64,000 bases of DNA from Candidatus Melainabacteria bacterium (GTDB lineage Bacteria > Cyanobacteriota > Vampirovibrionia > Obscuribacterales > Obscuribacteraceae). Each line of letters opens with the position of its first letter. The first letter of the stretch is position 1. Under the pieces are notes generated by a model that saw only the letters and a list, made by a program, of their open reading frames with translations, made no database searches and was not told the origin of the DNA. The stretch is from positions 868,001 to 932,000 of the forward strand of contig QKMZ01000006.1 of assembly GCA_003242885.1 (NCBI GenBank), read 5' to 3'. This document shows, in pieces, positions 1 through 64,000 of this stretch. Both the position numbers and the translations under genes were made by a program.

Positions 1-1207
1 CTGGACTCCAGATGGCGAAGAAGCAGAGCGCACTTGCAACGACGAACCGTTTGCCGGTCTTGCTTTCAAAGTGATGACCGATCCTTTCGTAGGCAAACTG
101 ACTTTCGTCCGCGTATACAGCGGCACTCTGGCTGCAGGCTCTTACGTGCAAAACACGACCAAGGGCAAGAAAGAGCGCATCTCGCGTCTTATCCAGTTGC
201 AAGCTGACCAACGTACTGACGTTCAATCGGCAAGCGCAGGCGACATCGTTGCTGTAGTCGGTCTCAAAGACACGACCACTGGCGATACTCTTGCAGTTGA
301 TACTCATCCGATCATTCTTGAATCGATGAAGTTCCCAGAGCCGGTAATTTCGGTTGCTATCGAGCCGAAGACCAAGCAAGACTCCGACAAGTTGGGCAAT
401 TCACTTGCTCGTCTTGCCGAAGAAGATCCGACTTTCAAGGTCAAAGTCGACCACGAAACCGGTCAAACAATCATCGCTGGTATGGGCGAATTGCACTTGG
501 AAATCATCGTCGACAGATTGTTGCGTGAATTCAAAGTGGAAGCCAATGTTGGTAAGCCGCAAGTTGCTTACCGTGAAACCATTCGCAATCATGTCAAGCA
601 AGAAGGCAAATTCGTTCGTCAATCTGGCGGTCGTGGTCAATACGGTCACGTCGTTATCGAGCTCGATCCGTTGCCGGCAGGTACTGGTTTCGAGTTCGTC
701 AACAAGATTGTCGGTGGTGTCATTCCGAAGGAATACATTCCTGCGGTGGAAAACGGCATCAGAGAAGCTCTCGCTGGTGGTGTGTTGGCTGGCTACCCGG
801 TCATTGACTTCAGAGCGACGCTCGTATTCGGTTCGTACCACGAAGTTGACTCGTCTGAAATGGCGTTCAAAATCGCTGGTTCGATGGCCTTCAAAGAGGG
901 CTTCATGAAGGGCAAACCGGTTCTGCTGGAGCCTGTAATGAAAGTCGAAGTGGAAGTGCCGGAAGAATACATGGGCGATGTCATCGGCGACATATCCGGT
1001 CGTCGTGGCAGAGTCGAAGGTATGGACACCCTCGATAAGCTCTCCAAAGTGAAAGCAGTCGTACCGCTGTCTGAAATGTTCGGTTATGCAACAGACATCC
1101 GTAACAAGACACGTGGTCAAGGCACCTTCACTATGGAATTTGCTCACTACGATGAAGTTCCACATAGCATCTCGGACGGCATCGTTACGGCAAAATCCGC
1201 TAAGTAA
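1..1207 (+). CDS. fusA: Elongation factor G, C-terminal part (5' truncated by the window edge)
   Basis: Frame is open from base 2 ([41 protein letters not shown]...). Typical EF-G domains II-V, including GRRGRVEGM and [10 protein letters not shown]. Confidence 0.97.
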
Positions 1208-1220
1208 GTAGGATGACCCT

Positions 1221-1250
1221 AGAAGGTAAACCGATAACAGTTTAACTTCC
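1221..1250. repeat. Palindromic repeat copy 1 (imperfect): agaaggtaaaccg-ataa-cagtttaacttcc
   Basis: Matches the 11454, 24178 and 7652 copies. Begins 14 bp after the fusA stop. Confidence 0.7.
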
Positions 1251-1261
1251 AAGCAATTATC

Positions 1262-1290
1262 AAGGCGGCCGGTAAAATCGGCTGCCTTTT
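1262..1290 (+). terminator. Rho-independent-like terminator of fusA
   Basis: aaggcggccgg-taaaa-tcggctgcctttt hairpin followed by a T-rich tract. Confidence 0.65.
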
Positions 1291-1430
1291 GCTTTATAGG
1301 AATTGATCTTGATTTCTTGATGCCTGCTTGAACTGGCAGCGCTTTTCAATGGTATAAAATTTCCTCCAGGACCGAGCGAGCTGGTCCACCTTGGCATCGC
1401 CAATTAGCCGTTGTTTCTCAGGAGTTTTCG

Positions 1431-1841
1431 ATGAAGTATCTGCACGGTGGTTACATCTTGTTCTGTGACCAGGCCGAACATGCAGACAATGGACGGGTGA
1501 ACGCCCAGGGGCTCTTTGACGTCTTTGTCGGTGAGTTGCCGCTAAAAATGGATTGCCAGATGGTAATCGGCTTTGGCACGCCGTTTGAAAGAAGGCAGTA
1601 CAAGGGTCTGGTTGTGATCGAGAATCCGGAAGGCCATGAAATTTTCCGCAAAGAGTTTCAAGCCAATGATCCCAATGACATTTATAAAGGGCACTACATC
1701 GTCACGCCCGAAGTGACCATCGACAAAGAAGGCATGTGGACTGCCAAGTGCGTTTTACGAAACTATAAAGACGAAACTATGTGGGATGTTTCCAGGCAGT
1801 TCTGGTCAATGGTTGAAGGCTCTGCGCCTCCCGATCCATAG
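1431..1841 (+). CDS. Hypothetical protein (possibly DUF6941-like)
   Basis: 136-aa ORF with RBS-like caggag upstream. The family suggestion is weak. Confidence 0.75.
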   Translation: MKYLHGGYILFCDQAEHADNGRVNAQGLFDVFVGELPLKMDCQMVIGFGTPFERRQYKGLVVIENPEGHEIFRKEFQANDPNDIYKGHYIVTPEVTIDKEGMWTAKCVLRNYKDETMWDVSRQFWSMVEGSAPPDP

Positions 1842-1961
1842 ATTACGAGTTCTCGACTGCGTTGTAGCCTTGATCCGGACTTAGAGCTTGCTCAAGCTTT
1901 AGTCATTGCTCGATTCAGTCATAGCTGAAGTACAGTCAGGACCTCAAGATTCAGTAATAGC

Positions 1962-3188
1962 TCAGGCTAGAAGGACCGGCAAAGTTTCGAATCGCTTGCC
2001 TAATACATCAACGCTGTCTGCCCCCAACCAACTTTCCAAAACGGTGGCGTATACGGTGCGAAAGTCTACTGTGTGTTTTAGATCGCCTGCATCGAGACTG
2101 GTCAAACTGGGCGCTTCTCCGTAGATTCCGCCTTTGACTGACGAACCTACTAAGAAGAGTGGTTCCGCAGTGCCGTGATCAGTTCCTTTGCCATTATTTT
2201 CCTGAACTCTTCTACCGAATTCGGAAAATACGAGAGTCAAAACATTGTCTTCCAAACCATGGTCTTTCAGATCGCTCTGAAACGCAAGAAGAGTATCGGA
2301 CAGTTGTTTCAGCAGCCCGGCCTGTGCTCTTTGTTGATTGGCGTGCGTGTCGAAACCGTCCAAACTGACAGTAAAAATAGGAGCGCTGACTCCACCAGTA
2401 ATCATCTGAGAGATGAATTTCAGTCCATCGCCTAACTTTCCATTCGGATATTTGATGTTGCTCTTGTAGTTTTTCACGATTTTGAGCAGGCTGTCCGAGG
2501 CTTGATCCGCTTCCAATCCGGCTCTTCTTAGCATCTCGGCATGCGGTCGTTTGCTCTCGAAACTTTCATAGATGTTTTTGAACGCTTCAATTTGATGGTC
2601 TCGATCCTTTCTAAAGTGTGGATCGCTCTTGAAGCGAAACTCGTAAATGTTATTGACTGAAGGAACAACTATTTTTTTCGCGTAGAGTGTTTTGGGCAGC
2701 ATCGGGTCCACATTTATTGCCGGCAATGCAATGTTGTTTTGGCCTGAGTATGCAAGGTCAAGATAGCGTCCTAGCCATCCCGTATCGCCGATTTTTTCCG
2801 GCTGGGCCGTTTGCCAAATTTCAATGGAGCGAAAATGTGAACGATTGGGACTGCCGTAGCCTGCGCCTTCAATTATGGCCAGTTTCCCGTCACTGAAAAG
2901 CTCACGCATGCCTGTCATTGAAGGATGCAAACCAATTTGATCATTGAGTCTCAAAACATCTTTTTGTGAAATTGCTATCTGCGGACGGGCGTCGTAGTAG
3001 GCGCCTTGCCCGTACGGAACAACCGTGTTCAAGCCATCATTGCCACCACTCAGCTGTATCAGGACGAGCTGCTTTTGACCTTTCCGGACTGATGCTTGGG
3101 CCTGTAGTTGGAAAATCTCCTCGGCAGAGAGCATCAAACCAAGCATGCCGAGTCCACCCTGGATAAACTTTCTTCTTGATAGAGTCAT
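1962..3188 (-). CDS. DUF1501 family secreted protein
   Basis: SRRKFIQGGLGMLGLML signal, LVLIQLSGGNDGLNTVVPYGQGAYYDARPQIAI and SEFGRRVQENNGKGTDHGTAEPLFLVG are characteristic of DUF1501. Confidence 0.92.
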   Translation of the reverse strand: MTLSRRKFIQGGLGMLGLMLSAEEIFQLQAQASVRKGQKQLVLIQLSGGNDGLNTVVPYGQGAYYDARPQIAISQKDVLRLNDQIGLHPSMTGMRELFSDGKLAIIEGAGYGSPNRSHFRSIEIWQTAQPEKIGDTGWLGRYLDLAYSGQNNIALPAINVDPMLPKTLYAKKIVVPSVNNIYEFRFKSDPHFRKDRDHQIEAFKNIYESFESKRPHAEMLRRAGLEADQASDSLLKIVKNYKSNIKYPNGKLGDGLKFISQMITGGVSAPIFTVSLDGFDTHANQQRAQAGLLKQLSDTLLAFQSDLKDHGLEDNVLTLVFSEFGRRVQENNGKGTDHGTAEPLFLVGSSVKGGIYGEAPSLTSLDAGDLKHTVDFRTVYATVLESWLGADSVDVLGKRFETLPVLLA

Positions 3189-3197
3189 GGAATTACC

Positions 3198-4559
3198 TCA
3201 AGTCAGTTGATAGGTGGGCAGGGTCATAATTAAGTGGACTAACCCTCTAAGTTTGGCATCGAGTGTACGGTCGTCTTCAATCATACTCACCTTTTTGCCG
3301 TCAAGATCGCTGGAGACATATTCAACAAGTCTCTGGCGAGTCTGTTTCGGAACATCTCCGTCGACCAGTAGCTCGACGAAGTAATTGACCATTTCAAGCG
3401 CATTAGTCAAACCGAATCTATGCACCAACTGCGTGGGAGTGTTTGTTTTCAGCAGTTCGTCAAAACGGGTCGTCGTTATGCGTGCAGTGAAGTTGAAGCG
3501 CTCCATCATGGTGTCACTGGAAATCCAGGACTCTCCGCCATCCCAGCCCTTAACCGAAGGAGGATGAAAGAGATCTTGCCCCATTGCACCCATTAGTTGT
3601 GGCAGATCGTTATCGAGGCTTTCAAGTTGCAGTGTTTTTATCGAACCAACAACCAATTCTGCAGGGCTTTTGATCTTGGCATGAAAGGCTCGCTCGCTCT
3701 GAAATGTTTTGTCTTCAAAAATAGATCGAAGCATTGCTGTCAGCGAATAATTGTTATCTCTAAATGATGATGAAACTCGATCTACATACGACTTGTCCGG
3801 GTTATCGTATGCAAAGAACGTGATTAACTTGCGTGCGAGAAATTTGCTCGTTTCTGGTCTTTTCACAAGTATTGATACGATGTCCTCTCCGTTCAAATTT
3901 CCGCTGACAGAAAGCACGGTTTTCTTGCTGAAATCGTGCTGACCTTTATTGAAATAGAATCCGTCCGGTTTTGTTTGCCAGCCTGTAAAAGCTCGTGCTG
4001 CTTCTTTTATGTCTTTCTCTGTATAGTTGCCTATGCCGACAGTAAACAACTCCATTACTTCGCGAGCAAAATTTTCGTTTGGTTTGCCTTTGCGATTCTG
4101 CTGATTGTCCAGCCAAATTATCATAGCCGGATCTTTCGCCATTCCTACCAGTAAGTCGTGGAAATTGCCGAGCGCATACTTTCGCATTAGCATGTTCTGA
4201 ACATACATTGCATGCGGGTTTCGCACTTTTCTATCGGATGTTGCGAAATGACCATGCAGGAAAAGAGTCATTTTTTCTTCGAGTGGTCGTCTCGAATAGA
4301 TCATGCGATAGAGCCACCAGCGGCGCAAATCATTTGGATTGGTAAAATCGAAAGACTGTTCTTTGATCGCCTTTTCCAGAAGTGAGTTGTCGACCTGTTT
4401 TGGATTGAGCAATTCGTTTAGTGCGCCATCATACCCAAGAGATTTGTAATACTTTAATTCCTTGGGCGTGTAGCCGAAGCCCGCTCTGCGCAAAAGTTGG
4501 GCAATCCAGATCGATTCTTTTTTCGATTGCGGCCTTATTGGCGCGCGAGTATTCGACAC
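3198..4559 (-). CDS. DUF1800 family protein
   Basis: LLRRAGFGYTPKEL, FLHGHFATS, NENFAREVMELFTVGIGNYTEKDIKEAARAFTGW and PPSVKGWDGGESWISS motifs. Adjacent to DUF1501. Confidence 0.93.
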   Translation of the reverse strand: MSNTRAPIRPQSKKESIWIAQLLRRAGFGYTPKELKYYKSLGYDGALNELLNPKQVDNSLLEKAIKEQSFDFTNPNDLRRWWLYRMIYSRRPLEEKMTLFLHGHFATSDRKVRNPHAMYVQNMLMRKYALGNFHDLLVGMAKDPAMIIWLDNQQNRKGKPNENFAREVMELFTVGIGNYTEKDIKEAARAFTGWQTKPDGFYFNKGQHDFSKKTVLSVSGNLNGEDIVSILVKRPETSKFLARKLITFFAYDNPDKSYVDRVSSSFRDNNYSLTAMLRSIFEDKTFQSERAFHAKIKSPAELVVGSIKTLQLESLDNDLPQLMGAMGQDLFHPPSVKGWDGGESWISSDTMMERFNFTARITTTRFDELLKTNTPTQLVHRFGLTNALEMVNYFVELLVDGDVPKQTRQRLVEYVSSDLDGKKVSMIEDDRTLDAKLRGLVHLIMTLPTYQLT

Positions 4560-4590
4560 TATAAATCTCGTTGTTGAATTGGAGCTAAAT

Positions 4591-5205
4591 TTATCTCTTT
4601 CCGCATTCTGTTTGCTGCATAAGGTCCTCAGGTAGTTGGCCGCTTTTGAGTTTATCCAGTTCTTCCAATTGAGCGGGGCTGAGTTTTGCCTGAATTTCCT
4701 CCCAGATTGATAGCCTTTTGCTTCTTAGTTTTTGCAACATATTGCGCGCTTTAAGCAGCAATTCAAATTCTTCAGATTTAGTCATCATATCCATTTGAGA
4801 CTCTTCTTTGCTCAGCATTTTTTCTATCAGTTTGGCCGGCATTTTCTTGCGCAGCTCATTGAACTCTTGATTCATGGGCGTCAGTTCGGCACGCCCTTTC
4901 TCGTAAGCTTTGACGACTGCTTCACGCTGTTTTCCTTTTAGCGAACCGATCAGTCTTACCTGGTCTAAATCGGGCGTTCCCGCCTGTATAAATGTGCGTA
5001 TCTCGTCTGCCGGCCTGGAATTCATTTTGTATTTCGGCAACGCTTCAGAAGCATTTGCAGGACCTGAGAAAATGGTTTCTTCTGCGTCTAGTGGATTGAA
5101 TTTCTGGTTCGCATGCGCCGATTTCTCAAGCGCAAAGCAGGCGGTCTGTGTTGCGAAAAATAGACTGACAGTAATCAATGCGGCTTGACTGATTTGGTTT
5201 GTCAT
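4591..5205 (-). CDS. Secreted helical protein, weakly Spy/CpxP-like
   Basis: N-terminal signal peptide, charged helical body with repeated LxxKLxPAQ-type segments. Tight spacing to neighbours. Confidence 0.65.
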   Translation of the reverse strand: MTNQISQAALITVSLFFATQTACFALEKSAHANQKFNPLDAEETIFSGPANASEALPKYKMNSRPADEIRTFIQAGTPDLDQVRLIGSLKGKQREAVVKAYEKGRAELTPMNQEFNELRKKMPAKLIEKMLSKEESQMDMMTKSEEFELLLKARNMLQKLRSKRLSIWEEIQAKLSPAQLEELDKLKSGQLPEDLMQQTECGKR

Positions 5206-5210
5206 CGCGT

Positions 5211-7505
5211 CTAGCCTTGCTGTCGATTGCCTGAAGGTACGGCTTCTCCGGAGTCGTTAAGTAGCTCACGACAGCGTTTTAGCATAATACTTGTCGGCAG
5301 ATCTGAAGGCACCATTTTCAATATGGTTGAGAATAACTGCTCCGCTTCTTTGATGTCGCCTTCGTCGAAACTTTGCCTGGCGTTTCTGTAGATTGCTATA
5401 GCTTCTTCCATAGCTGCAGGCAATGACCCTCGCGTGGTCAGCAGCTCATAGAGCGCTTGTTTATCGCTCGAGCCATTCAGGAAGATGCTGTCGATTTGTC
5501 TGACTTCCAGAGTATCTTCGACGAGGTGTGCTGTTCCGGAACCTAAGATAAAACTGGTTCCGTAAGTGTTGTTTAGTGCTTCTAAAGCCAGCGCCTGTTC
5601 CACCGGGTCGCCCATGACGCTGTATTGTGCGAACTGAGTATCTCGGGAACCAGCATCGATGGTTCCGCAAAAGGCATCGCCGGTTTCGATACCGCACGAT
5701 GACCGCAAAGCAAGGGAGGCTAGATCGTCTGTTTGCGTTTCGCAGTAATTGTTTATTTTGTCTTTGATTGATAGCGCACATTGCGCAGCTTGCCTAGCCT
5801 GCTCACTGCCAGCCAGGGGCAATGGTGCGCCCCAGAAAGCAATTACTCCGTAAGAGGCAATTCTGTCGACTATGCCTCGATGTTCAAAAACCTCGTTCAC
5901 CATAATTCCAAGGCAATCGTTGAAGATTTGAAATATCCTGTCCGGTGGAAGTGGATCGACCTGATCCATGAAGTCGCGCACGCGGCAGACCATAACGGTT
6001 ACTTGACAGCGCTTTCCATCCAGTCCAAGTTCGGCTAACTGGGCTCTGTCTATCTGGTGAGCAATGTGTTTTGCAGTCATAGAGCGAAATAGTCGCGTGT
6101 GCCTGCGCCGTTCCCTAAAGAAATAGAAGTTTTGATCGGCAAGAACCAGCAGCCAACACGGAATAACAACTGCTGCTACGGGCACTACAGTTGGTATCAC
6201 TTGCCCGAAGTTGAGAAAGAGGAAAAAAGAAATTGCAAACCAACCCAGAGAAATTCCGGCAATCGAAAGGAAGCTTCCCAGCGGTCGACCTACAAGTAAT
6301 CCAAGTATTTGTCCACAGGCGAGAGCAGCTATAACAACTGCGATGATTATTTTCCAACGTGAATTAGGAGGCAGGCATTTGCCGCTAATCAGGTTTGAAA
6401 CGATATTGGCCTGAATTTCAATAGCCGGCATGCGATTATCAAATTCGGATACGGGTGTAGCAAAACTTGATTCATAAATGGGTGCTTGTCGCGGCTGGCT
6501 ACTGCCTGTGTCCATAAAGCTGCTTTCACCAAAGCCGATCAAAACGACTTTGTGTAGAAAGGGGCTGTTGGTTGTACCGCTCGAAGTATCATTTGTTTTT
6601 GCGATAGTGGCTGATGATTGAAAATGTTTTTGCCAATCAAGAGCGCGCCATAATGGAATTGTAGTAAAACTGCCTTTGCCGCCTGCATAGTTGATACGGA
6701 ATTCTGCAGGAAAAATTTTGTCTTTGAGAAAAACACGGTCGTGCCCTTGATCGACCATCGATCTTGCACCCAGAAATTTTTCAGCCACTCTTAGCGCAAA
6801 TGATTTGTAGAAAGCTGTTGAATGACCGAATTTTTCAAAAACCAAAGAGGCTTTTCTAACTAGCCCATCTCTGTCTACAGGGATGTACGCGTTGCCTAAG
6901 CAGGCTCCATCAGCGCCCAACGCCACGATGAAAGGTTCGTAGGGCGCGTGCACTCGCGGCTTCGATTTATTCCCGGTGCCAACCTCCAACGTATCGACAT
7001 TTGTAGAGACGACAATGTTTTTCACTCTTTTGAAGACGTCGCGCAGAATCTCATCTTCTTTATCAATCTCTTGCCTTTCCGCATCGATTAGACGATTTGA
7101 TTCGCCAGCGGCTTCTTCCAAATCGACATCGAAACCAATTACCTCAGCGCCACCTTTGGCGAGTTGATCGATGACACGTGCAAATAAAGTTCGATTCCAT
7201 GGCTGTTTAGAATTCAGCCCCAAGCGTCTGGCGGATTCAGGGTCCAGCGTAACTAGAACGACCGAGTTTGTTTCTTGTGTGCGCTTCTCTTTATAGGACT
7301 CGAGACCGTCTCTGAAGCGAATAAAGTGATCGGTCACTGAATTTTCGAGTGCTATTAGCGAATCTGAAAGAAAAGGGACGTTGAAGAATTCGATTGATAG
7401 AACCGCAACTCCCACAAGAAAACAGACAGCCAGCGCGCGCCAAGAGAGGTCCTTCGACGAAACGCCGACAACTTTCGACATCTTTTTTGCCAAACCATCT
7501 TTCAT
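5211..7505 (-). CDS. CHASE2 sensor protein with degenerate class III adenylate/guanylate cyclase domain
   Basis: Extracellular CHASE2 region (VVLVTLDPESARRLGLNSKQPWNRTLFARVIDQLAKGGAEVIGFDVDLEE), three TM helices, and a cyclase homology domain ending in QYSVMGDPVEQALALE. Confidence 0.88.
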   Translation of the reverse strand: MKDGLAKKMSKVVGVSSKDLSWRALAVCFLVGVAVLSIEFFNVPFLSDSLIALENSVTDHFIRFRDGLESYKEKRTQETNSVVLVTLDPESARRLGLNSKQPWNRTLFARVIDQLAKGGAEVIGFDVDLEEAAGESNRLIDAERQEIDKEDEILRDVFKRVKNIVVSTNVDTLEVGTGNKSKPRVHAPYEPFIVALGADGACLGNAYIPVDRDGLVRKASLVFEKFGHSTAFYKSFALRVAEKFLGARSMVDQGHDRVFLKDKIFPAEFRINYAGGKGSFTTIPLWRALDWQKHFQSSATIAKTNDTSSGTTNSPFLHKVVLIGFGESSFMDTGSSQPRQAPIYESSFATPVSEFDNRMPAIEIQANIVSNLISGKCLPPNSRWKIIIAVVIAALACGQILGLLVGRPLGSFLSIAGISLGWFAISFFLFLNFGQVIPTVVPVAAVVIPCWLLVLADQNFYFFRERRRHTRLFRSMTAKHIAHQIDRAQLAELGLDGKRCQVTVMVCRVRDFMDQVDPLPPDRIFQIFNDCLGIMVNEVFEHRGIVDRIASYGVIAFWGAPLPLAGSEQARQAAQCALSIKDKINNYCETQTDDLASLALRSSCGIETGDAFCGTIDAGSRDTQFAQYSVMGDPVEQALALEALNNTYGTSFILGSGTAHLVEDTLEVRQIDSIFLNGSSDKQALYELLTTRGSLPAAMEEAIAIYRNARQSFDEGDIKEAEQLFSTILKMVPSDLPTSIMLKRCRELLNDSGEAVPSGNRQQG

Positions 7506-7651
7506 CTGGAACCTGCCAGAAGATATCAGCGGGAGGCCTTTCCCGGGTAATTGGACATATTCCCTGTTTTGAAGCCAATTAAGTAACCAAGTAATTAACT
7601 GATAGCCATGGCTGTCAAGCGAAAATTGGCCATTGAACGCTCGGACAAGGC

Positions 7652-7687
7652 TGTAGAAGTTAAACCGTTAACGCTTTAACTTCTACA
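7652..7687. repeat. Palindromic repeat copy 2: tgtagaagttaaa-ccgttaacgc-tttaacttctaca
   Basis: 13-bp perfect arms. Shares the TAGAAG(G)TTAA...TTAACTTCTA outer structure with the other copies. Confidence 0.6.
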
Positions 7688-7790
7688 ATCTCGTGTTCTT
7701 GACAATCATAAAAGCACCGAAAGGAAAAGCCGGCAGACCTTCAGGCGGTGTCCGATAAATGCGCAGTGGCTGTATTTAGGTAGTAAAAAA

Positions 7791-7864
7791 TGGACAGTAC
7801 TGGATTCGAACCAGTGACCCCCACTATGTCAAAGTGGTGCGCTACCAACTGCGCCAACTGTCCA
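7791..7864 (-). tRNA. tRNA-Val (anticodon GAC)
   Basis: Reverse complement TGGACAGTTGGCGCAGTTGGTAGCGCACCACTTTGACATAGTGGGGGTCACTGGTTCGAATCCAGTACTGTCCA folds as a cloverleaf; anticodon loop TTGACAT. Confidence 0.96.
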
Positions 7865-7990
7865 CGGTAAAACCTTGGAAGAGACATTCTATCGTGCTCG
7901 GTGCCAGAGGTAAACCGCTGCCGTTACGCTTAGACACTTGATACAGATTACAGACAGACCGCTGCAATCCAGGGTTTTCTTGATTTAAAT

Positions 7991-8064
7991 TGGAGGCGGC
8001 ACCCAGATTTGAACTGGGGGTGAAGGTTTTGCAGACCCTTGCCTTACCACTTGGCTATGCCGCC
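7991..8064 (-). tRNA. tRNA-Cys (anticodon GCA), CCA encoded
   Basis: Reverse complement GGCGGCATAGCCAAGTGGTAAGGCAAGGGTCTGCAAAACCTTCACCCCCAGTTCAAATCTGGGTGCCGCCTCCA; anticodon loop CTGCAAA, U73 discriminator. Confidence 0.96.
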
Positions 8065-8224
8065 GCAACCAGTAAAAGCTTATCGTAGACGGTCTGTTTC
8101 CAGCTTGTCAAAAAAGGCCAAACTTTTCCAAAGTTTGTAAGCGGGAATGAAGCCTGTATCATACAACTTGGCTGAATGCTGTTTCGAACGGCAGCGGCTT
8201 CTTTTGCGCTGAAGGAGAATCGGC

Positions 8225-9247
8225 TTGCTTGAACTGTTGCTCAGACGATGTCTGCAAGCAGTTCCGCTGCTGGCCATCTTATCAATTGTCACATTCGCTG
8301 CAGTTCTGAGCCTTCCGGGAGACCCTGTCGAAGTGCTTGTAGGTAATGCTCAGAAAGATATGGCCCCCCAAGAAATTCAAGTACTGAGGCAGGAATTCGG
8401 TCTCGATAAATCACCGGTTGAGCAGTATTTACTCTGGCTTACTAATGGCGTGTTCAGGGGGAATTTAGGCAGGTCGTATAAAGACGGTCGGCCAGTTGTG
8501 ACGATTATTCAGGAGCGACTCCCTTCGACAATACGATTAGTCGCAACAGCTCTTATTCTCGCGTTTGGAGTGGGGCTGTTTTGGGGGCTGGCTATGGTCG
8601 CACTCAAGCAGTCGCAGCTTGGAAAGTGGTTGGAGGCAGGACTTTTCGTTACCGCGCTAATTTTGTACTCCGCTCCTGGATTTTGGGTTGGTTTTATTGC
8701 CCTGACTATGGCTGGACGATTGAGTGCGTTTGGTGATGTTCCTCTATTGGCCGTTCATGCCGCAGGCTCCCCACCTCTCAATCCGATGGCCGCGTTTTCA
8801 GCGATTGGTTATGTTTTATTGCCGGCGTTGGTTTTGTCGCTGCGGCGAATGGCGAAAATCGCACTTTTCGTCCGAACAGCTACGCTGAATGAATTAGCCG
8901 AAGGGTATGTGACAACTGCACTAGGCAAAGGTCTCTCTCGAGTGCGTGTGCTGACCAAACATGTTCTGCGAAACAGCCTGGCACCGATTATCAATCTGGC
9001 AGGACTTTCCCTTCCATCATTGTTGGGTGGGTCGGTATTGATAGAAACAGTGTTTGCCTGGCCTGGTATGGGAAGACTAGCTGTCGAAGCTACATTCGGA
9101 CGAGACTATCCGATGATTTTGGCTCTTGTGATGATGTACGGTGCTCTAGTTATTTTTTCCAATATGGCTGCAGATGTCCTTGAGCTAATGACTGATCCTC
9201 GCAGGCGCGATGCCTATCTTTCCGAGATCGAAGGAGCTAGAGTCTAA
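8225..9247 (+). CDS. Peptide/nickel-type ABC transporter permease (DppB/OppB family)
   Basis: LLRRCLQAVPLLAILSIVTFAAVLSLPGDPVEVLVG and HVLRNSLAPIINLAGLSLPSLLGGSVLIETVFAWPGMGRL. Confidence 0.95.
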   Translation: MLELLLRRCLQAVPLLAILSIVTFAAVLSLPGDPVEVLVGNAQKDMAPQEIQVLRQEFGLDKSPVEQYLLWLTNGVFRGNLGRSYKDGRPVVTIIQERLPSTIRLVATALILAFGVGLFWGLAMVALKQSQLGKWLEAGLFVTALILYSAPGFWVGFIALTMAGRLSAFGDVPLLAVHAAGSPPLNPMAAFSAIGYVLLPALVLSLRRMAKIALFVRTATLNELAEGYVTTALGKGLSRVRVLTKHVLRNSLAPIINLAGLSLPSLLGGSVLIETVFAWPGMGRLAVEATFGRDYPMILALVMMYGALVIFSNMAADVLELMTDPRRRDAYLSEIEGARV

Positions 9248-10182
9248 TGTCTCAAGCCAGATTTACTATCTCGGATCCGCGCCACAGCTCAATTCGTATG
9301 TGGGTTGGCGCATTCTTAATCGCTTTGGTGTTCTCATCTGCTCTTTTGGCTCCAGTGATTGCGCCATCAAAGACCTTTCTCTGGCCTGTGCCTGTAAATT
9401 TGGACGCCATCAACTTGCCGCCGTTCAGCCAAGGTCATTTACTGGGCACGGACTTGCTGGGGCGCGATATTCTCGCCGAAGCGCTCTGGGGTGCTCGTAT
9501 GTCTTTAGTAATAGGAATAGTGGCAGCTGTGACTGCCGTTACATTTGGTGGCGTATGGGGCGCCCTATCGGCTTTCCTCGGCGGACCCATCGACACTCTA
9601 ATGATGCGCTGTGTTGACGGTCTATTAGCAATTCCAAATATAGTTTTGCTGCTGACAATAAACACTATTCTTTCGGCTGGTTCCTTTTACTCTTTTCCTG
9701 ATTGGACTTTGCGATTTCTGAAAGTAACTTCTTTCTCAAGTGGCTATCTTCCGCTATTCACTGTCATTGTTGTAATTAGCGCCACTACTTGGTTAGAAGC
9801 TGCGCGAATAAGCCGATCTAAGATACAGTCGATATTATTGGAAGAGTATATATACTCGGCAAAAGCACTCGGAATCGGAGTTATACGCATGCTCTTTCGG
9901 CATTTACTCCCTAATGCGGCGCCAGTTCTACTTGTCGAGGCAACTCTTCTTGTTTCGGATGCAATTTTGATGGAAGCTGGATTAAGCTTTCTGGGGCTGG
10001 GATTGGGGCCTTCGACACCAAGTTGGGGCAGCATGTTAACGTCTGCTCAGTCGAGTTTGATTGAGGGGAACTGGTGGGCAGTTATTGTTCCTGGCGTGTT
10101 AATCACCACAACGGTAGTAGGGGTAAATCTAGTTGGAGAGGGCATCCTGGAAGGACAGGGCGGTAAAAGGCAGACTGCGTGA
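9247..10182 (+). CDS. Peptide/nickel-type ABC transporter permease (DppC/OppC family)
   Basis: HLLGTDLLGRDILAEALWGARMSLVIGIVAA and LMEAGLSFLGLGLGPSTPSWGSML. Overlaps the dppB-like stop by one base. Confidence 0.95.
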   Translation: MSQARFTISDPRHSSIRMWVGAFLIALVFSSALLAPVIAPSKTFLWPVPVNLDAINLPPFSQGHLLGTDLLGRDILAEALWGARMSLVIGIVAAVTAVTFGGVWGALSAFLGGPIDTLMMRCVDGLLAIPNIVLLLTINTILSAGSFYSFPDWTLRFLKVTSFSSGYLPLFTVIVVISATTWLEAARISRSKIQSILLEEYIYSAKALGIGVIRMLFRHLLPNAAPVLLVEATLLVSDAILMEAGLSFLGLGLGPSTPSWGSMLTSAQSSLIEGNWWAVIVPGVLITTTVVGVNLVGEGILEGQGGKRQTA

Positions 10183-10267
10183 GGGTTGTGAAAGGTTGAT
10201 TCCATTCGGATACAATTACACTCAGCCTAGATTTGAATGTCCAGTAGTAAGGAGCAAGTTTCTCGCG

Positions 10268-10792
10268 ATGAAAAAATGTCTTGCCGAAAAGGCGAAGGTT
10301 CGCAAGCTTGCCATTCTGGTTTTGCCACTGGCAGTCTTTTGTCTCACAGCTTGTGGAAACAGCAAAGATGTCACCTACAAATCGGGCGGAATGACGCACA
10401 CGATCGCTCAGGGCGAAGGGTCAATTCCAGACGAATTCAAAGCTCTAATCTATCCAGATGCGCAGGCAACAGGCTCTGTGTCTGCAGATGGAAACGATCA
10501 AGAGCAGTCGAAATTCGTTATGTTGCAGGCAAAAGCTACAGCTGAAGACGTCAGCAAGTGGTATCAAGAACAGCTGCAAAACAATGGATGGACAGTTGGA
10601 AACGTCCAAAACAGCGCCGATGTAATAAGCATCAGCGCTCAAAAGAAAGACATTGAAATGAACGTCATGATTGATGAAGACCAAGGGAAGACCACAATAA
10701 ATCTCTCGCTGGCAAAAACAGTCGATCAAGTGCCTGACGAATCAGAAAGCGAGAATTTTGTACCGAATAAAGCAGCGCCACCAACGGACTAG
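10268..10792 (+). CDS. Hypothetical lipoprotein
   Basis: Start refined to MKKCLAEKAKVRKLAILVLPLAVFCLTACGNS, with lipobox LTAC. Confidence 0.75.
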   Translation: MKKCLAEKAKVRKLAILVLPLAVFCLTACGNSKDVTYKSGGMTHTIAQGEGSIPDEFKALIYPDAQATGSVSADGNDQEQSKFVMLQAKATAEDVSKWYQEQLQNNGWTVGNVQNSADVISISAQKKDIEMNVMIDEDQGKTTINLSLAKTVDQVPDESESENFVPNKAAPPTD

Positions 10793-10807
10793 ACACCGCG
10801 AGGAAAA

Positions 10808-11437
10808 ATGCCTCACGATAATGCACCACTTGCCGAAGTAATTTCTTCATCCATTACTGGTGTGGTGGCACAGTGTTTGATGTCTTCCGACAAGGACGGG
10901 ATGCCCGATACGCCTAAGCCACGCTTTGGCAGTTTCTTGAAAATCCGTACTGTCAGTAATCTAGATGTTTTAACTGTTGTACATAACGTCATAACCGGCT
11001 CTCCTGATGCTGTGCACCAACCCTGGGCACTAGGACTTTCACGCGAACAATTGAGAGAAGAACAACCGCATATTTTTTCTCTTTTGCGAACCGAGGTACA
11101 TGCAGTTGTTGTCGGTTACATCGAAAGCGGCGGTGTATTTCAGCATTTGCCACCTGTACCACCCGAGGTGCATGATTTTGTGTATTTAGCAAGCGATGAA
11201 GAAATTCGTCAGGTCACAGAAGGCTTTGATTTCCTGCGACTTATTGCGACAGTCACGACAGTTCCACAGGATGAGCTTGCTGCAGCGAGTATTCGCGAAG
11301 CACACAAGGCACATGGGAATGATTATTCATTTCTAGTTGAAGCTGGGCAAGCGCTATCGCATATTTTTAAAAACGATTTCGATCGGCTCGTAACGATCCT
11401 GCGCAAGATTCGCCCGGGAACGCCTGCTCGCTCGTAG
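10808..11437 (+). CDS. HAS-barrel-domain-like protein
   Basis: LAEVISSSITGVVAQCL, PPFGS-like PRFGSFLKI and ALGLSREQLREEQPHIFSLLRTEVHAVVVGY resemble conserved cyanobacterial HAS-barrel proteins (from memory). Confidence 0.6.
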   Translation: MPHDNAPLAEVISSSITGVVAQCLMSSDKDGMPDTPKPRFGSFLKIRTVSNLDVLTVVHNVITGSPDAVHQPWALGLSREQLREEQPHIFSLLRTEVHAVVVGYIESGGVFQHLPPVPPEVHDFVYLASDEEIRQVTEGFDFLRLIATVTTVPQDELAAASIREAHKAHGNDYSFLVEAGQALSHIFKNDFDRLVTILRKIRPGTPARS

Positions 11438-11453
11438 CGCGATATGGAGCATT

Positions 11454-11497
11454 GAGGTTTAGAAGGTTAACCGATAACGGTTAACCTTCTAAACCTC
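11454..11497. repeat. Palindromic repeat copy 3: perfect 20-bp arms, ATAA loop
   Basis: gaggtttagaaggttaaccg-ATAA-cggttaaccttctaaacctc. Begins 16 bp after the previous stop. Confidence 0.9.
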
Positions 11498-11572
11498 TTC
11501 TTTTGAGGCCAAAACTTTTGTTGTCAGTATTAGATTTCTTTTGAACTTTTTGTCCGCCGGACTCGTATTCAA

Positions 11573-12619
11573 ATGTATGAGGTCGAGGGAACGGATATGA
11601 GTGTCAAGCGCCCAGCCGATATATCATATGAACTCGCCCAAGCGGCGTTACCCGCTCTGGTGGCTGAGTTTGGACCGGAAGCGAAAGCACGAGCCATAGT
11701 GCTCGGAAAGCTTGCGCAGAGAGAAGTAATTGTTTGTTTTCATTGCAAAGCCGAAAACAAAATACCGTCGGATGATATGCGAATGTTTTTGTGCTGCGAA
11801 TGCCGAAAGCAAATTTGGGTTACTGCAGACACGAATTTCCGCAGAGTGCGCTTGTTCTTTGTACGTCTCGGCATTATGCGATTGCAGGAAATGGGAATCT
11901 GTATCAACGCCAATCAGGCTTCCAAGTTGTTCTGTGTTTCATATGACACGGTCAGCCGATTTTACAAGCAATTGGGAATCTCTGTAATTTCTTTGTTGCC
12001 AGATCGCTCAGTGGAAGTCCCGACCAGCTTTAGCACCTCCGTTGTCTGCAGGCGTACAAGACAAACACAGGCAGAAAAAGCACCTTTCGAAGAAGAGTTT
12101 GAAATGCAAAAAAACGCTGCTGCATCCTCGGATTCGCCATTTCAAATGAGCGCTGCTGCTTCGAATTCCCCATTCTCTGAATTGGAATTGCAGATTCTGG
12201 AGATGTTAAAAGGTAAGACAGTTTCGTTAGAAGAGCTAATTACAGAAATAAGGGCCAGCAGTGCTTCTATATCGAGCGCGCTGACAATGCTCGAGTTGAG
12301 TGGAAATATTAAGGCGAGCTTTGGCAATAAGTTCTCACTTGCAAATTCTTTATGCTTGAAAGACTTGGATTGTGGGGAGAAGGAAAAGGTGATCGCCGAA
12401 AGCTTCAATCAGTTCATAAAGGACTACTTTCAGGGAATCGGCAGAAAAAATCTCCAAGTCTATTCTTCGTTCAATTGGTTCGCATTTGATCGAAATTTCT
12501 GGTCAATCGACCGTCTGAGAGACTTCTTCATTTCTTATCCCTACATTCCGTATGAAGAGATTCGCGATTTTGTGACGCCACTAAGCTTCAAGATTGTTCC
12601 GCGGTTTGATAGTTCGTAA
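11573..12619 (+). CDS. IS1595-transposase-like zinc-ribbon/HTH protein without DDE domain, with DprA-like winged helix
   Basis: CFHCKAENKIPSDDMRMFLCCECRKQIWVTADTNFRRVRLFFVRLGIMRLQEMGICINANQASKLFCVSYDTVSRFYKQLG resembles the N-terminus of ISXO2/IS1595 transposases. ELQILEMLKGKTVSLEELITEIRASSASISSALTMLELSGNIKASFGNKFSL resembles a DprA winged helix. Confidence 0.65.
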   Translation: MYEVEGTDMSVKRPADISYELAQAALPALVAEFGPEAKARAIVLGKLAQREVIVCFHCKAENKIPSDDMRMFLCCECRKQIWVTADTNFRRVRLFFVRLGIMRLQEMGICINANQASKLFCVSYDTVSRFYKQLGISVISLLPDRSVEVPTSFSTSVVCRRTRQTQAEKAPFEEEFEMQKNAAASSDSPFQMSAAASNSPFSELELQILEMLKGKTVSLEELITEIRASSASISSALTMLELSGNIKASFGNKFSLANSLCLKDLDCGEKEKVIAESFNQFIKDYFQGIGRKNLQVYSSFNWFAFDRNFWSIDRLRDFFISYPYIPYEEIRDFVTPLSFKIVPRFDSS

Positions 12620-12655
12620 AGACAATGATTAGAAGTGCAGCAGCAGAAGTAGCGC

Positions 12656-13492
12656 TTAAGCTTTCAGTGTGTCAGTCTCGCCGTACTTCAAATAGATCCA
12701 GATTGCTGCAGCGACAATTATGATGAGCAGCGTTGAAACTGCGCATCCAAACGCCCAATCTCTGACTGCAAGAAATTGGTTCTGAATTAAATTGCCTATA
12801 TACATCGTTTTGCCACCTCCGAGTAAATCAGGAGTGACATAGTCTCCTAGTGCCGGAACGAAAACCATGATGCTGCCTGCGATTAGCCCTCTTGAACTTA
12901 GTGGCACTGTTACTTTGAAAAAGGTTTGAAAAGGAGTTGCACCTAAATCAGATGCCGCTTCGATCAGCCTCAGATCAAGTTTTTCCAATGCTGCATACAC
13001 CGGAAGGACCATATATGGCAGATAGTTGTAAATCATTCCTAAAAGAACTGCGTAGGGTGAATAGAGAAGAAAGGGAGGATTTATCCAGCCGAATGCCGAC
13101 AAAATGTCAGACAAAATTCCTGTTGGGCGAAGAATGGTTATCCATGCATAAATGCGCAGTAAGAATGAAGTCCAAAGCGGCAACACGAATAAAGTCATAA
13201 GCAGACTTTTGTATTTTGCCGGCACCGAAAATGCCATCCATGTCGCCGTTAAGGTGCCTAAGACCAAACAAATGACAGTCGTCATTGTTGCCAATGTCAT
13301 CGACCTCATGAGCGTCAGCAAGTAAGGTCCGGAAAAAAAGCGCATGTAATTGTCAAAATTCAGACCGGATAGCGCAACTCTTCCTAGATCATCACGGTGG
13401 CCGACGCTAAAGACGAGAAGAATAACCAGTGGGACGACCATAAAAATAGTCAGCCACAATCCAGCGGGCAAAAGTATTAGGCGCGCTTTCAA
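12656..13492 (-). CDS. ABC transporter permease, PotB/spermidine-putrescine type
   Basis: GLWLTIFMVVPLVILLVFSV, LPLWTSFLLRIYAWITILRPTGILSDIL and DLGATPFQTFFKVTVPLSSRGLIAGSIMVFVPALGDYVTPDLLGG. Confidence 0.93.
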   Translation of the reverse strand: MKARLILLPAGLWLTIFMVVPLVILLVFSVGHRDDLGRVALSGLNFDNYMRFFSGPYLLTLMRSMTLATMTTVICLVLGTLTATWMAFSVPAKYKSLLMTLFVLPLWTSFLLRIYAWITILRPTGILSDILSAFGWINPPFLLYSPYAVLLGMIYNYLPYMVLPVYAALEKLDLRLIEAASDLGATPFQTFFKVTVPLSSRGLIAGSIMVFVPALGDYVTPDLLGGGKTMYIGNLIQNQFLAVRDWAFGCAVSTLLIIIVAAAIWIYLKYGETDTLKA

Positions 13493-13615
13493 AAGTCCCT
13501 GCCAGCTTTACGTTTTGCCATTATTACCCCTGTCTTCCCCAATGCCGGGGCAAGGCCTGATATCTTACCGTATATGGCTTTAGGCCTCTGAGTCGATCTG
13601 GCGGAGGGTGTGGAT

Positions 13616-13816
13616 ATGTCGCAGGGAAAAGAGCGCCTGTTTCTCAGGCAGTGGATTGGAGAGAATGTTTCTGTTGTCACGCGTGAACAATGGAAATACT
13701 CAGGTCAATTGACCAACATAGTTTTTGACGGCACCCGTCTCATGTACATTACGCTGGATGACAAGCAGTGCCTGAATTTCGACCATATTGTAGAGATTAG
13801 CCTTCAGGGCGAATAG
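13616..13816 (+). CDS. Small hypothetical protein
   Basis: 66-aa ORF (MSQGKERLFLRQWIGENVSVVTREQWKYSGQLTNIVFDG...) immediately upstream of fmt. Confidence 0.65.
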   Translation: MSQGKERLFLRQWIGENVSVVTREQWKYSGQLTNIVFDGTRLMYITLDDKQCLNFDHIVEISLQGE

Positions 13817-13826
13817 GACGTGTCCC

Positions 13827-14774
13827 TTGAAAGTGCTTTTCTTAGGAACGCCCGAGTTTGCGGTTCCCACCCTAAACGAACTGATCGCCTTTCCAGAGAC
13901 TGAGGTGGTCGGGGTCGTCTGTCAGCCGGACAGACCGGCAGGGCGCGGCAATAAAGTTCATGTTCCTCCCGTCAAGGACGTGGCGCTCAAGCATGGCATA
14001 CCTGTTTTGCAGCCTATCAAATTGGCTAAGGAGCCTGAAGTCGTTCAGGCTATGCGCGATCTCGATCCAGACCTGATCGTCATGGTTGCCTTCGGTCAAA
14101 TTCTCAAGAAAGAGGTTCTCGAACTTCCCAAAAGAGGCGTTATGAATTTGCATGGCTCCTTGCTTCCCAAGCTGCGAGGTGCCGCGCCGATCAATTGGTC
14201 GATTATGAATGGTGATACTGTGGCCGGTATTACAACAATGTTCACCGATGTCGGGGTTGATACGGGTCCTATGCTCTTGAAAGCAGAAGTGCCGCTCACC
14301 GACGAAATGACCTCAATTGATTTAGCTCATGCGTTGTCTACTGTTGGAGCAAAGCTAGTCATCACAACCATTGAGAAAATGTTGGATGGCAGCCTGGTTG
14401 CAGAACCCCAAGACGACAGCCAACATACTTATGCACCTATTCTTACCAAAGATATGGGCGTTATAGATTGGAAGTGGGATGCCAGGAAAATTCACAATAG
14501 AGTGCGTGGTCTTCAACCGTGGCCAGGCACCGTTGCTACATTCAAAGGAAGCCAGCTGAAAGTCTGGAAAACTAAAGTCAAAGCTGGCTTACATGGCGCG
14601 GCGCAACCAGGAACGCTCCTAATCGAAAATGGGCAATTGTTGGCATGCTGCTCTGAAAATGGCTCTGAACGCCTGGAATTGATTGAAGTGCAACCGGCCA
14701 ATAAGAACAGAATGTCTGCGCAGTCCTGGGCAAACGGTATTCATCTTAAGAGTGGCGAGGAGCGTTTCGACTGA
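13827..14774 (+). CDS. fmt: Methionyl-tRNA formyltransferase
   Basis: VLFLGTPEFAVPTLNEL, NLHGSLLPKLRGAAPINWSIMNGDTVAGITTM and GPMLLKAEVPL. Confidence 0.97.
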   Translation: MKVLFLGTPEFAVPTLNELIAFPETEVVGVVCQPDRPAGRGNKVHVPPVKDVALKHGIPVLQPIKLAKEPEVVQAMRDLDPDLIVMVAFGQILKKEVLELPKRGVMNLHGSLLPKLRGAAPINWSIMNGDTVAGITTMFTDVGVDTGPMLLKAEVPLTDEMTSIDLAHALSTVGAKLVITTIEKMLDGSLVAEPQDDSQHTYAPILTKDMGVIDWKWDARKIHNRVRGLQPWPGTVATFKGSQLKVWKTKVKAGLHGAAQPGTLLIENGQLLACCSENGSERLELIEVQPANKNRMSAQSWANGIHLKSGEERFD

Positions 14775-16435
14775 TGGCGGAAGATTCTGAAGATTCATCA
14801 AATTCGCAGGATTCGTCAAAGGCTTCCCGTTCGCGCTCACGCATTGGTCCCAAGAAAGCAGCTCGAATTGCCGCAGGCGAAGACCTGAGAAAGGGTGGCA
14901 AGAAAGAGGGAGCAAAAGACGGACAGTTAGGCGGAAAAAAAGCCAGCCAAAAGGAGTTTTCTTCTAAGGGCGGAAGTGCGCAAAAGCGCGGTCAAACAGG
15001 CAAGTCAGAAGCAAATGCTCAAGGCATGGCTTCGCGAAAACTGGCATTAGAAACTTTGATAAAAATCGAAAAAGACGGTGCCTATGCTAACTTGGCCCTG
15101 TCTGCAGGTTTTGAAAGGCAGCAATTGAGCGAGAAAGATCGCGCGTTTGTTACGGCCCTGGTTCAAGGTGTCCTTCGAAATCAGAATCTCCTTGATCAAA
15201 AGATTCAAACTGTCAGCAAAGAACCACTAGGCAAAATGCCACCTCTATTGCGCAATTTATTGCGAATGGCAATTTTTCAGTTGGAAAATTTCAGCGAAAC
15301 CCCTCAGCATGCAATTCTCGATACCTCGAACAAATTGGCTCGCGCACTCGGTCACGAAGGTCTTGTGCGCTATACAAACGGTGTTTTGCGTGGCTATCTG
15401 CGAAGGATTGAGAAAAACACAGAAGAGACGGTGGCAAATGATGCTCAATCACTGAGCATTAAGTATTCGCTGCCTGTGTGGCTGATCGAAAAATGGATAG
15501 ATTTCTATGGACCTAAGGAGGCTCAAGCTTTGCTCGATTGGTCCCAGAGGGAACCCGGGCTTACAGTTCGAGTTTCTGACGTCAACGTTGAACCTAAGAC
15601 CATGCTCGACATCATGAACAAGAATGGTTTCGCCGCGAGGGAAGGCGATCTGGTACCTTCTTGTCTGATTTTTGAGGGTAAAGAAGGCGGCAAATCTTTT
15701 AGTGGCTCACCGCAAAAATTGCCTGGATATGATGACGGATTATTTGTTGTCCAAGACGAAGCCGCAGCTTTTGTTTCTTTGGTTGTCGCCCCGCAAAAAG
15801 GCGAGACAATCGTTGATTTATGCGCGGCTCCCGGCGGAAAAACCGTGCATTTAGCTGAGATGTTGGAAAATACCGGACGCGTTGTGGCAGTCGACAAACA
15901 TGAGTCAAGGCTGAAACTAGTTAAAGAGGCAAGGCTAAAGCAAGGATTGAAAAATTTGGAAACTGTCGCAGCTGATGCAAGAGAATTCACGCTCAATAAG
16001 CTTGTCGACAGAGTTTTGCTCGATGCACCCTGTAGCGGTACCGGCGTTATTAATCGCCGTACTGATATCCGCACCAATCGAAAAAAAGCCGATATCGAGG
16101 AGCTAAATACACTACAGAAAGAATTGATTGCCAATGCAGCGAAGATCGTAAAACCTGGTGGAGTGCTTGTTTACTCAACTTGCTCTCTCGAGCCTGAGGA
16201 AAACATTCAGGTCATCGAGTGGTTTCTCAAAGAATACTCGAACTTTCAAGGTTCTTCATTGCTGCCTTTCTTAAGTGCGGAAATTCAAGAAAAGTGGTTT
16301 GCAAAGGAAAACGAAGAATGTCTCCCGCCCGTTTCAACAAAAGCGGCTGCTGAAAAAGGTTACATTCAGCTGATTCCAACACGTCATGGAGTAGCTGGAT
16401 TTTTCGTATGTCGGCTGGAAAGAAAACCTGATTGA
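14774..16435 (+). CDS. rsmB: 16S rRNA (cytosine-967-C5) methyltransferase with charged N-terminal extension
   Basis: NusB-like N-terminal domain, VVDLCAAPGGKTVHLAEML-type motif, LLDAPCSGTGVI and VYSTCSLEPEEN. Overlaps the fmt stop. Confidence 0.95.
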   Translation: MAEDSEDSSNSQDSSKASRSRSRIGPKKAARIAAGEDLRKGGKKEGAKDGQLGGKKASQKEFSSKGGSAQKRGQTGKSEANAQGMASRKLALETLIKIEKDGAYANLALSAGFERQQLSEKDRAFVTALVQGVLRNQNLLDQKIQTVSKEPLGKMPPLLRNLLRMAIFQLENFSETPQHAILDTSNKLARALGHEGLVRYTNGVLRGYLRRIEKNTEETVANDAQSLSIKYSLPVWLIEKWIDFYGPKEAQALLDWSQREPGLTVRVSDVNVEPKTMLDIMNKNGFAAREGDLVPSCLIFEGKEGGKSFSGSPQKLPGYDDGLFVVQDEAAAFVSLVVAPQKGETIVDLCAAPGGKTVHLAEMLENTGRVVAVDKHESRLKLVKEARLKQGLKNLETVAADAREFTLNKLVDRVLLDAPCSGTGVINRRTDIRTNRKKADIEELNTLQKELIANAAKIVKPGGVLVYSTCSLEPEENIQVIEWFLKEYSNFQGSSLLPFLSAEIQEKWFAKENEECLPPVSTKAAAEKGYIQLIPTRHGVAGFFVCRLERKPD

Positions 16436-16609
16436 AGGCGCTCTCGTAACAGAATTGAGAAAGAGCAGGTTCTTAAAATTCTTCACTCATTGCCTTTAAG
16501 CGGTATTAAGAGTGAGCCAAAACGCCCATAGGGGCGAAAAATGTGATTCAAATCCGATACGTGGTACGAAATAAGGGGGCCTCGATTTCCTTATATAAGG
16601 AGCAAGACT

Positions 16610-17422
16610 TTGGACTTTCTGGTTGATGCGGGCATTTTTTGTGCCGTCGCTTACGTTCTGGCTTCTATAAAAATAGTCAAAGAGTACGACAGGCTTGTAA
16701 TCTTCCGGTTCGGTAAGGCTATCGGTATCAAAGGTCCGGGCGTAACTCTGGTTTGGCCAATTGCCGACAGTTACAAAAAGGCCGATCTGCGCATCATCAC
16801 CATGTCTATTCCGATGCAAGAAATCATCACCAAAGACAACGTTTCCGTTCGCACCGCTGCAGTCTGTTTTTTCCAGGTTGTCGATCCCTTTAAGGCGGTG
16901 ACAAAAATCGAAGATCCAATTGAAGCTACGCGGCAGATCGCGCAAACGACTTTGCGAAGTGTGTTGGGACAACATGAGCTTGACGAACTGCTCAGTGCAA
17001 GAGATTCAATCAACGCTCAGCTTTCAGCGATCATCGACCGGCAGACAGAAGGCTGGGGGATCAAAGTCAATTCAGTAGAAGTTAAGGACGTTGAAATCCC
17101 AGAAGGCATGCAGCGCGCAATGGCTCGGCAAGCAGAAGCAGAAAGAGAAAGACGAGCCAAGGTTGTCGCTGCTGAGGGCGAACACCAGGCTGCGGAAAAA
17201 CTTGCGCAAGCCGCCAAACTCATTGCTGCACAACCCGGTGCAATGCAATTGAGACAGCTTCAAACAATGGTGGAGGTTTCTGCAGAGAAAAATTCCACAC
17301 TTATATTTCCGATTCCCATCGAGTTTATGTCCGGTATTCAAAATACGCAAAGCCAGCCAACAGATGGTGAAAGCCTTGACGTGTCCGCTGCGAATAAACA
17401 GATCGAACACGATCCGCGGTGA
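16610..17422 (+). CDS. Slipin / SPFH (band 7) family protein
   Basis: TTG start with RBS aaggag. YDRLVIFRFGKAIGIKGPGVTLVWPIAD and TTLRSVLGQHELDELLSARDSINAQL. Confidence 0.93.
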   Translation: MDFLVDAGIFCAVAYVLASIKIVKEYDRLVIFRFGKAIGIKGPGVTLVWPIADSYKKADLRIITMSIPMQEIITKDNVSVRTAAVCFFQVVDPFKAVTKIEDPIEATRQIAQTTLRSVLGQHELDELLSARDSINAQLSAIIDRQTEGWGIKVNSVEVKDVEIPEGMQRAMARQAEAERERRAKVVAAEGEHQAAEKLAQAAKLIAAQPGAMQLRQLQTMVEVSAEKNSTLIFPIPIEFMSGIQNTQSQPTDGESLDVSAANKQIEHDPR

Positions 17423-17464
17423 TATATTCGCGAGTCTATTTTTAGTGGCTTGGTAAAAATTGGA

Positions 17465-18037
17465 CTACTTGTCTTTGAGAAACTCGACAAGAGTAGTTTC
17501 CTTTGGCCTCGTCATAATCCACACACAGGCTTCTGTGATTGCCTCTTTGATCGGCGCGTCATGCGCTTCGCTGACGTCTGCTTCAAATATCAGTTTGTAA
17601 GGCGCAATGTTTTCTCCGTACCAAATGAATACCTTTGGTTGTTTTCCACGGCTAAAGTTGATTAGTAAATGATCCAGGTCCTGAGGAGGTGTAACATCAA
17701 ATCCCCGCTTGAACTCTGTCACTGTGTCTACTGCATAAGGAACATCGAGTCCGGCGTTCCATTTAGCAAACAGTCCGCCTTGCGAACACGCCCGACCACG
17801 CAGAATTACAAGTCCGCAGTTCGACTTTCCACCTTGTGAGTCGGAAGCGTCTTTGCGTCTGTAGGAAAGCCAACCTTTCCAATCCTTTGGAATTTGGTCA
17901 GTCAGCTTTATGCCTACTTCTTGTTCAATTGCTTGCAGGCAAAGTTCGCATTCGTACGGCAAATCGTTCAGTCCTGCCGCGCACTCTTGCTTAGCCAAGA
18001 GTTCTGATTCTAATTCCAATAATTTGTGATTGAACAT
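17465..18037 (-). CDS. Hypothetical protein
   Basis: 190-aa ORF. Family not recognised. Confidence 0.7.
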   Translation of the reverse strand: MFNHKLLELESELLAKQECAAGLNDLPYECELCLQAIEQEVGIKLTDQIPKDWKGWLSYRRKDASDSQGGKSNCGLVILRGRACSQGGLFAKWNAGLDVPYAVDTVTEFKRGFDVTPPQDLDHLLINFSRGKQPKVFIWYGENIAPYKLIFEADVSEAHDAPIKEAITEACVWIMTRPKETTLVEFLKDK

Positions 18038-18079
18038 TCTTTCTTCGACTGCCCGTGAGCCTGCGATCTATATGCCCAA

Positions 18080-18916
18080 CTAGAACGGTGTCGCAGGCAG
18101 CAACTCGCGCATCGCCAAAACTACGGACATTATTAGCATTATCACTCCAAAGCCACGCCGCAGAAATGAGTCCTTCAATTTAAGTGCCAGAGCGCTTCCT
18201 AAAAGAGAGCCCGGAATGGAGCCAGCGATCATCAGCAAAGCAAGTGTCAGGTTTACATGCATGAGCGCAAAGTGGGAAACTGTGCCTGGAATGGAAACTG
18301 CGGCAATAACAATAAGTGATGTACCGAACGCTGCTTTGACGCTGAAACGATAGAAATAGAGCAGGCAAGGGACCATTAGAAATCCACCGCCCACTCCGAA
18401 AAAACCTGCAAACAGCCCAGCCGCCAGTCCGACGACGAATGGACCGATGCCCTTGGCCGGCAACGGCTCAGAATCAGGGTTCGCGCAGGCTTCCCCGCCT
18501 TCCTTTTCGCGAGACTCTTTTTCCCGCTGTTTTTTGAGATTCTCACCAATTGAAAACGAAAGGTCTATGCCGGCAATGCACACAAGCAGCGCAAATAGCA
18601 GCATTAGAATTTGACCTTCCACCCATTGAGTGGCGGCGGCACCGGCAATGGTGCCTAGAACCGCACTTGGTGCTAACTTGGCCGCCATATCCTGGTCGAA
18701 CTGTTTTCTTTTGATGTAGTTAAGCGCACCCGCTACGGATGTGGGAATAATCAGCGCCATTGTCGTTCCGACTGCAACGTGCGGATCTATGTCGAGAAAC
18801 ATGCGGACCAGAGGAGTGCAAAGGATGCCACCTCCTACGCCGAAACAGCCCGACATTAGTCCGGTCAGAAAACCAATGACGACAGCTTTTGCAATGAATG
18901 CGAATTCTAAGATCAC
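18080..18916 (-). CDS. TSUP family (TauE/SafE) membrane transporter
   Basis: Duplicated GxxxGxFGVGGGxLxxPxL motifs: GCFGVGGGILCTPLV and GFFGVGGGFLMVPCL. Confidence 0.94.
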   Translation of the reverse strand: MILEFAFIAKAVVIGFLTGLMSGCFGVGGGILCTPLVRMFLDIDPHVAVGTTMALIIPTSVAGALNYIKRKQFDQDMAAKLAPSAVLGTIAGAAATQWVEGQILMLLFALLVCIAGIDLSFSIGENLKKQREKESREKEGGEACANPDSEPLPAKGIGPFVVGLAAGLFAGFFGVGGGFLMVPCLLYFYRFSVKAAFGTSLIVIAAVSIPGTVSHFALMHVNLTLALLMIAGSIPGSLLGSALALKLKDSFLRRGFGVIMLIMSVVLAMRELLPATPF

Positions 18917-19461
18917 ATGTAAGTCGAGAGCAATTTCCCTAAATCAGGATTCTCGCCTATCATGCGGTGAAACATCGGATTGCGAGCCAAAAGTTTTGAA
19001 ATTTTACGGTCTTTCTTAACCGCACGGTAAATCCCCTCAGGGTCACGTGCGATGACTCTGTCGCACTGCGGGTTGAGCGCAAGCCTGCGGGCAACGTCTT
19101 TCCACCGTGTCAGCCGTCTGCACAGATAATGATCCGCTTCGGCAATTTCTCCAAGGCGCGGATGCTTTGCCAAAAGCATTGCGGCCGCGTGAAAATCGGT
19201 AATTGATTCGATTAAATCAGGGTTTGACATTGCAGCACGATCGAGCCAGTGATATTTAGACATCGCAATCGCTGCGCTTCTATCTCTTCTGATTCGATTT
19301 GGTCTGATTGACTTTGCCGAGTTATTTGTTGTAAGACCCGGACGCAGTTGTGCATTTGGGTCGTTGGACGAAACGTCTGCAAAAGAAGCTGAAGTGCAGG
19401 CAAAAAGGACCGGTGTAACAAACAATATTGCCTTAAAGAACGACGATTTGCTGTGAATCAT
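18913..19461 (-). CDS. Hypothetical secreted protein
   Basis: Start refined to MIHSKSSFFKAILFVTPVLFACTSASFA (signal peptide, RBS gagg). 4-bp overlap with the TSUP gene. Confidence 0.65.
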   Translation of the reverse strand: MIHSKSSFFKAILFVTPVLFACTSASFADVSSNDPNAQLRPGLTTNNSAKSIRPNRIRRDRSAAIAMSKYHWLDRAAMSNPDLIESITDFHAAAMLLAKHPRLGEIAEADHYLCRRLTRWKDVARRLALNPQCDRVIARDPEGIYRAVKKDRKISKLLARNPMFHRMIGENPDLGKLLSTYM

Positions 19462-19749
19462 CTCAACCTCAAACGGTTTTAAAATTCGACTTACTGACCG
19501 TTGAAGCAAGTAAGTCATCAATATTTTAACCATTTGTCGGCCTATAAGGGATAGTAATTTAGCTCTAAATCACGTGCAGATCTGCGCTTCGACCCTTCAA
19601 AACCCCGCTGCGGGCACCTTTGGGTACAATACGTTTGGGAAGTATCTCGCAAAACTAGAATTTATGAGACTTTCCGTTGTGTGTAATTGCCAGCAAAGCA
19701 TATGCAACAGGCATACCCAGCTCATTTGTCCCTCAGGAGACTGACAGTT

Positions 19750-21573
19750 GTGAGTACGGTGAGCAACCAGGGGCCTACAGGCAGTCAGCCTGAGAAGGTC
19801 GAAAATAAGGGACAACCGGAGGTCGTACGAGATAAGCCGGACGATGGGCTTTCGCTTGGGGATATGGTTGCTCGTGGTGATCGTTTGCAGGCTGCCCAAC
19901 AAGGTCAAATAAGAGATAAAGGCATTACTGAAGAGCAAAAACTTGAACAGCTGAATAACCAGCTTACTCCTCATATTTCAGGCAAACCAGGCAGAGGGGC
20001 ACTTTCCAGAGGATTGGGGCTTTCTGAGGAATTAGGGCGAGAGCTTTCCCGGGAGGCTGGTTCGCAGCCTTACAGGGACAGAGTTTTGAAGGGCGAGACA
20101 AATTTGCCTGTGCGAGAGTTTACGTGGTCAAATCAGCGCCAGATGGACCAGTCTGCCAATGCAGGGCTCGGTATACCTTTGGGTTTAAAACAGTTTTTCC
20201 AGTTGCGAAAGTCGGAATATCAAACGCAGCCTGAAAAATCGGACTCGCAGACAAATGTCAAGGTTGAGAATTTTTTGAACCAAACTCCTGTTAAGGATAA
20301 CGAAAAGCGCTCTCCGGCTGAAGAGAAGGAGCTGGAGCAGTCTAGAGAAGCTTTGAAGTCCGCCGTCAGCCCCGAAGAAACACTATCAAAAGCACTTCAT
20401 CTAGCAAGGCTTTATCAGCATTTGCGCTATATTGATGAGGCTAAAAAAGCCACTGAATTAGCTCTGGGAATTGATCCTGACAATATGGTGGCACGACAAA
20501 TGTTCAAGGAACTAGAACGGATGCATCCAGTAGATATCGGCGTCGCCACACTTCCTATTACTGTGCCAAATGCTGTGACAAAGTCGGCATTGCGCAAACG
20601 AATTCTTGGACTTTCAGGCGGTAAAGTTGCTGTCGTCGGCGATTTACTTATCGACGAGTTGATGGAGGGTAAACCCGAAAGGATTTCCCGCGAAGCTCCA
20701 GTTTTGATTCTCGAGCATGTCGACACCGTTCATATTCCAGGTGGTGCTGCCAACACGGCAAGCAACGTTGTTGCGCTTGGTGGTGAGTGCATGGCGGTTG
20801 GAGTATGCGGCGCCGATGAGTATTCTGAAAAATTGTCCAGTATGCTCGACAGATATCGCATTCGACACAGTTTGGTAAAGGACATAACCAGACCCACGAC
20901 CGTCAAGACAAGAATTTTGTCCAAGTCGCATTCACTGATGCAGCAGCTTCTGCGTCTTGATCGTATCTCGCACAATCCGATTAGCTCGATTATCGAAAAG
21001 ATACTGATTCAGCAAATTGAAGAAGCGGTTGTTGGATATAAGGCTGTCATTCTTTCGGATTATAAAGCCGGCGTCATCACAGATGGTGTCATCAAGTCAT
21101 TGCGTGCTTATGCCGAAAGAGAAAAAGTTTTGCTCATAGTTGATGCTCAGGGTGATTTCACGCGCTTCCAGGGGTCCACGTTGTTGACTCCCAATCAGCC
21201 TGACACAGAGGGCTTCTTAGGCTATCGCATTGATTCCGATTCGGTTGAAAAGGCGGGCAAAGAGATGCTCGAAAAAACTGGAGCTGAAGCTGTTTTGATA
21301 ACTCGCGGCGCGGAAGGCATGGCGCTTTTCGAAAGAGGCAAGCAGTATGCCGAAATGCCGGTATTCAATCGCAGCGATGTATTTGATGTGACTGGTGCTG
21401 GTGATACCGTAGTCGCCACTATGGCTCTTGCTCTGGTATCAGGAGCTAGCTATGTTGAAGCCACAGCCTTGGGCAATCTTGCTGCAGGCATCGTAGTCAG
21501 AAAGTCGGGAACGGCAACGACCAACCAGAGAGAAATGCTCGAAACACTTGAGCAACTGAATATACCTGAGTAA
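19750..21573 (+). CDS. PfkB-family sugar kinase, RfaE/HldE kinase-like, with long N-terminal extension
   Basis: VAVVGDLLIDELMEG, IPGGAANTASNVVALGGECMAVGVCGADEYSEKL and DVFDVTGAGDTVVATMALALVSG. No C-terminal cytidylyltransferase domain is present. GTG start inferred. Confidence 0.85.
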   Translation: MSTVSNQGPTGSQPEKVENKGQPEVVRDKPDDGLSLGDMVARGDRLQAAQQGQIRDKGITEEQKLEQLNNQLTPHISGKPGRGALSRGLGLSEELGRELSREAGSQPYRDRVLKGETNLPVREFTWSNQRQMDQSANAGLGIPLGLKQFFQLRKSEYQTQPEKSDSQTNVKVENFLNQTPVKDNEKRSPAEEKELEQSREALKSAVSPEETLSKALHLARLYQHLRYIDEAKKATELALGIDPDNMVARQMFKELERMHPVDIGVATLPITVPNAVTKSALRKRILGLSGGKVAVVGDLLIDELMEGKPERISREAPVLILEHVDTVHIPGGAANTASNVVALGGECMAVGVCGADEYSEKLSSMLDRYRIRHSLVKDITRPTTVKTRILSKSHSLMQQLLRLDRISHNPISSIIEKILIQQIEEAVVGYKAVILSDYKAGVITDGVIKSLRAYAEREKVLLIVDAQGDFTRFQGSTLLTPNQPDTEGFLGYRIDSDSVEKAGKEMLEKTGAEAVLITRGAEGMALFERGKQYAEMPVFNRSDVFDVTGAGDTVVATMALALVSGASYVEATALGNLAAGIVVRKSGTATTNQREMLETLEQLNIPE

Positions 21574-21613
21574 GGTTGAGAAAAACGTCGAGAGCCTGAC
21601 ACCTAGAGACGTC

Positions 21614-21637
21614 GAAACGTAGAAACGTAGAAACGTG
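21614..21637. repeat. Short tandem repeat, 3 x 8 bp gaaacgt(a/g)
   Basis: gaaacgta gaaacgta gaaacgtg in the intergenic region. Confidence 0.8.
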
Positions 21638-21679
21638 GAGCCTACAAGCGAGCGAAGCGTTCGTGGGGACGAAAACAGG

Positions 21680-22072
21680 CTACGCCAGCGAGCTCTTCAC
21701 GATTTGAGCAAATAATGGGAATTGTCCGTGTTTTGGTTGAAGGTTCAGAGATTCAAGAACGCTTGCGCGCATCTCTTCCGGCAAACCGTTGAGTTTCAGC
21801 TGGAAGTGGCTGACGAGTTCTTCTTGCGCTTTTAAGAAAGATTCGTCGATTGCGTATGCCGACAATTCGTTGTGGCTGACGTTCATGATTTCTGTTGCTT
21901 GCATTACTGAGTGAAGCTCCGGATTTTTGTGACTGATGGAAAATGAGTCGTTTTGCTCGATAGGTTTTGATTCAGCTAATGAATAGCTTTGCAAACCTTC
22001 GGCTTGGTCTTGCGCGAAATCCTCAACGGTCTCGAAATCATTTGAATTAGTAACTTTCTCGAAAGGGGGCAT
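21680..22072 (-). CDS. Hypothetical protein
   Basis: 130-aa ORF. No recognised family. Confidence 0.5.
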   Translation of the reverse strand: MPPFEKVTNSNDFETVEDFAQDQAEGLQSYSLAESKPIEQNDSFSISHKNPELHSVMQATEIMNVSHNELSAYAIDESFLKAQEELVSHFQLKLNGLPEEMRASVLESLNLQPKHGQFPLFAQIVKSSLA

Positions 22073-22210
22073 GTTCGACTCCGAGGTTTGTGGTTCGCGT
22101 GTTTGTGTCTATCTGTTTGCCGACACTTTTGGACAAGGGTCTTCGTATTTCCCGCAGTATGATTTAATTGCTCAAACGACCGTGTCCGAATCCGCCAAGA
22201 GGTATATACA

Positions 22211-22726
22211 GTGGCTCTCCTGCCGCGCGCTCGCGCCAATTTCATCGACTTTACCGCTATAGCCTTGCTTTGCGCCGCCGGACTTGGTTTCGGTCTTGCG
22301 AAAGCCGGTCACGCTGGGGTCAATCAGGTGATCACAGGTACACCTGATGTAGAGATAGACGTATATATCACTGGATTAAAAACGAAGGATCTCAACCTGT
22401 TTAAGGTCGGAGAACCGTCGGCGATCACTATCCGCAACCAGCCGGTCAAGCCGCCGATGATAATCACAAAAGTAGAGCACACACCAAAGCAAGTTGCTTT
22501 CCTTGCTCAGGACGGAAAGAAAGCCGTTTCATTTGATGATCCAGCCAACCCAATCGCACACGATTTCACCGTCACCGTAAAAGACAAGGCCGAAGAAACC
22601 GATGATGGTTATGTGATTCGCGGAAACAAGATTAAGGTTGGTAATCAAATTGAGCTTGAATGGAAGAAATATAGAGTGCAAGGCGTTGTTGTAGACGTTC
22701 GTCCGATCGCTCCTGCTGCGAAGTAA
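22211..22726 (+). CDS. DUF4330 family protein
   Basis: One N-terminal TM, then VEIDVYITGLKTKDLNLFKVGEPSAITIRNQP...VVVDVRP. GTG start. Confidence 0.75.
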   Translation: MALLPRARANFIDFTAIALLCAAGLGFGLAKAGHAGVNQVITGTPDVEIDVYITGLKTKDLNLFKVGEPSAITIRNQPVKPPMIITKVEHTPKQVAFLAQDGKKAVSFDDPANPIAHDFTVTVKDKAEETDDGYVIRGNKIKVGNQIELEWKKYRVQGVVVDVRPIAPAAK

Positions 22727-22734
22727 TTTCATCG

Positions 22735-24171
22735 ATGCAACACGTTCTTGATTCCATTTCTTGCGCGCTTTCTCTTGAGCAGCAAGACAACAGGTTGAGA
22801 AAGGCTCTTCAGGAGTCGTTTCTCGCCAACTTAATTGCGATGCCGTTTCGGCTTGTTGCTCAGGCGTTTTCTAAAGCGGCAAACATGGCGAATGTCGGAA
22901 GCTTGCTTCAATTGTTGGCTTTTGTTATCACAGCCGGGATGATTTTTAGCCTCTGGCTACCGATGTTTGCTTCTGACAAAGAGACTTTGGCATACATCTC
23001 ACTGGGTTCTCTGATTCTATATATAAGTGGATGTCTGCTGGGCGGAAAAGACAAACGGCAAGCCTCCGCTGTAGATGCACTTGTAGTGCTGTTTCTCGGG
23101 ATCAATCTGGTAGCTGCCTGTGCTTCAAGGTATTTCAGCGAGAGTTTGCCTGGTCTGGCGAAACTAGTTATCTATGTCTCCAGCTACTTCTTATTCTCCG
23201 CTGTAGCGAATACTCCTAGGCGCCGATTAATCTTGATGTGCGCTGCTGTGGCTGGCGGTCTTGTTGCCGCTACCTACGGGCTTTACCAATACAAAATTGG
23301 CGTTGCTCCTTTGGCCACTTGGGAAGATCCTTCCGTCGAATCGCAAGCTACACGAATCTACTCGACTCTGGGAAATCCTAATTTGTTGGCTGGTTATTTG
23401 ATTCCGCTGGTTGCGGTTTCATCCGCCATGTTCATCGGAGCGATTGAGAGCAAAAAGTGGTTGTTCGCTCTTTTGGCTGGACCTGCAGCGCTGATTCTTA
23501 TTGCAGCCACCGTGCTGACCGGCAGTAGAGGCGGATTTATGGGAATAGCTGCCGCACTTGCAGCCTTATTCTTGCTCTCGTCCGTATGGTGTTGGGCCAA
23601 ATATCCAAAGATTCGCCCGGCAATTGTTGGTTTGGCAATCGCATTGCCTGCAATTGCTGGCGTCTGCGTCTTTCTTGTGCCCAGCATGCAGCAACGGGTC
23701 GTTTCGATATTTGCCGGCTGGCAGCATTCATCAAATGCTTTCCGTTTACACGTTTATCAATCTTCGCTTGAGATGTTCAAGGATAATTGGTGGATTGGAG
23801 TCGGTCCAGGCAATAAAGCCTTTCGCCTTGCCTACGGGCTATATATGAATAGTCGATTCGACGCTTTGGGCACTTATTGCGTTCCGCTCGAAATCGCTGT
23901 CGAAGCTGGAATCTTTGCTCTCATTGTGTTTGCTGCGTTCTTTGTCTCACTTCTGGGGCGCGCTCATCTGGCCTTTTATAGCCGTACCATTGGCTGGGAA
24001 CGCTGGCTTTGCGCCGGAATGGCTGCCGCGCTTTTCGGCATAGCCATGATGGGTATGGTCGACACTGTCTTTTATAGACCCCAGGTCCACTTTATCTTCT
24101 GGCTTCTTGCTGGATGTCTTGTCTCCGCAGCTCTTCAGGCTCGTTCCAACGATAATCAGGCAATTTCATAA
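22735..24171 (+). CDS. O-antigen ligase family protein
   Basis: Many TM helices. Wzy_C-like TRIYSTLGNPNLLAGYLIPLVAV, TGSRGGFMGI and WWIGVGPGNKAFRLAY. Confidence 0.9.
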   Translation: MQHVLDSISCALSLEQQDNRLRKALQESFLANLIAMPFRLVAQAFSKAANMANVGSLLQLLAFVITAGMIFSLWLPMFASDKETLAYISLGSLILYISGCLLGGKDKRQASAVDALVVLFLGINLVAACASRYFSESLPGLAKLVIYVSSYFLFSAVANTPRRRLILMCAAVAGGLVAATYGLYQYKIGVAPLATWEDPSVESQATRIYSTLGNPNLLAGYLIPLVAVSSAMFIGAIESKKWLFALLAGPAALILIAATVLTGSRGGFMGIAAALAALFLLSSVWCWAKYPKIRPAIVGLAIALPAIAGVCVFLVPSMQQRVVSIFAGWQHSSNAFRLHVYQSSLEMFKDNWWIGVGPGNKAFRLAYGLYMNSRFDALGTYCVPLEIAVEAGIFALIVFAAFFVSLLGRAHLAFYSRTIGWERWLCAGMAAALFGIAMMGMVDTVFYRPQVHFIFWLLAGCLVSAALQARSNDNQAIS

Positions 24172-24177
24172 TGGTTT

Positions 24178-24207
24178 AGAAGGTTAACCGTTATCGGTTA
24201 ACCTTCT
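24178..24207. repeat. Palindromic repeat copy 4: agaaggttaaccg-TTAT-cggttaaccttct
   Basis: 13-bp perfect arms. Loop is the reverse complement of ATAA. Begins 7 bp after the O-antigen ligase stop. Confidence 0.9.
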
Positions 24208-24653
24208 GAGATTGATTGGTCCGATTGCTGGATTAGCTGGGGTTAATCTGATTTTGGGGTATACCTATATATAGTCGAGCGGTTTCGGCTGAACGGCGTC
24301 GGATAAATCAGCTGTGCTAAGCCAAAAGATTAAAACCTAAGAAAAATTCATTAACTGGCGCTTATTTTATATTGTTTCCCGGGTTCCGGGGTAAGAAATA
24401 TGAGGTAGCGCTAATGTAGCCATGTCCAGTTCTCGGTCTTCGCTAGTTGCCGTAAAGCACCAGCTGATGATTCGACGAGCCCCGTGAAGTGACTAAACCT
24501 TGACAGCTTAGCAACATTAACGGACAATAATGAATAGGATTTTACTATTTCGCTAGGGTCAGTCGAAAACCCCAACAATCCAAATATCGGCTGGTCCATT
24601 TAAAACCACTTACCGGCTATGCTGCCGGTCCTTCTTCGGAGGAAAACAAAGCA

Positions 24654-26963
24654 ATGAAATTACGTAGACGACGAGGAGCTACGTTAGGGTTGGTAGCAGT
24701 CATCGTACTGTTTATCGCCATTCTAGGAATCGGCTTCTTCTTCCTGTCCAAAATCATGGGCGGTGGAAGAGAAGTTGCTAACGCTACCGACGCCGGCGCC
24801 ATGAACGTTGCTAAGCGAGCTTTGATGGAACCAACCGTCAATGCTCCCGCTAACGACGAATTCGATGGTCTTGGTGTCGACACCGCAACCGGTATTCCTA
24901 ACAACTCCGGACAAATCAACTTGCTCGCGTACAACCGCGCAGTAGGCAGAGCTCTCTTGGTTGCTCTTAACGCAAGAGCGATCGGACCTGCTTCCAGCAA
25001 GCTCGCCGGTGATGTTATCGATAAATTGGAAACACTCGGTAAGAATCTGCAAACCCAATTGAACGGCGGCGGCATGTTGCCCGGTTATTTTGACACCATG
25101 GCTAAAGCCCAGAACGTCAAAATGATGGGACCGACCTCGGACGTCAAATTGAGCATGAACATTCAACCTGCTTGGATGATCACCCAAGACGGCGATGGGA
25201 TGCAGAAAACCAACGTTTATATCAACAAACAAGTTATCGATATGATGGGCAACCCAACGGTGAGCAACCTCTATACTGCCACCACCGTTAACTCTGCTCA
25301 GATCAAGTCGAAAGGTTCTTGGCCGCAAGGCGCTTTCTCGAGTTCTAGTGGACACAACTTCATTAGAGCTTATGACAAGAACATGACCCTCAGCAATTAC
25401 CTTGATAAAGCGATTCTTGGTGCTGCTGTAGGTCCTCAAGACAGAGCCCACTTGGTGCACCTCGGACAGTTCGATAACTGCTCGAATGCAATCGGATACG
25501 CTCCCCCCAATTCCTGGAAGACTCAATCGCAGTCTCAAAATACTAATAAAGGTCAAGGCAACTTCGGTGGTGCAGTAGCATGCGCAGTCGTAGGCTCCTT
25601 GAACGCAGAATACGAAGCCGCCATTCCGCGTGGCTACGTAAGAATCTTGAACTATGTTTCGGCAGCTAACTTGCCTGGTGCAGTTCCTGTATCTGGACAA
25701 GACGTAAACGGCGGCACAAGCATTTTCAATAACGAATTCTGGAATGGTACCGGCGGCTCTGGACCAACATCCTATGCAGCTAACGGTGCTCTTTTCACTG
25801 ACAGAAACGGTGCAGGTACTCTTGCTGACTGGCAAGCTTATGTAGCAACTATCAACTCATCCTTGGCCGTGTCACCTCCGCAAAACACCGGATCTAACAC
25901 CGATAGAGATGAATTGGGTGGTTTGCGCTCAGCTTGGCCGTCAGGTTTCAACGGCACCACCGCTGAATTGGGTCAAATGACTCAAATCAGATACAACAAA
26001 CCATCGCCTGCTCTCAACCAGTTCGCGACCAAAGGTCAAGTTATCAGCGAACTCAAGAACGGCGGCAGATCTGGAACTTGCGATCAGAACAACTTCGCTT
26101 CCGATTCAGACGGCGCTACTGCTGCAGATCTCTTCTGCCGCTCAAGTAGTGACGGTGGCAGCGGATTTGTAACTGACGCATCGGTCAACTACGGACGTGG
26201 TATCGCAGGTGGCGGCGGCGGTGGAAACATGGCCCAAGGCATGAACGGTATCGAGTACCTCAAAGCCAGAGTTGTTGAAGCTTTCGGTTCCGGTGCACGT
26301 TGCGCACGTAACGTCACTGTAGCTGGCGACAAGAAAGCTGGTATGAAAGTGTACGACCGTCCAAGAGAAACCCCGAACAAGGCATACAACACACCTGCGG
26401 TTGATGTTCAGTTCGCTAACGTAGGCAGCCCGTACGAACTCTTGATGCACACCACCAAGAGCGGAACGAACGGATACTGCAATGGTACAAACGACGTGAT
26501 TGGTTACATCCATCAACGTGCTAAGGAAATTCTCCCTACCGTTGAACGTGCTGAAGTAGAAGCTCTGATGAAGAGCCAAGATCTCCCACCAGGTGCGACG
26601 ATGTTTATCTTCTTGCCGCAAGGCAGTAACAAACTCGCTATGCAGCCTACAGTGCCGAAGACACATGCAGGCTCGGAAGATCCGTTCAATATCAAAGCTG
26701 AAGGAACAATGCCGAACTACTGCGCATCCACTCCTGACACCCAAATCCGTAACTACGATTTGGATTCCAAGGACGGCGTAGCAGGCAACGGAAAAGGTGA
26801 CACTGGTATTCACGACCAACCGTACACCCAATTCAAAGGCACCGATTTCAGCTCGACTGACATCGTTGAATGGAAACCAAGTTGTGGTGCTCATAACTTC
26901 CTCGGCGAACTCTCGTTCCGCAACGAGACAACCGGTGGTGGTGAGTTCTGCAAACCTAACTAG
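24654..26963 (+). CDS. TadE/TadG-like Flp-pilus-assembly-type protein
   Basis: N-terminus KLRRRRGATLGLVAVIVLFIAILGIGFFFLSKIMGGGREVANATDAGAMNVAKRAL. RBS ggaggaaaac. Confidence 0.75.
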   Translation: MKLRRRRGATLGLVAVIVLFIAILGIGFFFLSKIMGGGREVANATDAGAMNVAKRALMEPTVNAPANDEFDGLGVDTATGIPNNSGQINLLAYNRAVGRALLVALNARAIGPASSKLAGDVIDKLETLGKNLQTQLNGGGMLPGYFDTMAKAQNVKMMGPTSDVKLSMNIQPAWMITQDGDGMQKTNVYINKQVIDMMGNPTVSNLYTATTVNSAQIKSKGSWPQGAFSSSSGHNFIRAYDKNMTLSNYLDKAILGAAVGPQDRAHLVHLGQFDNCSNAIGYAPPNSWKTQSQSQNTNKGQGNFGGAVACAVVGSLNAEYEAAIPRGYVRILNYVSAANLPGAVPVSGQDVNGGTSIFNNEFWNGTGGSGPTSYAANGALFTDRNGAGTLADWQAYVATINSSLAVSPPQNTGSNTDRDELGGLRSAWPSGFNGTTAELGQMTQIRYNKPSPALNQFATKGQVISELKNGGRSGTCDQNNFASDSDGATAADLFCRSSSDGGSGFVTDASVNYGRGIAGGGGGGNMAQGMNGIEYLKARVVEAFGSGARCARNVTVAGDKKAGMKVYDRPRETPNKAYNTPAVDVQFANVGSPYELLMHTTKSGTNGYCNGTNDVIGYIHQRAKEILPTVERAEVEALMKSQDLPPGATMFIFLPQGSNKLAMQPTVPKTHAGSEDPFNIKAEGTMPNYCASTPDTQIRNYDLDSKDGVAGNGKGDTGIHDQPYTQFKGTDFSSTDIVEWKPSCGAHNFLGELSFRNETTGGGEFCKPN

Positions 26964-27017
26964 AACGCAAACAGACTGGACTGATTGAGCTGGACTCAAT
27001 CACCCGATAGATAAAGC

Positions 27018-27070
27018 GCCCACCCTTCTGAATCGTGTAAGATTCTAATTGGGTGGGCACTTCTTTATAT
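27018..27070 (+). terminator. Rho-independent-like terminator
   Basis: gcccaccc...gggtgggc hairpin, then acttcttt, downstream of the TadG-like CDS. Confidence 0.7.
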
Positions 27071-27140
27071 GTAGTGCGTCATTTCGCCTATTCAGTAAAT
27101 TGCGGTTTTCTATTATTTAGTTCGAGGGGAGGATAGTGTC

Positions 27141-27644
27141 GTGTCTGTAGAAACAAGCAAGCCCAGACGAGCTTGGAGTCTTCTTATTGCCTCTGCCCTT
27201 TTGCTTTCTTTTGTTGCCGGACAGCAGATTTCAAGTGCACAAAACACGCCGCCGGCTTATCGCACCAAACCATACCAACTCAATCCCGAAGACAATCACA
27301 AACTCGATCAACTGAAAGATAAGGTTGATCTGCCGGACCTTCCGTCCTTCACCGGCAAAGCAAAATTCGTAACCGGAACTGTCGAGCAGGGCTCCAAAGG
27401 CGGACCCCGCTACTCAATGGTTTTCGAAGCAGAAGAGCCCCAGAATCAAGTAATTGACTGGTACGACAACGTTTTTCGCATGTATAAATGGAACAACGTT
27501 CAGAAAGCCACGAGCTCTGTATCAGCTTCTCATAAAGACGGTCACTTCGCTTCAATAAGTACAGATGCTGTTGTTAAGCCTGGCGCCAGTAATGCCAGAA
27601 TACACAGCAGTTTCACCGTGCATTATCAGATGGCGGTTCGCTAA
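27141..27644 (+). CDS. Hypothetical secreted protein
   Basis: GTG start. Signal peptide ASALLLSFVAGQQISSAQ. Confidence 0.7.
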   Translation: MSVETSKPRRAWSLLIASALLLSFVAGQQISSAQNTPPAYRTKPYQLNPEDNHKLDQLKDKVDLPDLPSFTGKAKFVTGTVEQGSKGGPRYSMVFEAEEPQNQVIDWYDNVFRMYKWNNVQKATSSVSASHKDGHFASISTDAVVKPGASNARIHSSFTVHYQMAVR

Positions 27645-27653
27645 AGCGCTCGT

Positions 27654-28601
27654 TTGCGACGCTTAGGACCCCCAGCGCGTGATTTGAACTCTAGACCTGT
27701 GAATTGGTCTATTGCACTTGCATTGGCCTCGATGTTTTTCTTCTATAGCTCCATCGATCAGTGCGCTCGAGCTAGTACAAATTCTCTCAAGCTTGGTCCG
27801 CAGGCGGTAATGCCCGATGGCTCTCCGCTTTATCTCAATCGTACCCAAGCTTTCAACTACTTGTCTAAAGAAGATGTACTAAGGCAACGCATCAACGCGG
27901 TTATGTCGGTGTCGTCGCTCGTCAACACCCCCTATACGCCTACATCTGCTGTATTTGATGAAATAGTCGACGGCAAACCGTGGTGGGGAATGGCTGGACA
28001 ATACATCTGGGGCGAAGGCCAACGAAGTATTGAGGGTCCGTCAGAAGAGTCGCGTTTCATTCTCAATCCGTATCTCCTGGTTGCTGCAAACCCTTGGACG
28101 GCAAAGATTTGGAATCAAGAGCAAATCACTGAAGAAGATTTGAACAATCAAGACTTTCCGTATACTTGGACGCCGCAAGAACTCCGCTATTGGCCTCGCA
28201 AGAAAATGGCGCAGGCGATTTATGATGTCACCGCATTTAATGGCAAGCTAAAGTCGATGAGCAGTAAATTGGATAGCACCGAGCCAACCTTGCGCTTTGG
28301 TTTGGTGGCTTATAATGCGCGAGACTTTGGATACGGTTTTCTTTTCCTGTCGCCTCAACATTCGCTGAATGTTGAAAATTCCTATAGGGGAAATTATCCC
28401 ATTGAGATCAAGCAATACATTCATTGCGGAGACAGTTCCAAATTTCCGGGTGGCTGCAACAATATGAGCCCTGCCATGGACGAGATAGACAAGCTGACCA
28501 TAAAGCAGTTGCCCGCCCGGGCTGTTGTCTATCTCTGGAAGACTAAACCTCCGCTCGCAACTGATCCAGCCGACTTCACTTTTGTTCTCGATTTCAAATA
28601 A
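27654..28601 (+). CDS. Hypothetical secreted/membrane-anchored protein
   Basis: Long ORF with an N-terminal hydrophobic segment. Exact start uncertain. Confidence 0.7.
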   Translation: MRRLGPPARDLNSRPVNWSIALALASMFFFYSSIDQCARASTNSLKLGPQAVMPDGSPLYLNRTQAFNYLSKEDVLRQRINAVMSVSSLVNTPYTPTSAVFDEIVDGKPWWGMAGQYIWGEGQRSIEGPSEESRFILNPYLLVAANPWTAKIWNQEQITEEDLNNQDFPYTWTPQELRYWPRKKMAQAIYDVTAFNGKLKSMSSKLDSTEPTLRFGLVAYNARDFGYGFLFLSPQHSLNVENSYRGNYPIEIKQYIHCGDSSKFPGGCNNMSPAMDEIDKLTIKQLPARAVVYLWKTKPPLATDPADFTFVLDFK

Positions 28602-28911
28602 CCTGGTATCAAATACAGTGCGTATGCATTATCGGATACTGGACGTGAAAATTTGCCTTTTGTAGTTCATTTTCCAAGTTATTGAGGTTTTCAGTAAGAA
28701 GACTTCAGGGTTAACCCTAGGGCGGACGATTATCTCTTGACGCTATTCTGATTTTACTGACCGTTGGACTCGTAGCGTCCCGAGAAAGATTAACCAATCA
28801 CCGACGGTTAGTTGCCGAAACAAATCAAAAGAGGGGATGAGCCGCAAGCGAGTCCCTTCTTTAGTTTTTAAGGGCTTGCCAGATTGGCGATCAGCCAACT
28901 AATTCGCGCGC

Positions 28912-29700
28912 TTAAACAAAGGCGACAACCCTTGCTGGCGCGGCACTTGCGCCCACCAGCGGAATCGGGAAAAATGCTACCTTAAAGCCATGCGGCGGAA
29001 GCTTATCCAAATTGACCAGCTGCTGGATGACATATACCTCGACATCCCTATACGCAAAATGCGCGTCCCAGATTTGCGATTTGTCTTTGGTCGCTTGGTA
29101 GGCCTCAACCATTTTAGGAAAAGGTCTGTCCCATCCCAAAGCATCCGTGCCACCAATTTTGGCACCACACTCGGCTAAAAACAGCGCTGACTCGCGAATC
29201 ATTCCAGGATAGTTATAGCGAACAGGATCAGTGAGCGGAAACTTGTCGTGATCTGTGCGAATAAGCACAGCATCACCGCCTTTTATTTGATATTGAACTT
29301 TATCGAGCGCTCGTTTTATATCATCGACAGTGATGGCTTCCCCGGTGCCTTTCTTACGAGTCATATCCAGCACGACAGCATCGCAATAGAGCTCTTCCAA
29401 CGGAATCTGATCGACCGTTTTTGCCGGGGCACCACCGCATGTGCTGCCGTAATGCAACGGCGCATCCACATGAGTTCCCAGGTGACTGGATAAAGTGACC
29501 ATCTCCTCAGCCCAGCCTTCTTCGTTTGGCAGATCACTTTTGGGACAAGCAAAAAGCTCGCACATGATATCGGCGCCACGATCGTTTCCTACGAAATCAA
29601 CCTCTGGCGAAATAATTCTGAAAAGTGGTTGCAGTGGCGGGGGAAAAGCGTTTTTGTCTATAGTGACAAGAGGTCTGGTCAGGTCAATGAGTTTTGCCAT
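28912..29700 (-). CDS. Cyclase family protein (kynurenine formamidase-like)
   Basis: MAKLIDLTRPL, LSSHLGTHVDAPLHYG and GDAVLIRTDHDKF. Confidence 0.93.
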   Translation of the reverse strand: MAKLIDLTRPLVTIDKNAFPPPLQPLFRIISPEVDFVGNDRGADIMCELFACPKSDLPNEEGWAEEMVTLSSHLGTHVDAPLHYGSTCGGAPAKTVDQIPLEELYCDAVVLDMTRKKGTGEAITVDDIKRALDKVQYQIKGGDAVLIRTDHDKFPLTDPVRYNYPGMIRESALFLAECGAKIGGTDALGWDRPFPKMVEAYQATKDKSQIWDAHFAYRDVEVYVIQQLVNLDKLPPHGFKVAFFPIPLVGASAAPARVVAFV

Positions 29701-29908
29701 CAGAAAATGTTTTCCTGGTTAAGGAGTTCGACACCTTGGAAAACCGAATCAATCGGAATTTCAAACAAGAATCAGATTTTCGCACTCCTACACATAGGCA
29801 GTCAGGGCTGTTTAATTAAGTTAGACTAGCTGTTGGAATCTATTCCATCGCAATTCCTGTTCCACCGGCATTTGTCCGGTGCTTGACGACTTTAATCGGT
29901 TCAGTCTT

Positions 29909-30388
29909 ATGTCAAATACCTCCACGTTCTCACTCTCACAGGCTCAGGCATTGCTTCCTCGCTTGCGAGAGCAACTTTCCAAAGCCAATGACGAGCTCGA
30001 CTCCATTAGCATTAAGATTGCGGCTGCCTCTCAAGAGTGCGAAGAAGCCGAATTAGCTCTCATGGCGGTTAAAACGGATAACGGAGCGGTTGCCGACCTG
30101 TCTGCCTTGCGAGAGGCCAGACAGCGTTATGAATCTTCAATCGATAGCCTCACGTCGGCTAAACGAGAGTACCTTGAGTGTTTCGAGCGATGGATGGTCG
30201 AAATTACGGAATGTGGCGTTATTCTTCGCGATATCCGCTCAGGTTTACTCGATTTTCCAGCCAAGAAGGGCGCCGTCGACTACTTCCTTTGCTGGCGTTT
30301 AGGCGAGCGAGATATTGACTATTGGCATCTAGAAAATGACGGATTTCAGGGGCGTCGCCCGCTTGCCGTTTTAGATGAATACTTCTAA
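29909..30388 (+). CDS. DUF2203 family protein
   Basis: FSLSQAQALLPRLREQL and GVILRDIRSGLLDFPAKKGAVDYFLCWRLGERDIDYWHLENDGFQGRRPL. Confidence 0.9.
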   Translation: MSNTSTFSLSQAQALLPRLREQLSKANDELDSISIKIAAASQECEEAELALMAVKTDNGAVADLSALREARQRYESSIDSLTSAKREYLECFERWMVEITECGVILRDIRSGLLDFPAKKGAVDYFLCWRLGERDIDYWHLENDGFQGRRPLAVLDEYF

Positions 30389-30485
30389 TTCGCAATAGCA
30401 TATGATTTGTATGTCTGATGCGTGACCCGGGTCCATTGGTTGTGGTATCTCCGGGCATAAATAAATACGCTTTGAGATATTCACG

Positions 30486-33400
30486 ATGCCTCCTGACGAA
30501 GAGCCGGAAACACGCGAACCAAAAGACAGAGACCCTAAGGCAAATGACGGCAGTCAAAAGAAATCTGCGCGTCAAATGACTTTTCATCTGTTTGGTGCCG
30601 ATAAGTCGGGTTCAGAAGTTGTTGTTGAGCGCGATAGCGACACAACAGAAAAGAATTTGGGAACCAGCAAGGCATCAGCGTCGTCGCCTTCTTCTTCTTC
30701 TTCTTCTTCTTCTTCTTCGCACAAACGAAAGTTGATTTCAATCGACGAACTCAAACAGCTTGCAGAAAGTGGTGGTACCGACGCTCGCTTTGCTCAAGAC
30801 CTTCTAGCAAATGTCATCCAGTGGCAGAAAATGCCTGAAGGTGAAGACAAGAATGTATACGCAAAAAAACAGCAAATCACAGCAATGGGAATGCTCGGTC
30901 GCGCGATTTTAGAGTTAGAACCGCAAGAAGACCCACTCGAGCAACGGCAAGAACATTCGCAAGAACAATTGCAAGAAAGCTTGCAGCAGCAACCTACTAG
31001 CAAAGCGCAGCAGCAAACTGAGAGGAAACATCAGCAAGAATCGGCGGAAAAACCTTCATCAGCTGTGAATCCGAACATAGTTGAGACAAAAGCCGTATTT
31101 CTTGAGACCGCAGACTTGCGCGCTCTTCGTGAAGAAGATCTTGCTCTCGGACGAAAAGGCGGTCCGGCAGAACACTTCCTTGCATTGCTGGATAATTTCA
31201 GAAAGATTTTGAAACCCGGACAAGAGCAAGATGCCGCAGTTAGGCGCGTCAAGCGAATGGCAATTTCACTTCTATCCGGGCGATTGAAAGAGCTGCAGAA
31301 CAAGAAAGTCACCGCAGGTGATACTGAAACTATTCATCCGTATGCGGCTGGATCCGACGAAGATAAACAGTTCATACTTGCTCTCAAGGAAAAGGTGCGT
31401 GGTGAAACACATCAGCACAAAATCCCAGCTCAATTTTATGAACGGCGCCAAACTGTTCAAGAATGGGCTAAAGAATTAGAGTCACATATTGAAAAATTGA
31501 ATGAGCTCAATCGATCTGCTGATGTTACTGAGCACCAAGAGCAGCCCGTCGGTCTCAATGCTGCTATGAGTCGTGCCAATTCAAAGAAGAAGGCGGTTTT
31601 ACATAGCGAAACCGAGATTCGAAAAGCATTGGCAATGATGCCGGAAAGAGAAATCAAAGATCTGCAAAGCAAAGACGAGTATAAGCAAATCGTCAGTGAC
31701 CTACTGTACAGCGCCAATATTTCTTCTGCAACAAGGCAAGCTGCGCAGATTTTCTTGACTCCAGGCTGGCAAAAGTCTCCGGAGTCGGTTCGACAATTAG
31801 CTTCAATTGCACTTAAAGACAATAGTTTTGAACTGCTCAAATCTACTTGCAGATATTGCACTGCTGACGTACGCCAAGCATTTCGCCAAACCGCTGAGGC
31901 AGCAGAAGCTCATAAAGTCTTTTCGATGTATGGCAAGCACCTCAACGAAGTTCTCCAGTACGGTCAAGAATCACTGACTACCCAGCTTGGCACAGCTGAA
32001 GGATTTGCTTACGGCTGGTTTGGTCTGGCTAATAAAGAAGAGATCAAGAAATTCGTTGATAAGGCTTCTTCGGAAGATCGGCATCGCTATCTGCTGGGCG
32101 AAAAACTCGCTGAGCGCGCCAACCTTGACGCGGAAGAGAAGCAAGCCGTCAGCTTCTACAAGGAAGTAGATGCGGCTCTGCGTGCGGCGACCAATCCAGT
32201 TATCAATTCGAAGCAATACGATTTGCTGCGCAATAAGTTGGTTGGTGGCGAGGAGATTTATGCTGCCCTCAGAGAGCTGCATAAAGACGAATACTTTGGC
32301 CTGGTTCGCTCGAATGATATGAAGGGCATGAGACGTGCCGTAGAACTGCTGTCACTTAAGGACTGGACAAGTTTGCGCGATAATCCAGGGAGATTTGCCG
32401 ATCTCGATATGCGACTCAGAAAGTTCCTCAATAAACAGGAACACCATGAAATCATGGGTATGCTCAGGGCGAAGGTTGGTGAAAAGGGCAAGGATAATCT
32501 TACCTTTGAAGAATCGCAAAAGCGAGGCAGAGTGCCGATCGAGATTTCTCTGCTCGGTTCTGATCCGGAAAAGTGGAATTTCGTTTGGACCACACAAAAC
32601 ACGAATCAATTCGAGAAGCTTCAGACAATCTTGCAGATGTCGCAATTAGAACTGAATTCATATTTAAAAGACAAAGGCAATCCGAAGTATTTGGATACCC
32701 TCGTAGACGCCCAGCTGGATGGTGACTGCAAGTTGGTTGCTGAACGCACCTTAAAACTTGCATTGCAAACAGGAAAGTTGGAGTTAGACGAAATCAGCAG
32801 TGCGCTCATTTCAAAACTCTCCGGCGAGCCAATGTCAGAGCAAATGAAGAACTTTCAGTTGATTTTGACGCGACCGGGCGTAATGGCTCGACTCCGGTCT
32901 CCTCAAGACGCTGAGACTAAAACCTTGCGCACCGCCCTAGATCTGATGGTTAAGGATTTCGTGGAAGCAATGAAACGCCTTGATCTGTACGTCGGCAAAG
33001 TTAATAATCTCACCCCTGCCGATTATTCGAAGAGGATTTTCGAGAGTGGAGTGATACCGATTGATTTGCGCCTTCTCCTGTCCGGTGATTGCAGTCTATC
33101 GTTAAGTGAATTGATGAGACTCACTCCTGAAGAAAGAAATATTCTCACCGCAGATTCCCAAGCCGGCGGCAATGCGTTTTTGCAAAAGAAGGTGTTTACC
33201 ACCGACGAGCAACAGAAGTTCGCTGTCCATCTATTCTCTTCTTCGAGGAAGGAGCCTTCCGAGATCGATCGTATGCGCGCTGCCATAATCGGTTTTTCCG
33301 AGGACAAAGGCAAGCTCATTTTGCGTCTTTCATCAATGAGTCCTTCTGAGCTCACCAAGACAACCAAAGCCTACTATGAAGAGTACAGGTCTTCGCTAGC

Positions 33401-34796
33401 GCATGATTTATTTGTTGCAGCGGTCGGTCGGCATCGCGCACAAGTGGAAGAAGTCTTTGCTCAAGAGCTACCCGGTACGATGGTCCCTTCCGGTGCGCTG
33501 AAAGCAGCTGCGGCACTTCGTGAGTTTTGCAAATCACAGCGAACAGTTTTGGCTGAGCTGCCTGATGAAGAGCAGGAATTTTTTGAAGAATTGGCTTTCA
33601 ATTATGCAATGTGCCGAGAGAGCAATCTGCTTTCTGTAAAGTCTGGATTCTCCAGCTTAACTGCGGTCGCTCCATTGCGTGAAGCGATCACACTCTTGTC
33701 AGCTAGTCTGGCTGGGCAGAACAATCTTACGGGTTCCGCTGGTCGTTCTCCTCGGCCTTCGGCACCAGTGAAAAACACAAGACTGTCACTCGTAAAATCG
33801 ATAATGGGCGAAGATTTTGACCACTCACTCTTCGTCGATATAGCGGCACAAAGTCCTAGTCCACTCGATCTTTTAGCGCTCAATGACATAATCTCATGCA
33901 ATTTACTTTGTTTGAAAATTCAAGAACACGCATGTAATCAATTTGATGAGGGTAGGCTAAAACGTTTTTTGCAGATGATGGACGTATTACAAAAGCGGAT
34001 AGCCCACATTCCCGCGAGACTATCATTATGGAATGAGTTTAAGTTGTTGTTTTTAGGGGACGGAACTACACCGGCTTTAAGTTCGGCTGTCAGTGCATCA
34101 GATCGACTCTGGCTTGCTGAGCAGGTTTTATGCGATTGCGCATTTCCGAATAACGTGAAGCCGGGAATTGGCAACGATACAAATACAATGGCCATTGCCT
34201 GCAATCTTCTTTGCGACAACAAACCTGCTACGTATGTTTCTCTAATCGCGAAGTCAGCGATTGACGACCACTTTGAGACAACCGACGGCACAGTGGTAAA
34301 ACCAAGCGATTATGGTGTTTTCTGTGACGATCTTGACGTAATTGAATTGAGAGCAAGAGCTTGCGCCAGTGATTATAGCGATCTGGTTGGAACCACCGAT
34401 AGACCGCTGCGAAATTTAGCCGGGAAAATTGCCCAGACTGTATTGGCAAACATATATTGGAAGCGGCACGCAGTCTCGATATCTGTAATTGAGGAAAACG
34501 GTGTTTGGAGATTATCGCGTGACGATGAACAATATCCTTCCACCCAGTTCAATGCCGGCGAAGTTTTATTTATGTCCACTGAAAGTGGGCACGAGCTGCA
34601 TATTTTGCGGGGCAGCGAGAAGAAGATTCTGCATGAGTACATGAATGACAGAACACCGCTTTTAGTACCCAGTCGCAGCCCGAGAGTCGAGCCGGATTTT
34701 CTTCCGGAAATCTACAATCAAGTTGCTTTAAACCAGAGAGCCGAACATCAATTGCTGAATGCCATAGACAATTCGGAGGCGACTCGTGCTTTTTAG
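30486..34796 (+). CDS. Large hypothetical protein (1436 aa), Ser- and Gln-rich N-terminus, possible annexin-like segment
   Basis: Continuous ORF. The segment MSPSELTKTTKAYYEEYRSSLAHDLFVAAVGRHRAQVEEVF resembles an annexin repeat. Full family not recognised. Confidence 0.85.
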   Translation: MPPDEEPETREPKDRDPKANDGSQKKSARQMTFHLFGADKSGSEVVVERDSDTTEKNLGTSKASASSPSSSSSSSSSSHKRKLISIDELKQLAESGGTDARFAQDLLANVIQWQKMPEGEDKNVYAKKQQITAMGMLGRAILELEPQEDPLEQRQEHSQEQLQESLQQQPTSKAQQQTERKHQQESAEKPSSAVNPNIVETKAVFLETADLRALREEDLALGRKGGPAEHFLALLDNFRKILKPGQEQDAAVRRVKRMAISLLSGRLKELQNKKVTAGDTETIHPYAAGSDEDKQFILALKEKVRGETHQHKIPAQFYERRQTVQEWAKELESHIEKLNELNRSADVTEHQEQPVGLNAAMSRANSKKKAVLHSETEIRKALAMMPEREIKDLQSKDEYKQIVSDLLYSANISSATRQAAQIFLTPGWQKSPESVRQLASIALKDNSFELLKSTCRYCTADVRQAFRQTAEAAEAHKVFSMYGKHLNEVLQYGQESLTTQLGTAEGFAYGWFGLANKEEIKKFVDKASSEDRHRYLLGEKLAERANLDAEEKQAVSFYKEVDAALRAATNPVINSKQYDLLRNKLVGGEEIYAALRELHKDEYFGLVRSNDMKGMRRAVELLSLKDWTSLRDNPGRFADLDMRLRKFLNKQEHHEIMGMLRAKVGEKGKDNLTFEESQKRGRVPIEISLLGSDPEKWNFVWTTQNTNQFEKLQTILQMSQLELNSYLKDKGNPKYLDTLVDAQLDGDCKLVAERTLKLALQTGKLELDEISSALISKLSGEPMSEQMKNFQLILTRPGVMARLRSPQDAETKTLRTALDLMVKDFVEAMKRLDLYVGKVNNLTPADYSKRIFESGVIPIDLRLLLSGDCSLSLSELMRLTPEERNILTADSQAGGNAFLQKKVFTTDEQQKFAVHLFSSSRKEPSEIDRMRAAIIGFSEDKGKLILRLSSMSPSELTKTTKAYYEEYRSSLAHDLFVAAVGRHRAQVEEVFAQELPGTMVPSGALKAAAALREFCKSQRTVLAELPDEEQEFFEELAFNYAMCRESNLLSVKSGFSSLTAVAPLREAITLLSASLAGQNNLTGSAGRSPRPSAPVKNTRLSLVKSIMGEDFDHSLFVDIAAQSPSPLDLLALNDIISCNLLCLKIQEHACNQFDEGRLKRFLQMMDVLQKRIAHIPARLSLWNEFKLLFLGDGTTPALSSAVSASDRLWLAEQVLCDCAFPNNVKPGIGNDTNTMAIACNLLCDNKPATYVSLIAKSAIDDHFETTDGTVVKPSDYGVFCDDLDVIELRARACASDYSDLVGTTDRPLRNLAGKIAQTVLANIYWKRHAVSISVIEENGVWRLSRDDEQYPSTQFNAGEVLFMSTESGHELHILRGSEKKILHEYMNDRTPLLVPSRSPRVEPDFLPEIYNQVALNQRAEHQLLNAIDNSEATRAF
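30689..30718 (+). repeat. Trinucleotide microsatellite (TTC)10 inside the 1436-aa ORF
   Basis: 30 nt of perfect TTC repeat encoding part of a poly-Ser run. Confidence 0.95.
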
Positions 34797-35373
34797 AACA
34801 AACGGCGCCCTGGAAAGAATGCATGTTTTTGGCGGCTGGCGTCCGGTTTTTATCATCAATGACTCCAGGCGGATGAACAGCGTCTGGGGCACTGAGACAT
34901 CATTTTTGCTTCCGCATGAAGAGCATGATGATGTTTTTATGGGAGTTTACTTTTCGGGCGATTGCAGCGACGAAAGTTTGGGCTCGTTGCGTCGAACAGA
35001 AATTTATGACCGTGCCATGTATTTGCGCGGTGACGGCAAAGAGCTGAAGCGGACTCTTGTATTAGCCGGACGCCAGCTGATCGCGCACTCTCAGATTCAG
35101 TGTAATTCACTTTCAACTGCTGATTTCAACGGACGAAGAGCGGTCTTCGTTGAACAAGAATGGCTGTCGACTGGACAGACTTCATATCAGATTTTTGTCG
35201 ACACCTTAGGCGATGGACGTGTCATCTACAACCTCATGTATGTGGCGCCTAAGAACGTTTACTCTAAGTTTTTCGAACAAGCCAAAGCTTCTTTCGAGAC
35301 ATCTTTGTGGCGTACTGATTTCAATTCACGCGACGCATTGCGCTTGCTTCAGGATGGTTCGACAGAAGATTGA
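34786..35373 (+). CDS. Hypothetical protein
   Basis: 195-aa ORF. GTG start overlaps the stop of the 1436-aa gene, suggesting translational coupling. Confidence 0.7.
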   Translation: MLFRTNGALERMHVFGGWRPVFIINDSRRMNSVWGTETSFLLPHEEHDDVFMGVYFSGDCSDESLGSLRRTEIYDRAMYLRGDGKELKRTLVLAGRQLIAHSQIQCNSLSTADFNGRRAVFVEQEWLSTGQTSYQIFVDTLGDGRVIYNLMYVAPKNVYSKFFEQAKASFETSLWRTDFNSRDALRLLQDGSTED

Positions 35374-36689
35374 ACTTGAACTTCCATAGACGGCATCAAA
35401 TGCGCACTCCGGTAATACCAGACAAGGATGCCCATGAGGCAGCAGTTCAGAATGAAAAATCCTACTCCAAGAATTTCATGACCAAATGGAATGAATGCAG
35501 GAATTTCAGTCAATAAATAAATGCAAAAGCTAATCAGAGGATAGAGCACCACGATGCGGCTCCAAACAATTGCAGCCGTCGGCAACCCTGTGGTCTCGAA
35601 AAAGCTTCTCATTGGAACCACCGCGACTGCGGCGGCGAATATCACGAGGTCATAAATATGCGTATGCGGGCTGCTTAGAATGCACATCATGAGCGTCATG
35701 GCTATGGCGATGCGAATCTTTGTTTGCGATTCTTTTGATTCTTTTGATTCGTTAGCGACAAATTTGAGCCAGAAGACGAGCATTGCCAAAAACGTAATCG
35801 CAAAAACGATTGTGGAAATGTTCAGCGCCAAGTCGAGATCCATCAATATACTGAGCGGACCTCTGATTGAAACCATCCAGGTTGGGAAAACAGCCGGGTC
35901 TGTTTTCTCTGTTTGATGCAAAAGGGCCGGATAATCCATTAGCGTTTTTACGCCGAAAATGAGCGCTGAAAGTGCAACGAGCAACGCACCACTTACAGCC
36001 GCAGACGTGAGTACTTTCCAGCGTCGCATTGCAATAACTGGTATTGTCAGAAAAACTGCATATTGTGGCTTGATTGACATGAGCGCAAGGCCGACACCGC
36101 AAGCTACGTCGCTACCACGAAACCAACTGTAAAGCATGAATGCTGCCGCCGCAAGAATGAAGGCGCTGTTTTGCCCGTCATCCATAAGGTGTTCATATGG
36201 ATAACTGCCAGCCACTCCTAGTAAAAAGAGCACGCTAAACAGAGTTGTGTATCCATTTTGCTTGAGTATCTTCCACAACCAAAAACCACTTAGAGACAGT
36301 CCGGCAACACACCAGACGATGTAAGAGACAAGAATCGGCATGGTGGAAAACGGCGCCAGCATGGCAAAAAACCATGGTACGGATTGTCCAAGAGGAATAT
36401 GGTCGACGCTGATTTTGGCACCAAGACTTTCAGTAAGTGTCTTGTTGTAAGCAGCTAGTTGAGTCGCAAATTGATAAATCTGAGAGCGCGCATCAGATAG
36501 AACAATCTTTCCGGCCGAGTAGAAAGCCACATAGTCAATGAATGAAAACGAATTCTGCCCATCTTTGCGAAAGAAGTGAATATTCAGCAAGACCTTGAAA
36601 ACAATGCGGTAGACAAAACCGATCGCAATGCAGGCAACAAGCGACAAATAACCGAAGCAGAGTCGGTTTCGCATCGGTTTACTTAACAT
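35349..36689 (-). CDS. Glycosyltransferase 87 family (DUF2029) membrane protein
   Basis: Multi-TM. DYVAFYSAGKIVLSDARSQIYQFATQ, GLALMSIKPQYAVFLTIPVI and LSSPHTHIYDLVIF. Confidence 0.82.
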   Translation of the reverse strand: MLSKPMRNRLCFGYLSLVACIAIGFVYRIVFKVLLNIHFFRKDGQNSFSFIDYVAFYSAGKIVLSDARSQIYQFATQLAAYNKTLTESLGAKISVDHIPLGQSVPWFFAMLAPFSTMPILVSYIVWCVAGLSLSGFWLWKILKQNGYTTLFSVLFLLGVAGSYPYEHLMDDGQNSAFILAAAAFMLYSWFRGSDVACGVGLALMSIKPQYAVFLTIPVIAMRRWKVLTSAAVSGALLVALSALIFGVKTLMDYPALLHQTEKTDPAVFPTWMVSIRGPLSILMDLDLALNISTIVFAITFLAMLVFWLKFVANESKESKESQTKIRIAIAMTLMMCILSSPHTHIYDLVIFAAAVAVVPMRSFFETTGLPTAAIVWSRIVVLYPLISFCIYLLTEIPAFIPFGHEILGVGFFILNCCLMGILVWYYRSAHLMPSMEVQVQSSVEPS

Positions 36690-36854
36690 CGCACCGCCCT
36701 TTTAGCCATTTATCAGTCTGCCGGTCGCTGGTTCGACACTTGGCTTGCCCCGTCACTGCTATTATTTAGAGGATTAGACAGCAGTTGTCTATCAGGCTTG
36801 GCAACCCGGTCGCTATTTAAAATACTGGCCGCCGAATCCCCTATTGCGGTTTTT

Positions 36855-39284
36855 ATGAAAGCAAACAAGTACGTCTATAGCGGCATCTTTTTGGCATCCC
36901 TTGCCACACTGATGTACGAGTTGTTGCTCACTCGAATCTTCAGCGTCACCACGTGGTATCACTTCGCCTTCCTCGCAATTTCAATGGCGATGTTCGGCAC
37001 CACAATGGGCGCCATTATCGTTTATCTTGCTCCCAACAAATTCACACCTGAGAACACGAGCAAGTATCAAGCGCAATCGATTCTCGCATTCGCCATAAGC
37101 TGTATCCTCGCGATCGTCATCCATATTTCCGTTCCAGCTTTCCTGCCGCTCGATCCTTCTATAGTCATCGTAGCTTCGCTGTTCATCGCTGTTCCATTTC
37201 TTCTTGTGGCTTTCACCCTCAGCAGCATTTGTATTTCGCTCACCCTGACGAGATACCCAGAGCAAACTCACAAGCTTTACGCAGCAGACTTTATTGGTGC
37301 GGCTGTGGGATGCGTGCTCCTAGTTGTTAGTTTGAATGTAATTGACGGTATCACCGCTGTTTATCTAATTGGCTTTGTGGCCGCTTTGTCTGCAATCTGT
37401 TTTTCGCTCAATGCCGAGAATCAGAAACTCAAATTGATTGCAGCAGCCGTTGCTCTTGCAACTGCCGGATATGTTGGTGTCAATGCATATCTTGCCAATC
37501 AAGAGAAGCCGGTTATCAGTTTGACCTGGTCAAAAGGCGAAAAGGAAAAACTCGTACATTTTGAAAAGTGGAATACGTTTTCACGTATTCGAGTTTTCGG
37601 AGAGCCTGATGCTTATCGACGCCCTCTAGAGTTTGGTTACAGCAAACTTCTGCCCGATGTGAAAATCCGTCAACTCTGGCTAGATATGGACGGTTGCGCT
37701 GCTGCGATTCTTTATAAATTCAACGGTAATCTCAAAGAATTCGAATTCTTCAAATATGATATTTCCAACTTCGCTTATGAATTGATTCATGATGGTAATG
37801 CACTGGTCATCGGTGTAGGCGGCGGAAAAGATATTCTTGCTGCTCTGGCGCTGGGACAGAAGACAGTTACCGGCGTCGAAATCAATAACAACACCGTTGC
37901 CACTATTACAGGCAGATACGGCGATTATATCGGGCACTTGGACAAAATGCCTGGTGTGAAACTCGTATGCGATGAAGCGCGCAGTTACATTACACGCTCG
38001 AAAGAAAAATACGATTCAATACAAGCGACTCTAGTTGATACTTGGGCGGCAAGTTCAAGTGGTGCCTATGCACTCACCGAAAGCTCGCTATACACGGTTG
38101 ATGCTTGGGAAACATTCATAAATCACCTCAGCGATCGTGGGATTCTGACAATGACTCGCTGGTACAGCCATTATGTACCGTCTGAGATTTACCGCCTTGT
38201 CGGTGTCGGCAATGCAGCTCTGAAAGTGGTCGGTATAGAGAATCCGAGAGCTCACATTGTGCTCGTTCGCTTGATGAACTCAGAACTTGGTGACTCTCTT
38301 CATGCCGAAGATGGTTTGGGCACCATCTTGGTCAGTCGTAGTCCGTTTACTGACGAGCAGCTCGCTTTGGTTGAAGCGCGCTGTAAGGAGCTTGGATTTG
38401 AGGTTGCTCTAACACCCAAGTTTGCTATCGATCCCAATCTTGCACTTGCTGCGGAAGGTAAAACTGGTGAGATTGAAAAGACCGTTCCGTATAACTTGAA
38501 GCCATCGACCGATGATTGTCCGTTCTTCTTCCAAACGCTCAATCCTTCGCAAGTCTTCAACAAAACTATCTATGCAGGCGGCAGAACAGCTAACAATATC
38601 AATTCTGCTGTTGCGCTTTTGCTCGTTTTGGTAACTGTCACATTCTTTACTTTCTACTGCTTCCGCCTCCCGATTTTGAGAACCAAAGACAAATCGCAGC
38701 TCAAAGGTTCGCTGCCGATATTCGCTTATTTCTTCTCGATTGGTATCGGCTTTATGCTAATCGAATTGTCGCAAGTTCAGCGCTTTTCGATTACTCTGGG
38801 ACATCCGATTTATGCACTGGCGGTTGTTCTTTTCACCCTTTTTCTTGCCACTGGTTTGGGAAGTGTATCTTTCGGCAAACTGTGTGAACTGACAAAGAAC
38901 CGTTTGCATTTACTTCTTGCTTCTGTTCTCGTTGTTACGGCAATTTTTGGTTTGGCGACTCCCGCACTTGTTCATGCGCTTGCACCAGAGTCAACTCCCG
39001 TGCGAATTGCAGCCAGTATCGCCAGCCTCTTTCCAGTTGGTTTCGTGCTCGGATTGGGTTTTCCGGCCGGGATGCGTTTAGGTTTCAAGCACAGCCAAGT
39101 TTTGACACCATGGCTGTGGGGCATCAACGGAGCCGCGTCTGTTCTTGGCTCGGTACTATCGGTGGTGATTTCGATGTTCCTTGGAATATCTGTAAGTTAC
39201 TGGTGCGGATTCATTTTCTATGCAATCGCGCTTTACTGCTGCATGCAATTGGAAAAGAGAGAGTCTGCTGAGTCTGCCGCCTAA
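36855..39284 (+). CDS. Membrane-embedded spermidine-synthase-like protein
   Basis: TM - methyltransferase fold (NALVIGVGGGKDILAALALGQKTVTGVEINNNTV) - TM architecture. Confidence 0.8.
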   Translation: MKANKYVYSGIFLASLATLMYELLLTRIFSVTTWYHFAFLAISMAMFGTTMGAIIVYLAPNKFTPENTSKYQAQSILAFAISCILAIVIHISVPAFLPLDPSIVIVASLFIAVPFLLVAFTLSSICISLTLTRYPEQTHKLYAADFIGAAVGCVLLVVSLNVIDGITAVYLIGFVAALSAICFSLNAENQKLKLIAAAVALATAGYVGVNAYLANQEKPVISLTWSKGEKEKLVHFEKWNTFSRIRVFGEPDAYRRPLEFGYSKLLPDVKIRQLWLDMDGCAAAILYKFNGNLKEFEFFKYDISNFAYELIHDGNALVIGVGGGKDILAALALGQKTVTGVEINNNTVATITGRYGDYIGHLDKMPGVKLVCDEARSYITRSKEKYDSIQATLVDTWAASSSGAYALTESSLYTVDAWETFINHLSDRGILTMTRWYSHYVPSEIYRLVGVGNAALKVVGIENPRAHIVLVRLMNSELGDSLHAEDGLGTILVSRSPFTDEQLALVEARCKELGFEVALTPKFAIDPNLALAAEGKTGEIEKTVPYNLKPSTDDCPFFFQTLNPSQVFNKTIYAGGRTANNINSAVALLLVLVTVTFFTFYCFRLPILRTKDKSQLKGSLPIFAYFFSIGIGFMLIELSQVQRFSITLGHPIYALAVVLFTLFLATGLGSVSFGKLCELTKNRLHLLLASVLVVTAIFGLATPALVHALAPESTPVRIAASIASLFPVGFVLGLGFPAGMRLGFKHSQVLTPWLWGINGAASVLGSVLSVVISMFLGISVSYWCGFIFYAIALYCCMQLEKRESAESAA

Positions 39285-39286
39285 TT

Positions 39287-41443
39287 CTATTTCTCGCTTC
39301 CGCCACCCAGCTTCGCGTCAAATTCATTGGCAATGCCCTTTTCGTTGTGGACTGCATCTGAGTTAGTCCATGGACCTTTCCAGGGAAATTCTGGAATTGC
39401 AACAGACAAATCTTCTCTCACATGTTCATCCCAAAATATTTTCACATTGGGCTTGCGCTTTTTTAGTTTGGCTTCAAACGCTCGCTGCTGAGCGTCTGTC
39501 CATTGAACTTTCACTATTTCCAATTCTTTCAAGTCCGTAATTTCGCAGAGCGCATCGACGCACTTTGGCGTAATGCTGGTTCCTCTAAGAACAATGACTT
39601 GCAACTGCTTCATCTGCTTCAAATGCTCAATGCCCGCATCTGTAACTTTGGTATTACAGGCTACATTTAGGATCTTCAGTGATTTGTTTCTGCTCAAAAC
39701 GGCGAGGTCATCATCGGTAACATCACAACTGTCTGCCACCAGCATTCTAAGGTTGTTTAAATTGGCTGCTTCACGAACGACAAGTCGACCGTTCTTTATA
39801 TCGATGATGTCGAGAAAATTGAGATTCGGAAGACACTTCAAAGTAAGTATGTCCTGACCCTTTACTCTTTCACAGAAGCCAAATGTAATTCCCCGCAAAC
39901 CCGGTAGTGAATCGATGTATTTAAGCTCATCGGAGCTGAATGTCGATTTCCCAACGTTCAAAAACTTTAGTCCGGTAAAACGAGGAATTACAGAAAAAAC
40001 TTCCGCCCCACCTTTATTGCGTACGCCGCCAAAATCAAGTAATCCAAAGTCATTGGGACCGAAGCCATTCCAATATTGCGGATTTGCAATCAAGTCTTCA
40101 CCGGCTTGAAAGCCGATTAAACGTCCCGGCGGAATTGCAACCTTAAGCCAAGTCTTTCGCTCATACCTCTCGTCAAAAGCGAGTAGTCCGAGTTTTTTCA
40201 TGCCGGCAGGAAAATGGAAATAGCGCGTGGTTCCGTTGGATTTAAGAAACGGCTCAATGTGTTCTACTGCCGGAGCGACTTTTTCCTTAATAGAAGGCTT
40301 GGTTACTGGTTCGGTTTCTGACTTCCTCGTCAAAGAATTTGCTGCAAAACCAAGTGAGAAACAGACGATTGCGGTGCCAGCCAAAATCGCTAAATTTCGA
40401 CCGGTTTGCTTTTTCGGCGGAGCCGCGCTCTCGCGTGGCAAAAACTGGGTCGTTTGGCCTTGTTTACTTAAAGCCGCCCGCTGAATTTCAAGTTGCTGGG
40501 TTTTGGGATCGTCGAGGCTTTGTGACAATGGAATTAAATCCAAGGCTAGTGCATTGCCGGATTGATATCTGCGATTAGGATCTTTCTCTAAAAGCTTCGC
40601 TACGATTTGCTCTACTTCCGGCGGAAAGTTTGCTCCCAGAGATGCTTCTTTCAATGAAAGCGGTATTTCAGTTTGATGTTTCATCATTGTGCTCAGAGCA
40701 TTTTCGCCTATGAAAGGTGGAGCGCCCGTGAGCAAGTCGTAAAACACACATCCGATTGAGTACAGGTCTGAGCGATGATCGACCATGGTGCCTGTACACT
40801 GTTCAGGACTCATGTACAAGGGGCTGCCAAAAATTTCTCCGGTCTTAGTCAATGTCTGCTGATTGAATTCATCAATACCAGTCAGTTTTGCAATACCGAA
40901 ATCAACAAGTTTGATGCCTTCCTTTCCACCTTCCGTTTCCGGTGCAGTCACCATAATGTTAGTCGGCTTCAAATCTCTGTGAATAATGCCTTGATCATGT
41001 GCGTACTGAATTGCAAATGCAACCTGGATCATAATTTCGATGACCCTTTTAACAGGCAAGGAGCCTGTGCTTTTGGTCAGATCTGAGAGAGTCGTACCTT
41101 TTACAAGGTCCATGAGAATGAATGGACGTCCGTCGGGCATCAGATCAAATTCATGCACTTTGATCAAATTAGGATGGTCCAGCTTGCTGGCAGCCTTTGC
41201 TTCATTTTGAAACCGGCGCCAACTGACGTCGTTTGCCTGCTGCTTGTTAAGGCACTTCAAGGCAAATTGCCTGTCTAGAAATAAATGGTCAACTCGGTAG
41301 ACACTGCCCATTCCGCCCGACCCGAGCAAATCGACGATTTTGAACTTTCCCATGATTGTGTCGCCGGGCTGCATCGCCAGTGGTGCATCTGTCGATGCAG
41401 CCTGTGCCGATACATCCTCTTTTGTGTGGTCGAAGTCGGTCAT
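39287..41443 (-). CDS. Serine/threonine protein kinase with TM and C-terminal leucine-rich-repeat-like region
   Basis: GSGGMGSVYRVDH, IIHRDLKPTNIMV, VDFGIAKL and MSPEQCTGTMVDHRSDLYSIGCVFYDLLTG. C-terminal LRR pattern. Confidence 0.93.
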   Translation of the reverse strand: MTDFDHTKEDVSAQAASTDAPLAMQPGDTIMGKFKIVDLLGSGGMGSVYRVDHLFLDRQFALKCLNKQQANDVSWRRFQNEAKAASKLDHPNLIKVHEFDLMPDGRPFILMDLVKGTTLSDLTKSTGSLPVKRVIEIMIQVAFAIQYAHDQGIIHRDLKPTNIMVTAPETEGGKEGIKLVDFGIAKLTGIDEFNQQTLTKTGEIFGSPLYMSPEQCTGTMVDHRSDLYSIGCVFYDLLTGAPPFIGENALSTMMKHQTEIPLSLKEASLGANFPPEVEQIVAKLLEKDPNRRYQSGNALALDLIPLSQSLDDPKTQQLEIQRAALSKQGQTTQFLPRESAAPPKKQTGRNLAILAGTAIVCFSLGFAANSLTRKSETEPVTKPSIKEKVAPAVEHIEPFLKSNGTTRYFHFPAGMKKLGLLAFDERYERKTWLKVAIPPGRLIGFQAGEDLIANPQYWNGFGPNDFGLLDFGGVRNKGGAEVFSVIPRFTGLKFLNVGKSTFSSDELKYIDSLPGLRGITFGFCERVKGQDILTLKCLPNLNFLDIIDIKNGRLVVREAANLNNLRMLVADSCDVTDDDLAVLSRNKSLKILNVACNTKVTDAGIEHLKQMKQLQVIVLRGTSITPKCVDALCEITDLKELEIVKVQWTDAQQRAFEAKLKKRKPNVKIFWDEHVREDLSVAIPEFPWKGPWTNSDAVHNEKGIANEFDAKLGGGSEK

Positions 41444-41598
41444 ATGAAACATTAACGGGGATAGTATCCATTTTAGGCCAAAAGCGTGCCATCAAACTGA
41501 AAGCAGTTTATCTGCCCCGTTTTGCCCGGCGAAATGGCCAGAGTCGCCAATTTTGCGTTTCCGCATCCTTGGCGACCCAGCATCCCCAGTCTACACTT

Positions 41599-42252
41599 TT
41601 ATGCGTTTCGTCCACCCCATCTGAGCGCTTGTTGGTCGCTCTGACTCAGTTTATTGTTGTTTGCGGCGACTCTCACTTCTGTCATCGAGATTCGTCCGTC
41701 GTGGTTGCGGTCTATGAGCTTGCGGTTTCTGTCCACGGCCTGTTCGAACTGTGACAAATGTTCTTGCTGTTCCCCTGCTCTGCGTTCACCTCTGACTCTG
41801 CCTTCAATGTCGCCACGGCTTACGCGACCATTGCGGTCCCAGTCCATTGTAGAGAAGTTTTGGTAAATGTCTTTCAGTGCTCTGGCTTCATTGCTGCTCA
41901 ATTTCGTGCCTAATCTGTTTGCGATTTCGTCTCTAGAAAGTCGATTGTCATTGTTGGCGTCTGCTCTGTCGACCAGTCCACGAACTCCGCCCTCAAGCTC
42001 CAGTTCGCTCTGTGACTGTCTTTCTTCTTTCATTGCGACGATTTTCTTCGCCTTGATTACTTTGTCGTCTTTATTAGAACTAGAGATTTCAATAGTTGGC
42101 AGATAGGATGCTGATGTATCTGAAACGCACGTTGCATAAGCAGGCTTGCTTCCTTCGTTTTGAAGAATGTTTTGAATTGACGTGCGCAGTTCAGCTGCGT
42201 CCATACGGGCGCTCGGGTTCTCTCTAATTATGTATGCATCACGTTCGCTCAT
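41599..42252 (-). CDS. EF-hand domain-containing protein
   Basis: Three EF-hand loops: DANNDNRLSRDE, DWDRNGRVSRGD, DRNHDGRISMTE. Confidence 0.9.
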   Translation of the reverse strand: MSERDAYIIRENPSARMDAAELRTSIQNILQNEGSKPAYATCVSDTSASYLPTIEISSSNKDDKVIKAKKIVAMKEERQSQSELELEGGVRGLVDRADANNDNRLSRDEIANRLGTKLSSNEARALKDIYQNFSTMDWDRNGRVSRGDIEGRVRGERRAGEQQEHLSQFEQAVDRNRKLIDRNHDGRISMTEVRVAANNNKLSQSDQQALRWGGRNA

Positions 42253-42351
42253 GGGTGTCGGGCCTCTCTAGTAAGTCTGGGGATGTAAGAGGCGAATTGC
42301 GCTGCCTCGTGACTCCTACTTTAGGGGGCACGTGTGATAGAGAGGCGACGG

Positions 42352-42373
42352 AACGGTGACAGAACTGTGACAG
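42352..42373 (-). promoter_or_regulatory. Pho-box-like direct repeat
   Basis: Minus strand CTGTCACAGTT CTGTCACCGTT: two 11-bp direct repeats about 100 bp upstream of the EF-hand CDS start. TATCAC lies downstream as a possible -10. Confidence 0.5.
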
Positions 42374-42432
42374 CTGCCAACAGCCCTCTGACGGTGTTTT
42401 ATCTTTAAACAGGGGGACTACAGAGCAGCTGT

Positions 42433-44697
42433 CTATTGTGGACTGACAGTTAATCCTGAGTCCATGTGGAAATTGACGCCACCCTCGCTGCGGAAACCGG
42501 TGATTGAGAAGCCATTGTTTGTTTTCTTCAATCCGAAGTCAGCCTTGCCACGTCCAGTTGGAAGCGATTTTATATTGACTTGATGGATAAAACTCGGCAT
42601 AAACGGTCGCTTTATATTGAGCTGCCCTTGTGCACCTTCGACGTCAATTCCGATGCATGCTTCTAGCATTTGAAACAAACAGCCTGACGCCCACGCCTGG
42701 GGCACACAAGAAACAGGATAGGAAACAGGAGGCGCTCCTTTCGCCCGCGTGAAGCCGCAGAAGAGTTCCGGTAAGCGATTGTCACCGAACGCCGTACCTG
42801 CATCAAAGAGTCCGGAGAAAATGAGTCCAGCGTCTTCTTTGTGGTCATTTGCTGCAAGCCCTGAGGCGATGATCGCATTGTCGTGTGGCCAAATTGAGCC
42901 GTTGTGATAGCTAACCGGATTGTAGGCAACTTCATTGCTTGAAAGAGTGCGGATACCCCAGCCGTTGAAGAGCTGGCTTTCCATCAAGGTTTTGCACACA
43001 GCCTCTTTCTTGTCGTCAGCTACTATTCCGCTTATTAAAAGCTGACCAGGGTTTGATGCGACGACATCACATTGTTTTCCGCCTGCTGATAAAGCCATCG
43101 CATAATAGTTCTTACTTGGCATCCAGAATGCGGTATTAAAGTCCTCCTTCAGCTTTTCAGCACGTGCTTCCAATTGTTTGTGTTTGTCTACCTTGCCAAA
43201 TAATCCGTAAATAAACCCCGCGTCTATAAGAGCTTTGTATAAATAGCCCTGGACTTCGCAGGCTGCAATTGGTGCGGTCGCCAGCTTGCCGTCAGAGTAC
43301 ATCATTGAATTACCGGAGTCTTTCCAGCACTGGTTAGCTAGTGCTCCCTCGCCACCATAAGTCAGAAAGCCTTTGCTGGAAGCATCGAGCAAATAAGCGA
43401 CAGCGCGATCTAAATTTGGCAATAATTTGTTGACTGTATCCATGTCTCCAGTGCACTGCAAATACTTGCGCATCAGCATTACCCAAAGTGGAGTGGCGTC
43501 GATAGTTCCGTAGTAAGGATGGAATGGAACGATGCCCTTGGTAGCCAACTCGCCCGTTCTCAATTCGTGCATGATCTTGCCGGGTTCTTCATCTGTTTCT
43601 GCATTCTTTTTTGAACCTTGATATGCAGCTAACATCAACAAGATTTCCTTGGATGTCTTTGGCATGAATAAAACTGTCTGCAATCCCGTTATCGCTTGGT
43701 CTCGCCCGAACGGCACCGCGTACCATGGAAGTCCGGCAGTAAGAGCGGTTCCTCCCTTGACTGGCTGGCGCAAGAGATAAAGATCAAGATATGCCTGATC
43801 CAACATTTTGTTGAATTCAACATTGTCTGTTGAAATTTGTCCGCAATCAGAAAGCCACTTTTTAAAAGAGTCGTTTGCCTGCTCGAGCCTTGCATCATAT
43901 GCCCATGTTTGGCTCTCTTTCTCAATTACAGTAGATGCACTTGTAAGAGAGGAGATTGTCAGCTCTGCCGAACTAGATTGTCCGGGCTTCAATTTAACGG
44001 TCCAATTAAATCCACCGGTTGACATGACTGCGGCGGGCTCGGATGCAATTTTTAGTTCCGTATAAACATTATCCACCGGATATCCATAACGTAGATACGC
44101 ACCGGTAGTGGTATCAATGGTTCTAGGTTTTTCCTTTGACTGAAATCCTCTCACTTCAAACATATCTTTGAAGTCTGCATTTGTGCAAATCGAAATTGCA
44201 GTATTGATATCTTCTGTTGAATAATTTGTAATTGTTATGCGTTCACTAATTCCTTGATACATAGCCACTTCGCGCCGCAGCACAATTGATCGGTCGGCAT
44301 CTTTTTTATTTTGCCTCATTCCATAGATGAAGGTTCCACAAAAACCTTTCACATCTTTAGACAACAGTTCCGGAGCTTGGCCATTCAATACATATCTGAG
44401 TTTGCTCAGCGTTCTTGTGTCATCTCGGTAGAGCCCATAGGCCGAGTTATTACCTCCGGGAATCATTCCTGATTCGTCTAAAACATACATAAGCGCATCG
44501 TGCTTCATCACAATACGGGGTTCGCTCAGCGGATCAAGAGTTTTCTCCGGATCCTTTCCACAAGCGCTTTCATGTACCTTAACTGTGCTGCTTTGTACTA
44601 AATCATCTGCGACCGCAGGTTGACGCAACGTAATCAACGTTGTGAAGATCAGAATGAAGACAAACACTTGTCGGAAGAAGAAAGGCTCTCTACGCAA
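42433..44697 (-). CDS. Secreted amylo-alpha-1,6-glucosidase/glycogen-debranching-like protein
   Basis: GDE N-terminal domain (LSKLRYVLNGQAPELLS...RREVAMYQGISERITITNYS) and catalytic-type region (GLPWYAVPFGRDQAITGLQT...NQCWKDSGNSMMYSDG...NGSIWPHDNAIIASGLA). Start refined to a TTG before a signal peptide. Confidence 0.85.
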   Translation of the reverse strand: MRREPFFFRQVFVFILIFTTLITLRQPAVADDLVQSSTVKVHESACGKDPEKTLDPLSEPRIVMKHDALMYVLDESGMIPGGNNSAYGLYRDDTRTLSKLRYVLNGQAPELLSKDVKGFCGTFIYGMRQNKKDADRSIVLRREVAMYQGISERITITNYSTEDINTAISICTNADFKDMFEVRGFQSKEKPRTIDTTTGAYLRYGYPVDNVYTELKIASEPAAVMSTGGFNWTVKLKPGQSSSAELTISSLTSASTVIEKESQTWAYDARLEQANDSFKKWLSDCGQISTDNVEFNKMLDQAYLDLYLLRQPVKGGTALTAGLPWYAVPFGRDQAITGLQTVLFMPKTSKEILLMLAAYQGSKKNAETDEEPGKIMHELRTGELATKGIVPFHPYYGTIDATPLWVMLMRKYLQCTGDMDTVNKLLPNLDRAVAYLLDASSKGFLTYGGEGALANQCWKDSGNSMMYSDGKLATAPIAACEVQGYLYKALIDAGFIYGLFGKVDKHKQLEARAEKLKEDFNTAFWMPSKNYYAMALSAGGKQCDVVASNPGQLLISGIVADDKKEAVCKTLMESQLFNGWGIRTLSSNEVAYNPVSYHNGSIWPHDNAIIASGLAANDHKEDAGLIFSGLFDAGTAFGDNRLPELFCGFTRAKGAPPVSYPVSCVPQAWASGCLFQMLEACIGIDVEGAQGQLNIKRPFMPSFIHQVNIKSLPTGRGKADFGLKKTNNGFSITGFRSEGGVNFHMDSGLTVSPQ

Positions 44698-46513
44698 GTG
44701 GAAGTGTGAATTTGAATATGCTTCCTTCACCAATTTTGCTCTCCGCCCAAATCTTTCCGCCGTGCAGTTGAACAAAGGCTCTGCAAATTGCCAATCCCAA
44801 ACCTGAGCCTTTCTCCTGGTTGTTTTCCGAGCGCCGCTCAACCTGTTGGAACTTTTCAAAAATATTCTCCAGCTTGTCTTCCGGAATGCCTTCACCCTCG
44901 TCTCTGACGGCAATCACGGCTAATTCTCTGCCACCTTTTGCAATCTCTCTTTCTGCAGAAAGCGTCACTTTTCCGCCCTTAGGCGAGAATTTTACGGCAT
45001 TTCCGATCAGGTTATTGAGTATACGATCAATTCGCTCCTCATCACCCATCACGATCAGATCTGTTTCAACAAAATCCAGTTTTACGTCCTTAGATTCTGC
45101 AAAGACCGTTAGGCTGGAGACAGAGGCGTCGAAACACTCGTTAAGTGAAACTTTTGTCCGCTCAATATGCATCTGACCACTGTCAGCTTTTTCAACGTCC
45201 AGCAAATCATTTACGAGAGTAAGGAGGCGATCTACATTTCGACCGCCCGCATTTATGAAGTCATTTCCCTTTTCATCAAGCTTTCCGTGTTTTCCAGTTT
45301 CTAAGAATGTAAAAATGTGACGGAGGGTCGATAACGGTGTGCGCAGATCATGAGTAACCATAGCCATAACTTCCTGCTTGAGAGTCTCTGCTTTTCGGCG
45401 CTCGGTAATGTCGTGAATCACACAGAAAGTTGCATCTTCTTCTTTTGAGAAGTGCGCGGAGAGCAGCACGTGGACGATGGTTCCGTCACTCCGTTTCATT
45501 CTTAGCTCAACCGGACTCGAGTCGCCTTGCGTTTTCAAATTTGCAAATATCTGGAGCACATTTTCGCGACTATCCGCAACGTAATCGGCAAAATGGGTGC
45601 CGAGTAGGTTCTCTGGAGCGTGATGTAGAACTGTTTGGCTGGCTGGATTTGCCGCTGAGAATTTGCCGTTTGAGTCAATTGAGCAAATGAAGTCTCTGGC
45701 ATTGTCTATGATTGCTCTCTCTTTCTTGGCTGCTTCTTTTAGTGTCATTGCCATGCTGTGAAAAGTCTTGTCCACAGTTGCAATTTCGTCATTGCCGCCA
45801 ATAGGTGTGTGCAATGGTACATTAGCAGCTAATCTCAGGCTGTTCTCGTTGAGTATGCTCAAACGATTGGCAATTGTTCGCGTTAAATAAAATGCGACAG
45901 CGATTGCAATTATCGTGTCGGCGATCGCGATCAGAATCATCAACTGTTTCGATAATTCTCTCAATCTCGCTTGCTCTACAGCATCGACTTCGGCAAGTTT
46001 TTCTTGTTGCGCTGCGTGCTCCAACAGCCCACCACCAAGAATTGATTTGACGTCTTTGCGCACGTCTTTCCAGAGTTTTTTTCGCAGTTTTTGAACCTGC
46101 TCTGGACCATCTTCGGGAATTTCTTCGAGACGTCTGATGAGCCCAAATGTTTTGTAAGCTGCTTGCTCCGATGCAACAACACACTCATAGAGCTTCGCAT
46201 CATGTTGAACACTGTCTTTCAGTTGTTTGTAGTGAAGTTCGTGACGGCGATGAAGCATCTGCAGTTTTTCATCGCCAGTTGTTACATGACGCAGCGGATT
46301 GTCGCGCCCAAATTCACCGATGTATTCGTAAACATCCTGTGAAAGAACATTAATTGCGTCCGATATCTTTTTCGCATTAATCGACTCAAGCAGGAGCACT
46401 TCGGCATCGTTCTCCAGTTTCGCAACCCAGAATAAAGTGGCCAATTGCAGCACCAACGGCACAAGAACCAGGGCCAGTACCTTTGTCGATAGTGATAATC
46501 GTGGACGTCGCAT
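44690..46513 (-). CDS. Sensor histidine kinase (HAMP, PAS)
   Basis: VTHDLRTPLSTLRHI H-box, NLIGNAVKFSPKGG, VRDEGEGIPEDKLENIFEKF and GSGLGLAICRAFVQLHGG. Confidence 0.95.
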   Translation of the reverse strand: MRRPRLSLSTKVLALVLVPLVLQLATLFWVAKLENDAEVLLLESINAKKISDAINVLSQDVYEYIGEFGRDNPLRHVTTGDEKLQMLHRRHELHYKQLKDSVQHDAKLYECVVASEQAAYKTFGLIRRLEEIPEDGPEQVQKLRKKLWKDVRKDVKSILGGGLLEHAAQQEKLAEVDAVEQARLRELSKQLMILIAIADTIIAIAVAFYLTRTIANRLSILNENSLRLAANVPLHTPIGGNDEIATVDKTFHSMAMTLKEAAKKERAIIDNARDFICSIDSNGKFSAANPASQTVLHHAPENLLGTHFADYVADSRENVLQIFANLKTQGDSSPVELRMKRSDGTIVHVLLSAHFSKEEDATFCVIHDITERRKAETLKQEVMAMVTHDLRTPLSTLRHIFTFLETGKHGKLDEKGNDFINAGGRNVDRLLTLVNDLLDVEKADSGQMHIERTKVSLNECFDASVSSLTVFAESKDVKLDFVETDLIVMGDEERIDRILNNLIGNAVKFSPKGGKVTLSAEREIAKGGRELAVIAVRDEGEGIPEDKLENIFEKFQQVERRSENNQEKGSGLGLAICRAFVQLHGGKIWAESKIGEGSIFKFTLPLA

Positions 46514-46576
46514 GCGAAGTAGCGGATCACTATGGGTATACTCAGTATTATTACCATTGTCCTTACATGCGAAACG

Positions 46577-47269
46577 ATGGCAAAGATACTGCTTGTCGAA
46601 GACGATCAAGATTTCTCTATGATGGTGAAAGCCGGACTGGAAGGGGAAAGGCACGTAGTTGACTGCGCTTTTGACGGCGATGAAGCCATGCATCTGCTGA
46701 AGAGCGAAGAATACGATCTTGTGGTCCTTGATTGGCAATTGCCAAAGCTTTCCGGGATCGATGTCCTGAAAAAACTTCGTCAGATGGGAAAATCTGTTTC
46801 AGTGATAATGCTCACAGGAAAGTCGGCAATCGACCACAAAGAAGAAGGCATTGATACCGGTGCCGATGATTATCTGACCAAGCCTTTTGATATGAGGGAA
46901 CTTCATGCACGGCTCAGAGCACTTTTGAGACGCCCGGGAGGCGCTGCCGGCGTGACTGGAAACTGTCTAGTCGCCGGAGATTTGGAACTTGACCCCGTTA
47001 AGTATCGGGTGACAAGAGGCGGAAAGGATGTTCACCTCACGCCAAAGGATTTTGCTCTTCTCGAGTTTTTTCTTCGCAACCCCGATCATGTCTTCAGCGT
47101 CCAAACAATACTTTCTCGCGTTTGGAGCTATGAATCTGATGCTTCACCTGAAGGTCTACGCGCAGCAATTCGTCGAATTCGCAAAGCCGTAGATATCACT
47201 GACGATCCGACAGAATCGATAATTGAAAACGTTGCGAGAGTCGGCTACAGATTGCGAAAACAGAATTAG
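46577..47269 (+). CDS. OmpR-family response regulator
   Basis: AKILLVEDDQDFS, DLVVLDWQLP, DDYLTKPFDMRELHARLRALLRR and a winged-helix C-terminus. Divergent from the histidine kinase. Confidence 0.95.
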   Translation: MAKILLVEDDQDFSMMVKAGLEGERHVVDCAFDGDEAMHLLKSEEYDLVVLDWQLPKLSGIDVLKKLRQMGKSVSVIMLTGKSAIDHKEEGIDTGADDYLTKPFDMRELHARLRALLRRPGGAAGVTGNCLVAGDLELDPVKYRVTRGGKDVHLTPKDFALLEFFLRNPDHVFSVQTILSRVWSYESDASPEGLRAAIRRIRKAVDITDDPTESIIENVARVGYRLRKQN

Positions 47270-47273
47270 TTTC

Positions 47274-48803
47274 TTACTTTGGCTTGTAGTCGTATGCAAT
47301 TGACTGCTGCAAGCGGAGTTTTGATTCTTCCGTATGACCGAGCGCAGCAAGGGCCTTTCCGAGCCAATAATAGGCAGAACCTGTTGTCTCTTCCAGGGCG
47401 ATTGATTTGCGAGCAGCCTTTACGGCATCGGCATGCCGCCCCAATCTTTCGTATATCTCGGCAAGACGGCTGTAATAAATCGTGCTTTCGTGGGGAGTGG
47501 TTTTGCACTGGTCTAAGGCTGTTTGAAAATCACCTTTTGCTACTGCCGCATCGATAATGCCATTCGCAATAGATGATTTGTTTTCTTTGTTCTTGATTGA
47601 TCTAAAGCATTTTATGGCTGTCGCGTAATCTTTCATTGCCAGATAGCTATACGCGCGCTCTATCTGCAAAGTCATGTCACCAGGCTTCTTCTTCAGCTTT
47701 TGTTCTACTGATGCAATATCCTTCGCATAAAGTTCTTTTGCTTTCTCTGCTTGGTCTGCATCTTCATAAACACTTGCGAGCCAATTATTGCTCCAGGGTG
47801 ATTTGCTCTTTTTGAGTTTTTCAATGACATATTCAAAGTCGCTCATCGCTTTTGCTTTATCACCCAGATCTAGATAAATGTGTGCGCGCGATAATCGCCA
47901 GTCGTCTTCTTCCGGTTCTTGTGCAATCAGTTCAGTCAGATAAGCGATGTGTTTCTTTTGCGCATCTGCCAAGCCAGCACTATCACCTAAGGCCCTCGCA
48001 GTTGAAGCTGCATACTCGTATGCGCTTTCTTCTTTTGATGTGTCGCGCAACCATGCATTTGCCGCATCTTGTGCTTCTCTAATTCTGCCTTTTGCAATCA
48101 AAAGATCAATTAGATCTGAGAATGGTGATTCTTCTGCTGAGTAGTTCGCATTTGAAGAAAACGAACTACTCTCCTCTGGATATTTTGTGGATTCTTGAAA
48201 CTCTAAGATTGCCTTGTCCAGCTCTTTTCTTTTTTTCAAAACTCGGCCAAGTGCATTGTGTACTCGACGCTTGTCGTGATCAAAGGTCAGCGATTTTTCA
48301 TAGTCTCTTTGAGCTTCTGAAAGTTTGTCTTTCCAGTGGTATGCAATTCCCCGTTGGTAATACAAACTTCCATCATTTTTCTCATGTTCGATAGCTTTAT
48401 CTAAATCGCGGATTGCATCATCATATTCTTTCTTGTAGGTGTGTAGTTGCCCTCGATAGCTGAGGCACAGATAGTCTTTGGGGTCCAACTCAATTGCTTT
48501 GTTGAAATCAGACATCGCCTCATCTTTTCTGTCTAGCCACCAGCGAATGAGACCTCTCTCTCTGTATAAGTTTGCACGGTGAGGGTACTTCTTTATCTGA
48601 GCGGTAAAGAGTTTTTCTGACGCCTTCCAGGCGTCTTCACTAGAAAATTTTGGATGTGCCCAACTAGGTATGAGCTTATCCATGTCTTTTGGCGGGCTTT
48701 TAGAAAGTTGAAAACAAATTGCCGTGATACCACCGATCACGATAACCATGGCGCACCCAAGCCAGAGTCCGAGCTTCTGGCCGAAGGATAGCTTTGAATA
48801 CAT
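47274..48803 (-). CDS. Membrane-anchored TPR-repeat protein
   Basis: N-terminal TM and many TPRs (ANLYRERGLIRWWLDRKDEAMSDFNKAIELDPKDYLCLSYRGQLHTYKKEYDDAIRDLDKAIEHEKND). Confidence 0.88.
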   Translation of the reverse strand: MYSKLSFGQKLGLWLGCAMVIVIGGITAICFQLSKSPPKDMDKLIPSWAHPKFSSEDAWKASEKLFTAQIKKYPHRANLYRERGLIRWWLDRKDEAMSDFNKAIELDPKDYLCLSYRGQLHTYKKEYDDAIRDLDKAIEHEKNDGSLYYQRGIAYHWKDKLSEAQRDYEKSLTFDHDKRRVHNALGRVLKKRKELDKAILEFQESTKYPEESSSFSSNANYSAEESPFSDLIDLLIAKGRIREAQDAANAWLRDTSKEESAYEYAASTARALGDSAGLADAQKKHIAYLTELIAQEPEEDDWRLSRAHIYLDLGDKAKAMSDFEYVIEKLKKSKSPWSNNWLASVYEDADQAEKAKELYAKDIASVEQKLKKKPGDMTLQIERAYSYLAMKDYATAIKCFRSIKNKENKSSIANGIIDAAVAKGDFQTALDQCKTTPHESTIYYSRLAEIYERLGRHADAVKAARKSIALEETTGSAYYWLGKALAALGHTEESKLRLQQSIAYDYKPK

Positions 48804-48815
48804 CTGCTTACCGAA

Positions 48816-48941
48816 TTAGAATTCGGCAACAAGTCCGAAACAGGCAATCATGATGATGAAGCCGAAGTAGAGTAGAAGGAACCACATCCAGCGAATGTTC
48901 AGCTCGATGTCGGACATTTTCTCTTTCTTTTCTACTGCCAT
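48816..48941 (-). CDS. Small single-TM protein (41 aa), absent from the supplied ORF track
   Basis: Manual translation MAVEKKEKMSDIELNIRWMWFLLLYFGFIIMIACFGLVAEF*. RBS-like aaagga upstream. Lies between the mvhD-like and TPR genes on the same strand. Confidence 0.7.
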   Translation of the reverse strand: MAVEKKEKMSDIELNIRWMWFLLLYFGFIIMIACFGLVAEF

Positions 48942-48988
48942 GACTTCAATCCTTTGATTCTTTTCTGATTCTGAAACCTTCGGAACTA

Positions 48989-49393
48989 TTACTTAGCTTC
49001 CGGCGTGGCGAGATTGTTCAACGTTGCGATGAATTCTTTCGACTCTGAGATAAAGCGTTGACGCTGCGGTTTTGCCAGCCAGAGCGCCAGAATGCGGCGT
49101 CTGTCGGTACCTTTTTTGAGGGTCGGAGGACGATCGCCAAGAAGGCGTTCGCGAATCATGCGGTTGCCTTCGCGATAGTAGCAGTCGCCGATTTGGCAGC
49201 CTGTGACTACGACACCGTCAGCACCAGCTTTGATGGCATTTTCAATCATCAGAGGTTGAATCATGCCTGAGCAAGGGAATTTGACTACCTTCATGCCGGG
49301 CACTTCAGTGCAACTGCCTGAGTCGTCAACGATGCCGCTTAAATCGCAAGCGCGTTCGCAGATAAGTGTGATTACTTTCTTTGCATCAGACAT
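48989..49393 (-). CDS. MvhD/FlpD-like hydrogenase/heterodisulfide-reductase iron-sulfur subunit
   Basis: ICERACDLSG, VVKFPCSGMIQPLMIENAIKAGADGVVVTGCQIGDCYYREGNRMIRER matches the MvhD-type cysteine pattern. Confidence 0.88.
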   Translation of the reverse strand: MSDAKKVITLICERACDLSGIVDDSGSCTEVPGMKVVKFPCSGMIQPLMIENAIKAGADGVVVTGCQIGDCYYREGNRMIRERLLGDRPPTLKKGTDRRRILALWLAKPQRQRFISESKEFIATLNNLATPEAK

Positions 49394-49398
49394 TGGTG

Positions 49399-50577
49399 TT
49401 ACCCTTTCGCCTCCAGAAGAGCCTTAATCTTCGCGTTTACTTCCGCATCCGGAAGGTCAGGCAAATCGATTGCATCGAATGCGCAAGCGCCGACGCATAC
49501 GCCGCAGCCTGAGCAGCGGAAATCTTTTACTGTCGCCAACAATTTGAATCGTGAACCAGCTGGTGCAGGCACCATTTCAATTGCCTGGTACGGGCAGTCT
49601 TTGTAGCAGAGCGAGCAGCCTGTGCACTTGTTGAGCACAACCTCAGCTGTTTCGATTGCTGGTTGTTTCGGAATCATCAACCACGGTGCAGCCGTAATTG
49701 CGACGGTACCGAGAATCATCACTGCCCAGTAGCCCATGACCGGCATTTGGCTGAGCATGGCATAGGGCCATAGGAAGAACCAGTCGATGTCGAAGGATAC
49801 AGGCTGCTTGTTGAGGTCAGCCATGTTTCCACTGCTCAATGGCCATATGAATACGCAGACGAGAACCAGAGCGGTCAAAATGTAGTTCACTGCCGGTGGT
49901 GGCGTGAGTACCGGTCTGGTCATACGCAGGTAGTGAATCCAAAGACCGAAGAGCAGGAAGAATGAAAGACCAATGTGAATGAAAAGGAAGTTGGAAAGAG
50001 TCAGGTTAGTTATCTGATCTCCGTTCAAGAACCAGGTCTTAAGGCCAGGTCCAACTACCGGCAATGATTCGAATGCGCTGGCAGTCATTCTAGTGAGCAA
50101 TAGCGAGCGGTCATCCCAAACCAGGTAGAAACCGGTTTGACCAATGAAGAGTACGAAGATCGCCAGAACAATACCGGAAACCCATTGGAGCCAGCGGTAC
50201 TGACGGTAGCGATCTGTAAACCATACGCGCAGAGCGTGCAGCAAGATGGTGATTACCATCGCGTCGCCTGCATAACGGTGGATACCGCGGATGACACCAC
50301 CGAAAGGAAGAGACTTGGTGATGTAATCAACTGAGGTCCAAGCGTTGGTCAGAAGCTTAGAGTTATAAGCATTGTCGATGGTCGGGATGTAGTATGCGAA
50401 AAGCAGCAGCCCGGAGAGGTACAGCACCCACAGATAGTACTGGGGAAGAGCACCGTGATAGTAGAACGGATTGTATTTACTGGTCATGAACGCGTTAATC
50501 GCGTTTTCAATGGCCAGCGTCAAACCGTTGAAGGCTTTTAGCGGGTGATTATCGACAATCTTTTGCACTGGGGTCAT
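49399..50577 (-). CDS. Cytochrome b (b6-like, four heme His) fused to a C-terminal 2x[4Fe-4S] ferredoxin domain
   Basis: GIHRYAGDAMVITILLHALRVW and FIHIGLSFFLLFGLWIHYLRM His pairs. Ferredoxin motifs CTGCSLCYKDCP and CSGCGVCVGAC. Confidence 0.9.
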   Translation of the reverse strand: MTPVQKIVDNHPLKAFNGLTLAIENAINAFMTSKYNPFYYHGALPQYYLWVLYLSGLLLFAYYIPTIDNAYNSKLLTNAWTSVDYITKSLPFGGVIRGIHRYAGDAMVITILLHALRVWFTDRYRQYRWLQWVSGIVLAIFVLFIGQTGFYLVWDDRSLLLTRMTASAFESLPVVGPGLKTWFLNGDQITNLTLSNFLFIHIGLSFFLLFGLWIHYLRMTRPVLTPPPAVNYILTALVLVCVFIWPLSSGNMADLNKQPVSFDIDWFFLWPYAMLSQMPVMGYWAVMILGTVAITAAPWLMIPKQPAIETAEVVLNKCTGCSLCYKDCPYQAIEMVPAPAGSRFKLLATVKDFRCSGCGVCVGACAFDAIDLPDLPDAEVNAKIKALLEAKG

Positions 50578-50613
50578 CCTCTTCTATGCGTCTTCGCTAA
50601 AACTTCTTGCGAC

Positions 50614-50997
50614 CTATTTCTTTACCGGTAAAACTGTCTTCTCTTCCGCATCTTCTCTGCCGATAATCATGATGGCGATACCGCCAATTGTCAGAGCTAC
50701 TCCCATAAAGAGAATGTAGCCATAGTCTCCGAGGCTGGCTGTCGACTTCGGATTTACTGAGACGCCTTTGCCTTGCAAATACTTCGTCAAATCTTCGCCC
50801 AGACTGGGTGTGAGTGAATTGAAGAAACCAGCGATTGCGCCGTGCAGACCGATTCGTGAGGTCAGGTCGGTCAACCAGTCAGGTGTGGCTCCGGTGAAAC
50901 CTAATTCAGACCATGCCATAAGAACACTGACGGCGACAACGGCGCCGGCGAATGCCAGGAGTATGATGCCCTTCGGTGAAAGTATGTACTTAATCAC
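50614..50997 (-). CDS. Hypothetical membrane protein in the respiratory operon
   Basis: Two TM helices. Same-strand tight spacing with the cytochrome b genes. Confidence 0.7.
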   Translation of the reverse strand: MIKYILSPKGIILLAFAGAVVAVSVLMAWSELGFTGATPDWLTDLTSRIGLHGAIAGFFNSLTPSLGEDLTKYLQGKGVSVNPKSTASLGDYGYILFMGVALTIGGIAIMIIGREDAEEKTVLPVKK

Positions 50998-51009
50998 TAT
51001 GAATTCCTT

Positions 51010-51381
51010 TTACCTGGTTCCGTTTCGTTCTGCGAGTTTTGCTTCGATTTTGTCGAACAATTTGACCTTGCGTACCAACTTCCCTGTCGACTTTTCTTCG
51101 ATGTAGATCCAGTAGCCCTGGACTGCTAGGAGCAGCATGGTTAGCGTGGTGCCGAAGAAAAGATATGCACATGGAATGAGACCGGGCTCTTTTTGAACTT
51201 CACGCCAACCCTCGAAAAACCAGGAGAGCGTGATTACCGTCAGAGTAAAAGCGAAAAGCCTTAAGGGCAGTTTCACTTTCGTTGGTTTGACCAGGGCTTT
51301 CGTTTCCACAGCGACGCTAGCATCACCTGTGGTGACGTTAGTGTTGATTGAGCGTGGGTCCTTTTTCCCGGTCAAGTTCAT
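51010..51381 (-). CDS. Hypothetical membrane protein in the respiratory operon
   Basis: Start refined to MNLTGKKDP. Two TM helices. Overlaps the stop of no other gene. Confidence 0.7.
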   Translation of the reverse strand: MNLTGKKDPRSINTNVTTGDASVAVETKALVKPTKVKLPLRLFAFTLTVITLSWFFEGWREVQKEPGLIPCAYLFFGTTLTMLLLAVQGYWIYIEEKSTGKLVRKVKLFDKIEAKLAERNGTR

Positions 51382-51388
51382 TCCCCGA

Positions 51389-53179
51389 TTATGTTGATAC
51401 TGATGCTGGTTGAGCCGGTGCCGGTTTAGGGGCGGGCTGAGCACCAGATTTGAAGTTCCAGACCATGTAGGCGCCTACGACTGCAAAAACTGCACCTGCA
51501 ATCATCCATGTCCAATCCCAAAATGGAATCGGCAACGGATAGAAAACGCCTTTGGTGGTCGTTTCGATATTTGTGGCACGATTCATTCTGTCGCAGAATA
51601 CGACATAGTCGTAAGCCCAGCGGTTGGTGACCAGGTAGTCAACCATGCCCAAATATTTGGGGTGCTCCGGTGTAAATGTCGGAATCCAATTGACTATCCA
51701 ATCGACCGGTGACGTCATCTTGCAGTGTTCAAGAATCTGGTTGAAGGCTGCCTGAACATCTGGACCGCCTTTGGCCACATAGTTGTCCTTGAGCCAGTCT
51801 TGCCAGTCATTTTTGTAGGTAGATGCGAAGTACGTGGAGGTTGGTTGAACCTTACGCATAGCTGCTTCCAGCTTGTCAGCTTCCGGAAGAAATGGACGCA
51901 TCACACCGTAGAACCACTGTTGGAACATGGGTCCCCGGAACATTTCCACTTTCGCCATGTAGTAATAGACGAATCCCCAGAATGCTTGCGAAGCACCGAT
52001 GATTGCTATTACGAGCGCACCTTTCCATTGTTTTGCACGTTGGACGGCGTCTTTGTTTTGCCACATGAGCCAGAGCTGCAGACCCATACCTACGTTGACA
52101 GTGAGGTATGTGAAGGCTCTCCAATACGGAGGATCTGTGTGGATGTTGGCGATGTTAGCGATGATGAGCAGTGAGAACACGATCCAGCTCACGAGAGCCA
52201 TAATCACTACCCAGAATATGAATGGTCTCTTGGTGATGTCTTTCTCCGCACCGGTTAGCCAAACGTCCATGAATGGCAAGCCGACAACGATAAGAGGCAA
52301 CACGATGGTGATTTCTGTTGCAACGACCGGCTCCAAGTATTTGTACATTTGGTACAAACCAAGGAAGTACCAGTCAGACAAAATCGGAAGCGGTGTGACG
52401 TCCGGATCTGACCGTTTGCCCTGCGCAGCAGGAAGAACGATTGCAACCACAACCAACATCAATGTGATGATGGTGCGCTTCGCCCAGCTGAGTGGAACGC
52501 GCTTGTAGGCGTTTTTGTAGAAGTAGAGTTCTACAAAGATCAAAGGAATAAGAGAGAACGCGAGGTGGATAGAGAAGAATCGCGTGATTGTCTCCTGCGT
52601 GATAGCAGCTCCGCCGCCCAGGAGAACTTCTGCTGTATTCCATCCCATGTGAATAGACTTAACGAGCGGCTGATAGAAGTCGCCCATGACCGGGAATTGG
52701 TCCATGTAAGTCGGGAATGTCGCGAATACCTTCGTCGCCCAAAATGCGCGCTGGTTCCAGATCAAGAGATATCCAGTCAGACCGGAATACATTGAAAGGA
52801 GAAGCGCTACAAGAGCGATTGCGATGTTGAACTCTTTACCAGGTTTGTAATCGGCGCAGATGAACATGCGATACATGCGCATCGTCGCCGCGATGATCAT
52901 GGCGTCGGCACCGTACTTGTGCATGCCCCGCATAAGACCGCCGAACGGAATACCGTTTTGAATGTGGAGAATAGAATCAAATGCCTGCGCTTTCGTAGGC
53001 ACGTACCACATGATGAGCACGCAGCCTGTGAACATAACGAGGAACCAGACCATGTAGAAGATTGGCCCCAGTGAATACCAGGGATTTGTCTTCGCTTCCT
53101 CGCGGTGATGCTCATCGAAAATATCGATGTTGTTGATCCGCGTCTTAACCCAGTCTATGGTTGCATTTACCGCTGACAT
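51389..53179 (-). CDS. Cytochrome b-like protein lacking N-side (bH) heme histidines
   Basis: Aligns by eye with cytochrome b6/subunit IV: FGGLMRGMHKYGADAMIIAATMRMYRMF, TRFFSIHLAFSLIPLIFVELYFYKN and SDWYFLGLYQMYK. Long C-terminal extension. Confidence 0.88.
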   Translation of the reverse strand: MSAVNATIDWVKTRINNIDIFDEHHREEAKTNPWYSLGPIFYMVWFLVMFTGCVLIMWYVPTKAQAFDSILHIQNGIPFGGLMRGMHKYGADAMIIAATMRMYRMFICADYKPGKEFNIAIALVALLLSMYSGLTGYLLIWNQRAFWATKVFATFPTYMDQFPVMGDFYQPLVKSIHMGWNTAEVLLGGGAAITQETITRFFSIHLAFSLIPLIFVELYFYKNAYKRVPLSWAKRTIITLMLVVVAIVLPAAQGKRSDPDVTPLPILSDWYFLGLYQMYKYLEPVVATEITIVLPLIVVGLPFMDVWLTGAEKDITKRPFIFWVVIMALVSWIVFSLLIIANIANIHTDPPYWRAFTYLTVNVGMGLQLWLMWQNKDAVQRAKQWKGALVIAIIGASQAFWGFVYYYMAKVEMFRGPMFQQWFYGVMRPFLPEADKLEAAMRKVQPTSTYFASTYKNDWQDWLKDNYVAKGGPDVQAAFNQILEHCKMTSPVDWIVNWIPTFTPEHPKYLGMVDYLVTNRWAYDYVVFCDRMNRATNIETTTKGVFYPLPIPFWDWTWMIAGAVFAVVGAYMVWNFKSGAQPAPKPAPAQPASVST

Positions 53180-53195
53180 CTATTGATTGACTCCC

Positions 53196-53759
53196 TCAGG
53201 CGATTGAACCGGCTTCTAAACCAATAATCTTGTATGAATCTCCCTCTTTCTTGAGGTCGAATTTACGCGGTGGGCGTGGGGCTGGACCGGAAACGACCTT
53301 GCCGTTTTGGGCGATGTCATAAACGCTCAAGTGGCAAGGGCAGGCGAATACAGGACCTTGCGGCTTGAAGTTATAACCCTTGGCGCAATCTTCCGGCTTT
53401 GGTACCCAGTTGAACACGCAACCGAGGTGCGGGCAAATACGGCTGTAAGCAACAACATCACCTGATGGCAATTTGACGATGAAACCAGGGATTTCACGGA
53501 CTTCTTTGCCTTCCGGGTTGTACTCAACATATTTTTGTTTGAACATGAACTCTAAACATGTCCATTCAGTTGGAAAATCCGTATCTTTGAAAGCCACATC
53601 TTCTTCGGGCCCCGGTTGATCGGAAGGTCCGAAAACATCCAGAGGCTTCAGCGTTGGACGCATGTACCTCAGAAGCGGCGATATGACCAGACCAAACGTG
53701 GCGGCGAGCGGAATAGCTGCCAGAGTCTTCAGAATAATTCTTCTATTTGTGCCTTCCAT
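53196..53759 (-). CDS. Rieske 2Fe-2S protein
   Basis: N-terminal TM. CPHLGCVF and CPCHLSVYD cluster ligands. Start refined to MEGTNRRIILK. Confidence 0.95.
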   Translation of the reverse strand: MEGTNRRIILKTLAAIPLAATFGLVISPLLRYMRPTLKPLDVFGPSDQPGPEEDVAFKDTDFPTEWTCLEFMFKQKYVEYNPEGKEVREIPGFIVKLPSGDVVAYSRICPHLGCVFNWVPKPEDCAKGYNFKPQGPVFACPCHLSVYDIAQNGKVVSGPAPRPPRKFDLKKEGDSYKIIGLEAGSIA

Positions 53760-53772
53760 TTTTCGAACTCCG

Positions 53773-54711
53773 TTACTTTGTCTCGCCCTGAGGCTTAGCT
53801 TCTTCGGGTTTAGCATCAGCGGGTTTGTCTTCCGCTGGCTTAGCATCTTCGGCGTTGGCGTTCTTTTTCGTGTTATCGATTGGAGCGCCTACCGTCGGCG
53901 AGCCGATATTTGCCTCGGCGATTTGTTTGTTGGTTGAGTGGAATGCACGCACGTAGGCTACGAGCTTCCAAATATAAGCCTCATCGAATTTAACTTCTTT
54001 GGCTTTGTCCTCCTTGCCGAGGAAATTGGGCATCCCTTCCCACTTTATGCCATTTGCGATGTGATCCCATAGGATATCGTCGGTTCTGTCGTAAAAACGC
54101 TTATAGTTTTGGAAGTTGGCAGGGTTGGGCTCGAGTACGTTGTACTTGTTGAGCGGACCGTCGCCATAACCCTTAGGACCGTGGCAGACTGCGCAATTGG
54201 CGCCGTATACAGCGGTAACTTTGGCGTATTCTTTCGCATCCAACAGCGGTGCTGAGAGAGAGCGAACGTAATAAACAAGGTTCCAAGTCTTCTGGCTGGA
54301 GATGTCAGCCAAGGTTGTTGGGTGCTTGACGCCGTCTTTGCCGAAGGCGAGGAACATATATTGATCGATCGGCTTTTGTTTGTGACCGTACTCAGGAGAG
54401 GTGAGGTCGATAGCCGACTTGCCGCTGACGCCTTTTCCGTTCGTGCCGTGGCACTCAGCGCAAGAAAGCTTTTCATAAACAACTTTGCCGTCCGGCTCGG
54501 ATGGTTTGTCATCCGGGTAAATGGCTTCTCTTCCACCCTTGGTTACGTCTTTGGAAACCAGCTGTGAATCGTCACCTTTGACGGTAACTTGATTGCCGCA
54601 ACCGGTTACTAGTGTCACCGCCGGTAACACCACTAACAAAAGCGCCAGCAAAGATGTCGTTAGCCCGGCGAATGTTTCAAACGTAAAAACTGGTTTTTTG
54701 GAACGTGTCAT
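53773..54711 (-). CDS. Diheme c-type cytochrome lipoprotein
   Basis: CAECH and CAVCH heme motifs. Lipobox VTGC. Low-complexity Ala/Lys/Pro/Glu tail. Confidence 0.93.
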   Translation of the reverse strand: MTRSKKPVFTFETFAGLTTSLLALLLVVLPAVTLVTGCGNQVTVKGDDSQLVSKDVTKGGREAIYPDDKPSEPDGKVVYEKLSCAECHGTNGKGVSGKSAIDLTSPEYGHKQKPIDQYMFLAFGKDGVKHPTTLADISSQKTWNLVYYVRSLSAPLLDAKEYAKVTAVYGANCAVCHGPKGYGDGPLNKYNVLEPNPANFQNYKRFYDRTDDILWDHIANGIKWEGMPNFLGKEDKAKEVKFDEAYIWKLVAYVRAFHSTNKQIAEANIGSPTVGAPIDNTKKNANAEDAKPAEDKPADAKPEEAKPQGETK

Positions 54712-54718
54712 AACTCAC

Positions 54719-54964
54719 TCAGTAACCGAAGAAAGGAATCCAGGAGAACATTGCCCAAAGAACAATGAAAAAGAAGCAAACAATAAGAAAGAGCGGCGGC
54801 GGTCCTTCGCCGATACGATATTCGGAGACTACTTCATAGTGCTCATCAACGGAGGGAGCGGCTGCTGCAGTTTTTACGGCTGCGGCTGGTTTGCTTGCGG
54901 GTTTTTCTTCGGCAGATTTTTCTGCCTTCACCTCGTCTCCACTGTTTTTTACTTCTTCAGCCAT
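54719..54964 (-). CDS. Small membrane protein resembling a CcoP N-terminal anchor
   Basis: IGEGPPPLFLIVCFFFIVLWAMFSWIPFFGY C-terminal TM resembles the FixP/CcoP N-terminal TM segment. Confidence 0.55.
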   Translation of the reverse strand: MAEEVKNSGDEVKAEKSAEEKPASKPAAAVKTAAAAPSVDEHYEVVSEYRIGEGPPPLFLIVCFFFIVLWAMFSWIPFFGY

Positions 54965-54991
54965 TTCCTACCTCTTTGTGCGCACAATTTC

Positions 54992-55240
54992 TTACTTGTT
55001 GGCAGTCGATGCGCTGAGCCTGATTTTTTCAACGGCTGCCAGCGCCTTTTGACCAGTAGTGTTGTCGTCGCCGTCGTCGAGCATGTCGAACTTGACGTCT
55101 TCCATGTTTTCAAACTCACCGTTCTTGAAGGCCCACAAGATCGCTCCAATGGCCATTACGAAAAACAATCCGCAAATGAAGAAGGCCACATATATTCCAG
55201 AGCTCAATCCTTGTTGGTTGAGAATGCAATTAGGACACAT
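54992..55240 (-). CDS. CcoS-like small membrane protein
   Basis: FVMAIGAILWAFKNGEFENMEDVKFDML resembles the CcoS core (LWAxxSGQFDDLE). N-terminal MCPNC. Confidence 0.6.
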   Translation of the reverse strand: MCPNCILNQQGLSSGIYVAFFICGLFFVMAIGAILWAFKNGEFENMEDVKFDMLDDGDDNTTGQKALAAVEKIRLSASTANK

Positions 55241-56320
55241 CTAGTGACCTCCTTCTTTGGTTCCGGCAGGGTCAGTATTGCTACTGGATTCGGTGCCTTT
55301 TGGGGATGAAGGTGTGGACTGCTGAGGCATCTGATGCTCGGATGGGCTCATGTTGTCGGACTCGGAGTGATGCCCGTGTCCGCCATGGTGAGGTTCGTAT
55401 TGCTGGTTCGACAATTTCGGAAGATGGATATCTTCTACCTTGTCGATTTGGTTGATGCTGTTGATAGTTACTTCCCGATCTTGAGGAAGCGTTTTCAGGT
55501 ATGCAACCAGATACCAACGTTGCTCTTCAGTGAGGGTCTCTGCCCAGCGCGGCATTCGGGTACCAACAATTCCTTCCGAGACTCTGTAGAACCAGAACTC
55601 ATCAGAGTATTGCTTGTAGTACGGACGGCTGAAATTCGGTGGTTTCTTCTCCAGAGACAGCGCATTCGGACCTTCGCCATAGCCATTCAAACCGTGGCAA
55701 ACAGCGCAGTTCTGAGTATAGATGCCTCTACCGGCATTGGCGCTGGCACTGGCATTGGTGTCAACCGTTTTGCGGTTGTGCAGTGCGACACCGGCTGGTG
55801 TAGTTGTTCTGTACTCGTCCGGTGCTTCGACGAAATCTTTCACATGGCGGCCGTTGCCTAAGCATTGCAAGTAAGCAACCAGGTCATTCATGTCCCTTTC
55901 TGAAAGATAGCTGAAACTCGGCATGATCGAGCCCGGCTTGACTGCGCGAGGCTGAATCAAGTGAGCCTTTTGCCACTCCGAAGCCATGCGTCCGCCTTCA
56001 TTAGTCAGGTCCGGTCCAGTGCGGGCAGTGCCCAACTGGTGCGGTGTTTCCCAGATGTAGTCCCCGGCTTTGACGAGAGGTCCATAACCTCTGTCTTGTA
56101 GACGGGTGAATTGTGTATGGCAGTAGAAGCACCCTTCCCTGACATAGATTTTTCTTCCTCGAGCCGCATCCGCGACGTTCGAAGCGACTTTGGTGTAGTC
56201 GTTGCTTCTGTGCTCTTTGTCGGTGGGATTGAAAAGCACCATCGGCAGAAGAACTGTCGAGAAGATGATGATGAAGAAGGTTGTGACGATCCCGATCGCT
56301 CCTAAACGATAACTGTGCAT
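55241..56320 (-). CDS. ccoO: cbb3-type cytochrome c oxidase subunit II (CcoO) fused to a cytochrome c domain
   Basis: GCFYCHTQFTRLQDRGYGPLVKAGDYIWETPHQLGTARTGPDLTNEGGR (CcoO), then NCAVCHGLNGYGEGPN (class I cytochrome c), then a His-rich tail. Confidence 0.9.
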   Translation of the reverse strand: MHSYRLGAIGIVTTFFIIIFSTVLLPMVLFNPTDKEHRSNDYTKVASNVADAARGRKIYVREGCFYCHTQFTRLQDRGYGPLVKAGDYIWETPHQLGTARTGPDLTNEGGRMASEWQKAHLIQPRAVKPGSIMPSFSYLSERDMNDLVAYLQCLGNGRHVKDFVEAPDEYRTTTPAGVALHNRKTVDTNASASANAGRGIYTQNCAVCHGLNGYGEGPNALSLEKKPPNFSRPYYKQYSDEFWFYRVSEGIVGTRMPRWAETLTEEQRWYLVAYLKTLPQDREVTINSINQIDKVEDIHLPKLSNQQYEPHHGGHGHHSESDNMSPSEHQMPQQSTPSSPKGTESSSNTDPAGTKEGGH

Positions 56321-57726
56321 TACGCTTTCACCTCCGCTGCCTTAGCTGCTTTAGCAACCGATTCGACAGGTTTTGTGTAGAGCGTCTTCCAGACGTTATA
56401 TGCGAACAGAAGTTGTCCAAGGACAATCATGATTCCACTTATGCCTCTAAAGAACCAGTAAGGTCTGATCTGCAGTCCCCATTGATCGACCGGAATGCCC
56501 ATAGCCCAACCGGCCGACTGAATCAAACCGGCGATGGTGAGAGATGTCATCATCAGGAGGAAGCCAAGGAATTTCAGCCAGTAGTGAGCGCGGATCAGAC
56601 CCTGGCTGTAGAACTCCTTACCGGTCAATTTCGGCAACGAATAATAGATTGCCGAGGTGAGGATAAAGGAGAAAGTTCCCAGCAAAGCCAGGTGGGCGTG
56701 TCCGACAACCCACTGAGTGAAGTGCAAGTACCAGTTCACCCAGCGGGTAGCCTGGAAGGGCCCTTGTACGCAGGTGACCAAGTAGAACATACAAGATGTC
56801 ACTGCAAAGCGCAGTGGCAGATCGGTGACGGCCTGACCCCAGCGACCCTTCATTGTCATGAAGAAGTTGGTCAATACTGTGAGTACGGGCACTAAAAGGA
56901 ATATTGAAGAGATGATCGCAATTGCCTTGAGCCATTCGGGCACAGGCGATTGAGTAATGTGGTGCGTACCGGTGGGTGCGTAGAAGAGGGCAATACCCCA
57001 GAACCCCAACATCGACAAGCCGTGGCTGTAAAGCGGTGCCTGCGTCAGTCTGGGTAGCAGGTAATACATCATTCCTACGCCGACAGTGGTAAACCACATG
57101 CCCAGAATGTTGTGTCCATAGAACCAACCGACGATCGCATCATTAAGACCGGGCAAGGCGACGAAAGTACGCTGACCGATGATCCAGACAAGAGGGAACC
57201 AGAAAAGCGACCCGAGGAAGTACCAAAGGGTTACATAGAGCTTCTTGACCCTCCTGTTCAGGATTGTCATGTAGATGTTGAGTGCAACGAGCACCAGGGC
57301 AACAGCGACAAGCACGTCCAGAATTGCACCCAGCTCTGCGTATTCTCGTCCTTCGGTGTTGCCATTGATGAGAGTGCAAAAGGCCCCGATGAGCACCAGG
57401 TTCCATGCCCACATGGTCATATTTCCTAGTCGCTCCGACCATAGCTTGGTCTTGCAGAGATTTGGAACCATGTAGAAGATGGAGCCGACATATCCCATCG
57501 ATAGCCAACCTACGGCGACCGCGTTGACGTGGAACATCCGCATGTGCGGGAATGCCAACTGCGGCACGTTTTTAACCAGGTCGGGCATGGAAAACTCCAA
57601 GCCGCCGATCATTCCTGCACCCATGCCCCACAGTGACCACCACAGAGCGGATAGGAAGAAATTACGACTGGCGCTGCCCTCTTTATTGCTGAAAAGCTTG
57701 TCTGCAACAGAACTCAACTTGGACAC
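56320..57726 (-). CDS. ccoN: cbb3-type cytochrome c oxidase subunit I
   Basis: RMFHVNAVAVGW, GWFYGHNILGMWFT, ALFYAPTGTHHITQSPVPEW and VVGHAHLALLG ligands of C-family heme-copper oxidases. Confidence 0.95.
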   Translation of the reverse strand: MSKLSSVADKLFSNKEGSASRNFFLSALWWSLWGMGAGMIGGLEFSMPDLVKNVPQLAFPHMRMFHVNAVAVGWLSMGYVGSIFYMVPNLCKTKLWSERLGNMTMWAWNLVLIGAFCTLINGNTEGREYAELGAILDVLVAVALVLVALNIYMTILNRRVKKLYVTLWYFLGSLFWFPLVWIIGQRTFVALPGLNDAIVGWFYGHNILGMWFTTVGVGMMYYLLPRLTQAPLYSHGLSMLGFWGIALFYAPTGTHHITQSPVPEWLKAIAIISSIFLLVPVLTVLTNFFMTMKGRWGQAVTDLPLRFAVTSCMFYLVTCVQGPFQATRWVNWYLHFTQWVVGHAHLALLGTFSFILTSAIYYSLPKLTGKEFYSQGLIRAHYWLKFLGFLLMMTSLTIAGLIQSAGWAMGIPVDQWGLQIRPYWFFRGISGIMIVLGQLLFAYNVWKTLYTKPVESVAKAAKAAEVKA

Positions 57727-58071
57727 CCCATATAGGCGCTAGGCCGATAGCGAAAATCCCATCAGAGCGCCCCAAGGGCTGCCGATTTGGCAAAAGCAGG
57801 TTTTTGGGAAACCACTCTTAAAAGAGATCTTCATGACGCAGCGCCAATTTTAGATTAATGACATCCGCCTAAAACGTCCGTTGTTTGATGATTTTTCACA
57901 CACTTTTTCTTTAACCTACGAAATAACGTCGTTAAAAACGAACCGAAAAAAATCTTTCTTTCGATACAAACCGTAATGTGTTTGCCAAGTTGCCGTGAAG
58001 CTTTCAGTCACTTACAACCGCCATGTTGCTTAGGACATCTTTGATGCCTGCATTCGATATCGAATGAGAAA

Positions 58072-58110
58072 GACCCCACTACCTTATGTAGGGGCTTGTT
58101 TTTCAACTTG
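58072..58110. terminator. Possible bidirectional hairpin terminator
   Basis: ccccactac-cttat-gtagggg followed by cttgttttt on +. Lies between the ccoN promoter side and the pth 3' end. Confidence 0.45.
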
Positions 58111-58196
58111 TTTTTCTAGCTCTTGGAAAGTTTCGATCTTTGCGATGTCAGTGTCCAAATTCCTGCATAAAGATGTCTTGCAGCGCCATCTTCTTA

Positions 58197-58949
58197 TTAG
58201 GCTTCGCCTGACTGTTTTTCTTTTTCGAAGTTTTCTTCCTTGATTCTTTCCTTTTCCAGGCGCTCAGTTTCGAGCTTTTCTTTGCGCTCCTGAGCAGCTT
58301 GCTCTTTTTTTCGTTTCTTCTCTTCTGCTTCGGCAATCGCTTCCGGACGTAGATCAATAGAGTTGTACTGGTTCATCGCTTTTAACGTGCCATCGTTTAT
58401 CCAGGTAAACAAGCACTTCTTCGTAAGGTCTTGAGTTTGAGCAAGCAACTCTTGCTGCGCTTCGGGAATCCGGGAAAGTACAAAGGAAGCACGTTTGTCG
58501 CCGCCCGGATCTGGTCCTACGCCGAATTTCAAACGAACTATCGAAGTGTCTCCTCCCAGGCATTGAATTATGGATTCGACGCCATGCTGTCCACCGGCAC
58601 CCCCTCCGTTCTGCACCCTCAGTTTGCCAAGCGGCAAGGCGACGTCGTCGTGGACGACTATGAAAGAGGAAACCGGCAGCTTGAACCATTGCTTAACCGC
58701 TACCAGACATTCACCAGATAGGTTCATATATGTCATGGGTTTGACCAGCATGATCGTCTTGCCGCGATAGGAAAACTTCGAAAAGTCGCATTTTAGGCGG
58801 CTGTTGCTGGTGGGCTCCGCACCATTTGCAGTACCAATGGCATCAACAATCATGAATCCCATGTTGTGACGGGTGCGCGCGTATTCGGGACCTGGGTTGC
58901 CGAGCCCCACAATCACTCTGGTTTCGTTACCGTTATTTTGATCAGCCAT
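58197..58949 (-). CDS. pth: Peptidyl-tRNA hydrolase with charged C-terminal tail
   Basis: VIVGLGNPGPEYARTRHNMGFMIVDAI, MTYMNLSGECL and VVHDDVALPLGKLRVQNGGGAGGQHGVESI. Confidence 0.96.
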   Translation of the reverse strand: MADQNNGNETRVIVGLGNPGPEYARTRHNMGFMIVDAIGTANGAEPTSNSRLKCDFSKFSYRGKTIMLVKPMTYMNLSGECLVAVKQWFKLPVSSFIVVHDDVALPLGKLRVQNGGGAGGQHGVESIIQCLGGDTSIVRLKFGVGPDPGGDKRASFVLSRIPEAQQELLAQTQDLTKKCLFTWINDGTLKAMNQYNSIDLRPEAIAEAEEKKRKKEQAAQERKEKLETERLEKERIKEENFEKEKQSGEA

Positions 58950-59215
58950 CTTTAATCTGTGTAATACATTGCGTATGAAATTCACTGTCGCCGCCTCTAT
59001 CTGCACGGCCGGACGGCCGGGCACCCGGGCTTATGAGAAACAATATTAATAGATAGAACGCACTTCGAGTTTGGGCAGCGTTTAAACTATAAAATTGTTC
59101 GGTGCACACACGTTATTGCGCTATTTAGACAGCGTTCTTCAATGCGCGCAGTTCCAGCAATAACCAATGACGTGCTTGAAAACAATCACTCCCACTCAGA
59201 CACAGAGTTACAGGC

Positions 59216-60634
59216 ATGACTGAAAGCGAAGCCAATTTCCCCTATTTGCCGCATACCGAAGAAGAGCGCAAAGAGATGCTCAAGACAATCGGTGTTGCGT
59301 CCTTCGAAGAGCTCGTCAAGCACATTCCCGAAAAGCTGAGAGCCAAGGCACTCAACTTGCGCAGTGGGATGAGCGAGCAAGAATTGGCGAAAGAAGTTCA
59401 GGCGATATCCAATCGCAATATGCCTGCCTCACGCCAAGCCAGTTTCCTTGGTGGCGGCTCTTATAGAAGATATGTTCCGGCAATTGTCGGCAATATTCTT
59501 TCGCGTGGTGAGTTCTCTACAGCCTATACACCCTATCAACCTGAAGTCAGCCAGGGCACCCTACAAGCCATTTACGAGTTTCAAACTGCCATTTGTCTTT
59601 TGACCGGAATGGAAGTTGCGAATGCTTCCATGTACGACGGACCGACAGCACTTGCTGAAGCATGCCTGATGTCTAGCCGTTTGAGCACGAAAGAGAAAAT
59701 CGTCGTTGCCTCGTCGGTCAATCCGGAATACAGAGAAGTTGTCCGCACCTACTGCGATTCCTGTGGACTGGAGTATCAAGAAGCGGCGCTTTCGGGCGGT
59801 GAAGCTGATTTGTCTAAATTGCCTATTGATGACAAGACCAGCTGCTTTGTCGTTCAATATCCAAATTACTTCGGTGTTCTTGAGGATCTCGAAGCTCTTT
59901 CACAAAAAGTGCATGCTGTGGGAGCTCACTTGATCGTTGTGTCCGAGCCTATCTCGCTTGGTTTGCTTACTGCTCCTGGTGACTTCGGCGCCGACATCGT
60001 TGTTGGTGATGCTCAGCCTTGCGGTAACTCGCTCTCCTTCGGCGGACCTTCGGCAGGATATATGGCTACCAAAAAGGAATTCATCCGCCAATTGCCGGGA
60101 CGTCTTTGCGGCGTCACTGTCGACAATCGTGGACAGAGAGCCTTTACCCTCACGTTGCAGACACGCGAACAACACATTCGCCGCGCCAAAGCAACGTCGA
60201 ATATTTGCACCAACCAGGCTTTGAACGCCCTGGCGATGCTGGTTTATATCGTCAGCGTCGGACCGGTCGGATTGAAGGAACTCGCAAATATCAGCTTGCA
60301 GCGCGCTCATAGTCTCAAAGAGAGACTAACTGCAATCAGCGGTATAGAAGCTCCTTTCTCGCAACCGTTCTTCAATGAATTTGTGATCAAGACCAGCCAG
60401 CCTGCAGCTCAGGTTCTTGATGAATTGAAAGCGGAAGGAATTTTGGGCGGTATTGATCTTTCGTTCTTTTATCCGGAACTGAAGAATCACTTGCTCGTCT
60501 CAGTCACTGAAATGAACTCCCCCGAAGATCTCGATCAATATGTTTCGGTCATGGAGCGCATCGTAAAAGGTGGCTTGAAAACCCGCGATAAGGAAGCTGT
60601 GGGCAGCGCTGCGGCAAAATCCGGTGGTAGATAA
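59216..60634 (+). CDS. gcvPA: Glycine dehydrogenase (aminomethyl-transferring) subunit 1
   Basis: YLPHTEEERKEMLKTIGV, FLGGGSYRRYVPAIV, YTPYQPEVSQGTLQAIYEFQTAICLLTGMEVANASMYDGPTALAEA and TSNICTNQALNALAM. Confidence 0.95.
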   Translation: MTESEANFPYLPHTEEERKEMLKTIGVASFEELVKHIPEKLRAKALNLRSGMSEQELAKEVQAISNRNMPASRQASFLGGGSYRRYVPAIVGNILSRGEFSTAYTPYQPEVSQGTLQAIYEFQTAICLLTGMEVANASMYDGPTALAEACLMSSRLSTKEKIVVASSVNPEYREVVRTYCDSCGLEYQEAALSGGEADLSKLPIDDKTSCFVVQYPNYFGVLEDLEALSQKVHAVGAHLIVVSEPISLGLLTAPGDFGADIVVGDAQPCGNSLSFGGPSAGYMATKKEFIRQLPGRLCGVTVDNRGQRAFTLTLQTREQHIRRAKATSNICTNQALNALAMLVYIVSVGPVGLKELANISLQRAHSLKERLTAISGIEAPFSQPFFNEFVIKTSQPAAQVLDELKAEGILGGIDLSFFYPELKNHLLVSVTEMNSPEDLDQYVSVMERIVKGGLKTRDKEAVGSAAAKSGGR

Positions 60635-60707
60635 AAGCCAGTCTTTACTGAAGCCTGTATAATCGACACTGTCTAATTATTTCGAGATCGAGGCAAGAAC
60701 CGACTCC

Positions 60708-61598
60708 ATGGAGCCACCTGAAACAGTCACTTCAAAGCGCGCTGAAACGCTTTATGATTCGAGCGAAGGTCAGCAAGAAGGGCTTAATGCCGTGGAGCCG
60801 GCGGTAACCTCGTCAAACGGAAATTCTCCTTCAGCACCTCCATCACCTTCACCAACCTCGGGCTCGCAAGACGTGTCGAATTCAGCCAGCAATAGTGAAT
60901 CGTCAGGATCGCCGGTCATCTCGGTTGTGAAAGAGATTGTCGAGCTTGTTGTTGTTACGCTGATTCTTCTCATCGTCATTAGATTCGCGCTTGCAGAAGC
61001 TCGTTATATTCCGTCGAGTTCGATGGAGCCGACACTGCAGATTAACGACAGACTGCTTGTAGAGAAGGTTTCGCATCATATTGGCAAACCTATCGAGCGC
61101 GGCGATATTCTCGTTTTCTATCCACCGCCGATTGAAATGGGTGGACAGGACCTGAAAAACGATCCGTTGACCGTTCTTGGCCGTTTGACCGGATTGCCGT
61201 TCTTGCCGTACGAACCAGCTTTCATCAAGCGTGTAGTTGGCCTTCCTGGCGATCATATTCGTATTCAGAAAGGCGAAGGCGTCTACATCAATGGGCAATT
61301 GCTCGATGAAAACAGCTATGCCAAGGAAGCTCCTAACTATGACAGAAACGTCCTTGGCGATATCGGTGGACCGTCTTCGACAGGCAAAATGATTAGACCT
61401 TTCGGTGATGAAGCCAGAGCCAATGACCCGATCATTGTGCCGGCCGGTCATCTCTTTATGATGGGCGATAATCGCAATAATTCCGAAGACAGCCATGTCT
61501 GGGGTTTCTTGCCCCAGGACAGAGTTATCGGCAGAGCCTGTTTGCTTTTCTGGCGTTGGATTTCCCCACCCAGATTTCCTCATATCCCCGAAGAATAA
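60708..61598 (+). CDS. lepB: Signal peptidase I
   Basis: IPSSSMEPTLQINDRLLVEK (Ser), FIKRVVGLPGDHIRI (Lys) and GHLFMMGDNRNNSEDSHVWGFL. Confidence 0.95.
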   Translation: MEPPETVTSKRAETLYDSSEGQQEGLNAVEPAVTSSNGNSPSAPPSPSPTSGSQDVSNSASNSESSGSPVISVVKEIVELVVVTLILLIVIRFALAEARYIPSSSMEPTLQINDRLLVEKVSHHIGKPIERGDILVFYPPPIEMGGQDLKNDPLTVLGRLTGLPFLPYEPAFIKRVVGLPGDHIRIQKGEGVYINGQLLDENSYAKEAPNYDRNVLGDIGGPSSTGKMIRPFGDEARANDPIIVPAGHLFMMGDNRNNSEDSHVWGFLPQDRVIGRACLLFWRWISPPRFPHIPEE

Positions 61599-61832
61599 GC
61601 AAAGCCTCTGCTGAGCTTTCTGAGCGCGCTTTTTGTCACCTATTTTGACGAAGGCTGATCGCCCTATAAATGCTCAATATTTAGCCAATATCTGTCTTTT
61701 AAATATGCAAGTGGGTATATTGGTCTAGGCTCTAGCCCCCAAATCTTCCCAAAAGCGCCACGGCGAACAAATTCCGGCGGTTCTGCGGAGCATTCAAAAG
61801 TAACGGCAACTAAGGCTGAGGTAGCGTGACAA

Positions 61833-63353
61833 ATGGCGAAGGACCCAAAAGGGAAAGCATCAAAACCGGCAAAAACGCAGTCTGCCGATAAATCGAAGAA
61901 AAGCGCTAAAGCCCCTCTGGTGCATGAGCATGTCGCCGGTGATTGTGCGTTGGCTACAGGTGTGCCAGGCCATGATGACGCAGAGTCGCGCGCTGATGCC
62001 CTCAATAAATTTGAAGCCGAACTCAATAAGCGCGAAGTCGACTTGATCGAGCGTGAAATCAAGTCGCTCAGGCAGCAGGAAGAATTAGATCGTTTGCGTC
62101 CGCTTTCGGGTCTTTATCGAGTCGTTCGAGCCATGGCCAGTGAACGCCGCCTGGACTCCCTGCTTGATGTAATTACTCGCGAAACGCAAGTGATGCTCAA
62201 ATGTGATCGCTGTTCTGTTTTTGTTTTAGATGCTCAAGCTGCAGAGCTGTGGACACAGGTCGCACAGGGCTTGGTTGGACACCGCATGATTCGTATTCCG
62301 GTAGGCGGCAACAGTATCGTTGCTGAATGCGCTCGCACCGGTCGAATGATCAACATTCCCGATGCATACCAAGATCCTCGCTTCGATCCTGCGGTCGATC
62401 GCAACACTGGATATCAGACATCCAGCGTACTTTGCGTTCCGATGCTGGCTCGCGGCGGCGAAGTAATCGGCGTCTTCCAGGTGCTCAACAAATTCGATGG
62501 GCCTTTCACTAATGAAGATGAAGACTGGCTTGAAGGCTTGACCGCCGTGGCGGCCGGGTTGATTGAACAAGCACAGGCATACGGCGAAATTGAAAGGTTT
62601 GTCGACAAGACACTGGAAACGCTTGCGCAGACAATCGACCAGCGCGACCCACTGACTGCAGGTCACTCTATTCGAGTTACCAATTACAGCTTGCTTGTCG
62701 GCCAGGCAATGAATGTGCCCGATGACGATATCGATGTGCTTCGCTACTCGGCGATGATGCACGACTACGGCAAAATCGGCGTGCCTGAAAAGATCCTCTG
62801 GAAAGACGGCAGACTTACTCCTGATGAGTACGCTACCGTACAAAAGCACGCCAGCATCACATATGACTTGCTTTCCAATTTGCCTTTTACACGTCGCTTG
62901 CAAGATGTACCTTTTGTCGCCTCATGCCACCACGAAAAGGTAGATGGTTCGGGCTACTACAGAGGTCTAAAAGGCGACGACATTCCTTTCCTTTCGAGAA
63001 TCATTGCTGTGGCCGATGTGTTCGATGCTTTGACTTCAAAGCGTCACTATCGCAATCGCATGCCGATTGAGAAAGTTTCGGAAATCATGTACAACGGCAG
63101 AGACAACCACTTTGACTCGACTTGTGTTGATGCATTTTTCCAATTGCCTTCCGCTCGCGTAATTGCTGTTCTCGAATCGGAAAGAGAGCGGGCCGCAAAC
63201 TTCGATGCTGAGCTGTTTAAAAATCTGAGTTGGCAGCGGCTCGTTGAGCTCGTTTCTGGTGGTCATCCAAAACGCGGCGAAGAGGGTATCGCAGAAGTTT
63301 TCGATCGTATCTACAATGCCGGATTACCTGCGGACTATCAATCGCTGGACTAG
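61833..63353 (+). CDS. GAF and HD-GYP-like domain protein
   Basis: GAF region (LDSLLDVITRETQVMLKCDRCSVFVLD...) and HD-GYP core (TAGHSIRVTNYS, MMHDYGKIGVPEKIL, HHEKVDGSGYYRGLKGD). Confidence 0.93.
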   Translation: MAKDPKGKASKPAKTQSADKSKKSAKAPLVHEHVAGDCALATGVPGHDDAESRADALNKFEAELNKREVDLIEREIKSLRQQEELDRLRPLSGLYRVVRAMASERRLDSLLDVITRETQVMLKCDRCSVFVLDAQAAELWTQVAQGLVGHRMIRIPVGGNSIVAECARTGRMINIPDAYQDPRFDPAVDRNTGYQTSSVLCVPMLARGGEVIGVFQVLNKFDGPFTNEDEDWLEGLTAVAAGLIEQAQAYGEIERFVDKTLETLAQTIDQRDPLTAGHSIRVTNYSLLVGQAMNVPDDDIDVLRYSAMMHDYGKIGVPEKILWKDGRLTPDEYATVQKHASITYDLLSNLPFTRRLQDVPFVASCHHEKVDGSGYYRGLKGDDIPFLSRIIAVADVFDALTSKRHYRNRMPIEKVSEIMYNGRDNHFDSTCVDAFFQLPSARVIAVLESERERAANFDAELFKNLSWQRLVELVSGGHPKRGEEGIAEVFDRIYNAGLPADYQSLD

Positions 63354-63397
63354 GCTGGGTCCGTAGAACCCGAGACTATTTGTCTGTCGTTTTTCTA

Positions 63398-64000
63398 TCA
63401 GTAAACAACAACCTTGCCACGTCCTAAGTCCGGCCAGGAAAGTTGCCGCACTGATAACTCTGCATTTTCCAACTTCATTGCTTTGCCTTGCGGCATGGGA
63501 ATCAGCTCGATTGTCAGATGATCTCCGCGCCCGCTGACCACATCGACTGGATAGTTCGACTTTATGTTGATGGATGTGGGCTCCTTGCCGTTGAGCATAA
63601 CCATTTGTGTAGCTGTTGGGAAGCACACAGATTGTGGCTTTGGCTGACCTTTACTATCAAAATATAGGTCGTGCTCACCCGGATTCGGTTTGCCGTTGGT
63701 ACCGTTTAGGCTGATGCGAACCACTGCCTGAGAGCGTTCTGCTTCCAGCTCGCTAAGCTTGCCTGTGAGTTCAACCACAGCATGTGTTGTTTGAGGCTGA
63801 AGTTGCAATGGAACGTCTGCAAGGCAAGCGCTATTGAATTTCAAATATTCATCTGTATTCACACTGCTTTTCTCGCTTGCATGACTCTCTTTACCCTGTT
63901 CGCTCATAGCTTTGAAATTAAGCGTATTCAGAGGTATTGAAGTTTCTTGCGATTTGAACTCAGTGCGATTTCCATCCGCTGAAAATCCCACTGCCAAAAG
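63398..64000 (-). CDS. Hypothetical protein (start beyond or near the window edge)
   Basis: 199-aa ORF running to the window end. Confidence 0.55.
   Translation of the reverse strand, partial: LLAVGFSADGNRTEFKSQETSIPLNTLNFKAMSEQGKESHASEKSSVNTDEYLKFNSACLADVPLQLQPQTTHAVVELTGKLSELEAERSQAVVRISLNGTNGKPNPGEHDLYFDSKGQPKPQSVCFPTATQMVMLNGKEPTSINIKSNYPVDVVSGRGDHLTIELIPMPQGKAMKLENAELSVRQLSWPDLGRGKVVVY

Follow-up and report, generated by a model that had tools for sequence, protein, structure and literature searches.

Whether electrons cross from bL to bL within the bc dimer in vivo has been debated mainly on the basis of engineered mutants (PMC4330944). In cross-inactivated bc1, a cytochrome b bearing G158W is fused to one bearing H212N (PMC4330944; Swierczek et al. 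2010, as cited in that paper), and electrons move from bL to bL in milliseconds (PMC4330944). Genes of the kind described below were labeled petB/petC in PMC6349859. We propose, with a probability of about 0.6, that they encode an asymmetric bc:cbb3 supercomplex, in which two unlike cytochromes b (b1 and b2) would form a heterodimer, electron transfer between the monomers would be obligatory, and a port on the N side would more likely serve as an entry than as an exit.

The window analyzed is a stretch of 64,000 nt of Candidatus Melainabacteria (QKMZ01000006.1, GCA_003242885.1, positions 868,001-932,000, forward strand), to which all coordinates refer. It holds a conserved unit of 12 co-directional genes on the minus strand (57726-48816), with intergenic spacing of -74 to +47 bp, the value of -74 bp being due to an over-long Rieske ORF. 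The unit and the gene that follows it are:

56320..57726, minus strand: CcoN-like C-family heme-copper oxidase subunit I, 468 aa, GTG start (Pfam COX1, 1.2e-80)
55241..56320, minus strand: CcoO with an extra C-terminal cytochrome c domain (FixO 5.4e-31, Cytochrom_C 1.2e-20)
54992..55240, minus strand: CcoS/FixS-like single-TM protein, 82 aa (FixS 1.2e-5)
54719..54964, minus strand: single-TM protein, 81 aa, possible CcoP-anchor/CcoQ analogue (no Pfam match; positional orthologs)
53773..54711, minus strand: diheme cytochrome c, probable lipoprotein, 312 aa (Cytochrom_C 1.5e-15)
53196..53846, minus strand: Rieske 2Fe-2S protein, true start probably near 53759 (Rieske 9.1e-10)
51389..53179, minus strand: cytochrome b1, Qo-type half, 596 aa (Cytochrome_B 6.2e-22)
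51010..51384, minus strand: two-TM protein (two hydrophobic segments; the ORF extends to 51444, start probably 51384)
50614..50997, minus strand: two-TM hairpin protein, 127 aa, fast-evolving (orthologs mainly in Obscuribacterales)
49399..50577, minus strand: cytochrome b2-ferredoxin fusion, 392 aa (Cytochrome_B 3.2e-22, Fer4_7 4.6e-9)
48989..49393, minus strand: MvhD/FlpD-type 2Fe-2S protein, 134 aa (PF02662, 4.7e-19)
48816..48941, minus strand: 41-aa single-TM protein, last gene of the conserved unit (orthologs after MvhD)
47274..48803, minus strand: membrane-anchored TPR protein, co-directional (weak matches, at most 50% identity, in a handful of loci)

The original prediction of minus-strand genes with small gaps or overlaps was correct for all of them, but it drew the operon too long: the 12-gene unit is conserved and ends at 48816, and the TPR gene (47274-48803) lies outside it. 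The TPR protein was rejected as a subunit because its gene is not conserved with the operon. Conserved synteny of CcoN, two cytochromes b and MvhD had been suggested as a check, and the gene order, starting with the CcoN-like gene, is the same in 68/68 distinct Vampirovibrionia loci compared, so the operon is not due to chance. The host lineages are aerobic, non-photosynthetic relatives of cyanobacteria.

The CcoN-like protein keeps the heme and Cu histidines (H66, H205, H255, H256, H343 and H345) and, together with CcoO, provides what defines a C-family (cbb3) oxygen reductase. It is divergent, since its score with the TIGR00780 ccoN profile (281 bits) falls under the cut-off of 583 bits. CcoO has two CxxCH motifs in 54/54 orthologs, and the CcoS/FixS-like gene is present in most full-length loci. 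As for a canonical diheme CcoP, no ccoP profile match came over the cut-off, and the operon offers only the diheme cytochrome c (two CxxCH in 55/56 orthologs and a lipobox-like motif in 45/56) and the 81-aa single-TM protein, whose orthologs at the same place are 32-83% identical, with the C-terminal ~34 residues conserved. The Rieske protein has both cluster-binding boxes (CPH[LM]GC and C[AP]CH, each in 61/61 orthologs), as expected of a bc1-type complex. Among the small membrane proteins, the two-TM protein at 51010..51384 has positional orthologs in most Obscuribacterales and Caenarcaniphilales loci, elsewhere often weak or undetected, and orthologs of the 41-aa protein, 36-52 aa long, occur in 53 distinct class loci, always 3' of MvhD, with a conserved C-terminal motif like IACFGLVAEF.

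The two cytochromes b differ in which sites they keep. In b1, the heme bL ligands H87 and H205 are conserved in 63/63 full-length orthologs. The places of the bH ligands are occupied by Arg (55 orthologs) or Lys (8) at position 101 and by Tyr219 in all 63, which bears out the earlier description of a "bH-less" cytochrome b. The PEWY-type motif expected of a bc1-type Qo site is present in b1 as the variant SDWY (268-271) in 63/63 with conserved neighbors, the equivalent of R. capsulatus G158 is Ala in 63/63, and the Qo segments are 44% identical to those of cyanobacterial b6f. The AlphaFold model of b1 (pLDDT 78) has cytochrome b structures as its top PDB matches, and the canonical cytochrome b elsewhere in this genome retains the bH-side histidine and PEWY. 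In b2, all four heme-ligating histidines (H100, H114, H201 and H215) are present in 67/67 orthologs. Its Qo site is degraded, with mostly I-D-W-F at the PEWY place among the 67 orthologs, Leu/Ile at the G158 equivalent in 67/67, and Qo segments 23% identical to cyanobacterial b6f. Judged by their residues, b1 and b2 are thus complementary halves, b1 having Qo and no bH, and b2 having bH and a degraded Qo, which argues against a normal bc complex with an extra module. The four histidines that mark a bc1-type cytochrome b are lacking in b1, so only b1 and b2 taken together would complete this pattern. Of the original prediction of a bc:cbb3 complex with an N-side arm, the conserved unit with a second cytochrome b and an Fe-S/MvhD arm holds; the complementarity of b1 and b2 had been missed. 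Within the coverage of our literature search, which did not extend to Soo et al. 2017 (Science), neither the loss of bH in b1 nor the presence of MvhD in this operon had been described.

The ferredoxin part of b2 carries the cysteines for two 4Fe-4S clusters (C318/321/324/328 and C355/358/361/365) in invariant columns, and these clusters are predicted to lie on the N side. MvhD likewise has the four invariant cysteines of its family for a 2Fe-2S cluster (C12, C41, C66 and C71), matches the solved MvhD 5odc_D at 1.4e-24, and is the sole FlpD (PF02662) copy in the genome. The two proteins match contiguous stretches of HdrA2, 571-647 for the ferredoxin part of b2 and 649-774 for MvhD. Homologs in which cytochrome b, ferredoxin and MvhD are fused in one chain (FlpD 5e-19) occur in some Delta- and Gammaproteobacteria and in Magnetococcales (loci L106-L120), and the AlphaFold model of a fused b2-Fd-MvhD chain is weak (pLDDT 65.6) and yields no cluster distances.

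Gene content, synteny, the loss and retention of ligands, the cluster motifs and the link of b2 to MvhD by fusion can be read directly from the genes, and from these we infer a b1-b2 heterodimer, a bL-bL route, formation of a supercomplex, and the direction and donor of electrons as follows. The Qo site of b1 would oxidize quinol, and the first electron would pass from the Rieske protein to the diheme cytochrome c, the hemes c of CcoO, CcoN and finally O2. The second electron would go from bL of b1 to bL of b2 and on to bH of b2, a crossing that would be forced because heme bH is absent from b1. On the cytoplasmic side, two 4Fe-4S clusters and the 2Fe-2S MvhD would adjoin bH of b2 and form the N-side port. 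A relay of 4Fe-4S clusters and MvhD is what feeds HdrA in heterodisulfide reductases. The port would most likely admit low-potential cytosolic electrons (from ferredoxin, or from NAD(P)H via some dehydrogenase), with quinone being reduced near bH, so that complex III would double as a cytosolic-donor:quinone reductase. Tentatively, and at slightly less than even odds, we extend this to a natural complex III found throughout the class, with obligatory b-b transfer and a low-potential chain wired via 4Fe-4S/MvhD to cytosolic ferredoxin or NAD(P)H.

A different reading of the operon is that it encodes two enzymes: one would be a complex of b1, Rieske and cbb3, and the other a free-standing b2-Fd-MvhD that passes electrons from a cytosolic donor to quinone and serves the quinone pool only. 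This we regard as unlikely, while giving it some weight. In the proteobacterial loci, a heme-copper oxidase adjoins the fused b2-Fd-MvhD gene in many cases and a Rieske gene was not found alongside, so b2-Fd-MvhD can exist without b1. Furthermore, b1 and b2 belong to separate families of long standing; the idea that one cytochrome b was recently duplicated was rejected because the tree parts b1 from b2 and the fused proteins, with the deep placement being unsure because of long branches. Yet b1 and FlpD are kept or lost jointly. The original prediction was to fall if conserved co-occurrence were absent, and it is clearly present: among 289 genomes of the class, 76 have both, 4 have b1 only, 2 have FlpD only and 207 have neither, with all 6 mismatches in genomes less than 90% complete. 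In 72 of the 76, both lie on one contig, and the b1 and b2 trees divide the genomes into the same groups. A conserved Qo site and a Rieske partner are also hard to explain for b1 alone, because the electron on its bL would have no exit.

The same asymmetric complex could be run with its N-side arm as an exit, in a bifurcation of electrons from quinol, where O2 would be the high-potential acceptor and the bH electron would leave through 4Fe-4S and MvhD to a cytosolic acceptor. The full set of cofactors for such an outward path is present, and the MvhD relays of Hdr complexes can run in either direction. Electrons at the level of bH are, however, usually too oxidizing to reduce ferredoxin or NAD(P)+, and no acceptor can be identified from the genome, which leaves this version a slim chance. 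In the search for cytosolic partners, HdrA, a second FlpD and NuoF were not found in the genome. An HdrA2 profile gave good matches, to its C-terminal part, only with two genes of the operon, and none reached the cut-off. Without an HdrA flavin subunit, the locus is not an HdrABC-MvhD bifurcating complex, and an Hdr or Mvh-hydrogenase partner was rejected given the absence of HdrA and the single FlpD. AprA/AprB-like proteins, which one Caenarcaniphilales family encodes close to the operon, were also rejected as the N-side partner; the AprA-like flavoprotein is a real match to the AprA family, but it has no ortholog in this genome and is therefore lineage-specific.

Far less probable is that b1 retains a heme at the bH place with Tyr219 as an unusual ligand close to Arg/Lys101, comparable to Tyr-ligated hemes like that of catalase. 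Y219 does not vary, and position 101 has Arg or Lys throughout; equally well, an Arg-Glu-Tyr polar network could fill the empty pocket with E217, which is invariant in b1 and lies beside R/K101 and Y219. We know of no cytochrome b that uses a Tyr and Arg/Lys pair for heme. That one of the two cytochromes b is a paralog in decay and the bc:cbb3 operon otherwise ordinary, as the two ligands lost in one copy and the degraded Qo of the other could suggest, can practically be set aside, because decay would scatter changes, whereas the replacements are fixed class-wide and the remaining functional residues are invariant.

If the asymmetric b1-b2 complex is real, a natural complex with bL-bL crossing as its sole route would prove that physiological flux through this step is possible, and would be a clean system for measuring it. 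Complex III with an iron-sulfur arm on its N side would be a new coupling of the cytosolic redox pool with respiration, and such a donor-wired bc complex, within a class related to photosynthetic cyanobacteria, would bear on the evolution of the Q cycle and of cyanobacterial ferredoxin-linked cyclic pathways.

In the comparison with cytochrome b6f, the tree places b1 on the b6-like side, but it is a single long chain without bH rather than a split PetB/PetD. The heme cn place holds Ala/Ser/Gln in most b1 and Tyr in b2, with Cys in neither. A b6f identity, as in PMC6349859, was therefore rejected, both the heme cn Cys and the PetB/PetD split being absent. The known III-IV supercomplexes (actinobacterial bcc-aa3, and Pseudomonas bc1-cbb3, PDB 8smr) likewise combine a Rieske protein, a cytochrome b and an oxidase, in bcc-aa3 also with a diheme cytochrome c as the link, but their cytochrome b dimer is symmetric and holds four b hemes, and they lack an Fe-S arm on the N side. 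In the HdrA2-MvhD module (PDB 5odc, 8rvu), as in the operon, two 4Fe-4S clusters precede a 2Fe-2S MvhD that has four invariant Cys; the operon joins them to a diheme cytochrome b, where the module has the flavin domain of HdrA. The proteobacterial fused b-Fd-MvhD proteins contain the same three-part electron path in a single chain, but their loci have one b only, and the adjacent oxidase subunit I has HSSQQIN for HPEVY and may be an NO-reductase-like enzyme. Cross-inactivated bc1 likewise pairs a half that has Qo and no bH with a half that has bH and no Qo, and in both cases electrons would be forced to go from bL to bL. That protein was made in the laboratory out of one or two Rhodobacter genes and has no iron-sulfur arm, MvhD or fused oxidase unit, whereas the operon has two natural, deeply divergent genes retained across a bacterial class.

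Twelve minus-strand ORFs (57726 to 48816) make up the operon, and successive ORFs are -74 to +47 bp apart. The genome, 6.7 Mb and 93% complete, belongs to the class Vampirovibrionia.

57726-48816, minus strand: CcoN, CcoO-cytochrome c, CcoS, a single-TM protein, diheme cytochrome c, Rieske, cytochrome b1 (596 aa), two small TM proteins, cytochrome b-ferredoxin b2 (392 aa), MvhD and a 41-aa TM protein, in this order
47274-48803, downstream of the 41-aa gene: TPR gene, not conserved with the operon

The original prediction of a single-strand set joining oxidase, Rieske, two cytochromes b and MvhD is thus borne out, except for its inclusion of the unconserved TPR gene. The 41-aa protein (48816-48941 and orthologs) carries a near-invariant C-terminal motif, IA[CS]FG..AE, and appears to be a conserved small subunit whose ORF gene callers may overlook. 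A histidine kinase (minus) and an OmpR-type response regulator (plus), at 44690-47269, adjoin the downstream end of the operon and might regulate it.

Orthologs of b2 with ~40-50% identity occur in several Vampirovibrionia families, the nearest named relatives by this protein being Candidatus Melainabacteria/Obscuribacterales MAGs, whereas the same query finds PetB-like matches of ~30% identity in photosynthetic Cyanobacteria. A scan of GTDB species genomes yielded named loci in Obscuribacter, Vampirovibrio chlorellavorus, Caenarcaniphilales and others. The synteny of CcoN, two cytochromes b and MvhD, for which a search had been proposed, holds: the order of the twelve genes is unchanged in 68 distinct class loci, and contig ends or the fast evolution of small TM genes account for members not detected in some of them. 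Counted independently of b2 in 289 class genomes, FlpD (MvhD family) is present in 78, always as one copy, and b1 in 80; both are found together in 76 (Fisher p 4e-62, kinship ignored), and the six mismatches all lie in genomes 65-86% complete. Among genomes at least 90% complete, each occurs in 44 of 244. The two genes share a contig in 72 of the 76 genomes, as read from a comparison of two tables. One contig labelled Chloroflexi (L058) carries the Vampirovibrionia operon at ~70% identity and is probably mislabelled or mis-binned.

Column counts from 63 full-length b1 and 67 b2 sequences agree with the predicted 'bH-less' cytochrome b. In b1, the heme-bL histidines H87 and H205 are invariant, but both bH ligands are replaced in 63/63, by Arg (55/63) or Lys (8/63) and by Tyr (63/63), beside an invariant E217. 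All four heme histidines are invariant in b2. Conversely, the Qo motif is SDWY in all 63 b1 and mostly IDWF in b2, the Qo segments being 44% (b1) and 23% (b2) identical to cyanobacterial b6f. Leu or Ile occupies, in 67/67 b2, the position that we take to be R. capsulatus G158, the numbering having been placed on the alignment from the known motif. This reversed Qo/bH pattern makes the two cytochromes b, as judged from sequence, complementary. As an internal control, a separate cytochrome b of the same genome, with its own adjoining Rieske, has PEWY and the normal bH-side histidine. Its cluster (L124:7844-11980; contig C15, ~263343-267479) also encodes a CydA-like protein with CxxCH and another multi-TM protein, neither of which had an NCBIfam match.

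Six TM segments are predicted in b2, which would place its C-terminal 2[4Fe-4S] domain in the cytoplasm, adjoining the bH end. This ferredoxin domain matches HdrA2 571-647 and the MvhD gene product matches the contiguous 649-774; MvhD also matches solved MvhD chains (5odc_D, 1.4e-24) and keeps four Cys. Delta-/Gammaproteobacteria and Magnetococcales have b2 homologs that continue into an FlpD domain (E 5e-19 in locus L107), a fusion which argues that electrons take a single path through b2 and MvhD. Many of the fused genes share an operon with genes for a heme-copper oxidase and SCO1 but not for Rieske, so the b2-Fd-MvhD module also exists outside the Rieske/b1 complex. Many of these single-protein cytochrome b-2[4Fe-4S]-FlpD fusions (L106-L120; e.g., L107:2136-3665, L112:9929-11479, L120:9959-11524) adjoin COX2 with a CuA-like motif, COX1 with HSSQQIN replacing HPEVY, and SCO1; the oxidase is possibly an NO-reductase-like enzyme with an N-side electron arm.

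The predicted structure of b1 (pLDDT 78) matches cytochrome b of bc1 complexes with probability 1.0, and parts of the low-confidence L107 fusion model (65.6) match cytochrome b6 and MvhD; neither model bears on the dimer. A tree of 51 sequences, whose deep joins are unsure owing to long branches, resolves b1 as a single clade (100/99) on the b6/canonical cytochrome b side and unites b2 with the fused proteins (100/100). Genomes of the class fall into matching groups for b1 and for b2, as would be expected if the pair was inherited jointly.

We propose that quinol would be oxidised at b1, one electron passing via Rieske, diheme cytochrome c and CcoO to O2. The second would reach bL of b1 and, there being no bH, would have to cross to b2, at whose bH it could be passed to quinone or encounter the Fe-S arm. 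Entry of electrons via MvhD is the favoured direction because HdrA-type relays usually receive electrons from dehydrogenases, bH donates poorly to cytosolic carriers, and the genome encodes two candidate 2-oxoacid:ferredoxin oxidoreductases and the membrane arm of complex I, NuoF not being detectable in this 93% complete assembly. We infer all four of direction, donor, heterodimer and supercomplex. Genes resembling a Hyf/group-4 hydrogenase-type membrane-bound complex (L153:7654-14941; contig C15, ~170650-177940), recognised by eye and a NuoH-family match, possibly encode a ferredoxin-linked enzyme. In one Caenarcaniphilales family (L032-L037, L110), an AprA-like flavoprotein, which in L033 scores 799 bits against PRK06854 and so exceeds the cut-off, is encoded ~1-5 kb past the 41-aa gene, accompanied in L110 by an AprB-like ferredoxin.

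PMC6349859 describes petB and petC adjoining C-type oxidases in Melainabacteria and, for Obscuribacter, a complex III/IV fusion, both termed b6f; its passages found by the search mention no second cytochrome b, bH loss or MvhD. Mentions in PMC4040986 and PMC4451040 are confined to cbb3 oxidase or complexes I-IV. We regard the proposed complex as a variant of the Rieske/cytochrome b kind. In cytochrome bc1, G158W inactivates Qo and H212N the bH/Qi branch; with the two mutations in opposite halves only the bL-bL bridge is left, and electrons cross it in milliseconds (PMC4330944). The operon, as seen from its sequences, resembles a natural version of this engineered bc1.
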